From NCBI GenBank assembly GCA_902799045.1, contig CADBZH010000022.1:1-45408 (forward strand): 45,408 nucleotides of DNA. The letters are read 5' to 3'. Positions 1 to 45,408 of this stretch are shown in pieces; the first letter of the stretch is position 1; each line of letters opens with the position of its first letter. Under the pieces are notes generated by a model. The model saw nothing but the letters and a program-made list of their open reading frames with translations, had not been told where the DNA came from and searched no databases. The stretch comes from an uncultured Eubacteriales bacterium. GTDB lineage: Bacteria; Bacillota; Clostridia; Christensenellales; Aristaeellaceae. The position numbers and the translations under genes were made by a program.

Positions 1-255
1 GTGGCTGTAGTCCTTCAGGATGAAGGGGTCAATCCAGCCGAAGGCCGCCGTGCCCGCGCCGAACATGATGCCGAAACCGATCAGCCAGTAAAGCGGCGTA
101 CCAATGCAGAAGTCCATCAGGTTCTTCATCAGGATGTTGCCGGTGTTCTTCGCCCTCGTGAAACCCGCTTCGCACATAGCGAAGCCCGCCTGCATGAAGA
201 ACACCAGCGCCGCGCCCAGCAGCACCCAGATCGTGTTGACAGCGGAAAATGTCAT
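1..255 (-). CDS. amt: Ammonium transporter, N-terminal 85 residues (cut by window edge)
   Basis: This is the start of an Amt/MEP/Rh-family ammonium channel, a trimeric inner-membrane protein that imports ammonium to feed glutamine synthetase. The visible part has a first membrane helix (WVLLGAALVFFMQAGFAM) and the family signature AGFAMCEAGFTRAKNT at about residues 23-38. A second hydrophobic stretch follows (PLYWLIGFGIMFGAG). The start ATG at 255-253 is preceded by an AAGGAAGGAG ribosome site, and the gene runs off the left edge. There is no cleavable signal peptide. It has its own promoter and a leader hairpin and lies downstream of asnB on the same strand. Identity is secure; the function of the full protein is inferred from the family. 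Confidence 0.93.
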   Translation of the reverse strand, partial: MTFSAVNTIWVLLGAALVFFMQAGFAMCEAGFTRAKNTGNILMKNLMDFCIGTPLYWLIGFGIMFGAGTAAFGWIDPFILKDYSH

Positions 256-283
256 CTTAAACACTCCTTCCTTGGTCGATTCC

Positions 284-337
284 AAAACAAAAGCGCAAGG
301 GCGGCGGTGAGACGAATCTCACTGCGCACCCTTGCGC
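284..337 (-). promoter_or_regulatory. Terminator-like attenuator hairpin in the amt leader
   Basis: On the minus strand a 9-bp outer stem (GCGCAAGGG with CCCTTGCGC) encloses a second hairpin (GTGAGA, TTCG loop, TCTCAC). The tract TTTTGTTTTGG follows directly. It begins about 10 nt after the predicted transcription start and precedes the amt ribosome site, so it can stop transcription before the gene. The arms ATTCCAAA and TTTGGAAT flank it and can pair with each other, which would give an alternative outer stem that includes the T tract. glnA has a leader of the same design. Confidence 0.7.
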
Positions 338-354
338 CATTTGGAATTGCGTGT

Positions 355-383
355 ATTTTATGCTTGTCCATGGGTTTTGTCAA
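355..383 (-). promoter_or_regulatory. amt promoter (TTGACA-17-TAAAAT)
   Basis: On the minus strand the -35 box TTGACA (383-378) is separated by 17 bp from the -10 box TAAAAT (360-355). This is a near-consensus vegetative sigma-A promoter. The predicted start is near 348. Confidence 0.8.
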
Positions 384-400
384 GTTGAGAAATGGTTAAT

Positions 401-517
401 GACAACCCCTCAGGCCGCACCGCGGCCAGTTCCCCTTACACAGGGGAGCCTTCTGGGATTCTGCAGCACATGCCTCCCCTGTGTAAGGGGAGGTGCCCGC
501 AGGGCGGAGGGGTTGTC
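401..517. repeat. 117-bp palindromic intergenic repeat abutting the asnB stop codon
   Basis: The element is bounded by inverted ends GACAACCCCTC and GAGGGGTTGTC. Internally it has the paired arms TCCCCTTACACAGGGGAG and CTCCCCTGTGTAAGGGGA. It starts one base past the asnB stop codon and ends 18 bp before the amt -35 box. It belongs to the same broad class of CTCCCT/GAGGGAG repeats as the copies at 3819-3982 and inside gltB. It may also fold as a terminator for asnB. Confidence 0.75.
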
Positions 518-2101
518 TCAAACTCCGCTGGCCCCGTAGTTGCTCAGCACCCTTGCCGACGGATCGTCCACGTCGCAGCCGGGCCAGGTCTTGTTGGGCA
601 TCCAGAAGTCCGCGATCATTTTCGCTTGGCCGGGATAGTATCGCTCGAACAGCTCCCGGTACATGAGGCTCTCCTTGGTGAACGGGCGGCAGTAGTCGTA
701 TCGTGCCGCCTTTTCGGCACACTCGGCGTCGGTATAGGTGCGCTCGGCCAGGGCCTTGAGGTCGGAGACCATCGAGTGCCCCACCGCGTCGGAGAAGGCC
801 GCCTTCTGCCGCCAGAGGATCTCATCGGGCAGGATGTGGTCGTCGGCAAACGCCTTGCGAATGAGGTATTTGCCCATATCGTGTCGATTCATCTTCAGCT
901 CCGGGTCGATGGACATGGCGTAGCGCACGAACTTCAAGTCGCCGAACGGCACCCGCGCCTCCAGGCTGTTCACGCTGATGCAGCGGTCAGCCCGCAGCAC
1001 GTCGTACATGTGCAGCTCGCGGATGCGCTTCTCCGCCTCCTCCTGGAAGGCCGCGGCGCTGGGGGCGAAGTCGGTGTACTTGTAGCCAAATAATTCGTCG
1101 CTGATCTCACCCGTCAGCAGCACCCGGATGTCGGTGTGCTCGTGGATGTACTTGCAGACCAGATACATGCCGATGGAGGCGCGAATGGTGGTAATGTCCC
1201 AGGTGCCCAGCAGCTCCACCACCGTGGGCAGCGCGTCCAGCACATCCTTTTCGCTGATGATGACCTCGGTGTGGTCTGAACCGATGTAATTTGCGACCAT
1301 GCGGGCGTACTTCAGGTCGATGGCGTCGATGTCCATGCCGATGGCGAAGGTCTTGATCGGCTTGTCGAGAATCCTCTGGGCGATGGCGCACACCAGCGAG
1401 GAATCCAGCCCGCCGGAGAGCAGGAAGCCCACCGGCGCGTCGGCGTCCAGGCGCTTTGCCACGCCGTCGATCAACAGTCGGCGGAGCTTGGCACAGACGT
1501 GATCCTCGTCCCGCATGGTGAATTGATCCACGTGGGCTGGGTCAGCGTAGCGGACGAATTCTCCGTGCACCCAGTAGCATCCCGGCGGGAAGGGCTTTAT
1601 TTCGTCACACAGGCCCATCAGGTTCTTGGGTTCGCTGGCGAAGGCGATGTGACCATCCGGCTGATAGCCGTAGTACAGCGGACGGATGCCGATGGGATCC
1701 CGGGCGGCGATCAGCTTGTCTTGTTCGCCGTCGTACAGGATCAGCGCGAATTCCGCGTCCATCGTCTTGAACATTTCTACGCCGTATTCCCTGTACAGCG
1801 GCAGCAGGATCTCGCAGTCTGACGCGCTTTGAATGGGGAAGCCCTCGTCGATCAGGCGCTGCCTAAGCGGCCGGAAGCCGTACAGCTCGCCGTTGCAGAC
1901 CACGTAGGATTCCCCCATCTGAAACGGCTGCATGCCCTCCTTCGTCAGGCCCATGATCGCCAGCCGGTGAAAGCCCAGATACCCGCGGGGAATCTCCACA
2001 AAGCGGCTCATGTCCGGGCCGCGGGAGACGGTGCGGTTGAAGCACGCGAGCAGCCTGTCCTTGGGGATCGATTTGCCCTCAATGCCGAATATGGAACACA
2101 T
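518..2101 (-). CDS. asnB: Asparagine synthase (glutamine-hydrolysing)
   Basis: The enzyme amidates aspartate to asparagine using glutamine and ATP in the cytoplasm. The protein begins Met-Cys-Ser-Ile-Phe-Gly; the Cys becomes the N-terminal nucleophile of the class II glutaminase domain after Met removal, so the ATG at 2101-2099 is chosen over an ATG three codons upstream. An AAGGCGGTG ribosome site supports this. The N-terminal domain shows RGPDMS, CNGELYG and the usual Ntn-hydrolase pattern. The synthetase domain has the PP-loop SGGLDSS near residue 230 and LTGEISDELFGYKYTD near residue 340. Length 527 residues is close to the E. coli AsnB length of about 554. It sits beside amt, glnA and gltBD, so it is a glutamine consumer in a nitrogen cluster. 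No attenuator hairpin is visible in its short leader. Confidence 0.93.
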   Translation of the reverse strand: MCSIFGIEGKSIPKDRLLACFNRTVSRGPDMSRFVEIPRGYLGFHRLAIMGLTKEGMQPFQMGESYVVCNGELYGFRPLRQRLIDEGFPIQSASDCEILLPLYREYGVEMFKTMDAEFALILYDGEQDKLIAARDPIGIRPLYYGYQPDGHIAFASEPKNLMGLCDEIKPFPPGCYWVHGEFVRYADPAHVDQFTMRDEDHVCAKLRRLLIDGVAKRLDADAPVGFLLSGGLDSSLVCAIAQRILDKPIKTFAIGMDIDAIDLKYARMVANYIGSDHTEVIISEKDVLDALPTVVELLGTWDITTIRASIGMYLVCKYIHEHTDIRVLLTGEISDELFGYKYTDFAPSAAAFQEEAEKRIRELHMYDVLRADRCISVNSLEARVPFGDLKFVRYAMSIDPELKMNRHDMGKYLIRKAFADDHILPDEILWRQKAAFSDAVGHSMVSDLKALAERTYTDAECAEKAARYDYCRPFTKESLMYRELFERYYPGQAKMIADFWMPNKTWPGCDVDDPSARVLSNYGASGV

Positions 2102-2134
2102 ATCACGCACCGCCTTTTCTGAAATTTTGTGCGT

Positions 2135-2164
2135 ATTCTATCACGCTCCCGCCGCCCTTGTCAA
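2135..2164 (-). promoter_or_regulatory. asnB promoter (TTGACA-18-TAGAAT)
   Basis: On the minus strand the -35 box TTGACA (2164-2159) and -10 box TAGAAT (2140-2135) are 18 bp apart. The predicted leader is only about 25 nt, leaving no room for a terminator. Confidence 0.7.
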
Positions 2165-2268
2165 TACGGAATTGCAATTAAGAATTTGTAAACTTGCAAA
2201 ATTACATATTATTGTGCCAGATAATGCGCACAATTCGCATTTCCAATTCATTTAACATTCAAAACCCC

Positions 2269-2298
2269 TTGACAGCCTGCCCATGGATATGCTATGCT
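2269..2298 (+). promoter_or_regulatory. glnA promoter (TTGACA-18-TATGCT)
   Basis: The -35 box TTGACA (2269-2274) and -10 box TATGCT (2293-2298) are 18 bp apart, with a predicted start near 2305. The region is AT-rich against a GC-rich background and divergent from the asnB promoter. Confidence 0.65.
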
Positions 2299-2311
2299 TT
2301 GGCTGTGACAA

Positions 2312-2352
2312 GGCAAGGGCGTCGTGTTATGCGACCCCTTGCCTCTCTTTTT
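2312..2352 (+). promoter_or_regulatory. Terminator-like attenuator hairpin in the glnA leader
   Basis: GGCAAGGG pairs with CCCTTGCC, then past a bulged C, GTCG pairs with CGAC, giving about 12 bp; TCTCTTTTT follows. It starts within about 10 nt of the predicted transcription start. Flanking GACAA (2307-2311) and TTGTC (2355-2359) can pair around it. Two more GC-rich hairpins (about 2358-2390 and 2393-2425) lie before the ribosome site. The layout matches the amt leader: an AAGGG..CCCTT stem, a T-rich run ending in GG, and an outer pairing arm. The site would let transcription of glnA be switched by an antiterminator. Confidence 0.65.
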
Positions 2353-2444
2353 GGTTGTCGCCGTGCTCGCCACGGCGGCCCGGCGACCCGGCCAACGGCC
2401 CTATCGGGCCCGTTGCCTGACCAGATTAATTCGGAGGTACAATT

Positions 2445-3798
2445 ATGAGCAAGTACACGAAGGAAGACATCATCCGCCTGGTGAAGGAAGGCGACGTGGA
2501 GTTCATCCGCATGCAGTTCACGGACATCTTCGGCCAGCTCAAGAACGTGGCCATCACCGCAAGCCAGATCGAGAAGGCCGTGAACAACGAGATCATGATC
2601 GACGGCAGCTCCATCGAGGGCTTCGTGCGCATCAACGAATCCGACCAGTACCTGCGGCCCGACCTGGACACGTTCGCGATCCTGCCCTGGCGGCCCCAGC
2701 ACGGCAAGGTGGCGCGGCTGATCTGCGACGTGTACAACCCGGACGGCACCCCCTTCATGGGCGACCCCCGCGGCACGCTGAAGCGCATCCTGAAGAAGGC
2801 CGCCGACATGGGCTACAGCTTCAACGTGGGCCCGGAATGCGAGTTCTTCCTGTTCCAGACCGACGAGCAGGGCCGGCCGACCACCACCACCGGCGACGAG
2901 GCAGGCTACTTCGACCTGGGCCCGCTGGACCACGGCGAGAGCACCCGGCGGGAGATCTGCATGGCGCTGGAGCAGATGGGCTTTGAGATCGAGGCCAGCC
3001 ACCACGAGGTGGCCGCGGGCCAGCACGAGATCGACTTCAAGTATGCTGACGCCCTGACCGCCGCCGACAACATCATGACCTTCAAGCTGGCGGTGAAGAC
3101 CCTGGCCCAGAAGAACGGCCTGCACGCCACGTTCATGCCCAAGCCGGTGTTCGTTCATGCCCAAGCCGGTGTTCGGCATCAACGGTTCGGGCATGCACAC
3201 CAACATGAGCCTGTTCAAGGACGGCAAGAACGTATTCGCCGATCCGTCCGACAGCCGCGGGCTGAGCAAGGAGGCCTATTCCTTCATTGCCGGCATCCTG
3301 AAGCACGTGCGGGGCATGGCAGCCATCACCAACCCGCTGGTGAACAGCTACAAGCGGCTGGTGCCGGGCTATGAAGCCCCCTGCTACCTGGCCTGGTCTG
3401 CCAGCAACCGTTCGGCTCTGATCCGCATTCCGGCGTCCCGGGGCATGGGCACCCGCGTGGAACTGCGCTGCCCGGACCCGAGCTGCAACCCGTACCTGAA
3501 CATGGCGGTCTGCCTGGCGGCGGGCCTGGACGGCATCGAAAAGGGCCTGACGCCGCCGGAGGAAATCACCGAGAACATCTTCGCCATGGACGCCGCCACC
3601 CGCGCGGCCAAGGGCATCGAGAGCCTGCCCGGGACGCTGCACGAGGCCGTGAAGTGCCTGAAGGCCGACGAGGTCATCTGCGAGGCGCTGGGCGAGCACG
3701 TGCTTTCCCAATATGTCGAGGGCAAGGAAAAGGAATGGGACGCCTATCGGACGCACGTGAGCAGCTGGGAGATCGACAGGTATCTGGTGATGTATTGA
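2445..3798 (+). pseudogene. glnA: Glutamine synthetase type I, frameshifted by a 22-bp tandem duplication
   Basis: Glutamine synthetase joins ammonia to glutamate with ATP and is the entry point of nitrogen here. The ATG at 2445 follows TCGGAGGTACAATT. The first frame reads normally ([19 protein letters not shown]) up to [10 protein letters not shown], then a perfect 22-bp duplication shifts the frame. The second frame resumes at [18 protein letters not shown] and continues through [17 protein letters not shown] to the stop at 3798. Removing one repeat unit restores a continuous 443-residue protein, exactly the usual length of Firmicutes type I GlnA, with no other damage visible. The lesion is therefore recent, reversible, or an assembly error. 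As written, the product is a 309-residue truncated protein with a foreign tail. Confidence 0.9.
3131..3174 (+). repeat. Perfect 22-bp tandem duplication inside glnA
   Basis: Bases 3131-3152 are repeated exactly at 3153-3174. The unit encodes FMPKPVF; since 22 is not a multiple of three, it shifts the reading frame by one. Confidence 0.97.
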
Positions 3799-3818
3799 GA
3801 TGGACGGGGGAGCAAGCT

Positions 3819-3982
3819 ATTCAGTCCTCCCCCAGGGACTCCCTCAGTCTGGCCTTCGGCCAGCCAGCTCCCTCAGAGAGGGAGCCTGGACGGGAGCCTG
3901 TAGAGTACATTTCCTCATCAAAAGCCTCCCTCTCAGAGGGAGGTAGCCCGCGCAGCGGGTCGGAGGGAGTGTAGGACTGAAT
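3819..3982. repeat. 164-bp palindromic repeat between glnA and the ANTAR gene
   Basis: Outer ends ATTCAGTCCT and AGGACTGAAT are inverted copies. Inside are several CTCCCT/AGGGAG arms, including AGCTCCCTCAGAGAGGGAG and GCCTCCCTCTCAGAGGGAG. A segment near 3880-3902 is the inverted near-copy of a segment inside gltB (5998-6020, one mismatch in 23). It may also end glnA transcripts. Confidence 0.8.
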
Positions 3983-4060
3983 GGTTGCCCGGAGAAAACG
4001 CTTTCTAATTGTTCATCTGTTCAGCATTTCTGATTCAACCAGCCGAAGGGAGGCGGTCCC

Positions 4061-4582
4061 ATGCCGAGAATCATCATCGCCGGCGCGTCGGAAGCCAGCC
4101 GGACGCAGCTGAACCGACTGCTGACCGCCTCCGGCTTCGGCGTCTTTCGCCTCTGCGCCTCGGAGGGCGAGCTTCGGCGAACGCTGACGGAATGCGAGGA
4201 CGGCATTGTGCTCATCACCGGCATGCAGGCGGACGACATTGCCGCCGACTTCGAGGGCTGCTTTCAGTTCCTGCTGATCGCGAGGCCCGAGGCGCTGGAG
4301 GCCTGCGAATCGCCCTGCGTGTTCAAGCTGGCCTATCCCTGTCCCGGCAGCGCGGTGATCGGCGCGGTGGAGATGCTTTGCCAGCTGCATGCCATGCGCC
4401 TGCCCCACAGGAGCGGCGGGGACAGGGCGTTGGTGGAGGATGCGAAGCGCCTGCTGATGCGCCGCGAGGGCATCGACGAGCCCACCGCCCACCGCCATAT
4501 GCAGCTCTACGCCATGCGGCACAACATGAAGATGACGGACTACGCTGCACAGTTGTTACAAGGGGGTTCCAACGATGGTTGA
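4061..4582 (+). CDS. ANTAR-domain antiterminator with degenerate receiver domain
   Basis: ANTAR proteins bind nascent RNA hairpins and prevent terminator formation. The C-terminal part (about residues 120-168) has the ANTAR pattern: AKRLLMRREGIDEPTAHRHM followed by a basic/aromatic helix and MTDYAAQLL. The N-terminal 110 residues look like a receiver fold (IIIAGASEASRTQLNRLL, then GIVLITGM). The acidic pocket and phospho-accepting Asp expected at those places are absent, so control by phosphorylation is unlikely. The start follows a GGGAGG site. The stop overlaps the gltB start by 8 bp, indicating co-translation with gltB. Its place between glnA and gltB, near leader terminators of amt and glnA, suggests it senses nitrogen status and switches these genes. 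That link is inference. Confidence 0.85.
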   Translation: MPRIIIAGASEASRTQLNRLLTASGFGVFRLCASEGELRRTLTECEDGIVLITGMQADDIAADFEGCFQFLLIARPEALEACESPCVFKLAYPCPGSAVIGAVEMLCQLHAMRLPHRSGGDRALVEDAKRLLMRREGIDEPTAHRHMQLYAMRHNMKMTDYAAQLLQGGSNDG

Positions 4583-7500
4583 CCAGCAATATCCACTCTA
4601 TCACCCGGAACTGGAGCATGAATCCTGCGGCGTCGGCGCGATCGTCGACCTGAGCGGTCGCGCCACCCACCGCACGGTGGATCAGGCGCTGACCATCGTG
4701 GAGCGCCTGGCCCACAGAGCCGGTTCGGACGCCCTGGGCACCACCGGCGACGGCGTCGGCATCATGACCCGGCTGCCCCACGAATTCTTCACCGCATGGG
4801 CGCGGGAGGAAGGCATATCCCTCGGCAAGCCCGGCGACTATGGCGTCGGGATGTTCTTTTTGCCGGAGGACGAAGTCGGGGTTCAAAACGTCTGCCGGAT
4901 ATTCGACCAGTTGGCGGTGTCGGAGGGCATGAAGGTGCTGGGCTGGCGCGACGTGCCCTGTCACCCTGCCCAGCTGGGCGCGGGAGCGCGGCGCACCATG
5001 CCCCGCATAAGGCAGTGCTTTCTGAAGCGGCCCAAAGATGTTCTGTCTGATATTGATTTCGACAGAAAGCTGTATCTCCTTCGCCGGGTGTTTGAAAAGC
5101 AGGACACAGACACCTACATCTGCTCGCTGTCCAGCCGCACCGTCGTCTACAAGGGCATGATGCTGGTTTCCCAGCTGCGCTCCTTCTACGACGATCTGCA
5201 GGACGTGCGCTATGTCTCGTCCATGGCCATGGTGCACTCCCGCTTCTCGACGAACACCTTCCCCAGCTGGTCGAAGGCCCATCCGCAGCGGATGCTGCTG
5301 CACAACGGCGAGATCAACACCATCCGCGGCAACCACGACCGCATGAAGGCCCGGGAGGAGACGATGAAATCGGCGGTCATGGGCGACAGCATGAAGCGGG
5401 TTTTGCCCGTGGTGAACCCGAACGGCAGCGATTCCCAGATGCTGGACAACACACTGGAATTCCTGGCCATGAACGGCTTTCCGCTGCCGCTGGCGGGGAT
5501 GATTCTGCTGCCCGAACCCTGGCAGGGAGAGAAAGAAGCCAAGCCCTGGCACGACCTGTACCGCTACTACGCCACGATGATGGAGCCCTGGGACGGCCCC
5601 GCCGCCATCCTCTATTCCGACGGCGACAGCGTGTGCGCGTCGCTGGATCGCAACGGTCTGCGCCCGCTGAGGTGCGCCCTGACGGACGACAGGCGGCTGA
5701 TCCTGTCCAGCGAGGCCGGCGTACTATTTGAAGAGAACGCACACATCCGCCGCCGCTGGAAGCTGAAGGGCGGGGACGTGCTGATGGCGGATCTGCGCAG
5801 CGGCGAACTGATGGAATCGGAGAATTTGAAGTCCCGCTTTGCTGCGGAGCATCCCTATTCCGAATGGGTCAAGAACATCATTCATCTGGAGGACCTCCCT
5901 CCGTCGCCCTGCGGCGACACCTCCCCCGAAGAGGGAGGCGAACTCCTTCCGACCCGGCTTCGCCGGGCTACCTCCCTCACAGAGGGAGGCGATATAGGCT
6001 CCCGTCCTGGCTCCCTCTCTGAGGGAGCTGGCAGCCGAAGGCTGACTGAGGGAGTTGAGGGAGCTGGCAAGCGCAGCGCGACCGAGGGAGTCTGTGACGT
6101 GGAAACCCTCTGCAAGGCCTTCGGCTACGCCTATGAGGACGTGCAGGATGTCATCCTGCCGATGGCGGAAACCGGGCAGGAGCCCATCGTGTCCATGGGC
6201 GCGGACGAACCGCTGGCGGCGCTGTCGAAGGTCCACCCGCCGCTGTACGATTATTTCAAGCAGCGCTTCGCCCAGGTGACCAACCCGCCCATCGACGCGC
6301 TGCGGGAGGCCTGCAAGACGGACTGCTCCATCACCATCGGCGACGACGGGAACCTCCTGTCCCATGATCCCGACAACTGCACCGTGCTGGAGCTGCCCTC
6401 GCCGGTGCTGACGGAGGCGGAGTTGCGGCGCATCCGGGGCATCGACCATCCGTCGTTCACGGTGAAGGAAATCTCCCTGCTGTATCCGGACAGGGCGCGG
6501 CTTCGCCAGGCCATGCGGGGCTTCTTCGCCGCCTGCGACGCGGCCTGTGCGGATGGCGCGAATATTCTGATCCTGTCCGATAAGGGCGTGGACGCGGACC
6601 ACCTGGCCATCCCGTCGCTGCTGGCGGTGTCGGCGCTGGAGCAGCACCTCATTCACATCAAGAAGCGCACGAAGGTCTCCGTCATCCTGGAGAGCGGCGA
6701 GCCCCGCGACACGCATCAGCTGGCCATGCTGATCGCCTACGGCGCGCGGGCGGTGAACCCGTACCTGGCCCACGCGGTCATCCGGGAAAAGCTCTCCGGC
6801 GAAGCAATCGGCAACTACGACAGAGCCCTGACGGCGGGCGTATTGAAGATCGCATCGAAGATGGGCGTGTCCACGCTGCAGGCCTACCAGAGCGCCCAGC
6901 TGTTCGAGGCTGTGGGACTGGATCGGCAGTTCATCGATCAGTATTTCACCAACACCCCCTGTTCTCTGGGCGGAAAGGGATTGCACGACGCGGAGGCCGA
7001 CAGCCGGTATCACCACGATCAGGCGTTCCTGAACCCCGTCCAGGCGGGTCTGACCAGCGTCGGCAGGCACAAGCTCCGCACCGGCGAGGGCGCCGAGGCG
7101 CATCTCTACAGCCCGAAGGTCATCCACCTGCTGCAACAGGCGGTGTGGACAAACGACAGGGCGAAGTTCGACGCATACGCGAAGCTGGTGGAGGACGACG
7201 GTCCGCGCACCCTCCGTGCCATGCTGGACTTCAACTATGAGGCGTGCCAGCCCGTGCCTCTGGAGGAGGTGGAGCCGGTCGAATCCATCGTGAAGCGCTT
7301 CAAGACCGGCGCGATGTCCTACGGCTCCATCTCCCGTGAGGCGCACGAGTGCATGGCGAAGGCCATGAACCGCCTGGGCGGCAAGAGCAACAGCGGCGAG
7401 GGCGGCGAGCTGCCGGAGCGCTTCGGCACGGAGCTGAACTCCGCCATCAAGCAGGTGGCCTCCGGGCGCTTCGGCGTGACCCGGGACTATCTTCTCAGCG

Positions 7501-9113
7501 CCAAGGAGATCCAGATCAAGATGGCCCAGGGCGCGAAGCCCGGCGAGGGCGGCCACCTGCCCGGCGCGAAGGTGACGGAGAGCGTAGCCAGGACCCGCTG
7601 CTCCACGCCCGGCATCTCGCTGATCTCTCCCCCGCCCCACCACGACATCTACTCCATCGAGGATCTGGCGGAACTCATCTATGACCTGCAATGCGCGAAC
7701 GAGGACGCGAAGATCACCGTGAAGCTGGTGTCCTCCACCGGCGTGGGCACCATCGCCAGCGGCGTGGCCAAGGCCGGGGCGGGCGGCATCCTGATCTCCG
7801 GCGGCGAGGGCGGCACCGGCGCGGCGCCGATGTCCAGCGTCCACCACGCGGGGCTTCCCTGGGAAATCGGGCTGGCTGAGGCCCACCAGGTGCTGTGCCG
7901 GAACCGCCTGCGCCAGACCGTGACGCTGGAGACCGACGGCAAGCTGATGTCCGGGCACGACGTGGCCGTGGCGCTGCTGCTGGGCGCGGAGGAATTCGGC
8001 TTCGCCACCGCGCCGCTGATCACGATGGGCTGCCGCATGATGCGCGTGTGCCAGCTGGGCACCTGCCCCTTCGGCGTGGCGACCCAAAACCCTGAATTGC
8101 GCAAGCGGTTCGTCGGAAAGCCCGAGTACGTGGAGCGCTTCATGATCTTCGCGGCCCAGCAGCTTCGTCAGATCATGGCGAGGCTCGGCGCGCGGACGGT
8201 GAACGAGCTGGTGGGCCGAAGCGACCTTTTGAAGATGAAGGACGGTTCGCCGATGGACCTGTCCGCCCTGATCGGCTTTAGCCGGAACACCCACGTCCAG
8301 CCGGAATCGAAGCATGATTTCAGGCTGCATGAGCGCATGGACGCGCGGCTGATACAAAACCACGTCCAACTCACCACCACCGACCGGGCCTTCGGCACGC
8401 TTCTAAAGGGCGAGCGCCACATCCAGGCCCAGGGCTGCGGCGGACAGAGCTTCGGCGCGTTCCTGCCGAAGGGGCAGAGCGTCACGCTCTACGGCGTGGC
8501 CAACGACTACCTGGGCAAGGGGCTCTCCGGCGGCATGCTTTCCATCTGCCCACCCGCGGACGCGGTGTGGAACCCGGATGACACGTTGATCGGAAATGTG
8601 GCGCTCTACGGCGCGACCTCCGGCCACGCCTTCATCGCGGGCATGGCGGGCGAGCGCTTCGCCGTGCGCAATTCCGGCGCGTGGGCCGTGGTGGAGGGCG
8701 TCGGCGACCACGGCTGCGAGTACATGACCGGCGGCCGCGTGGCGGTGCTGGGGCCTGTGGGCGACAACTTCGGCGCGGGCATGTCCGGCGGCATCGCCTG
8801 GGTGCTGGACGCGGACGGCAGGCTGGAGGGCCGGGTCAACAGCGCCGTGGTGCGGGTGCATGAGGTCACCCGCGAGCAGGCCGCGGAGTTGAAGAAGCTG
8901 CTGGAAATGCACCTGGATCAGACGGGGTCGGCCAAAGCCCGTGAAATCCTCGCGGATTTCGAGGCGTGGCTGCCGAGGTTCAAGGCCGTCATTTCGGATG
9001 AGTATCTGGACTATTTAAGCGTCCGGCACAGCCGGACTGAGGGCGCAAGCGCAGTTGAAGACAAGACGCGCCCGAAACCCGCGGCCCGCGCAAGCGTGGA
9101 CGCGGGGCGATAA
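4575..9113 (+). CDS. gltB: Glutamate synthase large subunit with a 65-residue repeat-encoded insertion
   Basis: The large (alpha) subunit takes the amide of glutamine and reductively aminates 2-oxoglutarate to make two glutamates, receiving electrons from GltD. Domain order: Ntn glutaminase starting at Cys18 (HESCGVGAIV) to about residue 430; central domain about 510-830; FMN domain about 860-1250, with SISREAHECMAKAMNR, GGEGGTGAAP and the 3Fe-4S cysteines in CRMMRVCQLGTCPFG (residue 1153 on); C-terminal GXGXG beta-helix about 1300-1480. Length is 1512 residues. Residues 442-506 are not family sequence: they translate palindromic repeats also found between genes here, yet the frame stays open on both sides (LEDL before, DVETLCKAFGY after). 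The last roughly 25 residues are low-complexity. RBS AAGGGGG; it overlaps the ANTAR gene and is followed by gltD after 17 bp. Confidence 0.95.
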   Translation: MVDQQYPLYHPELEHESCGVGAIVDLSGRATHRTVDQALTIVERLAHRAGSDALGTTGDGVGIMTRLPHEFFTAWAREEGISLGKPGDYGVGMFFLPEDEVGVQNVCRIFDQLAVSEGMKVLGWRDVPCHPAQLGAGARRTMPRIRQCFLKRPKDVLSDIDFDRKLYLLRRVFEKQDTDTYICSLSSRTVVYKGMMLVSQLRSFYDDLQDVRYVSSMAMVHSRFSTNTFPSWSKAHPQRMLLHNGEINTIRGNHDRMKAREETMKSAVMGDSMKRVLPVVNPNGSDSQMLDNTLEFLAMNGFPLPLAGMILLPEPWQGEKEAKPWHDLYRYYATMMEPWDGPAAILYSDGDSVCASLDRNGLRPLRCALTDDRRLILSSEAGVLFEENAHIRRRWKLKGGDVLMADLRSGELMESENLKSRFAAEHPYSEWVKNIIHLEDLPPSPCGDTSPEEGGELLPTRLRRATSLTEGGDIGSRPGSLSEGAGSRRLTEGVEGAGKRSATEGVCDVETLCKAFGYAYEDVQDVILPMAETGQEPIVSMGADEPLAALSKVHPPLYDYFKQRFAQVTNPPIDALREACKTDCSITIGDDGNLLSHDPDNCTVLELPSPVLTEAELRRIRGIDHPSFTVKEISLLYPDRARLRQAMRGFFAACDAACADGANILILSDKGVDADHLAIPSLLAVSALEQHLIHIKKRTKVSVILESGEPRDTHQLAMLIAYGARAVNPYLAHAVIREKLSGEAIGNYDRALTAGVLKIASKMGVSTLQAYQSAQLFEAVGLDRQFIDQYFTNTPCSLGGKGLHDAEADSRYHHDQAFLNPVQAGLTSVGRHKLRTGEGAEAHLYSPKVIHLLQQAVWTNDRAKFDAYAKLVEDDGPRTLRAMLDFNYEACQPVPLEEVEPVESIVKRFKTGAMSYGSISREAHECMAKAMNRLGGKSNSGEGGELPERFGTELNSAIKQVASGRFGVTRDYLLSAKEIQIKMAQGAKPGEGGHLPGAKVTESVARTRCSTPGISLISPPPHHDIYSIEDLAELIYDLQCANEDAKITVKLVSSTGVGTIASGVAKAGAGGILISGGEGGTGAAPMSSVHHAGLPWEIGLAEAHQVLCRNRLRQTVTLETDGKLMSGHDVAVALLLGAEEFGFATAPLITMGCRMMRVCQLGTCPFGVATQNPELRKRFVGKPEYVERFMIFAAQQLRQIMARLGARTVNELVGRSDLLKMKDGSPMDLSALIGFSRNTHVQPESKHDFRLHERMDARLIQNHVQLTTTDRAFGTLLKGERHIQAQGCGGQSFGAFLPKGQSVTLYGVANDYLGKGLSGGMLSICPPADAVWNPDDTLIGNVALYGATSGHAFIAGMAGERFAVRNSGAWAVVEGVGDHGCEYMTGGRVAVLGPVGDNFGAGMSGGIAWVLDADGRLEGRVNSAVVRVHEVTREQAAELKKLLEMHLDQTGSAKAREILADFEAWLPRFKAVISDEYLDYLSVRHSRTEGASAVEDKTRPKPAARASVDAGR
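5893..6092 (+). repeat. Composite palindromic repeat inserted in frame in gltB
   Basis: About 200 bp made of three blocks with CTCCCT and AGGGAG arms: TCCGTCGCCCTGCGGCGACA then GAAGAGGGAGGCG; CTCCTTCCGACCCGGCTTCG with CTCACAGAGGGAGGCG; and CTCCCTCTCTGAGGGAGCTG then AGGCTGACTGAGGGAG. GGCTCCCGTCCTGGCTCCCT is a near-exact inverted copy of part of the repeat after glnA. It encodes Gly/Ser/Arg/Glu-rich peptide with no resemblance to glutamate synthase. This parallels the known behaviour of Rickettsia palindromic elements, which also insert in frame in genes. Confidence 0.85.
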
Positions 9114-9130
9114 AAAGGAGGCGAAGCAGC

Positions 9131-10492
9131 ATGGGTAAGCCGACAGGATTCATGGAAGTCGCGCGCATGGAGAATCCATACCGTGATGAGGCGACGCGCC
9201 TTCGCGACTTTGAGGATTTGCACATTGCCCAGCCCACCGACGTGCGACAGGCGCAGGCCTCCCGCTGCATGAACTGCGGCGTGCCCTTCTGCCAGTCGGA
9301 CTTCGGCTGTCCGCTGCACAATCTGATCCCGGAGTGGAACGACCTGCTGTACCGGGGCAGGGAGCGCGAGGCGCTTGAGCGGCTGCTTGTGACCGCGCCG
9401 TTCCCGGAGTTTACGGGGCGGGTGTGCCCGGCGCTGTGCGAAAAGGCGTGCAACCTTGAAAGCGAAGCATTGACGAATCGGGACAACGAGCTGTACCTGA
9501 TCGAAACGGGGTTTGAGAAGGGCTGGGTGCAGCCGAGAATTCCCTGTAAACGCACGGGCAGGCGCGTGGCCGTCGTCGGCAGCGGCCCCGCCGGGCTGGC
9601 GACGGCCGACCTGCTGAACCGGCTTGGGCACGCGGTCACGGTCATCGAGCGCGCCGACCGCGCCGGGGGCCTTCTGATGTACGGCATCCCCAGCATGAAG
9701 CTGCCGAAGGCGGTGGTGGAGCGTCGCATCCAGCTGATGGAGGCCGAGGGCGTGCGCTTCCTGCTGAACACGGAGGCAGGGCCCGGGATCCTGTCCGAAT
9801 ACGACGCCGTGGCGCTCTGCGGCGGCGCGAAGAAGCCGCGGGTGCTGAACGTCGAGGGCGTCTTCGCCGTGGACTACCTGACGGCGGCGACAAAAGCCGT
9901 ATTGTCCGGGTCTGAACCCGTCATATCCGCAAGGGGCAAAAACGTGGTGGTCGTGGGCGGCGGCGACACCGGCAACGACTGCGTGGGCACGGCGCTCCGG
10001 CAGGGCTGCGTCTCCGTCGTCCAGCTGGAGATGATGCCCGCGCCGCCGGTGGATCGCCTGCCCGGCAACCCCTGGCCCGAATGGCCCCGCACGCTGCGCA
10101 CCGATTACGGGCAGCTGGAAGCCCTCCACCGTCAGGGAGCCGACCCCCGGATCTATGAGACGACGGTCAGGCGCCTCCTTCCCGGAGCCATCGAAACCGT
10201 GAAGCTCAGGGGCTTCGACCCCATCCCCGGCACGGAGCAGGTTTTGCCCTGCGACCTGATGCTGATCGCGGCGGGCTTCGTGGGCTGCGAGGAATCGACG
10301 GCGGCGGCCTTTGGCGCAAAGTGCACCCAGCGGGGTACCCTGATGCCCGAGGACGGCAGCCATCACCTGCGGGAGAACCTCTTCTCCGCGGGCGACATGC
10401 GCACGGGCCAGTCGCTGGTGGTGCGGGCCCTGGCGGACGGCCGGGCGGCGGCCATGGAGATTCACAACTGGCTTGGAGGAAAGGAAGCATGA
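9131..10492 (+). CDS. gltD: Glutamate synthase small subunit (NADPH-oxidising)
   Basis: The beta subunit oxidises NAD(P)H by FAD and passes electrons through Fe-S clusters to GltB. Near the N-terminus are the cysteine motifs CMNCGVPFC and CPALCEKAC (about residues 45-115) that hold 4Fe-4S clusters. The FAD Rossmann motif [17 protein letters not shown] is near residue 150. A second dinucleotide motif [13 protein letters not shown] is near residue 275 and binds NAD(P)H. Length 453 residues is slightly short of the common 470-490. The start ATG at 9131 follows AAAAAGGAGG. The stop shares ATGA with the pyrG start, so gltB, gltD and pyrG form one transcription unit. Confidence 0.95.
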
Positions 10493-12072
10493 CGAAATAC
10501 ATCTTTGTCACCGGCGGCGTGGTGTCCGGGCTGGGCAAGGGCATCACGGCGGCGTCACTGGGGCGGCTTCTGAAGGCGCGCGGATTGAAGGTGGCCGCGC
10601 AGAAGCTGGACCCCTACATCAACGTGGACCCCGGCACCATGAGCCCCTACCAGCACGGCGAGGTGTACGTCACCGAGGACGGCGCGGAGACCGACCTGGA
10701 CCTGGGCCACTACGAGCGCTTCATCGACGAGGATCTGAACCAATTCTCCAACCTGACCACGGGCAAGGTGTATTCCCGCGTCATCCAGCGGGAGCGACAG
10801 GGTGGCTATCTGGGCAGCACGGTGCAGACCATCCCTCACATCACCGATGAGATCAAGACCTTCATCTATCAGGTTGGTAAAAAGACGGACGCCGACGTGG
10901 TCATCACCGAGATCGGCGGCACCATCGGCGATATCGAATCCCAGCCCTTCATCGAGGCCATCCGCCAGGTCGGGCTGGAGGTGGGCCGGGAAAACGCGCT
11001 GTACGTCCACGTCACGCTGGTGCCCTACCTGAAGGCCAGCGGCGAGCACAAGTCCAAGCCCACCCAGCACTCCGTGAAGGAGCTGCAGGGCATGGGCATC
11101 ACGCCCAACATCATCGTGCTGCGCGTGGACGAGCCCATCACGGACGGCAGCATCTTTACCAAGATCGCACACTTCTGCAACGTCAAGAACGACTGCGTGA
11201 TCGAGAACCGGACCCTGCCGAACCTGTACGAAGCACCGCTGATGCTGGAGGCGGCGCACCTGTCCGGCATCGCCTGCCGGGAGCTGGGCATCGACGCGCC
11301 GGAGCCGGACCTGGCGGAGTGGCGGGCGCTGGTTAAGCGCATCCATCACCAGTCCAGGCGCGTGACAATCGGCCTGGTCGGCAAATACGTGCAGTTGCAC
11401 GACGCCTACCTGTCCGTGGCGGAGGCCCTGCGTCACGCGGGCTACGCGCTGGACGCGAAGGTTGAGATCGAGTGGATCGATTCAGAGACAGTGACTGAGA
11501 AAGCCCTGTCGCGGGTGGACGGCATTATTATCCCCGGAGGCTTCGGCAGCCGCGGCATCGAGGGCATGATCCTGGCGGCGAAGTACGCCCGGGAACACCA
11601 TATGCCCTACCTCGGCATCTGCCTGGGCATGCAGATCGCCGTGATCGAATACGCGCGGCACGTGGCGGGCCTTGACAACGCCAACTCCCACGAGTTCGAC
11701 AAAAGCAGCCCGCATCAGGTCATTCACTACATGCCCGACCAGAGCGACGCCACCGACAAGGGCGGCACGCTGCGGCTGGGGAAATACCCCTGTGTGTTGA
11801 AGCCCGGGACCGCCATCGCGGCCTGCTATGGCACGACCGCAATCAGCGAGCGCCACCGCCACCGCTATGAGTTCAACAACGCCTATCGCGATGCGCTGAC
11901 CGATGCCGGCCTCGTCCTGTCCGGCCTCTCCCCCGACGGACGGCTGGTAGAGACCATGGAGCTTCCCGGCGAGCGCTTCTTCATCGGCGTACAGTTCCAC
12001 CCGGAGTTCAAGAGCCGACCCAACAGGCCGCACCCGCTGTTTGTGGGGTTCGTCAGTGCTGCGTTACAATAG
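10489..12072 (+). CDS. pyrG: CTP synthase
   Basis: It converts UTP, ATP and glutamine (or ammonia) to CTP. The N-terminal synthase domain begins [16 protein letters not shown] with the P-loop and continues [20 protein letters not shown]. The C-terminal class I glutaminase domain has GICLGMQ with the nucleophile Cys near residue 380 and the His/Glu pair in VQFHPEF near residue 505. Length 527 residues is typical. The start at 10489 overlaps the gltD stop by ATGA with AAGGAAGC upstream. Placement behind gltBD groups a glutamine-consuming enzyme with glutamine supply. No terminator was recognised right after it; a new promoter appears at 12104. Confidence 0.96.
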
Positions 12073-12103
12073 AATCTTAACACACTAACAAAGTAATGCG
12101 GTA

Positions 12104-12131
12104 TTGACTTTGGAAGAAATCGTGTTATAAT
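12104..12131 (+). promoter_or_regulatory. Promoter of the ABC importer operon (TTGACT-16-TATAAT)
   Basis: The -35 box TTGACT (12104-12109) and -10 box TATAAT (12126-12131) are separated by 16 bp; the predicted start is near 12138. A leader of about 270 nt follows before the first structural gene. Confidence 0.7.
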
Positions 12132-12165
12132 GCGTATCAAGCACACAGGAAAGGTGGGATTTGAC

Positions 12166-12309
12166 GTGACGCGCGCAATCCGTTCCACGCTGTCTGTCTC
12201 CCGCCGAGCCATGCCCATCGTCATGTCCGTCAACAACGCTGTGCGATTTATCTTCGCGCAGCTGTTTTTTGCCTTTTTGGGCTTTTGGTTTACGCCGATG
12301 CCCATCTGA
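12166..12309 (+). CDS. Possible Phe/Trp-rich leader peptide (47 codons)
   Basis: A GTG start at 12166 lies 7 nt after AGGAAAGGTGGG and opens a 47-codon frame. Its end reads FIFAQLFFAFLGFWFTPMPI, with seven Phe and one Trp in its last 20 codons, much like the E. coli PheL leader in flavour. The final codons CCC ATC (12301-12306) are complementary to GATGGG (12355-12360) in the loop and 3' arm of the terminator downstream. A ribosome stalled at the Phe/Trp codons would leave CCCATC free to pair and block the terminator; one that reaches the stop would cover it. No homologue is recognised. The arrangement is seen; translation and function are inference. Confidence 0.5.
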   Translation: MTRAIRSTLSVSRRAMPIVMSVNNAVRFIFAQLFFAFLGFWFTPMPI

Positions 12310-12343
12310 AGAATCGCGAACATGGACTCACAGGTTCATCGAG

Positions 12344-12372
12344 GCGGCTCTCCGGATGGGAGGGCCGCTTTT
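12344..12372 (+). terminator. Leader terminator (attenuator) before the ABC importer
   Basis: GCGGC pairs with GCCGC, and TCTCC pairs with GGGAGG around a GGAT loop with one bulge; TTTTA follows. It sits between promoter and first gene, so it is an attenuator rather than an operon end. Confidence 0.55.
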
Positions 12373-12405
12373 ATGATACATTTTTGCTTGAGGAGGAACC
12401 CCACC

Positions 12406-13350
12406 ATGAAGAAACTGCTTGCCATTCTCGTCGCCGCCATGCTCTGCCTGGGCATGACCGCCGTTGCCGAAGCGACCTACACCGTGGGCGTGTGCCAGCT
12501 GGTGCAGCACCCCGCGCTGGACGCCGCCACCCAGGGCTTTGTGGACGCCCTGACCGAGAAGCTGGGAGACGCCGTTGCCATCGACGTGCAGAACGCCTCC
12601 GGTGATTCCAACACCTGCTCCACCATCGTGAACGGCTTTGTCTCCGACAACGTGAGCCTCATCATGGCCAACGCCACGCCGGCGCTGCAGGCCGCCGTGG
12701 CCGCCACCGGCGATATCCCGATCCTGGGCACCTCGGTCACCGACTACGCCACCGCCCTGGAGATCGACGGCTGGACCGGCGCGACGGGCATCAACGTCTC
12801 CGGCACCAGCGACCTGGCCCCTCTGGACCAGCAGGCCGCGATGCTCAGCGAGCTGTTCCCGGACGCCAAGGTCGTGGGCCTGCTGTATTGCTCCGCCGAG
12901 CCGAACAGCAAGTACCAGGCGGACGTGATCACCGGCTGCCTCACCGAGCTGGGCTATGAGACCGTGGAATACACCTTTGCCGATTCCAACGACGTGGCCA
13001 GCGTCGCCCAGAGCGCCTGCGACGGCTGCGACGTGATCTACATCCCCACCGACAACACCGCCGCCAGCTGCACCGAGGCCATCCGCAACGTGGTGGAGCC
13101 CGCCGCCAAGCCGGTGATCGCCGGCGAGGAGGGCATCTGCAAGGGCTGCGGCGTCGCGACGCTGTCCATCAGCTACTACGACCTGGGCTATGCCACCGGC
13201 GAGATGGCCTGCGAGGTGCTGGTGAACGGCGCGGACGTGGCCACCCTCCCCGTCACCTTCGCCCCCAACGTCACCAAGGAGTACAACGCCGAGCTGGCCG
13301 AAGCCCTGGGCGTGACCATCCCCGAGGACTACGTGGCCATCGAGGGCTGA
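12406..13350 (+). CDS. ABC transporter substrate-binding protein (TrpX-like, ABC_sub_bind family)
   Basis: This is the extracytoplasmic binding component of the importer. It has a Sec signal peptide (KKLLAILVAAMLCLGMTAVA, cleavage probably after AEA), with a Cys in the hydrophobic core but no clear lipobox. The mature part shows the two-lobed pattern of the ABC_sub_bind family: TVGVCQLVQHPALDAATQGF, ILGTSVTDYATALE, IYIPTDNTAAS and YYDLGYATGEMACEVLV. Length 314 residues. The start ATG 12406 follows GAGGAGG; an upstream in-frame ATG has no ribosome site. In this family tryptophan/tyrosine transport is a common prediction, and the aromatic leader peptide upstream fits that, but the ligand is not shown by the sequence. 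Confidence 0.88.
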   Translation: MKKLLAILVAAMLCLGMTAVAEATYTVGVCQLVQHPALDAATQGFVDALTEKLGDAVAIDVQNASGDSNTCSTIVNGFVSDNVSLIMANATPALQAAVAATGDIPILGTSVTDYATALEIDGWTGATGINVSGTSDLAPLDQQAAMLSELFPDAKVVGLLYCSAEPNSKYQADVITGCLTELGYETVEYTFADSNDVASVAQSACDGCDVIYIPTDNTAASCTEAIRNVVEPAAKPVIAGEEGICKGCGVATLSISYYDLGYATGEMACEVLVNGADVATLPVTFAPNVTKEYNAELAEALGVTIPEDYVAIEG

Positions 13351-13433
13351 CGACCGAGAAGAGCGCTCAGCGCAGTGCGGATATGGATTCCCTGCACAGC
13401 GGGAACAAAACCCATTGCCGCTCGCGCCGGGTC

Positions 13434-13511
13434 CGAACAGATCCTTCGCTGCGCTCAGGATGACATACGCCATGACGGGTGTCATTCTGAGCAAAGCGAA
13501 GAATCTGTTCG
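13434..13511. repeat. REP-like inverted repeat, copy 1
   Basis: Left arm CAGATCCTTCGCTGCGCTCA with GGATGACA, right arm TGTCATTCTGAGC with AAAGCGAAGAATCTG, spaced by about 15 bp. It lies between the binding protein and permease genes. A second copy is at 29261-29338. Repeats of this type are scattered in many bacterial genomes. Confidence 0.8.
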
Positions 13512-13607
13512 ATTCGGGCATCGCGGCCATTTGCCGGTGCTTCCGCACCGCCTTCGGCGCCTCTCTCCTGACTCAACCCCAATATCTACCGACTGGAGGC
13601 ATCCACC

Positions 13608-14516
13608 TTGAACCTGACTTCATTACTCAACGCCCTGCCCGGCGCGGTGGCCCAGGGGCTCATCTGGGGTATCATGGCCATCGGCGTGTACATCACCTAC
13701 AAGGTGCTGGACCTGGCGGACCTGACCGTGGACGGCAGCATGGCCACCGGCGGCGCGGTGTGCGTGATGCTGATGCTGAACGGCGTCAACGTGTATCTGG
13801 CGCTGCTGTGCGCGGTGCTGGCGGGCATGCTGGCAGGGCTGATGACCGGCGTCTTCCACACGGCCATGGGCATCCCGCCGATCCTGTCCGGCATCCTCAC
13901 CCAGCTCTCGCTGTACTCCGTCAACCTGGCCATCATGGGCTTCAAGGCCAACCAGGGCATTAACGTCACCAAGTACGCGCTGATCGTCAGCCAGCGGAAC
14001 GTGCGCGAATTCGATCTGTCCAACCCGATCTTCACCTCGCTGATCGTGCTGGCGCTGGTGATCGCGGCGCTCTACTGGTTCTTCGGCACGGAGCTGGGCA
14101 GCAGCCTTCGCGCCACCGGCGCGAACGGGGCCATGAGCCGCGCCCAGGGCATCAACACGAACGTCTGCAAGATCCTGGGGCTGATGATCTCCAACGGCAT
14201 CGTGGCGCTGTCCTCGGCCATGCTCTCGCACTACCAGGGCTTCGTAGACGTGAACATGGGCCGCGGTGCCATCGTCATCGGCCTGGCCGCGGTCATCATC
14301 TCCGACGTGATCTTCGGGAAGCTGTTCCGCAATTTCGCGCTGAAGCTGACCGGCGTGGCCATCGGCGCGGTGATCTACTACATCGTCATACAGGTGGTGC
14401 TGTGGCTGGGGCTGAACACGAACCTCCTGAAGCTGCTGAGCGCGCTGATCGTGGCCGTGTTCCTCGCCGTGCCCTATTGGAAATCGAATATGAAGGGGGG
14501 CAGGGGCCGTGCTTGA
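13608..14516 (+). CDS. ABC transporter permease (TrpY-like)
   Basis: This is the membrane component of the importer, 302 residues with about eight hydrophobic segments (e.g. VAQGLIWGIMAIGVYITYKV, YLALLCAVLAGMLAGLMTGV, IVLALVIAALYWFF, IVIGLAAVIISDVIFG). The cytoplasmic loop with GSSLRATGANGAMSRAQGIN is the usual ATPase-coupling motif of branched-chain-type permeases. The start is TTG at 13608, 7 nt after GGAGG; no ATG gives the full first helix. It is 257 bp from the binding-protein gene, a gap that holds a REP-like repeat, and overlaps the ATPase gene by 8 bp. Confidence 0.9.
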   Translation: MNLTSLLNALPGAVAQGLIWGIMAIGVYITYKVLDLADLTVDGSMATGGAVCVMLMLNGVNVYLALLCAVLAGMLAGLMTGVFHTAMGIPPILSGILTQLSLYSVNLAIMGFKANQGINVTKYALIVSQRNVREFDLSNPIFTSLIVLALVIAALYWFFGTELGSSLRATGANGAMSRAQGINTNVCKILGLMISNGIVALSSAMLSHYQGFVDVNMGRGAIVIGLAAVIISDVIFGKLFRNFALKLTGVAIGAVIYYIVIQVVLWLGLNTNLLKLLSALIVAVFLAVPYWKSNMKGGRGRA

Positions 14517-15303
14517 GCTTCAAAGCGTGAAAAAGACCTTCAACCCGAGGACCGTGAACGAGAAGATCGCGCTGGACGGGCTGAGCCTGCGCCTTGAGGA
14601 CGGCGACTTCGTGACCGTCATCGGCGGCAACGGCGCGGGCAAGAGCACCATGCTCAACGCCATCGCCGGGGTGTGGCCCGTGGACAGCGGGCGCATCACC
14701 ATCGACGGCGAGGACATCACCCACCTGCCGGAGTATCGCCGCGCCGCGCTGCTGGGGCGCGTGTTCCAGGACCCCATGACCGGCACCGCCGCCACGATGC
14801 AGATCGAGGAAAACCTGGCCCTCGCCGCCCGCCGCGGCCAGCGGCGCACGCTGAAAATCGGCATCACCCGCCAGGAGCGTGAAGCCTACCGGGAGAAGCT
14901 GAAAAAGCTGGGCCTGGGTCTGGAGGACCGCATGACCGCGAAGGTGGGCCTGCTCTCCGGCGGGCAGCGGCAGGCGCTGACGCTGTTGATGGCGACGCTG
15001 AAAAAGCCGAAGCTGCTGCTGCTGGACGAGCACACCGCCGCGCTCGACCCCCGCACGGCCCAGAAGGTGCTGGAGCTGTCCGAGCAGATCGTGGCCGAAA
15101 ACCATCTGATGACCCTGATGGTCACCCACAACATGCGCGACGCCATCCGCTATGGCAACCGGCTCATCATGATGAACGAGGGCCGCGTGATCCTCGACAT
15201 TACCGGGGATGAAAAGAAGCACCTCACCGTGGAGATGCTCATGGATGCCTTCGCCAAAGCCAGCGGCGAGGCCTTTGCCAACGACAGAATACTGCTGTCC
15301 TGA
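14509..15303 (+). CDS. ABC transporter ATP-binding protein (TrpZ-like)
   Basis: This ATPase drives the importer. It shows Walker A GGNGAGKST (residues 38-46), the Q-loop region VFQDPMTGTA, the signature LSGGQRQALTLLM, Walker B LLLLDEHTAALD and the switch His in VTHNMRD. Length 264 residues. It starts with GTG at 14509, overlapping the permease end, so the two are translationally coupled. A perfect 13-bp terminator stem follows 63 bp later. Confidence 0.94.
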   Translation: MLELQSVKKTFNPRTVNEKIALDGLSLRLEDGDFVTVIGGNGAGKSTMLNAIAGVWPVDSGRITIDGEDITHLPEYRRAALLGRVFQDPMTGTAATMQIEENLALAARRGQRRTLKIGITRQEREAYREKLKKLGLGLEDRMTAKVGLLSGGQRQALTLLMATLKKPKLLLLDEHTAALDPRTAQKVLELSEQIVAENHLMTLMVTHNMRDAIRYGNRLIMMNEGRVILDITGDEKKHLTVEMLMDAFAKASGEAFANDRILLS

Positions 15304-15366
15304 GGCCGCGTCGTCAAAACGCATCGCTTCATTCATGACGATCGCTTCCCCCCATGACAGGAAAAG

Positions 15367-15397
15367 GGCCGGAGGGCAGACGCGCTGCCCTCCGGCC
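15367..15397. terminator. Intrinsic terminator after the ABC operon (probably bidirectional)
   Basis: A perfect 13-bp stem, GGCCGGAGGGCAG with CTGCCCTCCGGCC, encloses a 5-nt loop. Plus-strand transcripts run into AGTTGTTTCC, and minus-strand ones into CCTTTTCC. It lies between convergent units. Confidence 0.75.
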
Positions 15398-15411
15398 AGT
15401 TGTTTCCGGAA

Positions 15412-15549
15412 TCAGAAATTGTACTCCTTACACATCGGAGCGTCGGCGGCAGAGGACTTCTCATCGAACCAGATGAGGTTGTTGCCCGTCTGCTTGTCGA
15501 ACAGCTGGATGAGGCGCGGCTGGGTGGTGAAGCTGATGGTGCGGCCGCT
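15412..15549 (-). pseudogene. C-terminal fragment resembling an MsmX/UgpC-type sugar ABC ATPase
   Basis: About 45 codons with no start remain open up to a TGA at 15414-15412. The text includes RTISFTTQPRLIQLFDKQTG and ends KEYNF. The LIQLFDKQTGNNL part resembles the extreme C-terminus of MsmX/UgpC ATPases (pattern xIHLFDxETGxxL). Codon use looks like that of real genes. The rest of the gene is missing; the intact alpha/beta hydrolase ends directly upstream. The family assignment is tentative. Confidence 0.4.
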
Positions 15550-16320
15550 TCAATCCCCCGTCAGCTCCATGAACTCGTCGATCGCCTTCAGCACCGGCGC
15601 GGTATACTTCTCATCGCCGAAGAGCCACTGCTCGTGCTGCATGTCAAACTCCCGGATTTCCGGGTCGCGGAAGTACTTCCTGTAGCGCTTCAGATACTTC
15701 TCGCCCATCCTGTCCGCGTAGATGAAATGGACCTTCGTGTTTTCCACGTGGATGTCGTCCCTGAGCCAGGTGAGCAGGTCCGTGTAATACTCGTTCCTGA
15801 TGGACTCCGGGCTGAATTTCTCAAAGCAGCCCATGAACCGGTCCGCCGTCGCGTCGCTCATTTCAAAAAAGCCCTTGAGCTTTTCCCGGGTTTTGGCCCG
15901 CTTCTTTTCGCTCCTGGTGAAGCTGGTCAGGAGCGGAACCACCAGCTTCGATTGCAGCCACGCGCTGAATCTCCCGCTCTGGTCCAGGTCCGGGCTTCCG
16001 AAGATGCCGTGGTCGATGTGGATGTTCTCCCTCTGGATCAGCTGTCCCACGAAGGTGCTGCCCAGAGAGGAGCCGATCGCGCCGTCGATCCTTCCGCCGT
16101 GGTTCTCCCGGATATACTTTTCGATCTTCTCCGTAACCGTGATCATATCCGGAAAGATCGCGCCGCTGCCGTCAAAGCCGTCGTAATTGACGCAGATCAG
16201 GTGATACTTCTCTCCCAGCCGATCGAGCACCGTGCCGAAATTCGTCTGATAATCGCAGGCCGTTCCCGGCAGCAGCATCAGGGTCTTTCCCGAGCGATTC
16301 CCCATTTCATCAAATTGCAT
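15550..16320 (-). CDS. Alpha/beta hydrolase
   Basis: A 256-residue cytoplasmic protein of the alpha/beta hydrolase fold. The nucleophile elbow is GSSLGS near residue 88, after TLMLLPGTACDYQTNF and LICVNYDGFDGSG. A candidate C-terminal His lies in MQHEQWLFGDEKYTAPVLKA. The start ATG at 16320-16318 follows GAGGAGGGC; an upstream in-frame ATG lies within repeat sequence and is rejected. Substrate is unknown. Its promoter at 16673-16701 is separated from the gene by a MITE and by a palindromic leader that also precedes the broken hydrolase at 35139-35445, so the two are probably paralogues sharing control. Confidence 0.8.
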   Translation of the reverse strand: MQFDEMGNRSGKTLMLLPGTACDYQTNFGTVLDRLGEKYHLICVNYDGFDGSGAIFPDMITVTEKIEKYIRENHGGRIDGAIGSSLGSTFVGQLIQRENIHIDHGIFGSPDLDQSGRFSAWLQSKLVVPLLTSFTRSEKKRAKTREKLKGFFEMSDATADRFMGCFEKFSPESIRNEYYTDLLTWLRDDIHVENTKVHFIYADRMGEKYLKRYRKYFRDPEIREFDMQHEQWLFGDEKYTAPVLKAIDEFMELTGD

Positions 16321-16405
16321 CGTCGCGCCCTCCTCGGTCCCTCGTTTCTTTCTTCCTGTGGCCGTATGGATCATGTTCCATGCTCCAGGATACGGCAGGT
16401 CGATA

Positions 16406-16419
16406 TTAGACAAATCTAA
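16406..16419. promoter_or_regulatory. Small dyad TTAGA-4-TCTAA upstream of the hydrolase
   Basis: A perfect inverted repeat, TTAGACAAATCTAA, sits in the hydrolase leader. It has the look of a repressor half-site pair, but no regulator can be assigned. Confidence 0.25.
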
Positions 16420-16436
16420 CCCTCGTCCATAGAGAA

Positions 16437-16495
16437 AGCCCACCGCACAGCCGTCCATCCTGGACGCGGCTGTATCATGGGCGACAGGTTATCGT
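16437..16495 (-). repeat. Palindromic leader element, copy 1
   Basis: On the minus strand, GTCGCCCATGATACAGCCGC runs to GGACGGCTGTGCGG. It matches the element at 35486-35550 (shared GCGATAAC, CGCCCATnATACAG, GGATGGACGGCTGTG). In both places it lies between a minus-strand promoter and an alpha/beta hydrolase start. The stem is more degraded in this copy. Confidence 0.65.
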
Positions 16496-16497
16496 TA

Positions 16498-16657
16498 GAG
16501 TGTGTTTCTAAAATCCCCGAAGCGCATTTTCGGCGGATTTGGCTGCATTTCTGCGTTGCTTTTCCTTGATCTACCGCCAGTAAACCTGCGGAAAACCGCC
16601 TTGAGATGCAGCCAACTACGCTCGAAACTGCATCTCCTGGGATTTAGAAACACACTC
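16498..16657. mobile_element. 160-bp MITE with TA target duplication
   Basis: Terminal inverted repeats GAGTGTGTTTCTAAAATCCC and GGGATTTAGAAACACACTC differ by one base and are flanked on both sides by TA. It has no coding capacity. TA duplication points to mobilisation by an IS630/mariner-type transposase; none is in the window. It is inserted between the hydrolase promoter and its leader element. Confidence 0.85.
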
Positions 16658-16672
16658 TAGGCTCCGTTTACC

Positions 16673-16701
16673 ATTATATACCGCCAGCCTTGATTTTTCA
16701 A
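16673..16701 (-). promoter_or_regulatory. Minus-strand promoter (TTGAAA-17-TATAAT) upstream of the MITE
   Basis: TTGAAA (16701-16696) and TATAAT (16678-16673) are 17 bp apart. Transcription would run through the MITE and the palindromic leader into the hydrolase at 16320. Confidence 0.65.
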
Positions 16702-16748
16702 GCAAAAACACAGTTCTTTACGAAGCGTTGGGGGATATTCTCTTGCGC

Positions 16749-17402
16749 TCAGGCCCTTCGCACGAAATCCGCCATTTCCTTCTCCAACAGGCAGAACACA
16801 TTGGCAATCAGGTATCCGTCCGCGATTGCGTGATTCATCCGGACGCTGACGGGCATCAGCAGCCTTCCGCCTTCCTCGCGGTATTTTCCCCAGTTGACGA
16901 TGGGGAGAAAATACAGGTATCCGTCGGGCAGCTCGATATTCAGCGAATCGTAGGAGAGCCAGGAGATATACGAAGCGTCAAACCAGTTGGGATGGTTTGC
17001 GGCGTCCAGGCCGTATTCCCGCGTCTGTCTTGCCTGCTCGATGTCCTCCCGGGCACGGCGGTAAAAGGCATCGTAGTCCTCGCTGTATTCCGTATAGACC
17101 GGCGTGCAGGTTTCCGTGTCCTCATGGAATACATACTGCGTCGGATGGATGACATCGTAGCAAATCAGTTCATCCGTCTGCCACAGATAGGCCATCCGGT
17201 AATCGTCCCGGGAATTGAGCGCCCCGGAGAGGATATACAGAAAATTGAGATAGAACTTGGTTCCCGTCTGTCGGCTGTGCGCCGCGAGGGCCGTCACGTC
17301 GATTCTTGCGGTCATGGAGGTGGAGCACTTGCAGTCCTCCGTAAAATGGCGATAGACGCCTTTGCGGTAATAGGTTTCCCTGTCTATGATTCTGTAATCC
17401 AT
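16749..17402 (-). CDS. Chloramphenicol acetyltransferase-like protein
   Basis: A 217-residue protein of the trimeric CAT fold, which transfers acetyl from acetyl-CoA to a hydroxyl (chloramphenicol in resistance enzymes). The start MDYRIIDRETYYRKGVYRHF matches the family N-terminus (normally R..HF..). The C-terminal catalytic motif is MNHAIADGYLIANVF: the base His and the DG pair are kept, but the first His of the usual HHxxxDG is Asn. Family proteins of this kind from Firmicutes are often of unproven resistance. RBS GAGGGG; 16 bp separates it from the upstream GNAT gene, so they may be co-transcribed. Confidence 0.82.
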   Translation of the reverse strand: MDYRIIDRETYYRKGVYRHFTEDCKCSTSMTARIDVTALAAHSRQTGTKFYLNFLYILSGALNSRDDYRMAYLWQTDELICYDVIHPTQYVFHEDTETCTPVYTEYSEDYDAFYRRAREDIEQARQTREYGLDAANHPNWFDASYISWLSYDSLNIELPDGYLYFLPIVNWGKYREEGGRLLMPVSVRMNHAIADGYLIANVFCLLEKEMADFVRRA

Positions 17403-17418
17403 GATGATCGGCCCCTCT

Positions 17419-18045
17419 TCAGTCGAACAGCTGCCCCGGCAGCTTCAGCTTTTCCTTCGACGGGAAGGCGGCGTCGAAGGCTTCGACGTCCGCGTCGTCC
17501 ACATAGTAGCCCCTGGGCGTCTGGTAGACGCCTGTGACGCCGTCCAGGTAGCCCGGAATCAGCTCCCGGCACAGGAAAAAGGAATCGTCCGCGTCCTCCG
17601 GCAGGTCGTGGTAGCGGATGACGAACTTCCGGGCGTAGTCGAAGCCGCAGTGGCTGTAGAATTGGAGGTTCCCCTCAAACAGCACCGCGCCGAAGCCCAT
17701 GGCCGTCGCCTTGTCCAGACAGTAGTCCAGCAGCGCTTTCCCATAGCCCTGCCGCTTCAGTTCCGGCACGATGCCGATGGGGCCCATGGTCAGCACGGGG
17801 ATGGTCCGCCCGTCGTCGGCCTCGATCACCGTCCTCATGAACATGTTCTGCCCGATCAGCTTCCCGTCCCGCTCCATCACGAAGTCCAGCTCCGGGATGA
17901 AGGCGGGATCGTCCCGCAGCACGTGCATCACGTAGTGCTCGCTGCAGCCGGGCCGGTACACGTTCCAAAAGGATTCCCGGATCAGGTTTTCCGTGGCCCT
18001 GTAGTCCTCTCTGGCTTCCGGACGAATAATGACGCAATCGTTCAT
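17419..18045 (-). CDS. GNAT family N-acetyltransferase
   Basis: A 208-residue cytoplasmic acyl-CoA-dependent transferase. The N-terminal strand-helix contains IIRPEAREDYRATENLIRES. The acetyl-CoA pyrophosphate-binding motif is in LKRQGYGKALLDYCLDKATA near residues 112-131, and the following GFGAVLFEGNLQFYSHCGFD is typical of motif B. The C-terminal half (after about 150) is of a type seen in clostridial GNATs of unknown substrate. RBS AAAGGAAATG. It is 34 bp from the fusion gene upstream. Confidence 0.88.
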   Translation of the reverse strand: MNDCVIIRPEAREDYRATENLIRESFWNVYRPGCSEHYVMHVLRDDPAFIPELDFVMERDGKLIGQNMFMRTVIEADDGRTIPVLTMGPIGIVPELKRQGYGKALLDYCLDKATAMGFGAVLFEGNLQFYSHCGFDYARKFVIRYHDLPEDADDSFFLCRELIPGYLDGVTGVYQTPRGYYVDDADVEAFDAAFPSKEKLKLPGQLFD

Positions 18046-18079
18046 GGGATCATTTCCTTTCTATTCTTCCAGGTGTGAT

Positions 18080-19417
18080 TCAGTGATGGATATAGACCCG
18101 GGTCTCGTCTCCGCCGTCTTCTTCATGTGCCATGCACAGGAACTCCCAGCCATAGCGCTCGTAAAAGCCGGTATGATCTGTGACCAGGTACAGCGGCATC
18201 ATTCCCTTCGCCCGCATGTCCTCCACGACGAGCGCGAGCAGGCGTCCGGCGATGCCCCGGCCCCGTTCGCTCTCTTCCGTGTAGACAGCGCAGACGTTCG
18301 GGGCAAGGTCCTTTCGGTCGTGAAAATCGTTCTCGATGACGCCCAGTCCGCCGACAATCCGGTCTTTGGCCAGGCAGAGATACCAGCCGTATTCCGTCTG
18401 GCGGTTCAGATAGGCCGACATACAGGTAAGATAGGCATTCTCCGGCACGCCCCATTTCTCATGAAACCAGGACGCGGCGCGCTCCAGAAGCTGTGGACGT
18501 TCCCGAAGGGAAATATAGGCATATCCCTCCCGGCTCCCGAAGGTCTCCGGCTCTGCACGCTGCTTCAATACCCGATCCACCGGCACCCAGCCGATATACT
18601 TCGGGTGATCCCCGGAGAGCGCTGTCATGGCTTCGATTTCCCGGCAATCGTCGATTCGCACCGTATCCCAGGCATGGATGATCTTGCCGTCCCCAAGGCT
18701 GGTGCCACAGTGACCCCAGTTGGCCGGTCCGTCCGGGCCCTGACAGATGCAATCATAGAAGACAAACGCGCCTCGCTCCGGCATGCCCTGACGCATTCCG
18801 TCCGCATAGAGCAGAGCGGACGCCTTCGCAGAATCCCCGCCGAAGATCTCGATCCCGTTGCTCTTTTCAAGCGCGTCCTCGATGAAGGACAGGCACCAGC
18901 CGGCGTATTCCCTGCTGCCGAGTTTATCTTCTGCCCAGCGGATCATGTTTTCTGTAAGTTCGCTCAGCCATTCTTCTCTGGTCATCACGGAAACATGCGT
19001 TTTTCCGTTGATTTCATCCGGATACTCGCAGGCAAAGCGCATCCCGATGGATTCAGCCGTCCGGAAGGAAGGCTCATTGGTGTATTTGCAGTAGGAGTAC
19101 AAGGCAGGATAATCCGTATTCCGAAACGCCCAGTTATGAAAGCCGATTTCGGGGAGCGTTTCTCCGTTGATGTTTTGCAGTGTCAGCCCGCAGTCGCCGA
19201 TCATCTGCCGGGTATCCTTCAGGCATACCGCCCACAGGCCAAAGCCGTCCTTCTGATAGCGCTTCATGTTCCGCTCGATCCAGTCCCGAACGTGCTGCCC
19301 GTCGAAGGTATAGGGATAGTGCCACATGGTTTCAGGGTCGCCGAGCACCCGAAACAGCGCGTCGAAGTCCTCCGGGTTCATCTCCCGAAGCAGCAGCCTT
19401 TTCGTCTCCAAAAGCAT
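18080..19417 (-). CDS. GNAT / NlpC-P60-like / GNAT three-domain fusion
   Basis: A 445-residue protein with three parts. Residues 1-175 are a RimJ-type GNAT (LLLREMNPEDFDALFRVLGD; YSYCKYTNEPSFRTAESIGM). The segment expected between EIGFH and NWAFRNTDY, which carries the acetyl-CoA-binding RxxGxA loop, is missing: about 20 residues are gone and the frame is intact. Residues about 180-300 look like an NlpC/P60-type Cys peptidase fold: YAGWCLSF holds a candidate Cys, and NWGHCGTSLGDGKIIHAW a candidate His. Residues 315-445 are a second, complete GNAT (AVYTEESERGRGIAGRLLAL; TGFYERYGWEF). The order of domains is seen; activities are inference, and the first GNAT is probably inactive. RBS GGGAGG. 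Confidence 0.75.
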   Translation of the reverse strand: MLLETKRLLLREMNPEDFDALFRVLGDPETMWHYPYTFDGQHVRDWIERNMKRYQKDGFGLWAVCLKDTRQMIGDCGLTLQNINGETLPEIGFHNWAFRNTDYPALYSYCKYTNEPSFRTAESIGMRFACEYPDEINGKTHVSVMTREEWLSELTENMIRWAEDKLGSREYAGWCLSFIEDALEKSNGIEIFGGDSAKASALLYADGMRQGMPERGAFVFYDCICQGPDGPANWGHCGTSLGDGKIIHAWDTVRIDDCREIEAMTALSGDHPKYIGWVPVDRVLKQRAEPETFGSREGYAYISLRERPQLLERAASWFHEKWGVPENAYLTCMSAYLNRQTEYGWYLCLAKDRIVGGLGVIENDFHDRKDLAPNVCAVYTEESERGRGIAGRLLALVVEDMRAKGMMPLYLVTDHTGFYERYGWEFLCMAHEEDGGDETRVYIHH

Positions 19418-19494
19418 GGTATCCTCCCTGGTCAGGCAAAGCGGTGGACCCGTATATTCGCAAAATCGTGCTCGGTGGTATAGTACAAAACCGT

Positions 19495-20103
19495 CTAATC
19501 CTTCTCAACGGCTCCTTCTCCGTACACCTTCGCGAAGTGCCGGCTGAATGCCTCCACCAGCGCGATGGCCTCCCCCGTTCTCTCCGGTTCCCGATCGCAT
19601 AGGTGGATCAGCGCGGAGATCGGCGTGGTGTAGGCAAGGGCGAGCATCGCGGGATCGTCCCTGCGCAGCAGCCCCTTGTCCATCATGCCCGCGAAGACGG
19701 GCGTGAACATCTCCGTGAGGCCAGTGAGGAAGTGCTTCGTCGCCAGTCCGCGCGCCCTTTCATCGCGAAACTGCTCGATGGCCAGCACCTTCCTCGTCAT
19801 GACGATTTTTTCGTCATGGACGGTGAAGTTCACCATCTCCAGGGTCATCTGAACCAGGCCCTCCAGCGAATCCGGCACGGGCGGCAGGCGCTCTGGTGAG
19901 CCGAACCGCTCGCCGTAATACGCGATCATCTGGTCGAGCAGCGCATTCCATATGGCTTCCTTGCTCTCAAAGTGCTTGTACATCGACGATTTGACGAGCC
20001 CGAGGGACGCGGTCAGCTCGCGGATGTTTGTCCCGGCGTAGCCATTTTGGGAGAACATCTGAAGCGCCGTTTCGAGTATTCTTTCTCTCGTATCCTTTGC
20101 CAT
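19495..20103 (-). CDS. TetR/AcrR-family transcriptional regulator
   Basis: A 202-residue repressor. The N-terminal HTH spans about residues 5-50: RERILETALQMFSQNGYAGT, IRELTASLGLVKSSMYKHFE. This is followed by the helical ligand domain. The start ATG at 20103-20101 follows GGAGG; an upstream in-frame ATG lies in the operator. A long dyad covering its own promoter suggests autorepression. It may also control the GNAT genes downstream or the patatin gene behind it; ligand unknown. Confidence 0.9.
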   Translation of the reverse strand: MAKDTRERILETALQMFSQNGYAGTNIRELTASLGLVKSSMYKHFESKEAIWNALLDQMIAYYGERFGSPERLPPVPDSLEGLVQMTLEMVNFTVHDEKIVMTRKVLAIEQFRDERARGLATKHFLTGLTEMFTPVFAGMMDKGLLRRDDPAMLALAYTTPISALIHLCDREPERTGEAIALVEAFSRHFAKVYGEGAVEKD

Positions 20104-20123
20104 AAACAGCCTCCATTTCAAAC

Positions 20124-20171
20124 GGTGACATTTCGCTCTCATATTATAGTGAACGAAAGGTCACCTGTCAA
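20124..20171 (-). promoter_or_regulatory. TetR gene promoter with overlapping operator dyad
   Basis: On the minus strand TTGACA (20171-20166) and TATAAT (20148-20143) are 17 bp apart. GGTGACATTTCG (20124-20135) and CGAAAGGTCACC (20154-20165) form an 11-of-12 inverted repeat that brackets the -10 box. This suits a TetR dimer or pair of dimers. Confidence 0.75.
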
Positions 20172-20202
20172 GACTTGTATGGATATTTCCGTTGGATCAA
20201 GC

Positions 20203-20337
20203 GTTAAGTAGACGATGATTAATTCGAGCATCGAGGCTGCGAGTGCATTTTTCGGCAGGTGGCCTTGCAGATTTCGAAGGTTTACTGGAGGTAAATCGAG
20301 AAGAATCGGTGCGGGAATCAATCAGCGGCTACTTAAC
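20203..20337. mobile_element. 135-bp MITE-like palindromic element
   Basis: Ends GTTAAGTAG and CTACTTAAC are perfect inverted repeats. Internal text GCATTTTTCGGCAG and GGTTTACTGGAGGTAAATC resembles GCATTTTCGGCGG and (on the other strand) GGTTTACTGGCGGTAGATC in the MITE at 16498-16657, so the two may be related. No coding capacity. Confidence 0.6.
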
Positions 20338-20344
20338 TGCCCTC

Positions 20345-21241
20345 TCAGGCAGGCGCAAGGGGCCGCATGCCCGAAGAAGCTGCCGAAAGAAACGATTCGA
20401 TATCGGGCAGGCGCCTTTCCGCCTCCTGCACGCCGATTTGGTAGACCCGTTCCAACACCTCCGGATCCCTTTCCGTGCGACGGATGCCCAGGGACCGCGG
20501 CGGGCGAATCACCAGCGCTTCGCCGGAAGCCTCCCGCCGGTCGATTGCCTCCATCTGCCGGTTGTACATCTCATGGCGGACAGACATGGCCTCCGCGATC
20601 TTCGGGGTCCGCCTCATAAGCAGCCGCATCACGGGCATCGCAGACGCAGGCTGCTTGCGGTAGCCCCCTGGCTGCGTGAGGACGATCACATTGTGGCGAT
20701 AGCCCCTGCTCTCCATAAAGGCAAAGGGAACCGCGTCCGATATGCCGCCGTCCAGCAGCAGGCGATCCCCCACGGCGACCGGCCTCGACACCACCGGCAT
20801 GGACGCGGAAGCCCGCAGCCAGAGCATATCCTCGGCGCCGCCGTCGCTGCATTCATGATAGACGCACCGGCCGCTGCGCACGTCCGTAGCCCCCACATAG
20901 AAGGCCATCGGATTCTCGCGAAAGGCCTTCCGGTCGAACACGTCCAGCACGTCGGGCAACTCGCGGTAACAGAAATCCGCCCCGTACAAATCGCCGGTTT
21001 TCAGCAGCGAACGCAGGCTGCAATAGCGGGGATCGCCGCAATACTGCTTGTTGTAGCGCACGGCGCGGCCCGCCTGTCCCGACTTGTAGTTGCAGCCGAA
21101 CACCGCCCCCGCGGAAATGCCCGCCGCGGCGTCGAAGGCGATGCCGTGTCGCATCATCACATCCAGGACGCCGCAGGTGAACATGCCCCGCATGGCCCCG
21201 CCTTCCAGGATCAGTGCCGTTTTCGTTGCTCCCTGTGCCAT
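20345..21241 (-). CDS. Patatin-like phospholipase
   Basis: A 298-residue lipid acyl hydrolase of the RssA/YjjU type, cytoplasmic or membrane-peripheral. The oxyanion motif GGAMRGMF is at about residues 15-22. The nucleophile elbow GISAGAVFG gives Ser near 43, and the catalytic Asp is in LLLDGGISDAVPF near 155, completing the Ser-Asp dyad. The start ATG at 21241-21239 was chosen because GTGAGG precedes it and the family starts a few residues before the glycine loop. An upstream in-frame ATG would read through a run of ten C. The gene ends only 8 bp from a MITE-like element. Confidence 0.88.
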   Translation of the reverse strand: MAQGATKTALILEGGAMRGMFTCGVLDVMMRHGIAFDAAAGISAGAVFGCNYKSGQAGRAVRYNKQYCGDPRYCSLRSLLKTGDLYGADFCYRELPDVLDVFDRKAFRENPMAFYVGATDVRSGRCVYHECSDGGAEDMLWLRASASMPVVSRPVAVGDRLLLDGGISDAVPFAFMESRGYRHNVIVLTQPGGYRKQPASAMPVMRLLMRRTPKIAEAMSVRHEMYNRQMEAIDRREASGEALVIRPPRSLGIRRTERDPEVLERVYQIGVQEAERRLPDIESFLSAASSGMRPLAPA

Positions 21242-21265
21242 TTCTGTTTGCCTCACATGTCCTTC

Positions 21266-21275
21266 GGGGGGGGGG
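21266..21275. repeat. Homopolymer G10 (C10 on the coding strand) before the patatin gene
   Basis: Ten consecutive G, between the end of the deoxyribonucleotidase gene and the start of the patatin gene. Tracts of this length are prone to slippage. Confidence 0.9.
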
Positions 21276-21316
21276 ACTCCCCTGCTCACCCGCGTCCGGG
21301 ATTTCGTCCCTGTCCC

Positions 21317-21922
21317 TCATGCGCGCTCTGAAACAAGGCGTCTGATGCCCGCCCAGTCAAAGCACCTCGTGTATCTTCCGTTCGGAAAGGCGCAATCCCG
21401 GTTCCAGGGCCTGTCAAACACCAACACCCGCAGATTCGGAAGATGCTCAAAGAACCTGAACGCCCTGGGCGAATCCTCCACGGCGAAATCGAACTGCATC
21501 CGGTTGTAATCCTCCAGTTCAAGACTGAAGGGGCTGTCCTTGATGAAGCTGTCCCGGCCGTATTTGTTCAGGCAGTACAGCCCGACCTTCCGAAGGCCGT
21601 GGGCGTCGAGCCATTCCCGGGAGGGTTCATAGGCGCTGAACGGACGGCCCGTGATGATCGACACCTCGTGCCCGCCGGAAATCCATTCGTTGATGACGGC
21701 AGATGCCCCGGGCGTCTCTTTATACGAAAGCAGCGCCTCCGGCTCGTGTCCCCGGATCATCAGCCGCTCGAACTGCCCGTCGTCCAGGTCAAACGTCTTG
21801 TCCAGCTCGAAGAATCGCATATCCTCATAGGGCACGTCCCTTCCGAACATCTCCGCGGCCAGCTTTGAAAACGCCCTCCCCGTCTCGCAAAGGCAGTCAT
21901 CAAAATCAACGTATATGCGCAT
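21317..21922 (-). CDS. 5'(3')-deoxyribonucleotidase-like HAD phosphatase
   Basis: A 201-residue HAD-superfamily hydrolase of the NT5C type, which dephosphorylates (deoxy)nucleoside monophosphates. Motif I is VDFDDCLCET with the nucleophile Asp near residue 6. Motif II is SIITGRP near 93, and motif IV is AVEDSP near 153. RBS AAAGGAT. It has its own promoter at 21990-22019. The substrate is inferred from the motif spacing only. Confidence 0.8.
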   Translation of the reverse strand: MRIYVDFDDCLCETGRAFSKLAAEMFGRDVPYEDMRFFELDKTFDLDDGQFERLMIRGHEPEALLSYKETPGASAVINEWISGGHEVSIITGRPFSAYEPSREWLDAHGLRKVGLYCLNKYGRDSFIKDSPFSLELEDYNRMQFDFAVEDSPRAFRFFEHLPNLRVLVFDRPWNRDCAFPNGRYTRCFDWAGIRRLVSERA

Positions 21923-21989
21923 GGTCGTATCCTTTATCTGTCAGGTTCGTCCTTCAATCCCAAACAGGTCCGCGTATGCTTCCCCTTTC

Positions 21990-22019
21990 ATTATATATCG
22001 CCGGGCGCTGCTTTTTCAA
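21990..22019 (-). promoter_or_regulatory. Minus-strand promoter (TTGAAA-18-TATAAT)
   Basis: TTGAAA (22019-22014) and TATAAT (21995-21990) are 18 bp apart, 67 bp before the deoxyribonucleotidase start. The surrounding CTTGAAAAA and GGCGATATATAATG resemble the promoter at 16673-16701. Confidence 0.65.
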
Positions 22020-22074
22020 GAGGCTTATCGTCCATGCAGCTGCTTTCATATCGAAAATCGGCCTCATTTTCCTC

Positions 22075-22103
22075 TTGAACATTCTTTCATAATTTGGTAC
22101 AAT
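22075..22103 (+). promoter_or_regulatory. Promoter of the partner-switching module (TTGAAC-17-TACAAT)
   Basis: TTGAAC (22075-22080) and TACAAT (22098-22103) are 17 bp apart. The predicted start is near 22110, ahead of the phosphatase fossil and gene. Confidence 0.65.
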
Positions 22104-22198
22104 AGTCTTCAGTAAATGTAAGAGTCAATCATCGCCATGCGGATCTCCCCGCGGCAGTTCTGAGAAAAGCACTTCAAAAATCGCGGAGCGGAGGCAAG

Positions 22199-22249
22199 CA
22201 GTCCGACGACATCATCATGGTTGTTTTGACGATCAAGGAGAAACTATGA
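22199..22249 (+). pseudogene. Fossil C-terminus of a second PP2C phosphatase
   Basis: The frame reads QSDDIIMVVLTIKEKL and then stop, nearly the same as the end of the intact phosphatase next door (QFDDITMVVLTIK), with high DNA similarity too. Its stop codon overlaps the next gene's ATG as ATGA. The upstream part of the gene is gone. It indicates a former tandem pair of phosphatase genes. Confidence 0.8.
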
Positions 22250-23751
22250 TTAAGAAATTCAGGTTCAACAGGATTACGGTGGGATTGTTGTTTGCCTTTG
22301 CTTCGGCCGTGCTCTGCACAGCGCTCACCTGGGTGGTCTTCTTCGATAAAGAGGCTTATGCGCGAATGCAGGTCTACTTCTTCGATTGCGGCGTGGACGC
22401 ATTGGGCTCATTGATCTGCGCGGCGCTCTATTTCGGCTGCATGAACCAGCAAGGGGACGAGTCAAAGGCCTTCAGAGCCTTGATTCTTCTGGTCAGCGCC
22501 AGCTTTGTGGTAAACGCATGTATGTACCACTCGCTGGGCGTGCCCAGCCAGCACGTATACACCTTCACGTTCTGCCTGCTGAGCAAGCTGATGGATCTGG
22601 TGATGATATTCTTCTTCTACCAGTACGTGAAAAAGACGCTCGGCTTTGGAGGCAAGCTCGCTGGATGGGCGGACAGGGGCATCCCCATACTGATGGCGCT
22701 GGAGTCCGTGGTCATACTGATCAACATCTTCTATCCGCTCACGTTTTTCATTGACGCGGACGGATTCTATCAGGCCACGGGCGCTTCGCCGGCAGAGGAC
22801 GTGTACCTTGCCGTGGTCTCGCTGATTACGGCTGTGCTGATTATCAGGAGCAGCAGCCCGCGCAACCAGAAGATGGCCGCCATGACATTCATCCTCCTGC
22901 CGCTCATCAGTTATGCCCTGGTTCTGGGCGCCTTCGGCAGCGCCTCGCAGTACGGCATGATCCTGATGTCGCTGGTCATCATGTACTGCATCATCTTCAA
23001 CGACAAGAGCAACAAGCTGGCATCCACGCAGACCGAGCTGAATATGGCTACGCAGATCCAGTCCAGCGCGCTGCCTTCCGTCTTTCCTGACAGCGAGGCG
23101 TTCGATCTGTTCGCGAGCATGAACACCGCGAAGGAGGTCGGCGGCGATTTCTACGATTTCTTCATGATCGACGATAATCATCTCTGCTTCCTCATCGCGG
23201 ACGTATCCGGCAAGGGCGTGCCCGCGGCGCTGTTTATGATGACGTCCAAGACCATGATCAAGGACTACGCGCTGACCCGGGACAACACCTCGGATATCTT
23301 CACCGAGGTCAACGCCCGACTGTGCGAGAACAACGACGAGGGCATGTTCGCCACCGCCTGGATCGGCATACTGGACACGCGGACGATGACGCTGCAATAC
23401 ACCAACGCCGGCCACAATTACCCGGTTCTCCAGCGCGCCGGCCACCCCTGTGAACTGATAACGGCGGTGCACGGGCTGTTCCTGGGCGGCATGGAATTTA
23501 CGCAGTATCGCCAGGGCGAGCTTCAGCTTGAGCCGGGCGACCGCCTGCTGCTGTACACGGACGGCGTGGTCGAGGCGCACGATCGCAATGACGAGCTTTA
23601 CGGCGAGGACCGCCTGAAGAGCATGATGAATGACACCAGGAATCTGTCGGGCGAACAGGTGCTCGAGCGCGTCTTTGCCGATGTCGGCGAATATGCCACG
23701 GGCGTTCCCCAGTTCGACGACATCACCATGGTTGTCTTGACGATCAAATAG
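22246..23751 (+). CDS. Membrane PP2C-type (SpoIIE/RsbU-like) serine phosphatase
   Basis: A 501-residue protein with about eight hydrophobic segments in residues 10-250 (first: VGLLFAFASAVLCTALTWVV) and a cytoplasmic phosphatase domain after residue 265. The linker ELNMATQIQSSALPSVFP is the standard start of RsbU/SpoIIE domains. Metal-binding motifs are EVGGDFYDFF, FLIADVSGKGVPAA, TNAGHNYP, LYTDGVVEA and FDDITMVVL; the acidic ligands are all present. Known role of the family: dephosphorylate a STAS antagonist to start partner switching. The membrane part probably senses a signal and has no recognised sensor domain. Start ATG 22246 overlaps the fossil stop. Confidence 0.92.
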   Translation: MIKKFRFNRITVGLLFAFASAVLCTALTWVVFFDKEAYARMQVYFFDCGVDALGSLICAALYFGCMNQQGDESKAFRALILLVSASFVVNACMYHSLGVPSQHVYTFTFCLLSKLMDLVMIFFFYQYVKKTLGFGGKLAGWADRGIPILMALESVVILINIFYPLTFFIDADGFYQATGASPAEDVYLAVVSLITAVLIIRSSSPRNQKMAAMTFILLPLISYALVLGAFGSASQYGMILMSLVIMYCIIFNDKSNKLASTQTELNMATQIQSSALPSVFPDSEAFDLFASMNTAKEVGGDFYDFFMIDDNHLCFLIADVSGKGVPAALFMMTSKTMIKDYALTRDNTSDIFTEVNARLCENNDEGMFATAWIGILDTRTMTLQYTNAGHNYPVLQRAGHPCELITAVHGLFLGGMEFTQYRQGELQLEPGDRLLLYTDGVVEAHDRNDELYGEDRLKSMMNDTRNLSGEQVLERVFADVGEYATGVPQFDDITMVVLTIK

Positions 23752-23768
23752 CATAGGAGGGATATCAC

Positions 23769-24068
23769 ATGATGAATATCATCAAGACCCGGAGCGATGG
23801 CACCCTCACCATTGCCCTGGAGGGTCGAATGGACATTTCCACCGCGCCGGACCTGGAACGGGAGGTCAAGGGCAGCCTGGACGGCGTGACCGAGCTGGTT
23901 TTCGACTTTGAAAATCTCGCTTACATTTCATCCGCTGGCCTGCGCGTGCTGCTTCTGGCCCAGAAGAAGATGAACAAACAGGGCACGATGAAGGTGATCC
24001 ATGTCAATCCAATGGTGATGGAGGTCTTTGAAACCATGGGCTTCGCGGGGATCATAACGATCGAATAG
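23769..24068 (+). CDS. STAS-domain anti-sigma-factor antagonist (RsbV/SpoIIAA-like), copy 1
   Basis: A 99-residue single STAS domain. The phospho-accepting Ser lies in LAYISSAGLRVLLLAQKKM near residues 54-72. The N-terminal part GTLTIALEGRMDISTAPDLE is typical. In the family the unphosphorylated form captures the RsbW kinase. AGGAGG lies 8 nt before the first of two adjacent ATGs. It is 17 bp downstream of the phosphatase. Confidence 0.93.
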   Translation: MMNIIKTRSDGTLTIALEGRMDISTAPDLEREVKGSLDGVTELVFDFENLAYISSAGLRVLLLAQKKMNKQGTMKVIHVNPMVMEVFETMGFAGIITIE

Positions 24069-24106
24069 GATATGATTCTCAGAACTATATATAGGAGGTA
24101 ATAACC

Positions 24107-24406
24107 ATGAAGCTGACCCCGAAAAAGAACGGAACCGAACTGACCATCCAGCTTTCCGGCGAGCTCAACACGCTGACCGCGCCGGAGCTGTCCAACCTGC
24201 TGAACAAGGAGCTGAGCGGCGTGCAGACCCTGACGCTTGACTTTGCCGAGTGCGACTACGTCTCTTCCGCAGGCCTGCGCGTGCTGCTGGCGACCTTCAA
24301 GCAGATGAAGGCGGTAAAGGGCAGCATGCAGCTGTCCAACGTCGGCGAGAATTTCAAGGACGTGCTGAAGAACACGGGCCTGGACGCTGTGTTCGGTGTG
24401 TTTTGA
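24107..24406 (+). CDS. STAS-domain anti-sigma-factor antagonist, copy 2
   Basis: A second 99-residue STAS protein with LTIQLSGELNTLTAPELSNL and the phospho-site CDYVSSAGLRVLLATFKQM. It differs clearly from copy 1 (about a third of residues shared by eye), so it is an old paralogue and may have a separate partner. RBS AGGAGG. Confidence 0.93.
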   Translation: MKLTPKKNGTELTIQLSGELNTLTAPELSNLLNKELSGVQTLTLDFAECDYVSSAGLRVLLATFKQMKAVKGSMQLSNVGENFKDVLKNTGLDAVFGVF

Positions 24407-24439
24407 GCGCCAATCACACCTGAAAGGAGCGAGAACAGC

Positions 24440-24850
24440 ATGACCGAGGAAAGCATATTGAGAATACCCGCCAAGCTGGAGGGCATGGATCTCATTCTGT
24501 CCTTTGTCAGCTTCATGCTGGACACCAACGGCTGCTCGGCCCAGGCGCGCACCCAGCTGCGTATGGCCGTGGAGGAGCTGTATGTGAACGTGACCCTCTA
24601 TGCCTATCCCTCAGGAGGCGGCTGGGCCGAGATTCGCGGCAGCGTGGAGGACGGCGTGGCGACGCTACGCCTCATCGACGGCGGAACGCCCTTCAACCCC
24701 CTGGAGAGGGATGATCCCGACATCATGCTTCCCGGCGAGGAGCGCGGCATCGGCGGTCTGGGCATCTACATGGTGAAAAACATGATGGACGAATTGGAAT
24801 TCGCTTACAGCAATGGCTGCAACCAGCTGACGCTGCGCAAGCAGCTCTGA
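24440..24850 (+). CDS. RsbW/SpoIIAB-like serine kinase (HATPase)
   Basis: A 136-residue GHKL ATPase that in the family phosphorylates STAS antagonists and holds a target protein. The N-box is AVEELYVNVTLYAYP (Asn near 51). G1 is LRLIDGGTPFNPL and G2 is ERGIGGLGIYMVKNMMDELE. RBS AAAGGAGCG. No sigma factor gene is adjacent, so the target lies elsewhere or is not a sigma factor. A terminator follows. Confidence 0.9.
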   Translation: MTEESILRIPAKLEGMDLILSFVSFMLDTNGCSAQARTQLRMAVEELYVNVTLYAYPSGGGWAEIRGSVEDGVATLRLIDGGTPFNPLERDDPDIMLPGEERGIGGLGIYMVKNMMDELEFAYSNGCNQLTLRKQL

Positions 24851-24866
24851 CAGAATCACAGGGACA

Positions 24867-24898
24867 CACCCTTTCCCCCACATCGTGGGGAAAGGGTG
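24867..24898 (+). terminator. Terminator after the partner-switching module
   Basis: CACCCTTTCCCC pairs with GGGGAAAGGGTG around a short loop, followed by ATTTCATTTGG. It lies 17 bp after the kinase stop. Confidence 0.75.
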
Positions 24899-24992
24899 AT
24901 TTCATTTGGATCCCGTGAAGAACCCAGGAAGAACCCTCCGCTCATCAAGAGAACCTAGATGTCTGCGAAACGGCGTTTCAGAAAAGGCGCTA

Positions 24993-25757
24993 CTACTGGG
25001 TGTTCCACTCCGGCAAAGCGTTGTACAGATAGCGGAAGATGGTCTCGTAATCGTGCACGCCGCCCTCCATCACATCGTAACGAACCTTGCCGCCGAACAC
25101 CTCCGGGCGAGCCGCCATGGCCTTCATCTGCGGGTCCAGGTTCGGGAAGGCGATGTCCTTCGTGCCGGTGATCGCGTGGATGCGGAAGTCCGGCGCGCCC
25201 TGGCGCGCCACGGCGTCGACCAGCGCTTGCACAGTCGCCTCCGTCTGTTTCCCGCCGCCCGTCTCCTCGCAGACCCAGCAGTCGCCGCTGAGGGGCAGGA
25301 ACCAATGGAACAGGTCCAGCGCCTCCATGAAGGCATACCAGGTCGTCACGCCGCCCATGGAAAAGCCGCCAATGGCGCGCTCTTCGCGGGTGAAGGATCT
25401 TCCGATGCGCCCCTCCGCCAGCGGCACGACCTGCTCCCTCAGCTCCCCTGTGAACTTCTTCACCGCAATGCCGGAGGAAGCCGGCGTCTTGTCGGTCTCC
25501 TTCGGATCGTAGAAGCAGGGCGCGACCATGTAAAGCGGCTCCAGCTCGCCGCTGTCGATCATGTGGTCGACCATGTTCAAAAACGCGGGGCAAAAGAAGG
25601 CGTACTGGTCGCCGCCGCCGCCATGGATCAGGTAGAGGACGCGCCCGGCGGGCTTCGTCGGCGTGTACAGGAGCAGGAATTTCTCTCCATAGGTCAACTT
25701 CTCCACCGTGCCCGCGCTTTCACAGGCGGACAGGTATTTCTCAGGGACTGGCTTCAT
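24993..25757 (-). CDS. Esterase-family alpha/beta hydrolase (feruloyl-esterase/PF00756 type)
   Basis: A 254-residue hydrolase without signal peptide. VLYLIHGGGGDQYAF carries the oxyanion region, AIGGFSMGGVTTWYAF the nucleophile Ser near 131, and GGVHDYETIFRYLYNALPEW the catalytic His near 234. It is the standard pattern of esterase-D-like enzymes acting on acylated sugars and similar esters; substrate not known. The ATG overlaps the deformylase stop by ATGA, so the two genes are translated together. Confidence 0.85.
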   Translation of the reverse strand: MKPVPEKYLSACESAGTVEKLTYGEKFLLLYTPTKPAGRVLYLIHGGGGDQYAFFCPAFLNMVDHMIDSGELEPLYMVAPCFYDPKETDKTPASSGIAVKKFTGELREQVVPLAEGRIGRSFTREERAIGGFSMGGVTTWYAFMEALDLFHWFLPLSGDCWVCEETGGGKQTEATVQALVDAVARQGAPDFRIHAITGTKDIAFPNLDPQMKAMAARPEVFGGKVRYDVMEGGVHDYETIFRYLYNALPEWNTQ

Positions 25758-26164
25758 ATGATAACCCCCTCCAAATGATCCATCTCATGCTGGATGATCT
25801 GCGCGATCCAGCCGGAGTATTTCTCGCGGCGCTTCCGCCAGGCCGCGTTCCGGTATTCGACCTCGATGTTCTGATATCGCGTGACCCTCCGCGTGCCGTC
25901 CAGGGACAGGCAGCCCTCCTCGGCCTCGTAGGGCGTGTCCTTCGCGAGCATCACCGGGTTGTACATCACCGTATCCGCGAAGCCGAGGCTGACGATGATC
26001 ACGCGCTTCCTCACGCCGATCATGTTCGCTGCCATGCCCACGCACCTCTCCCGGTTGGCCTGGAGCGTATCCCGCAGGTCCCGATCCAACACCGGGTCCG
26101 CCTGGGCCATTGGCAGGGACTTCTGGCTGAGGAACAGCACGTCCCGAACGATGGGCCGGATCAT
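25754..26164 (-). CDS. Peptide deformylase-like protein
   Basis: A 136-residue metalloenzyme that removes the N-formyl group from new proteins. Motif 1 is VGMAANMIGV near residue 44; the usual Gln of GLAAPQIG is Met here. Motif 2, EEGCLSLDG, holds the metal-binding Cys, and motif 3, QHEMDHLEG, holds the two metal His and the catalytic Glu. The start ATG at 26164-26162 follows GGGGGTGA and suits the family start (IRPIVRDVLFLSQKS). The variant motif 1 is common in the short, second deformylases of Firmicutes, so this is probably not the only copy in the genome. Confidence 0.85.
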   Translation of the reverse strand: MIRPIVRDVLFLSQKSLPMAQADPVLDRDLRDTLQANRERCVGMAANMIGVRKRVIIVSLGFADTVMYNPVMLAKDTPYEAEEGCLSLDGTRRVTRYQNIEVEYRNAAWRKRREKYSGWIAQIIQHEMDHLEGVII

Positions 26165-26266
26165 GCGCTCACCCCCTTTCCCGGACAAAAGCCGCCCGTT
26201 TCAGTCCCTACGCAGGACCGGCGATTGCGTTCTCGCGCGCCTGAAGCAATCCTTCCCGACGGCATT

Positions 26267-26956
26267 TCACTGAACGCCGCAGCCGACCGTCGGCATGACG
26301 CATGTCGTGAAGAATTGCTCATAGCCTTCCTTGCCAAACACCCTCTCCAGCACGGCGGAGGACGGATTGCCCTCGTCGATCATCCTCCGTCTGAACGCGA
26401 GAAGGCCGTCGAGCTCATCTGCCTTTGTCGGTGCTGAAAACGCGGCTTCCCTGTAGGCGCTCACGCTGTCCGTGGCCACACGAGCCAGCAGGTCCGGGTC
26501 CGCGTCCTTCGGGATATCCTTGATGAGGGAATAACCCGTGCGCTCCGAAACGTACCACGCGGGCTTTTCCGCATGGTCCGGGAGACTGGAATGCGCCTTG
26601 CAAACCCGCTCCAGCAGCGGCTGGGAAGCCCTGTTCCTGGTCCAATCGTAGTATTCGACAAAGATCATGCGCTTCTTCCCCATCAGCATGATGTCGATGA
26701 GCAGATACGGCACATCCCTTCCCTCAGAGGGCATGAACGAACAGGTGAGCAGCCGCATGCCGAAGGCGGTATCGGTCCGCATGGTCATCAGGTGCCCAAA
26801 GCCATGCACCCGGAACTGCCGCGTCCTGAAGGTCATCAGCCCGAGGCGCTTCGGGTAGGAAAAGCGCGCGTACTCATCCGGCGTGATCTCCTCACAGACA
26901 GCGTCCCCTGTGAATCGTTCCGCGATCGCGTTCGCGATGCGCTCCGTCTCCTTCAT
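26267..26956 (-). CDS. Conserved-looking hypothetical protein, 229 residues
   Basis: No family recognised. The protein is soluble, without signal peptide or membrane segment. It has a basic/aromatic stretch GLMTFRTRQFRVHGFGHLMT near residues 39-58 and a hydrophobic core DVPYLLIDIMLMGKKRMIFV near 81-100. The C-terminus is helical and ends in TTCVMPTVGCGVQ. RBS GGAGGGGG 10 nt before the ATG. Codon use and ribosome site argue that it is a real gene. It lies just upstream of the deformylase-esterase pair on the same strand. Confidence 0.7.
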   Translation of the reverse strand: MKETERIANAIAERFTGDAVCEEITPDEYARFSYPKRLGLMTFRTRQFRVHGFGHLMTMRTDTAFGMRLLTCSFMPSEGRDVPYLLIDIMLMGKKRMIFVEYYDWTRNRASQPLLERVCKAHSSLPDHAEKPAWYVSERTGYSLIKDIPKDADPDLLARVATDSVSAYREAAFSAPTKADELDGLLAFRRRMIDEGNPSSAVLERVFGKEGYEQFFTTCVMPTVGCGVQ

Positions 26957-27001
26957 GCCGTCATATCCCCCTCCGTCATTTGATCCATCGTCGGGCTTTC
27001 G

Positions 27002-27356
27002 CTATTCCTCGTACAGCAGATAAGGCTTCCTCTGCGTCTTGAACGCGGCGATGTCGTCCTGCCAGGAGGCCTTGATCGCCTCGGCGGTCTCACCCGCTTC
27101 GATCATGGTCCTCAATTGGTCGGAACCGCTGAGCAGATCGATCCAATAGCGGCCCTGCTTGTTCGGGGTTCCCCAGAAGTATTCCTCCCGTGAGGTCTCC
27201 GTATAGGCGTGATAGGCGCGGATTCCTCATACTGTTCGTCTCCCAGCAGCACCTCGCCCTTGGAGGCCAGGCAGCTGCCACTTGCCAGGCTGAACAACAG
27301 GCAGGCAAGCAGCATCGTCCTCAGCGGCGGCATAAATCGTAAAATCGTTTCTTCAT
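27002..27356 (-). pseudogene. Broken NamZ-like (DUF1343) exo-beta-N-acetylmuramidase
   Basis: The 5' part has RBS AAGGAG, MKKRFYDL, then after a frame slip a signal peptide (RTMLLACLLFSLASGSCLA) and EVLLGDEQYEE, the usual start of DUF1343 mature proteins. It then joins, in another frame, to a 3' part reading FWGTPNKQGRYWIDLLSGSD, then RTMIEAGETAEAIKASW and RKPYLLYEE, the family's C-terminus. Roughly 250-300 codons in the middle are missing. NamZ enzymes release N-acetylmuramic acid from peptidoglycan fragments outside the cell. The gene beside it is a secreted amidotransferase that could act in the same salvage. Confidence 0.7.
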
Positions 27357-27460
27357 GTGAGAGTCTCCTTATCAATCCAGCCACAGAGTGGCGTTCAGTT
27401 TTTTCGGGTTGGCCCGAAGCAGCGCGAGGCGCAACCGGCGGCTCGCCTTGCCGTCCAGTT

Positions 27461-28384
27461 TTATTGCGCCGCCTCCACGATCGCCGTGAAAAAGCACAGC
27501 GAAGTATCGTCCAGCGCCCTCACCACCGCGATCTCGGGATGGAACTGGATGCCGAGCACAAAGGCCTTGTCCGGCCGTTCCACCGCCTCGATCATGTCGA
27601 CGCCGCCGGTTTCTGTAGTGCCGGTCACCTTCAGACGCGTCCCCTCCACGCTCTTGACCGCCTGATGATGCCAGGACGGCGCGCTGCTGATGACCTCCGC
27701 GCCGACGAGGCGATAGAGGAGCGACTCCCGATCCGTCACCGTCACATCGTGAAAGGCAAAATCGCGGTAGGCGTCGGGCTCCTCCGGTTCGTTGCGATGG
27801 ACGCAGGTATCGTCGAGGCCGAACGCCTGCAGGGCTTCCGGGATATCCTGAATCATCTCCGCACCGGAGACAACGGAGAGCAGCTGCATGCCCCGGCAGA
27901 TGGCCAGGACCGCGACATCCTGTTCCAGGCAGTAAGACATCAGCAGATAGTCGGACACATCCCGTTCGGCGCTGAAACCCTCCCGGGTCTGGACCGGCTG
28001 GGGATCATAATACAGGGAAGGGCTGATGTCCTCGCCTCCCGGGAACACGACGGCCGCGATGCCCTCCATGACCGACGGGGCGTTGGAGCCCTGCCAGGTG
28101 TTGCAGCGCACCCGCTTGGCCGCCGCGTCCGACAGGCTCCCATCCGCGTTCGTAGCGTCGACGAGCATGCCTTCCTCATAAGTGAAATCCGCCGACATCA
28201 CCTGCGGCAGCAGGATCGGCTCGCCGCCCGCCGCCTCTATGGCCTCGCAGGTGGCGACAAAGCTCTCGGACTGCTGATCGCTTCTCCACGCCACCCCGAC
28301 CCGGGGACGCTGTTCCGCGCCGGCGCGGAGCGGGAGCGTCAGAAGCAGCAGCGCCGCGAGCCAAACACACATCCTTTTCATCAT
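27461..28384 (-). CDS. Secreted class-I glutamine-amidotransferase-like peptidase (C26, gamma-glutamyl hydrolase type)
   Basis: A 307-residue protein with a Sec signal peptide (MCVWLAALLLLTLPLRAGAE). The mature part is of the PuuD/gamma-glutamyl hydrolase family: GGEPILLPQVM, VVFPGGEDISPSLYY, the nucleophile Cys in LAICRGMQLLSV near 149, SWHHQAVKSV, and the His-Glu pair in GIQFHPEIA. Such enzymes cleave gamma-glutamyl bonds; export is unusual for PuuD itself but fits hydrolysis of gamma-glutamyl peptides outside the cell. It is next to the broken namZ-like gene. RBS AAAGGAAG; two adjacent ATGs could start it. Confidence 0.85.
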   Translation of the reverse strand: MMKRMCVWLAALLLLTLPLRAGAEQRPRVGVAWRSDQQSESFVATCEAIEAAGGEPILLPQVMSADFTYEEGMLVDATNADGSLSDAAAKRVRCNTWQGSNAPSVMEGIAAVVFPGGEDISPSLYYDPQPVQTREGFSAERDVSDYLLMSYCLEQDVAVLAICRGMQLLSVVSGAEMIQDIPEALQAFGLDDTCVHRNEPEEPDAYRDFAFHDVTVTDRESLLYRLVGAEVISSAPSWHHQAVKSVEGTRLKVTGTTETGGVDMIEAVERPDKAFVLGIQFHPEIAVVRALDDTSLCFFTAIVEAAQ

Positions 28385-28508
28385 TCAGTCTTCCTTTCAC
28401 CCTGGTCCTGCGGAAGCGATGCATGCGTCAAAGCCGACGATGACGCGCTTCAGCGATTCTGAAGCACACTCCGGGCAAACAGACCCATGGCATGCTCCTG
28501 GGCATCCC

Positions 28509-28655
28509 TCAACTGGCCGAGCAGGCGATCCGGCCGTTGGTGCTCAGCGCCTCGAGCTCGTCGAAATTGACGATCAGCCCCCGCTCCCTGAATCGCTTCA
28601 ATATTGGGTGGTTTTCGTCCAGGCTGTCCAGCTCGTCCAACAGATACATTTCAAT
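28509..28655 (-). pseudogene. Fragment resembling the leading region of a radical-SAM peptide maturase
   Basis: An open stretch of about 48 codons reads IEMYLLDELDSLDENHPILK, then RFRERGLIVNFDELEAL, and ends STNGRIACSAS before a stop. The helical LxxLxxxxPxLxRFRxxGLIVxFDELxAL pattern is like the N-terminal region before the catalytic domain in SPASM/radical-SAM RiPP maturases. There is no proper start or continuation. Directly upstream is a truncated HlyD-like gene, so both are probably leftovers of one peptide-export locus. The assignment is tentative. Confidence 0.4.
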
Positions 28656-28661
28656 GGGGGT

Positions 28662-28889
28662 TTACGCGCCGCACGTCCCCCGGAACAGATTCGCCACAGC
28701 CTTCGCCGTCGTCTCCAGCGTGCCGACCGTCGACCAGACGAAGATGCCGGCCAGCAGCACGACCACCGCGGCCAGGAAGATCCAGATTCCCGGATTGGTG
28801 ACGTGCAGGTAATCCGTCAGCTGCTTCGGGGATGAAATGCGTTTCAGGCTTTTCTGACGAAAGAAGGATGATTTCGCTTGCTCAGGCAT
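28662..28889 (-). pseudogene. Truncated HlyD-family secretion protein (NHLM-bacteriocin type)
   Basis: A 75-codon frame begins MPEQAKSSFFRQKSLKRISS, then PKQLTDYLHVTNPGIWIFLA, a membrane helix (WIFLAAVVVLLAGIFVW) and STVGTLETTAKAVAN. This matches the N-terminus of HlyD-like subunits encoded with NHLM-type bacteriocin exporters. The reading then leaves family sequence and stops, losing about 80 percent of the gene. A strong promoter (29054-29082) still points at it. Confidence 0.7.
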
Positions 28890-29053
28890 GTCCTCAGCTT
28901 CTGTTCATGTGTGATGGTTGACCCGTTTCCCTTTGATTCAACCCGGATGTGCCAAACCCGTCTCATTGACAGGCAGCGGCACGGGTCATTTTTGCCGAAG
29001 CCAGCCAGGCGTCCTGCGCCTGCCGGCCGTATTTGTCATCTTACCACAGTAAA

Positions 29054-29082
29054 ATTTTACACGAAATACCATCATAAGTCAA
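29054..29082 (-). promoter_or_regulatory. Minus-strand promoter (TTGACT-17-TAAAAT)
   Basis: TTGACT (29082-29077) and TAAAAT (29059-29054) are 17 bp apart, about 165 bp before the truncated HlyD gene. The rest of the leader has no recognised riboswitch. Confidence 0.7.
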
Positions 29083-29260
29083 CAAGAAAGCAAAGATAAA
29101 TAACCGTTTATGTATGGTTACATGTAATCAAAACTGAATCGCTCCGAGATCCGCACGGAAGCGATGCGGTCCCGGAAGCCTTTTGAGCATTCACGCAAAC
29201 CCGGGAACGAGACGAGGAGACTTGCAAGGTTTCTCTTGCGAAGCTGCTCACTAACGAAAC

Positions 29261-29338
29261 GTACAGATCCTTCGCTTCGCTCAGGATGACAGGGCTTTCG
29301 ATACGCTGTCATTCTGCGCGAAGCGAAGGATTTGTACG
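29261..29338. repeat. REP-like inverted repeat, copy 2
   Basis: Arms GTACAGATCCTTCGCTTCGC with TCAGGATGACA, and TGTCATTCTGCGC with GAAGCGAAGGATTTGTAC. Same family as 13434-13511. Confidence 0.8.
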
Positions 29339-29455
29339 AAACGTCAAGGGGTCACATTTTGCAAAGAAAACGTGAAGAACCAAGAATATCGTCGTTTTCG
29401 TTCCAGTGTTTGGCAGGGAGACTGCCTTCGGCGGAGCTGTGCGGCTACGGTTTCC

Positions 29456-29947
29456 TCATAGCAAAGTGAATATCCATGCGGTGACGGCGCTGCCCAGGAT
29501 GATCATCACACACTGCCGCGCCTGCTGCCTGCGGTTGTAGCCAAAGTCCTGCCAGCCCGCGCAGCCCTCGGTCTCCGGGAAGTAGTGCTGGAAGAAATGG
29601 GTCTTTGTCAGCAGGAACCAGTCCAGGGCGAGGATGTCAAACGCCTTGATGACCGCGCCGATGGTGAAGAACCGAAGGAAGAACTGCCAGAAGGTGAAGC
29701 CGCGCCTCAAGCCGTCGATTCCACCGATGACGAACAGCGCCATATATCCCGCAACAAACAACACAAGGATGATCCACCCCAGCGCCCGCTTCGGCGACAT
29801 GGACAGGCCCTCGAGCCTCGGCCTGAGTTTCTCCTGTACGTCCTCCGGGAAGTTCTTCGCCAGCCGCGCGGTGGGCAGCGTGACGGTCACGCCCCAGATG
29901 CCCAGGAAAAGCAGGACACAGCCTGCAAGGGACAGTATCGCAGTCAT
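29456..29947 (-). CDS. Small four-helix membrane protein, paralogue A
   Basis: A 163-residue integral membrane protein with hydrophobic segments at about 3-25, 57-80, 88-110 and 145-163. Family marks shared with 30707-31213 and 33081-33572: NFPEDVQEKLR after the first helix, then FWQFFLRFFTIG, DILALDWFLLTKTHFF and FPETEG. No known function. The DWxLLTKTxFF segment between helices looks conserved rather than random. It closes a minus-strand run of membrane and small-molecule genes. Confidence 0.75.
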   Translation of the reverse strand: MTAILSLAGCVLLFLGIWGVTVTLPTARLAKNFPEDVQEKLRPRLEGLSMSPKRALGWIILVLFVAGYMALFVIGGIDGLRRGFTFWQFFLRFFTIGAVIKAFDILALDWFLLTKTHFFQHYFPETEGCAGWQDFGYNRRQQARQCVMIILGSAVTAWIFTLL

Positions 29948-29997
29948 CTTCCGCCTCGCCTCCTTGATCTCTCAGATGCTTGGGGAACGGTCCCCCA

Positions 29998-30693
29998 CTA
30001 TATGGCGTATTCCCTGTCGCCCACATACCGCTTCCAGCCGAGCAGCAGCGCCGTGAACATAACGATGGCGCCGAGGCTCATATTTGACGTTCCGATCCCG
30101 TTGATCAGCGCTGTGTTGCCAAGCCGCCGAACCCCGTTGAACACGGCCTTTCCGAGCAGCAGGTTGAACACGCAATACCATTTCGGGAATGGCGTGCGAC
30201 CCTTGAAGAACGCGATGAACTGCACGATACCCGCGCCGATGAAGAACACCGCAAAGACGGCAGCAGCCGGCAGCAGGAAGTACAAGAGGTATTTCATAGC
30301 AATGTCGTGACCGACGGCCTTTCCCGCCGCCCCGGCGACGGATTTGTAGATCCACATGAACGCGCCGCAGGGCAGGTGCACCGCGCCGCCGGCGACGGCG
30401 AGATAGACGTGCATCGACAGCTTGTAGAACCGGCCGCCCTGGGGCATCTTTTCCCGTATCAGGGGATAGATCGTCATGAGGCCGCAGAATTCCAGGCAAA
30501 TCCCCGCAAAGCCGATCAGGCCGCCCAGAATCGGCCGCCAGGCCGGCATGGCCAGCGCGATGGCGAAGTAACCGTCGATCATATTTGCCCCGTCCGGAAA
30601 CCTCGCCGCGCCGATCAGAAGGTCGCCAATCAGCGTCAGCAATGCCCCGAACAGGCCGATTTTCAGGGATTTCTCTGCTTTTTGTCTGCTCAT
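29998..30693 (-). CDS. Multi-pass membrane protein, 231 residues
   Basis: About seven hydrophobic segments, including IGLFGALLTLIGDLLIGAAR, PILGGLIGFAGICLEFCGL, MKYLLYFLLPAAAVFAVFFI and LGAIVMFTALLLGW. The first loop carries RFPDGANMIDGYFAIALAMP, and the end RRLGNTALINGIGTSNMSLG. It resembles a clostridial integral-membrane family of unknown function (DUF6796-like, from memory). RBS AGGAG 7 nt before ATG. It lies between two members of the small membrane family and may be in one operon with them. Confidence 0.75.
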   Translation of the reverse strand: MSRQKAEKSLKIGLFGALLTLIGDLLIGAARFPDGANMIDGYFAIALAMPAWRPILGGLIGFAGICLEFCGLMTIYPLIREKMPQGGRFYKLSMHVYLAVAGGAVHLPCGAFMWIYKSVAGAAGKAVGHDIAMKYLLYFLLPAAAVFAVFFIGAGIVQFIAFFKGRTPFPKWYCVFNLLLGKAVFNGVRRLGNTALINGIGTSNMSLGAIVMFTALLLGWKRYVGDREYAI

Positions 30694-30706
30694 GTTCTTT
30701 CTCCTC

Positions 30707-31213
30707 TTACCGAACCAACGCGACCAGAAGCCCCACCAGCACGGCTGGGATCAACGCAAAGATGATGCCGGGAAACAGCATCCCCTTCGCGTGGAACCAC
30801 TTCTGATGGTAGGCCGCATCCATGTGCTCCGTGCCCTCCAGCCGGAACATCGGCAGGTTGGCAAACAGCACCCAGTCGAGGAAACAGGTGTCGTAGATGC
30901 CGATCCACGCCATCAGGCCGAAGGTCAGCCCGAAGCCCTGCCAGAAGGTGTTCGCCCCGGCGACCCGCGCACACACCAGCAGGATGCCCGTAAAGAGCAG
31001 CACGCCGAAGCCCTTGGTCAGCAGCACATTTTTGGATTTATAGCTCACGTCCACTCGCTCGTGGGTCTTGAAGTATTCCGCCTGGATGTCCGGCGGATAG
31101 TTGTGGATGCTCGCGGGGCTGTGTTTCCGGTCGCCACGGTAATAGGCAAAGATGACCGCCGTGAAGATGGCCGCAAAGGCCGCCATTTCGGCCAGTATGA
31201 CCCAGATATTCAT
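30707..31213 (-). CDS. Small four-helix membrane protein, paralogue B
   Basis: A 168-residue membrane protein. The ATG at 31213 is preferred over one two codons upstream because AGGAG is 8 nt before it. First helix VILAEMAAFAAIFTAVIFA; then NYPPDIQAEYFKTHERVDVS; then FWQGFGLTFGLMAWIGIYDT, FLDWVLFANLPMFRLEGTE and a last helix IIFALIPAVLVGLLVAL. The xYPPDIQxxYF, FWQxF, DxxxLDW and GTE positions line up with the two paralogues. Directly downstream of the PanE-like gene with which it overlaps or abuts, so it is probably co-translated. Confidence 0.75.
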   Translation of the reverse strand: MNIWVILAEMAAFAAIFTAVIFAYYRGDRKHSPASIHNYPPDIQAEYFKTHERVDVSYKSKNVLLTKGFGVLLFTGILLVCARVAGANTFWQGFGLTFGLMAWIGIYDTCFLDWVLFANLPMFRLEGTEHMDAAYHQKWFHAKGMLFPGIIFALIPAVLVGLLVALVR

Positions 31214-31215
31214 GC

Positions 31216-32193
31216 TCATTTCTCCTTTTTGTACGTGTTGCGGATCTGCTCCCAGGAGGGCATCTGGCGGTAGAGCCGGTCAAATGCCGGCATCGGCAGG
31301 TCGGGCTTCTGCGCCCGAAGCCGCTGAAATGCTTCATCCAGATCCTCCATCTCCGTGGGCGCGTGCCGGCAGTGCTCCGTGGTGCAGAGCGCGCCGAGGC
31401 GGGTCTTTGCCGTCAGACAGATGATGAGCTTCGTCACCGCATGGGCCAGTCCCGGCTCCAGCGACTTCTCGTCGCCCACCGGCCGCACGGGACAGCCCAG
31501 CGCCATGAGCAGATGATAGGCGTCCTTCACGGCGTCCAGCATCAGCCTTCGGTCCGCGCGGGTGGACTTTTTCAAATCGCAACCGGTCTTGTAGCAGAGA
31601 TAGACCACGGGCAGGATATACGCCGCATGGTATTTGAGCCAGGCGTCCATGTTGTCGCAATACGCCACCGACAGCCTGCTGCCGGAGAAGGCCTGCTTCA
31701 GCACCGTCTTTGCGGCGGCGGGGACCTCCGCGTCGGCCTTGCCGAGGGTCAGTCGCCCGTCTCCCACATGCACCGTGGTCAGCCTGCCGTTTTCCCGCGT
31801 CCCCGCGGTAGAGCCAAAGCCAAACAGAACGGTCTTGGGCGAGGGGCTTCCGGCGTGGATCCGCGCTTCCATATCAGGCGCGGAGAGGTTGTTGCCGGTC
31901 AGCACCACGATGGGGCTGTCGACGGCCGCCAGGTCCGGCACGATGCGCTCCATCTGGCGATACTGCATCACCGCGAACACAAGGTCATAACGCTCACTCC
32001 CGGGTGCCTCCAGCACGCGGGGACGATCCACCGTATCCTTCCGCTGAATGTAGTGGCGGATCCGCAGCCCCTCCGCCCGCAATGTCTCCGCCCACGCGCC
32101 GCGGGCAACGACCGACACATCGTTTCCACAGGCGCAGAGCGCGTGACAAAGCTGCCCGCCGATCACGCCTGCGCCATAGATCAGAATCTTCAT
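31216..32193 (-). CDS. Ketopantoate reductase-family (PanE/ApbA-like) dehydrogenase
   Basis: A 325-residue NADP-dependent reductase. The N-terminal Rossmann motif is ILIYGAGVIGGQL (GxGxxG near residue 7), followed by VVARGAWAETLRAEGLRIRH, normal for the family. The central VVLTGNNLSAPDM corresponds to the PanE QNG segment with NN in place. The C-terminal helical domain holds NMDAWLKYHAAYILPV. Proteins of this type outside pan operons reduce unknown 2-keto acids; no pantothenate genes are near. It may serve the ATC-hydrolase/membrane gene group around it. Confidence 0.8.
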   Translation of the reverse strand: MKILIYGAGVIGGQLCHALCACGNDVSVVARGAWAETLRAEGLRIRHYIQRKDTVDRPRVLEAPGSERYDLVFAVMQYRQMERIVPDLAAVDSPIVVLTGNNLSAPDMEARIHAGSPSPKTVLFGFGSTAGTRENGRLTTVHVGDGRLTLGKADAEVPAAAKTVLKQAFSGSRLSVAYCDNMDAWLKYHAAYILPVVYLCYKTGCDLKKSTRADRRLMLDAVKDAYHLLMALGCPVRPVGDEKSLEPGLAHAVTKLIICLTAKTRLGALCTTEHCRHAPTEMEDLDEAFQRLRAQKPDLPMPAFDRLYRQMPSWEQIRNTYKKEK

Positions 32194-32300
32194 GGACGAC
32201 CCCCCATCATTTCATCGTTCGATTCCAACGCGCGTCATACTGCTCCGGACGCTCATGGAGAAATCCGGGAAAGCGTTCCCCGGGCAGTGCCGCGCAGGCC

Positions 32301-32900
32301 TCAATCCTTCTTCATGTCGAACCGAAGCCGGTACTCGCAGGCCCGCGCCCCCTCGGAAACCGCGGAATTGCGATCATAGCGGATGTGCCGGAAGCCCTGG
32401 GAGTATTCCTTGTCCATGTGGCAGATGCACAGGACGGCCCTTTCATCGCCCAGCGCCCTGGCCAGCTCATGGTATGGACAGGAGAGGATGTCCACGCCGT
32501 ACATCTCCGGGGGCTCGGAGACCAGCCGGCTTCGGTAGCCCAGCTTCTCGCTGCTCATCTTCTTCATGACGCTCTCCACATGGCGCCACACGAAACGGTC
32601 CGCGCCGGGCAGGCTCGTCAGGGCGTGGATGATCCGGGCAAAGCGCCTGCCCATTGCCTCGCCATAGCCGTTCAGGAGGCCCTCGGCGTCTGCCCCTCGG
32701 GCCGTCAAAGCGCGGTACAACGCCACGGCCGGAAGCGTCATGGCGCCTTTGTGCCGCTTCAGCTCCGGCCGGGAGGAGAGAATATGGCTGTATTCCTTCC
32801 CGGCGTCTTCCCAGATCTCATCGGCGGCGTCCCTGCCCAGCGAATCCGCCAGCCTCTTTCTAAAGCCCCTGTAATACCATTGTCTGTTCAGTGGATTCAT
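32301..32900 (-). CDS. ATC hydrolase-like protein 1 (L-2-amino-thiazoline-4-carboxylate hydrolase family)
   Basis: A 199-residue protein beginning NPLNRQWYYRGFRKRLADSL; the ATG at 32900-32898 follows GAGGGG. The C-terminal half has the family pattern: VDILSCPYHELARALGDERA, LCICHMDKEY, then the hydrophilic end ACEYRLRFDMKKD. The founding member opens the thiazoline ring in bacterial L-cysteine synthesis from ATC, but most relatives are uncharacterised and are often beside methyltransferases. A second member is at 33610-34326. It is separated by 107 bp from the PanE-like gene. Confidence 0.65.
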   Translation of the reverse strand: MNPLNRQWYYRGFRKRLADSLGRDAADEIWEDAGKEYSHILSSRPELKRHKGAMTLPAVALYRALTARGADAEGLLNGYGEAMGRRFARIIHALTSLPGADRFVWRHVESVMKKMSSEKLGYRSRLVSEPPEMYGVDILSCPYHELARALGDERAVLCICHMDKEYSQGFRHIRYDRNSAVSEGARACEYRLRFDMKKD

Positions 32901-33080
32901 ACCATTGCCCCTCATTCGCGGATATGGAATTGCTCGCCGCAGTTGCGTATCCGGACAAGCCTCATTCCGGGACATTCACAGGCCGCGCAGCTCCCGCGCC
33001 ATCCGTTCGGGCCAGAACAGCGCCATATCCGCAGGTTTTTTCGATGCGCATCCTCCCGCCGGACACCGGCACAATGAAGC

Positions 33081-33572
33081 CTACAGGATCAGCGCCATGA
33101 TGCCCGCCAGCGCCGCGGCAAGCGCCGCCATGCCGAGAGTTCCCATGATCCATTTCTTCTGCTTGTCCTTCGCGGTGATGTACGGCCTCAAGTCCTCAGT
33201 GCCGGGGATGACCCAGGCACGGGTATGCCCGACCCAGTATCCGTCGATCAGTATGCGGTCGATCAGATTCATGATGGACAGGATCACAAACCCCTGCCAG
33301 AAGCCGGGCAGGAAGCCCCGCGTGCCGTTGATTGCGTAGACGCAGACGAGCACATAGGCCATATATGCCGGAATACACAGGCCCCTGAAGCGCACGCCCC
33401 GCCTCCGGATGGCTTCCCTGGTCGTCACGCCAAGCTGTATGACGCGGTCCTGAACCTTCTTATCATACAGATGCACCATCCCGATCGCGCCGTTCCGAAT
33501 GCCGACGGCGCAGATGACCACCAGCAGCGCGCCAAGCCCAAGCCCTTCCACAATAAGTTTTATCACAAGCAT
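33081..33572 (-). CDS. Small four-helix membrane protein, paralogue C
   Basis: A 163-residue membrane protein with helix 1 IKLIVEGLGLGALLVVICAV. Matching marks to paralogues A and B are HLYDKKVQDRVIQLG, FWQGFVILSIMNLIDRILID, GHTRAWVIPGTEDLRPYI and a last helix LGMAALAAALAGIMALIL. It lies between the two ATC-hydrolase-like genes, 37 bp after the second. RBS AAGGTG. Confidence 0.75.
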   Translation of the reverse strand: MLVIKLIVEGLGLGALLVVICAVGIRNGAIGMVHLYDKKVQDRVIQLGVTTREAIRRRGVRFRGLCIPAYMAYVLVCVYAINGTRGFLPGFWQGFVILSIMNLIDRILIDGYWVGHTRAWVIPGTEDLRPYITAKDKQKKWIMGTLGMAALAAALAGIMALIL

Positions 33573-33609
33573 TCACCGTTCACCTTCGTGGTTTCGTTGT
33601 GTTATGCGA

Positions 33610-34326
33610 TCACTTATAAGGATTGTCCTGTGAAAACACCGGCGGCCAGTACGGAAGCGGTTTTGCGCTGAGATTGAGCTTGAAATCGCAATAGTCTCCG
33701 TCCTCAAAGCAGGTGTGCTCCCGGTAGAGCGGCGCGCCGAGCAGGCCGAAATTCACATAGTCCAGGTTGCAGAGATACGGCATATACGCCTCGTAGCCAT
33801 ACTTCCTTGCGAAGTTTGCCAGCGGACAGACCAGATTGTGGTAGCTGAAATCGTAGCCCGCCTCGGGCGGGTTCTGCGTCTGCGTTTCAAAGCTGCCGGG
33901 ATTGGCCGCCGCGTTCTTCGCGTTCTGTGCGTCCTTTTTCTTAAGCATCTTGTTCAGCAGCTTCGGGCTCCTGTAAACCTTTCCCATCAGGGTGCGTACG
34001 GGGCCGGGCATTTTCAGCGTGTTGCGCTCGTAAGCGCAGACCATGATGTGCCCGATTTGCTCCATCGTCACGCCATACCGTTTCAAGACCTCGCCCATGG
34101 CCACAAAGTAATAGGCGCCGGTCAGGTTCCTCGTCCCGCTCACCTTGTCGCCGCCCACATAGGGGAAGCGTTCAAGAAGGTGCTTCTCATAATAATCCCA
34201 GATTTCATCAAGAATCTCGGCGTACTTCTTTCCGCTGGCCCTTTCAAGTTCCGGCGCGACGAGGGACAGAAACCTGTCCATTCCCCTTCTGAACTTGTCT
34301 TTGTTCGCTGCGTAATACTCATGCAT
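33610..34326 (-). CDS. ATC hydrolase-like protein 2
   Basis: A 238-residue protein of the same family as 32301-32900 and a better match to it: FSYHNLVCPLANFARKYGYE, YMPYLCNLDYVNFG, then YREHTCFEDGDYCDFKLN near the C-terminus. The CxxD and CDF positions are family marks. RBS GAGGAG 9 nt before ATG. It is followed on the same strand by membrane paralogue C and preceded by the methyltransferase with 30 bp between, which suggests one operon. Confidence 0.72.
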   Translation of the reverse strand: MHEYYAANKDKFRRGMDRFLSLVAPELERASGKKYAEILDEIWDYYEKHLLERFPYVGGDKVSGTRNLTGAYYFVAMGEVLKRYGVTMEQIGHIMVCAYERNTLKMPGPVRTLMGKVYRSPKLLNKMLKKKDAQNAKNAAANPGSFETQTQNPPEAGYDFSYHNLVCPLANFARKYGYEAYMPYLCNLDYVNFGLLGAPLYREHTCFEDGDYCDFKLNLSAKPLPYWPPVFSQDNPYK

Positions 34327-34356
34327 GGCTGAAAGCTCCTCAGCAAATCATCGTCC

Positions 34357-34980
34357 TCATTTTCTCGCCAGCACCGTGATCCACGGCTTTGACGGATGAT
34401 GGTCACTTACGACCTCCGAGAATCCGGCGGCTTTCAGCGCCGCTTCTATCGCTTCGGCGGTGTGGTTCTTCATGCCGTCGATGATCTTCTCATATTTCAG
34501 GCTGGTGGCGTCCGTGCCGTCCGATTCGTTGCAGATCATGAAATACCCGCCCGGCTTGAGCACCTTCGCCACCTGCGCAAAGCACTTCTCAAGACCCGGC
34601 CAGAAATAGACGGTTTCAAAGGCCGTGGCGAGATCGAAGGCTCCGGCGGGCAGCTTCAGATTGGATACGTCGCCCTGCTGAACCGTGCAGCGTCCGGCGG
34701 CAATCATATCCCGGTTGTAGTCCCTCGCCTTTTCTACGGATAGATCGGAATAATCGATGGCGGTCACATGCGCCTGCGGGTACTTTTTCAGCAGCTCGCC
34801 GGCGTTGCGTCCGCCGCCGCAGCCGAGGTCGACAGCTTTTGTCGGCGTGATGGCGGGCAGATGCGTAAATCCCCAATCCGCCATCTTCGCGTGTCCGGAG
34901 TTCATGCCGCTGAGCATCATCTTCCCAAGAAAGCCCTCGGGCTTGCGCGTCTGGCTCACAAAATCCTTGAACAGTCCCAT
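34357..34980 (-). CDS. SAM-dependent class I methyltransferase
   Basis: A 207-residue cytoplasmic methyltransferase. Motif I is AVDLGCGGGRNAGELL near residue 50. The acidic strand-2 end is VTAIDYSDLSVEKA, motif III region VQQGDVSNLKLPAGAFDLAT, then GYFMICNESDGTD. It looks like UbiE/COQ5-type small-molecule methyltransferases. The ATG at 34980-34978 follows AGGAGG. First gene of the minus-strand run that leads through two ATC-hydrolase-like genes; its substrate could be the thiazoline- or thiol-type compound of that group, which is inference. Confidence 0.88.
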   Translation of the reverse strand: MGLFKDFVSQTRKPEGFLGKMMLSGMNSGHAKMADWGFTHLPAITPTKAVDLGCGGGRNAGELLKKYPQAHVTAIDYSDLSVEKARDYNRDMIAAGRCTVQQGDVSNLKLPAGAFDLATAFETVYFWPGLEKCFAQVAKVLKPGGYFMICNESDGTDATSLKYEKIIDGMKNHTAEAIEAALKAAGFSEVVSDHHPSKPWITVLARK

Positions 34981-35138
34981 GGTCTCAAACCTCCTCAAAT
35001 ATTCTTGCTTCGTTCCCGGCCTTCGCCCGCGTCCGTTTCATGCCGCACGGGGCGGAAGTCGCACAGCCTTCCATCCTGGCAGAGTGTTTGGCGCTGATAA
35101 GATCCGTACAGGGTATCGCTCCCGCTGTGTATCTGCTC

Positions 35139-35445
35139 TCACGCCCGCCTCATAAACGGTTCGACCTGCTCCACACAGGCCTTTGTCTCCGCCGCCATGC
35201 AGCCACAGGGCTGGTATCCCGGTCGAATCACAAGCTCCGCGTTCGGCATGTAAACGGGGAAACTCCTCCTGTGCGGAATGATAGCCGCCCGCCTGGCCGT
35301 GTCCGCCCTGATCCGGCGCGATGATATGGCACTCGCTTCTAAAATGCGACTGCATCAAGCTGTACAGATCCATTCCTGAGACTTTCATCGGAGCCAGGAG
35401 AATAACCGTCGGGTATTCCCTGCCGCCGAACTCATCGATGAACAT
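35139..35445 (-). pseudogene. Broken alpha/beta hydrolase
   Basis: The 5' part (RBS GGAGG) reads MFIDEFGGREYPTVILLAPM, then the oxyanion/strand-loop text CHIIAPDQGGHGQAGGYHS, then leaves the family. In another frame the 3' part reads FPVYMPNAELVIRPGYQPCG, then CMAAETKACVEQVEPF and a stop at 35141-35139, like the end of small alpha/beta hydrolases. About 130 middle codons, including the nucleophile, are missing. It shares promoter and leader element with the intact hydrolase at 15550-16320. Confidence 0.65.
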
Positions 35446-35485
35446 TCCAGTCCTCCAGTTAGCATGCCCTAATCCCGGTTCATGA

Positions 35486-35550
35486 TATCGCCCATCACAC
35501 AGCCGTCCATCCCTGGCCTCACTGTATGATGGGCGATTAGTTATCGCTTA
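35486..35550 (-). repeat. Palindromic leader element, copy 2
   Basis: On the minus strand ATCGCCCATCATACAG and CTGTGTGATGGGCGAT form a 16-bp stem with one mismatch around a 19-nt loop. The stem begins about 10 nt after the -10 box of the promoter at 35553-35581. See copy 1 at 16437-16495. Confidence 0.7.
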
Positions 35551-35552
35551 CT

Positions 35553-35581
35553 ATTATAGCGCACTTAAGCCTGCATTGCAA
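35553..35581 (-). promoter_or_regulatory. Minus-strand promoter (TTGCAA-17-TATAAT) of the broken hydrolase
   Basis: TTGCAA (35581-35576) and TATAAT (35558-35553) are 17 bp apart. Confidence 0.55.
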
Positions 35582-35640
35582 GCCTGTTCCGTTGATTTCA
35601 TTCAGAGTGTCTTTGCTGCTCGCTGCCGGCAAAGGCAATC

Positions 35641-35669
35641 TTTACAAGAATGTAAAATTATGATATAAT
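35641..35669 (+). promoter_or_regulatory. Promoter of the formate dehydrogenase/Moco operon (TTTACA-17-TATAAT)
   Basis: TTTACA (35641-35646) and TATAAT (35664-35669) are 17 bp apart, giving a leader of about 23 nt before the first ATG. No Moco riboswitch is possible in so short a leader. Confidence 0.8.
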
Positions 35670-35698
35670 TGCGCTGTTCAAATGTATTGGAGGGGCGT

Positions 35699-36214
35699 AT
35701 GCATGTATTCTTGACCGGCGAGCGGGGCATTGGCAAGAGCCGGGCGGCGGCGTCCGCCGCGGCGCTGCTGGGGCGGCTGTGCCTGGGCTTTCGCACCGCG
35801 TTTTTGGCGGAAGACCATCGCGCGTCCGCCCTGTACCTGTTCCCCGCGAACGCGGACTGCCAATCGGAGGAGGCGCGTGTGGCGGCCGTCTGGTCGGATG
35901 GCCGGCTGACAGCGTCGGCGGGCGCCTTTGACGTCTACGGCGCCGCCCTGCTGCGGGAGGCCCGCGGGCATCCGGAGGCGCTGATCCTGATGGATGAGTG
36001 CGGCCACGTAGAGCGGAACGCGCTCGCCTTCCAGCGGGAGATCCTGGCCTGCCTGGACGGCGAAACGCCGGTGCTGGGCGTGCTGCGCAAGGGCCAGCCC
36101 TGGCACGCCATGATCCGGGAGCATCCCAACGTGCGGGTGCTGGAGGTCACCGCGCGGAACCGGGACCGGCTGCCGCGGCAGATCGCCGAACTGATCGGAG
36201 GGAGACGGCCATGA
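35699..36214 (+). CDS. P-loop NTPase of the THEP1/NTPase_1 family
   Basis: A 171-residue NTPase. Walker A is LTGERGIGKS (residues 5-14), and Walker B is ALILMDECGHVE near 95. A family arginine/lysine region follows (LGVLRKGQPWHAMI). Family members hydrolyse nucleoside triphosphates with an unknown biological partner. It is the first gene of the operon: ATG at 35699 with GGAGGGG upstream, stop overlapping the fdhD start as ATGA. By position it could assist cofactor assembly, as MobB (also a small P-loop protein) does elsewhere; that is inference. Confidence 0.82.
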   Translation: MHVFLTGERGIGKSRAAASAAALLGRLCLGFRTAFLAEDHRASALYLFPANADCQSEEARVAAVWSDGRLTASAGAFDVYGAALLREARGHPEALILMDECGHVERNALAFQREILACLDGETPVLGVLRKGQPWHAMIREHPNVRVLEVTARNRDRLPRQIAELIGGRRP

Positions 36215-36852
36215 GCGGGATCATGCGGGAAGCGCTGCTTTCCTGGGCCATGAACGGCGCGCCGCAACCGCCGATCCTGTGCTCCTCTGGCGAGGAGGAG
36301 GCGCTGCTGCTGGGCCACATGGTGGCTTCCGGCCTGGTGGACGGCGCGGACAAGGTGCGATCCGTCCGGCGCGACGACGGCAGGTGGCAGGTGCGGGCCG
36401 AGCTGTGTGAACAGGCGTCCCTGCCCGCCCTGCTGCGGCTGGAGGCCATGAAGCCCCTGGACGACGGCTTTGTCGCGCCGTCCGCGGCGATCGCCCGCCT
36501 GTGCGGGCAGGTGATGGCGACGGAGCGCGGCGCGGGGCTTCACACCGTTCTGCTGAGCGATGGAAAACGAACGGCGCTCGGCCGGGACATCGGCCGCCAC
36601 AACGCGCTGGAAAAGGCCGTGGGCATCGCCCTGCGAGAATCGCTCGACCTGAAACGCGCCATCCTGGCCGCCTCCAGCCGGCTGTCCCTGGAAATGCTGG
36701 CCAAAGCGGCTTTTGCCGGGATTCCCGTCCTGGTCACTCAAAAACAGGTGGGCAGCCTGTGCGTCCAGCACGCGCAGCGCTTGAACATCGCCGTGTGCCG
36801 CCTGGAGGCGGCGCTGCGCCCGCTCAGCTGCCCGGAGCGCGTGAGGGACTGA
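36211..36852 (+). CDS. fdhD: Short FdhD-like sulfurtransferase for formate dehydrogenase
   Basis: FdhD moves sulfur from the cysteine desulfurase to the Mo cofactor of formate dehydrogenase. The core is clear: GLHTVLLSDGKRTALGRDIG, RHNALEKAVG, ASSRLSLEMLAKAAFAGIPV and LVTQKQVGSLCVQHAQRLNI. At 213 residues it is about 60 shorter than E. coli FdhD (277). The N-terminal strand part is cut down, and the flexible-loop CxxC motif is absent; the few cysteines present are isolated. The ATG at 36211 overlaps the NTPase stop. Either the sulfur-relay Cys is dispensable here or this is a binding-only relative. Confidence 0.82.
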   Translation: MSGIMREALLSWAMNGAPQPPILCSSGEEEALLLGHMVASGLVDGADKVRSVRRDDGRWQVRAELCEQASLPALLRLEAMKPLDDGFVAPSAAIARLCGQVMATERGAGLHTVLLSDGKRTALGRDIGRHNALEKAVGIALRESLDLKRAILAASSRLSLEMLAKAAFAGIPVLVTQKQVGSLCVQHAQRLNIAVCRLEAALRPLSCPERVRD

Positions 36853-36892
36853 ATCAACGGCGTCAAGCCGCCGGTCCAAGGGGATATACAGT

Positions 36893-37429
36893 ATGCGGAG
36901 GATCAAAAGCAGGGATCTGGCCGTGATGGCCCTCGTCCTGGCGCTGGGCCTGTTTTCCAAGCGGATCGTTTCGCCCGTGACCAACCTGCTCACCGATTTC
37001 TTCCGCATCCCCGGCGGAAGCACGGCAGTGGGGTTCTCGCTGGCGTTTCTGCTGATCGGCAGGGAGACGATCTCTGTGCCCTTCGCGGGGACGCTGATGG
37101 GCCTGGCCCAGGCGGGCCTGGCGCTGGCGCTGGGCATGTCAGGCTACCATGGCGCGCTGGCGCTGATCACCTACACCCTGCCCGGCCTGGTGCTGGATCT
37201 GGCGTCCCGCCTGCCCCTGGAAGGCCTGGCGGGCCGCGTCCTGGCGTGCGCGCTGGCCTGCCTGTCCAGCGCGGCGCTGAGCAATGAACTCGTCTTTCAC
37301 CTGCGCGGCCTGTCGCTTGTGCTGTGGCTGATGCTGGCGGTGCTGTCGGGGGTGGCCGGGGGATGGCTGGCCCATCTGGTGCTGAAAAGGCTTGAAAGAA
37401 CAAAAAGGCAGGAGAAACAGAAGCCATGA
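36893..37429 (+). CDS. ECF-transporter S-component-like membrane protein
   Basis: A 178-residue protein with about five to six hydrophobic segments (DLAVMALVLALGLFSKRI, AVGFSLAFLLIGRETISVPF, MGLAQAGLALALGMSGYHGA, VLWLMLAVLSGVAGGWLAHL). The early conserved-like VSPVTNLLTDFFRIPGGSTA resembles the ligand loop of ECF S components. Such proteins bind vitamins, metals or precursors and share an energising module coded elsewhere. Located inside a Moco/FDH operon, so the ligand may be related to molybdenum, tungsten or pterin; not shown by the sequence. Stop overlaps the next start by ATGA. Confidence 0.65.
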   Translation: MRRIKSRDLAVMALVLALGLFSKRIVSPVTNLLTDFFRIPGGSTAVGFSLAFLLIGRETISVPFAGTLMGLAQAGLALALGMSGYHGALALITYTLPGLVLDLASRLPLEGLAGRVLACALACLSSAALSNELVFHLRGLSLVLWLMLAVLSGVAGGWLAHLVLKRLERTKRQEKQKP

Positions 37430-37923
37430 AGAAGAAAACACTTTGGATCGCCGCCGTGGCGCTGCTCGTGATCGCCGTCCTGGCCGTCGGCCTGATCGTG
37501 CGCAACGGCCAGACGGCCCGCGAGGCCGCCGGCGCCGTCACGCTGAAGACCGGCGGGCAGGCCCTGCAGATCCCCCTCGGGGAGCTGGACCAAACGGCCT
37601 TCAGCGGCGAGACGGTGAACGGCAAGGGCGAGCGCTTCACCCACGATTACCGGGGCGTCCCGCTGAAAGCCCTGCTGGAGGACCGACAGGTTGACCTGAG
37701 CGCGGTGTCCACCGTGACGGTGACGGCGGCGGACCAGTTCTCCGCCGAGTACACCATCGACGAAATCAACGAAAAAGGCAAGGTCTGGCTGGCCGTGCAG
37801 GTGGACGGCCAGGGCGTCGAGGGCATCGACCCGGGAACGCCCGGCGCGCAGATGGTGGTCTTCGGCGATCCCAACAGCAAGCGCAACGTGCGCTGCCTGA
37901 CCGAGATCGAAACGAAGCCCTGA
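37426..37923 (+). CDS. Membrane-anchored SUOX-fold (oxidored_molyb-like) small protein
   Basis: A 165-residue protein with one N-terminal membrane anchor (LWIAAVALLVIAVLAVGLIV) and an outward domain of about 130 residues. The domain has ALQIPLGELDQTAFSGETVN, FTHDYRGVPLKALLE, VTVTAADQFSAEYTIDEI and a C-terminal NVRCLTEIE. The YRGVPLxxLLE and ADxFSAxYT pattern is that of the sulfite-oxidase-type molybdopterin-binding fold. No Cys at the Mo-ligand position is evident, so it may bind a cofactor-like ligand or be only a fold relative. Overlap with the S-component gene suggests they act together, e.g. as binding partner of the transporter. Confidence 0.6.
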   Translation: MKKKTLWIAAVALLVIAVLAVGLIVRNGQTAREAAGAVTLKTGGQALQIPLGELDQTAFSGETVNGKGERFTHDYRGVPLKALLEDRQVDLSAVSTVTVTAADQFSAEYTIDEINEKGKVWLAVQVDGQGVEGIDPGTPGAQMVVFGDPNSKRNVRCLTEIETKP

Positions 37924-37972
37924 CACAGACGCCTCCCAAAGAAGACCGAATCCAACGAAAGCAGGTGTCGCC

Positions 37973-39802
37973 TTGAAGCAATTGGCAAGACGCGGGAGCA
38001 TGAACGAGCGCATCGACGTCGTCCTGAAAAAATTCCGCTCCCGAATGACCTCCTACCCGCCGGGCATGTGCCCGCTGGTGCTGTACCGGTCGCTGCTGCA
38101 AATCTCCATGAACCAGACCTGCGGAAAGTGCGTGCCCTGCCGGGACGGGCTGGTGGAGGTGGACCGGCTGCTCGGAGACATCCTGTCCGGCGACGGCGAC
38201 GGCGACACGCTGGCGAAGATGGAGCGCCTGTGCCGCATGATCGCCCGCTCGGCGGACTGTGCGGTGGGCGTGTCCGCCGCCAACCTGATCCTGGACAGCC
38301 TGACCGAATTTGCCGACGAGTACGGGAGCCACATCGCCCATCATCGATGCGTGGAAAACGTGACCCAGACCGTGCCCTGCGTCACGCTGTGCCCCGCGCA
38401 CGTGGACGTGCCGGGCTATGTGGCGCTGGTACACGCCGGGGATCATGCCGGGGCGGTGAAGAAGATCCGGGAGAAGAACCCCTTCCCCACGGCCTGCGCC
38501 ATGGTGTGCGAGCATCCCTGCGAGCGCAAGTGCCGCCGCAGGATCATCGACGACGCCGTGAACATCCGGGGCCTGAAAAAGTATGCCGTGGACCAGGTCC
38601 GCGCGGATGCGGTCGAGACCCCGCGGCGAAACGTCAGCACGGGCAAGCGCGTCGCCGTCGTCGGCGGCGGGCCGTCCGGGCTGACCGCGGCCTACTTCCT
38701 CTCCCTGATGGGCCACCATGTGGATGTCTACGACGCGCACGAAAAGCTGGGCGGCATGCTGCGCTATGGCATCCCGGAATACCGGCTGCCCAAGGCTCGC
38801 CTGGACGAGGACATCCGGGCCATACTGTCCGTGGGCGGCATCGACGCGCACCTGAATACGAAGGTGGGCGCGGACATTGCCTTTGACGCCATCCGCAGGG
38901 ATCATGACGCCGTTTTCCTGGGCCTGGGCGCGCAGCTGGGCAACCGCATGCCCGTGGACGGCGCGGACGGAAAAAACGTGTTCCCCGCGGCGGATTTTTT
39001 GCAGCAGGTGGCCAGCGGCCACGCGCCGGATCTGACCGGGAAGCGCGTGGCGCTGATCGGCGGCGGCAACGTGGCCATGGACGCGGCCCGGACGGCGGTG
39101 CGCCTGAACGCCCGGTCCGTACACGTCTTTACCCGCAAGCGCGACGACTACACCGCCCTGGACACGGAAATCGAGGCCGCCATGCAGGAGGGCGTGCGCT
39201 TCCGCACCCTGCTGAGCTTCCTCAACATCGAGCTGAACGGCGAGGGCGCCGTGCGCGCCATCTGGCTCCAGCCGGAAATCGTGGCCGAATACGACAGATT
39301 CGGCTTCGTGCAGACCGAGCACTCCAGCAACTATCCCTATCGCTTCCTGTGCGATTTCCTGATCCTGGGCGTCGGGCAGCGGAGCGACCTGTCGGCGTTC
39401 GCCGAGGCGGGCGTTCCCTCCGAGCGCGGGCGTGTCCGCGCGGACGTGACCTGCGAAATCCAGGGGATGCCCGGCGTGTTTTCCGGCGGCGACTGCGTGA
39501 CCGGCCCCTCCACGGCGATCAACGCCATCGCAGCGGGACAGGTGGCGGCCTTCAACATCGACGAGTATCTGGGCTATCATCACAAGATCCCCGGCGACAC
39601 GCCCCTTCCCCCGGCGGTGCCGAACCCCTGCATCCCCACGGGGCGCGCGGAGATCGAGGAAAAGGATCCCTTCGAGCGGCGCGACAACTTCGACTTCGTG
39701 GAGCTGTCCATGACCGCCGAGGAAGCGATGCGCGAATCCGGCCGGTGCCTTCGGTGCGATCACTACGGCTGCGGCGCGATGATTGGAGGCAGGGGCGAAT
39801 GA
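37973..39802 (+). CDS. Formate dehydrogenase beta subunit: NuoF-type Fe-S domain fused to GltD-like NAD(P)H oxidoreductase
   Basis: A 609-residue electron-transfer subunit. Residues about 40-110 are the C-terminal 4Fe-4S domain of NuoF (CGKCVPCRDGLVEVDRLL). Residues 130-200 carry GltD-type Fe-S cysteines (CVTLCPAHVDVPGY, CEHPCERKC). An FAD site follows at VAVVGGGPSGLTAAYFL near 225 and a NAD(P) site at VALIGGGNVAMDAARTAV near 360. The end CLRCDHYGC offers more Fe-S ligands. The same architecture is known for the beta subunit of the NADP-dependent formate dehydrogenase of Moorella. Starts at TTG 37973, or ATG 38000, since neither has a strong ribosome site. ATGA overlap with the alpha subunit. 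Confidence 0.88.
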   Translation: MKQLARRGSMNERIDVVLKKFRSRMTSYPPGMCPLVLYRSLLQISMNQTCGKCVPCRDGLVEVDRLLGDILSGDGDGDTLAKMERLCRMIARSADCAVGVSAANLILDSLTEFADEYGSHIAHHRCVENVTQTVPCVTLCPAHVDVPGYVALVHAGDHAGAVKKIREKNPFPTACAMVCEHPCERKCRRRIIDDAVNIRGLKKYAVDQVRADAVETPRRNVSTGKRVAVVGGGPSGLTAAYFLSLMGHHVDVYDAHEKLGGMLRYGIPEYRLPKARLDEDIRAILSVGGIDAHLNTKVGADIAFDAIRRDHDAVFLGLGAQLGNRMPVDGADGKNVFPAADFLQQVASGHAPDLTGKRVALIGGGNVAMDAARTAVRLNARSVHVFTRKRDDYTALDTEIEAAMQEGVRFRTLLSFLNIELNGEGAVRAIWLQPEIVAEYDRFGFVQTEHSSNYPYRFLCDFLILGVGQRSDLSAFAEAGVPSERGRVRADVTCEIQGMPGVFSGGDCVTGPSTAINAIAAGQVAAFNIDEYLGYHHKIPGDTPLPPAVPNPCIPTGRAEIEEKDPFERRDNFDFVELSMTAEEAMRESGRCLRCDHYGCGAMIGGRGE

Positions 39803-42510
39803 TCACCATCACCATCAACCAAAGGTCCATCCAGGCGCCGGAGGGCCGGACGATCCTGCAAATCGCCCGGGACAACGGCATCGACATACCGACCCTGTGC
39901 TACCTGGAGGATGTGTCCGACATCGGCATGTGCCGCCTGTGCATGGTGGAGGCGGAGGGCTACGGCCAGCTCCTGCCCGCCTGCCGCACCGTGGCGACGG
40001 ACGGCATGGTCATCACCACGGACAGCGAGGCGCTGACGGACCATCGCCGGGAAATGCTGGATATGATCCTGTCCAACCACACGCTGGACTGCATGAGCTG
40101 CGCGGCCAACGGCGGCTGCGAGCTGCAGGATCTGTGCAATCGCTATGGCGTCAGTCGCGCCTCCTGCCAGGGCTCGCGCGCCGGGATCGAGGGCAAGGCG
40201 CAGGTGCTGTCCGAAAACCCCTTCATCACCTACGATCCCGGCAAGTGCATCCACTGCCAGCGGTGCGTCAACGCCTGCCACACCGTCGCCTGCAACGGCG
40301 CGCTGGGCAACGGGCGCAGCGGCGTGTTCCACCTGGTGGACGCGCCCTTCGGCCAGGGCTATAAGCTGACCGGCTGCGAAAGCTGCGGCAATTGCGCCGC
40401 CGTCTGCCCCACCGGCGCGCTGCGGCTGAAGCAGGAGGAAAAATACCGGAACTGGGAGGTCTCCAGAGTCCGCACGACCTGTCCCCACTGCGCCACGGGC
40501 TGCCAGTTCGACCTGCTGGTCAAGGACGGACGGATCGTCAACGTGGAGGCGGCGGACGGCCCCTCCAACCACGGGCGCCTGTGCGTCAAGGGCCGCTCCG
40601 GCAGCTATGACTTTGTCCATTCGCCCGACCGGCTGACCGACCCGCTGATCCGGGATCGGGCTACCGGCCAGTTCCGCAAGGCCTCCTGGGAGGAAGCCAT
40701 CGCCTACACCGCCCGGCGCCTGATGGAGATCAAGGCCCGATACGGCGGAGACGCCCTGGCCGGGTTCGCCTGCTCCCGCTCGCCCAACGAGGACATCTAC
40801 ATGGTGCAGAAGATGGTGCGGACCTGCTTCGGCACCAACAACACGGACAACTGCGCCCGCGTGTGCCACTCGGCCACGGTGGCCGGCCTGGCGAAGACGC
40901 TGGGCTCCGGCGCGATGACCAATCCCATCCGCGACATCACCCACGACGTGGACTGCATCCTGCTCATCGGCTCGAACCCGGAGGAGGCCCACCCGGTGGT
41001 GGGCATGCAGATCCGCAGGGCGGTTGCCCGCGGCACGCGGCTGATCGTGGTGGACCCGCGGGAAATCGGCCTGACGAAATGCGCGGACATCCACCTGAAG
41101 ATCCGGCCCGGCACCAACGTGGCCTTCGCCAACGGCATGATGCACGTGATGATCGCGGAGGACCTGGTCGACCACGCCTATATCGAAGGCTTTGCCGAGA
41201 ACTATGACGCGCTGAAGGCGACGGTTGAAAAGTACACCCCCGAATACGTGGGCGAAATCTGCCACATCGATCCGGACAAGCTGGTGGAAGCGGCGCGGAT
41301 GTACGCCACGGCGAAAAAGGCGCCCATCATCTACTGCCTGGGCGTCACGGAGCATTCCTCCGGCACCGAAGGCGTGATGTGCGTGTCCGACATGGCGGTG
41401 CTTTGCGGGAAGATCGGAAAGAGCGGCTGCGGCGTCAACCCCCTGCGCGGCCAGAACAATGTGCAGGGCGCCTGCGACATGGGCGCTTCGCCCACGGACT
41501 ATCCCGGCTATCAGAAGGTGGACAACCCCGCGGTGCGCGAAAGGTTCGAGGCCAAATGGGGCGTGCGCCTGAATCCGACGCCCGGGCTCAAGGCCACGGA
41601 CGTGTTCCCTGCCGCCATCGAGGGGAAGATCAAGGGCCTGTACATCTACGGCGAGGACCCCATGGTCACCGATCCGGACACCCGGCACATCGAAAGGGCG
41701 CTGGAAAGCCTGGAATTCCTGGTGGTGCAGGAGCTGTTCATGACCAAAACCGCCCGGTACGCCGACGTCGTTTTGCCGGGAAGGAGCTATGCCGAAAAGG
41801 AGGGCACCTTCACCAACACCGAGCGCCGCGTACAGCGCGTGCGCAGGGCGGTGACCGTGCCGGGCAACATGCGTCAGGACACGGACATCATCATCGACCT
41901 GATGAACGCGATGGGTTATCCGCAGCCGCGCCTCACATCGGCGCAGATCATGGAGGAGATCGCCGAGCTGACGCCCAGCTTCCACGGCATCAGCCATGCC
42001 CGGCTGGACGCGGGCGAGAGCCTGCAATGGCCCTGCCCGGACGCGGGCCACCCGGGCACGCCCATCATGCACGCCGGAAAGCCCGCCCGGGGCCGGGCGC
42101 TGCTCTACGCCGTGGACTACAAGCCCTCCATGGAGCTGCCCGACGAGGAATACCCCTTCATGCTGACCACGGGCCGCATCCTGTATCAGTACAACGCAGC
42201 GGCCATGACTGCCCGGGTGAAAGGCCTGAACGAGCTGGCCGGAGAGGGCTTCATCGAGGTGAATTTCCGAGACGCCGAAAGGCTGGGCATCGCCAGGGGC
42301 GAGCGCGTGCGGGTGACCAGCCGCCGGGGCAGCATCACCGCCGCGGCCCACGTGGGGCGCAAGGTGTCACAGGGCGAGACCTGGATGCCCTTCCACTTCC
42401 CCGACTCACCCGTGAACCGATTGACCAACGCGGCGCTGGATGAATTTGCCCGGATTCCCGAATACAAGGTCTGCGCCGTGAAGCTGGAGAAGATCCATGG
42501 AGACGGCTGA
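39799..42510 (+). CDS. fdhA: Formate dehydrogenase alpha subunit (Mo/W bis-MGD, Cys form)
   Basis: Catalyses formate/CO2 interconversion in the cytoplasm. 903 residues. The N-terminal 2Fe-2S domain has Cys 34, 45, 48 and 62, and the NuoG-type cluster has HTLDCMSCAANGGCELQDLC. Two 4Fe-4S motifs are CIHCQRCVNAC and CESCGNCAAVCPTG. The 4Fe-4S motif of the catalytic part is CPHCATGCQFDLLV. The active-site segment CARVCHSATVAGL places Cys at residue 356, where many homologues have selenocysteine. His follows it, as in formate dehydrogenases rather than nitrate reductases. The C-terminal MGD domain is complete (ALDEFARIPEYKVCAVKLEK). There is no Tat signal. Electrons would pass to the beta subunit and NAD(P). 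Confidence 0.93.
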   Translation: MITITINQRSIQAPEGRTILQIARDNGIDIPTLCYLEDVSDIGMCRLCMVEAEGYGQLLPACRTVATDGMVITTDSEALTDHRREMLDMILSNHTLDCMSCAANGGCELQDLCNRYGVSRASCQGSRAGIEGKAQVLSENPFITYDPGKCIHCQRCVNACHTVACNGALGNGRSGVFHLVDAPFGQGYKLTGCESCGNCAAVCPTGALRLKQEEKYRNWEVSRVRTTCPHCATGCQFDLLVKDGRIVNVEAADGPSNHGRLCVKGRSGSYDFVHSPDRLTDPLIRDRATGQFRKASWEEAIAYTARRLMEIKARYGGDALAGFACSRSPNEDIYMVQKMVRTCFGTNNTDNCARVCHSATVAGLAKTLGSGAMTNPIRDITHDVDCILLIGSNPEEAHPVVGMQIRRAVARGTRLIVVDPREIGLTKCADIHLKIRPGTNVAFANGMMHVMIAEDLVDHAYIEGFAENYDALKATVEKYTPEYVGEICHIDPDKLVEAARMYATAKKAPIIYCLGVTEHSSGTEGVMCVSDMAVLCGKIGKSGCGVNPLRGQNNVQGACDMGASPTDYPGYQKVDNPAVRERFEAKWGVRLNPTPGLKATDVFPAAIEGKIKGLYIYGEDPMVTDPDTRHIERALESLEFLVVQELFMTKTARYADVVLPGRSYAEKEGTFTNTERRVQRVRRAVTVPGNMRQDTDIIIDLMNAMGYPQPRLTSAQIMEEIAELTPSFHGISHARLDAGESLQWPCPDAGHPGTPIMHAGKPARGRALLYAVDYKPSMELPDEEYPFMLTTGRILYQYNAAAMTARVKGLNELAGEGFIEVNFRDAERLGIARGERVRVTSRRGSITAAAHVGRKVSQGETWMPFHFPDSPVNRLTNAALDEFARIPEYKVCAVKLEKIHGDG

Positions 42511-43126
42511 GCGCGTCGCCGTCGGGATCCTCGCCGGCGGCCAAAGCCGCCGGATGGGGCGGGACAAGGCGCTGCTGACCTTTGACGGCAGGACGGCCCT
42601 CGCCATCATCGCGGAGGAGATGCGGGATTTCCCCGAAACGCTCGTCTCCGCGGCGGAACCGGGCAGGCTCGGTTCCCTCGGCCTGCCCGTCTGCCGGGAT
42701 GAGCACAAGGGCATCGGCCCCATCGAGGGCATCCGGCGGCTCCTGGAGACGGCAAAGGCGGAATACGTATTCGTCTGCGCGGTGGACATGGCCTTTATCT
42801 CAAGAGAGGCGGTGCGCGCCCTCGCCCGCCGGATCTGCCCGGAGTGCGACTGCTATGTGATCACCCGCGGCGGCGTCCCCGAACCGATGTGCGCCATCTA
42901 CTCCAGGAGGGTCCTCCCGGTCATCGAGCGGCTGATTTCCCAGGGCAGGTATCGCCCGCGCGAAATCTTCCGGGAATGCCCGACCCTGTCTATCCCGCTG
43001 GAATCCTCCGGCCTGGATGCGGGAATCCTGATGAACATCAACACCCCGGAGGACTATGAGAAGGCGCTGCAGGCGTACAGGGCCCGCCAGGAAGCCCTGA
43101 CGACAAGTCAGGGGTCGACAATGTAG
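42497..43126 (+). CDS. mobA: Molybdenum cofactor guanylyltransferase
   Basis: It joins GMP to molybdopterin to give the MGD form needed by formate dehydrogenase. The nucleotide-binding N-terminus is VGILAGGQSRRMGRDKALLT (residues 8-27). YVFVCAVDMAFIS holds the metal Asp near 98, and later NINTPEDYEKAL is the family end. Length 209 residues. It starts inside the fdhA end (14-bp overlap), so it is translated with it and closes the operon. Confidence 0.93.
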   Translation: METAERVAVGILAGGQSRRMGRDKALLTFDGRTALAIIAEEMRDFPETLVSAAEPGRLGSLGLPVCRDEHKGIGPIEGIRRLLETAKAEYVFVCAVDMAFISREAVRALARRICPECDCYVITRGGVPEPMCAIYSRRVLPVIERLISQGRYRPREIFRECPTLSIPLESSGLDAGILMNINTPEDYEKALQAYRARQEALTTSQGSTM

Positions 43127-43171
43127 TTTTGGCAGAATAGACGCCGAAATTGATCCGGCTCTTCGTTCCTG

Positions 43172-44827
43172 TCACCGAGCCTCTGGATCTACATCCCCCT
43201 GTTTCCCGATCAGCAGGGATTCCCCCGTCATCTCCTCCGGCTTCTCCAGGCCCATCATCTCAAGCAGCGTAGGCGCGACATCGGCCAGGCAGCCGCCTTC
43301 CCTGAGGGTACAGGCGGGATCGCAATTCACCAGGATGAAGGGAACGGGATTCGTGGTGTGGGATGTCAGGGGCTCTCCCGTCTCCTTATCCACCATCACC
43401 TCGGCGTTGCCGTGATCGGCGCAGATGAACATCTGGCCGTCCGTTTCTTCCACGGCCTCCACCGCCCGTCCGATGCACTTGTCCATGAAAGCGACGGCCT
43501 CGATGGCGGCTTCCTCCACGCCGGTGTGACCCACCATGTCCGCGTTGGCAAAGTTGGCGACGATCAGATCATATTCACCGGAATGGATCTTCTCGACCAG
43601 GGTATCACAGATTGCCTCCGCGCTCATCTGAGGCGCAAGATCGTAGGTCGCCACCTTCCGGGACGGAACCAGGAAACGGTCTTCCCCCTCGTTGGGCGCC
43701 TCCACACCGCCGTTGAAGAAGGAGGTCACGTGCGCGTACTTTTCCGTCTCGGCGATCCTGGCCTGCTTTTTGCCATTGGCGGCCAGCCACTCGCCGAGGG
43801 TGTTGGTCAGGATGAGCTTGGGGAAGGCGACCTCCTTGTCCGGGATCGTGGCGTCATAATCCGTAAAGCAAACGAAGGTCACCTGCTTCCGGGGCCCCCG
43901 GTCAAAGTCGTCAAAGTCGTCGCAGCAGAAGGCGCGGGTGAGCTCCCTGGCGCGATCCGGCCGGAAATTGAAGAAGATGAGGGAATCCCCATCCTTGATG
44001 GTGGCCGTGGGCGCGCCGTCCTTCATCACCACCGTCGGGAGTATGAACTCATCCGTTTCGCCTTTTGCGTAGGACTGCGTCACGGCCTCCAGGGCGGAAT
44101 CCGCCGTCACGCCCTCGCCGAGGGTCAAAGCCCGATACGCCATTTCTACCCGATCCCAGCGATTGTCCCGGTCCATGCCATAATAGCGGCCCCCCACCGT
44201 TGCGATGGCGCCGCACCCGATCCGATCCATCTGGTCCTGCAATTCCTGAATAAAGCCCCTTCCGGATTCCGGCGGCGTATCCCGCCCGTCCGTGAAGCAG
44301 TGAACATAGACCTTCTCCAGGCCATGGCGCTTCGCCAGCTCCAGCAGGGCATACAAATGCGAATTGTGACTGTGTACGCCGCCGTCAGAGAGCAGGCCGA
44401 GGAGATGCAAGCCCGTTCCCTTATCCTTCGCGTTCTCTATCGCCTTCAGCAAGGCCTCGTTTTCAAAGAAATCGCCATCCGCGATGGACTTCGTGATCCG
44501 CGTCAGATCCTGGTAAACGATCCGACCTGCGCCGATATTCAAGTGGCCCACCTCGGAGCTGCCCATCACCCCGTCCGGAAGGCCCACGGCCAGGCCGCTG
44601 GCCTCGCCCGTCACAAAGGGACATTCCTTCATCAGGCGATCCATCACCGGCGTATCTGCCAGCGCGATGGCATTGTGCTCCGTCTCATCGCTCACGCCGT
44701 AGCCGTCGAGGATGAGCAGCACAGTCGGTCCCTTGGCGACATCCCCTTCCGCCGCAGCCGGCAGGGCTGCGGTCAGCAGCAGCGCCGCCAGCAGAAGCAT
44801 CAGCAACGATTTGATCCTGCCTCTCAT
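43172..44827 (-). CDS. gpmI: Phosphoglycerate mutase (cofactor-independent) with a Sec signal peptide
   Basis: The enzyme interconverts 3- and 2-phosphoglycerate, normally in the cytoplasm. All catalytic parts of a metal-dependent iPGM are present: TVLLILDGYG, GVMGSSEVGHLNIG with the nucleophile Ser, FTDGRDTPPES, FNFRPDRARELTRAF, NFANADMVGHTG and CADHGNAEVM. The 551-residue protein starts, however, with RGRIKSLLMLLLAALLLTAA then LPAAAEG, a textbook signal peptide with an AxA cleavage site. The ATG at 44827 has AAGGAGAGG before it. The only internal start that would give a cytoplasmic form is a GTG at the first strand (VLLILDG) preceded by AAGGGA, cutting very close to the fold. Followed by no gene of glycolysis; yqeY lies upstream on the same strand. 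Confidence 0.9.
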   Translation of the reverse strand: MRGRIKSLLMLLLAALLLTAALPAAAEGDVAKGPTVLLILDGYGVSDETEHNAIALADTPVMDRLMKECPFVTGEASGLAVGLPDGVMGSSEVGHLNIGAGRIVYQDLTRITKSIADGDFFENEALLKAIENAKDKGTGLHLLGLLSDGGVHSHNSHLYALLELAKRHGLEKVYVHCFTDGRDTPPESGRGFIQELQDQMDRIGCGAIATVGGRYYGMDRDNRWDRVEMAYRALTLGEGVTADSALEAVTQSYAKGETDEFILPTVVMKDGAPTATIKDGDSLIFFNFRPDRARELTRAFCCDDFDDFDRGPRKQVTFVCFTDYDATIPDKEVAFPKLILTNTLGEWLAANGKKQARIAETEKYAHVTSFFNGGVEAPNEGEDRFLVPSRKVATYDLAPQMSAEAICDTLVEKIHSGEYDLIVANFANADMVGHTGVEEAAIEAVAFMDKCIGRAVEAVEETDGQMFICADHGNAEVMVDKETGEPLTSHTTNPVPFILVNCDPACTLREGGCLADVAPTLLEMMGLEKPEEMTGESLLIGKQGDVDPEAR

Positions 44828-44862
44828 CAAGTCCCTCTCCTTCCCTGGTGCGCTGGTTGGCC

Positions 44863-45300
44863 CTACTTGCAGAGCTCCGCGACGATCCTGTTGATCGCCT
44901 TGCCGTCGGCCTTGCCCTTCAGCGCGGGCATGACCTCCTTCATGATCTGCCCCTTGTTCTTCGTGGCGAGGGTCTCCGTGAAATATGCCGCCAGGAACGC
45001 GCGAATCTCCTCGTCCGACATCATCTTCGGCGCGTATTCGCTGATCACGTCATAGGCAAACTGATACTCCGCCTTCAGCTCCGCCCGCTCGTCGGGGCAG
45101 GTGTCCAGCTGCTCCCTGGCGGTCTTTTGGGATTTCAGGATCACCTGATCCACCAGTTCCTCCGGGATGTCCTCCCGAGTGCCCGCGTCGATGGCCGCCC
45201 TCTTCACGTCGGCGATCAACGTGGAAATCACGTTCTTGCGCTCCTTGTCGCGCGCCTTCATGGCCGCGACCATGTCCTTGTGCAGGGTTTCAAAAGTCAT
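44863..45300 (-). CDS. yqeY: GatB/YqeY domain protein
   Basis: A 145-residue helical protein of the YqeY family, related to the tRNA-binding tail of GatB. Key text: ETLHKDMVAAMKARDKERKN, VISTLIADVKRAAID and the C-terminal MKEVMPALKGKADGKAINRI, which are strong family marks. The ATG at 45300-45298 follows AAGGAGG; an upstream in-frame ATG is not preferred. The function is not established. It is 35 bp upstream of the phosphoglycerate mutase gene and may share its transcript. The last 108 bp of the window hold no further gene. Confidence 0.93.
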   Translation of the reverse strand: MTFETLHKDMVAAMKARDKERKNVISTLIADVKRAAIDAGTREDIPEELVDQVILKSQKTAREQLDTCPDERAELKAEYQFAYDVISEYAPKMMSDEEIRAFLAAYFTETLATKNKGQIMKEVMPALKGKADGKAINRIVAELCK

Positions 45301-45408
45301 ATTATCAGCCTCCTTGTATAATGTATTTGGGTTTTGAGAGGGGCCCATACCCTCAAAAAGACTTGTTCAATTACCGCAAATGTGCGATAATTGAGCCATT
45401 GGGCGGAG

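Follow-up and report, generated by a model that had tools for sequence, protein, structure and literature searches.

Palindromic repeats inside the gltB reading frame

We analysed a window of 45,408 nucleotides (contig CADBZH010000022.1) from an uncultured Eubacteriales bacterium, whose genome is designated G000. On the forward strand of this window, gltB, encoding the large subunit of glutamate synthase (NF008730, 1436.5 bits for a cut-off of 1047), extends over positions 4575..9113 as a single unbroken frame of 1512 amino acids. The GATase_2 domain (Pfam PF00310, 506 bits; residues 18-431, positions 4626..5867) stops just 5', and the Glu_syn_central domain (Pfam PF04898, 340 bits; residues 514-783, positions 6114..6923) starts just 3', of a repeat-derived linker of ~66 residues (approximately residues 440-506; positions 5893..6092, same strand). 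A first-pass annotation, made from the sequence alone, had proposed that about 65 residues of GltB are encoded by intergenic-type repeats, at the joint that follows the glutaminase domain and with the frame kept open. Each of these points is borne out by the repeat units, the matches within the same genome, the comparison of linkers and a structure model.

More specifically, the joint contains, in frame, four units of a repeat that we call R1, three of them complete and one partial. Unit 1, of left-half type, lies at 5894..5939 (forward strand, 37.7 bits), and unit 2, the left half of a bipartite element, at 5942..5990 (forward, 59.3 bits). Unit 3 is an inverted right half at 6009..6055 (reverse strand, 65.3 bits), followed by a partial right half at 6056..6091 (reverse), which is a 36-nt tandem copy of 6020-6055 (repeat pairing 81%; R1 16.6 bits, E 0.097, at ~6060-6091). 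A search of the same genome with the insert gave 50 matches at E <= 0.01; one of these is the insert itself, and the best of the remainder has an E-value of 6e-29. The kinship between insert and repeats is therefore beyond chance. The insert is also strongly palindromic, with a fold z of -5.55 compared with -1.29 to +0.81 for six surrounding coding windows of the same length. The linker of relatives measures 63 nt, and that of G000 is longer by a net 168 nt (56 codons); the repeats thus also displaced about 10 native gltB codons. Predicted tryptic peptides from inside the insert include ATSLTEGGDIGSR and LTEGVEGAGK.

A bipartite copy of the linker repeat occupies the spacer after the adjoining glnA gene (3838..3970, with units at 3838-3886 on the forward strand and 3924-3970 on the reverse strand; R1 78.3 and 54.8 bits). 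The inverted copy reported earlier at this place is present, but its extent of 22 matches in 23 was too low: the pairing between 3863-3902 and 5993-6032 extends over 40 nt (95%), and a second inverted pair joins 3924-3950 with 5964-5990 (27 nt at 93%). The glnA gene itself (window ~2445-3798) is interrupted by a frameshift, with two overlapping frames covering Gln-synt_C positions 2-149 and 138-344, respectively, which is either an assembly error or a real break; the assembly of this contig is thus not flawless. At the other end of gltB, the C-terminal tail of the protein (residues 1483-1512, positions 9021..9110, forward strand) is also repeat-like (fold z -2.77), and blastn places an inverted relative of it inside the gltB of another genome, G024, at residue ~1262 (93.75% over 32 nt, 80% over 56 nt).

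The structure of GltB residues 1-790 was predicted with AlphaFold2 using 41 relatives (pTM 0.83). Residues 447-506 have a pLDDT below 50 and no predicted secondary structure; block means are 28-44 for residues 451-500, 94-96 for residues 411-440 and 87 for residues 511-530, and another low-confidence loop lies at residues 541-580 (block means 48-53). This very low confidence is what would be expected of a disordered loop, the natural reading of the model, bearing in mind that low pLDDT is expected anyway for a stretch without aligned relatives.

Structure, spread and movers of the repeats

R1 was defined as a 49-position model from 11 selected units that have the same length. A unit consists of ACTCCCTC, a covarying hairpin and then a near-invariant hairpin, CTCCCTC-nnn-GAGGGAG. 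In the variable hairpin of the 11 chosen units 98.2% of cells are paired, compared with at most 53.3% in slid controls. Three of five covariation measures lie above all 500 shuffles, while the other two, which count changed pairs and pair types, are equalled by 28 and 141 of the 500, respectively. Two R1 units in opposite orientation form the bipartite element, and the element ends (ACTCCCTC...GAGGGAGT) are mutually inverted; at gltB, native codons are replaced and no target-site duplication was seen by eye. At the 5' end of the hairpin, R1 units mostly carry GTGG or CTGG and few carry GTAG, which places R1 outside the GTAG-REPs. No Rfam family matched the window at gathering threshold.

In G000, R1 has at least 110 matches at at least 72 sites, a lower bound obtained by scoring 150 of 4176 first-look candidates. 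All 28 genomes of the genus, own included, carry R1 at E <= 0.001, with 5 to at least 150 matches each, and under stricter filters it was found in 22 members, G000 among them, of a 200-genome sample of the order. We inspected 69 of the 72 G000 sites, the other three lacking fetched DNA: three lie inside conserved genes, and the repeat is mostly intergenic. Capture of R1 within genes is rare; a few linkers take up repeats repeatedly, and genes are not full of them. The window also contains, at 29260-29338, a long inverted repeat of CTTCGCTTCGCTCAGGATGACAG type with 33-nt arms (91%), and a repeat of the same kind is predicted to be translated in the linker of a GTPase from genome G017.

Y1 transposases (RAYT; PF01797), which occur in 16 of the 28 genus genomes, were considered as movers of R1 and rejected: 22 of 45 PF01797 matches were fetched with flanks of up to 1.5 kb (two loci overlapping), and 21 of these loci have no R1-type unit. 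The sole fetched PF01797 locus near R1 units is a remnant (G000 C10:8478), and the repeat cluster beside it is the one that resembles the gltB insert most closely. A Y1 transposase is supported as the mover of the GTAG-REP. The GTAG hairpin was found in 3 of 19 transposase loci, with 10 matches in 59.9 kb compared with 8 in 160.9 kb of control loci; nine of the ten sit at two loci, L176 (G011) and L177 (G006), where the GTAG repeat flanks the transposase genes in the REP/RAYT arrangement. At both loci (G011 C3, ~13028-13405; G006 C8, ~94412-94732) the same REP is also seen inside the transposases' own frame, after MPNHVH, as a perfect hairpin in G011 and with one mismatch in G006.

Repeat-filled joints in gltB and two further genes

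The gltB joint was compared across 35 loci, own included. Linker length was taken from both flanks in 34 of them, and all 34 linkers are a multiple of three in length and free of stop codons; the remaining locus (G022 C268) ends too early for this measure and is plain by a motif-based reading. Repeats are absent from 24 of the 35 linkers, nine are repeat-filled and two hold apparent remnants, and close relatives do not all carry a conserved, alignable segment at residues 442-506, the alignment that the first-pass annotation had proposed. One short length is common to 19 plain linkers (63 nt by motif, 54 nt from both flanks), and the linkers of the more distant RGIG2719, G033, G035, G038 and G056 are 9-12 nt longer and have no R1. 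The linker of G001 is plain by the two-flank measure.

The nine filled alleles are those of G000, G016, G006, G003, G004, G012, G017, G022 (contig C37) and G023 (C135), and R1 is detected at E <= 0.01 in the same nine. The linkers of G021 and G011 may be decayed repeat remnants on a reading by eye, R1 having an E-value of 0.36 in G021 and none reported in G011. Fillings differ in make-up: G006 has four units in one orientation at a spacing of 48-51 nt, G023 C135 three units in the other orientation at a spacing of 42 nt, G022 C37 two left and three right halves, and G003 the remnant of a unit followed by GTAG-type repeats (fold z -1.29, not palindromic). Seven of the nine (G000, G016, G006, G003, G004, G017 and G022 C37) share one left boundary (LPPS, around ACTCCCTCCGTC), and the boundaries of G012 and G023 C135 differ from it. 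Four of the genomes with filled alleles (G012, G016, G022 and G023) show 6-9% contamination, and the host of their alleles is therefore uncertain. Two gltB alleles each were seen in G007 (C34/C45), G022 (C37/C268) and G023 (C17/C135), in the latter two genomes one plain and one filled; such pairs may be second genes, strain mixtures or contamination.

Elsewhere in gltB, three species (genomes G024, G009 and G020) have in common an 81-nt in-frame insert of consecutive palindromes at residue ~1039, inside the Glu_synthase domain (fold z -7.24 in G024). An insert at 654 in G010 is palindromic as well (fold z -3.79), and the inserts at 1262 are not (z 0.06 in G027 and -1.54 in G024).

A search of the genome for copies inside other genes, also proposed in the first pass, added two, so that the conserved G000 genes holding repeats are gltB, a gene for an FAD-dependent protein (PF21688) and one for an EF-G/TetM-like GTPase (406 bits, with the resistance-family cut-off at 775). 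Pfam domains flank the copy on both sides in gltB and in the GTPase; in the FAD-dependent protein it follows an N-terminal part that is conserved but matches no Pfam family, and precedes the FAD-binding part, which starts at residue 172. Across the genus, the linker of the FAD-dependent protein ranges from 36 to 459 nt (12-153 amino acids) and is in frame in 24 of 25 genes, with no stop in any of these linkers, two more genes without the N-terminal part being left out of this count; the exception, in G018, also has a stop in its FAD part. R1 (E <= 0.01) was found in this linker in six genomes (G000, G014, G002, G017, G008 and G022), some of the matches being to a sister repeat. The GTPase linker ranges from 24 to 267 nt (8-89 amino acids), is in frame and stop-free in 27 of 27 genes, and contains R1 in G000, G022, G008 and G018.

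Other linkers are occupied by other repeats: G017 has a 24-nt repeat, GTAGGGACGCCATAATTGGCGTCC, and, like G002, repeats of CGCTCAGGATGAC type, and a GTAG-like repeat is present in both G026 and G010. The GTAG-REP itself is present in the G003 gltB and the G017 GTPase. In addition, FAD-protein linkers such as those of L223, L224, L228, L229, L232 and L246 show a further in-frame repeat, read as a variable stem and a loop like TGAATCAGTG or TGGAATCAGTG, which is tandem in some of them; one similar stretch (L027) lies outside the gene for this protein.

Inspection and a codon score revealed no fourth gene with an internal copy among 20 regions, mostly long frames, drawn from the matches listed in coding-frame searches of the 28 genomes with the insert and G006 peptides. 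The codon-score scan of 63 repeat clusters picked gltB, the FAD-dependent protein and the G022 GTPase, and it missed the degenerate copy in the G000 GTPase. Four rows that it raised as candidates (L010, L023, L280 and L286) proved to be between-gene repeats or noise.

Origin of the filled linkers and relation to known systems

We interpret these linkers as the product of recurrent, tolerated in-frame capture of selfish palindromic repeats by disordered linkers, a counterpart of the Rickettsia palindromic elements (RPEs), and assign this reading a probability of about 0.82; the first-pass interpretation as a whole is supported. Under this reading, a high-copy bipartite palindromic repeat would spread mostly between genes. 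Where a copy came to lie in an inter-domain joint, in frame and stop-free, the protein would still work and the insert could persist, probably translated and tolerated rather than useful. The captured insert may then gain and lose units in three-base steps and decay like a neutral linker. Entry would probably proceed via a short match of the repeat ends (ACTCCC... and ...GAGTTGA) with native codons.

Several observations bear on the constraint that the protein would impose. The domains flanking the GltB linker are under purifying selection (dN/dS 0.079-0.255 in six pairs, some with inserts in both members), a measure that is only a proxy for a working protein. Read in the frame of gltB, the joint between units in five intergenic arrays of G006 is GGC-TAA-CTC in four and GGC-TGA-CTC in one; within the G006 gltB it is GGC-TTA-CTC all three times, and the stop is avoided. 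At G000 intergenic sites of at least 76 nt, 75 of 168 frames are open (45%), and as a rough figure chance alone would bring the correct frame and openness together in one of every seven events or so. Unit spacing is a multiple of three at 20 of 24 gene loci versus 43 of 97 intergenic ones, a contrast that is only suggestive, the gene set including flank copies and the intergenic set being partly picked by peptide similarity; the intergenic proportion also indicates that multiples of three are partly built into the repeat.

The number of events was addressed with a maximum-likelihood tree of the GltB domains without the linker (32 alleles, many nodes with low support). With remnants coded as filled and G001 as unknown, parsimony gave a plain root and seven changes, or seven gains if loss was disallowed. 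Label shuffles did as well or better in 65 of 1000 cases (seven changes or fewer); the filled alleles are accordingly near scattered on the tree, and the presence labels are not clearly non-random. The clearest case is G023 C135, a filled allele nested in a 100%-supported clade with the plain G027 and G023 C17. Taken together with the differing units, the joint would have been filled about seven times.

The main competitor to this account is a single ancestral insertion in gltB, followed by gene conversion between copies and by loss through recombination with plain alleles in many species. It would explain the left boundary common to seven of the nine filled alleles, which counts against independent entries, although in our reading this boundary probably marks an easily entered site whose native codons resemble the repeat end. 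We nevertheless consider a single insertion unlikely. The 19 plain linkers have one length and are alike by eye, so that simple deletion from a filled linker does not account for them; parsimony places a plain allele at the root and requires seven changes; and G012 and G023 C135 have other boundaries, the latter also the other orientation within its otherwise plain clade. In the common part of the G000 and G016 inserts, differences fall in both arms of one hairpin, and pS is 0.13 (21 codons only) compared with 0.31 at flanking synonymous sites; the low pS and the paired-arm changes together point to sequence exchange with other copies or to separate captures, and not to simple descent.

It is also possible, though we hold this only tentatively, that certain inter-domain linkers in this genus are standing landing sites. 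Palindromic repeats of many kinds would enter there through a short sequence match and be swapped as cassettes. If so, selfish repeats would continually supply core enzymes with new linker sequence and length.

The position at domain joints and the strong RNA hairpins might instead suggest that the insert has been recruited, either as a spacer tuning the communication between glutaminase and synthase or as a hairpin in the mRNA at which the ribosome would be slowed between domains. The free variation in length, composition and orientation and the short plain linker of many relatives make such a role improbable. Assemblies can misjoin at repeats, and the frameshift in the neighbouring glnA might encourage the view that repeat reads were misjoined into gltB. 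This is very improbable given nine gltB loci with differing repeats at the same joint, in frame and stop-free, two apparent remnants, and the same pattern in two other genes. Removal of the segment before, during or after translation (as an intron, an intein-like element or by ribosome bypass) has nothing but the strong hairpins in its favour and is scarcely credible, since neither removal at the RNA level nor bypass would need multiples of three or a stop-free frame, yet both are found in 34/34 gltB, 24/25 FAD-protein and 27/27 GTPase linkers, and the window has no Rfam match at gathering threshold.

Recurrent capture thus remains our preferred reading, and the related genomes are numerous enough for the entry of repeats, their expansion and decay, and the avoidance of stops to be followed at a single site, with several captures that can be compared. 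The long-standing idea of repeats as a supply of new protein sequence becomes testable in one enzyme by a simple growth assay.

Protein-coding palindromes are known mainly from Rickettsia and from scattered other bacteria, and the Rickettsia elements are reportedly due to the work of Ogata, Claverie and co-workers. Within the open-licence PMC literature, a scope that leaves most subscription papers outside, we found no report of in-frame palindromic repeat capture in Clostridia among the best-matching papers listed. In the excerpts of PMC2229807 used here, RPEs are described as palindromic interspersed repeats of 105-146 bp, located between and, in frame, within conserved Rickettsia genes, and an RPE-bearing guanylate kinase as translated and active. 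Like RPEs, the present repeats are high-copy, mostly intergenic, palindromic, in frame in conserved genes and absent from orthologues, a likeness of phenomenon; unlike RPEs, they belong to another phylum, and the same joints are filled repeatedly, by several repeat families.

A second parallel is found in GTAG/CGTC REPs, which according to the excerpts used of Di Nocera et al. (2013, PMC3733652) occur in ORFs as singles, dimers and clusters encoding up to 43-82 amino acids and fill recB of two Xanthomonas species at approximately the same site; no word beginning with clostridi appears in the main text of that paper. The GTAG-REPs in the G003 gltB and the G017 GTPase resemble them, whereas R1 differs in its GTGG/CTGG and in having no RAYT link. 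The enterobacterial RU-1/RU-2/RU-3 MITEs (Delihas 2007, PMC2759123, PMC2229807), in the parts of these sources used, are likewise small mobile repeats with open frames fused in frame into genes, but they are enterobacterial and of other sequences, and those parts of their description do not include a single linker that captures repeats repeatedly throughout a genus. In-frame coding palindromic repeats, as RPEs and as intragenic REPs, are thus already known; the present variant is their recurrence at the same joints of three proteins in one genus, through several repeat families and with replacement of the native linker.
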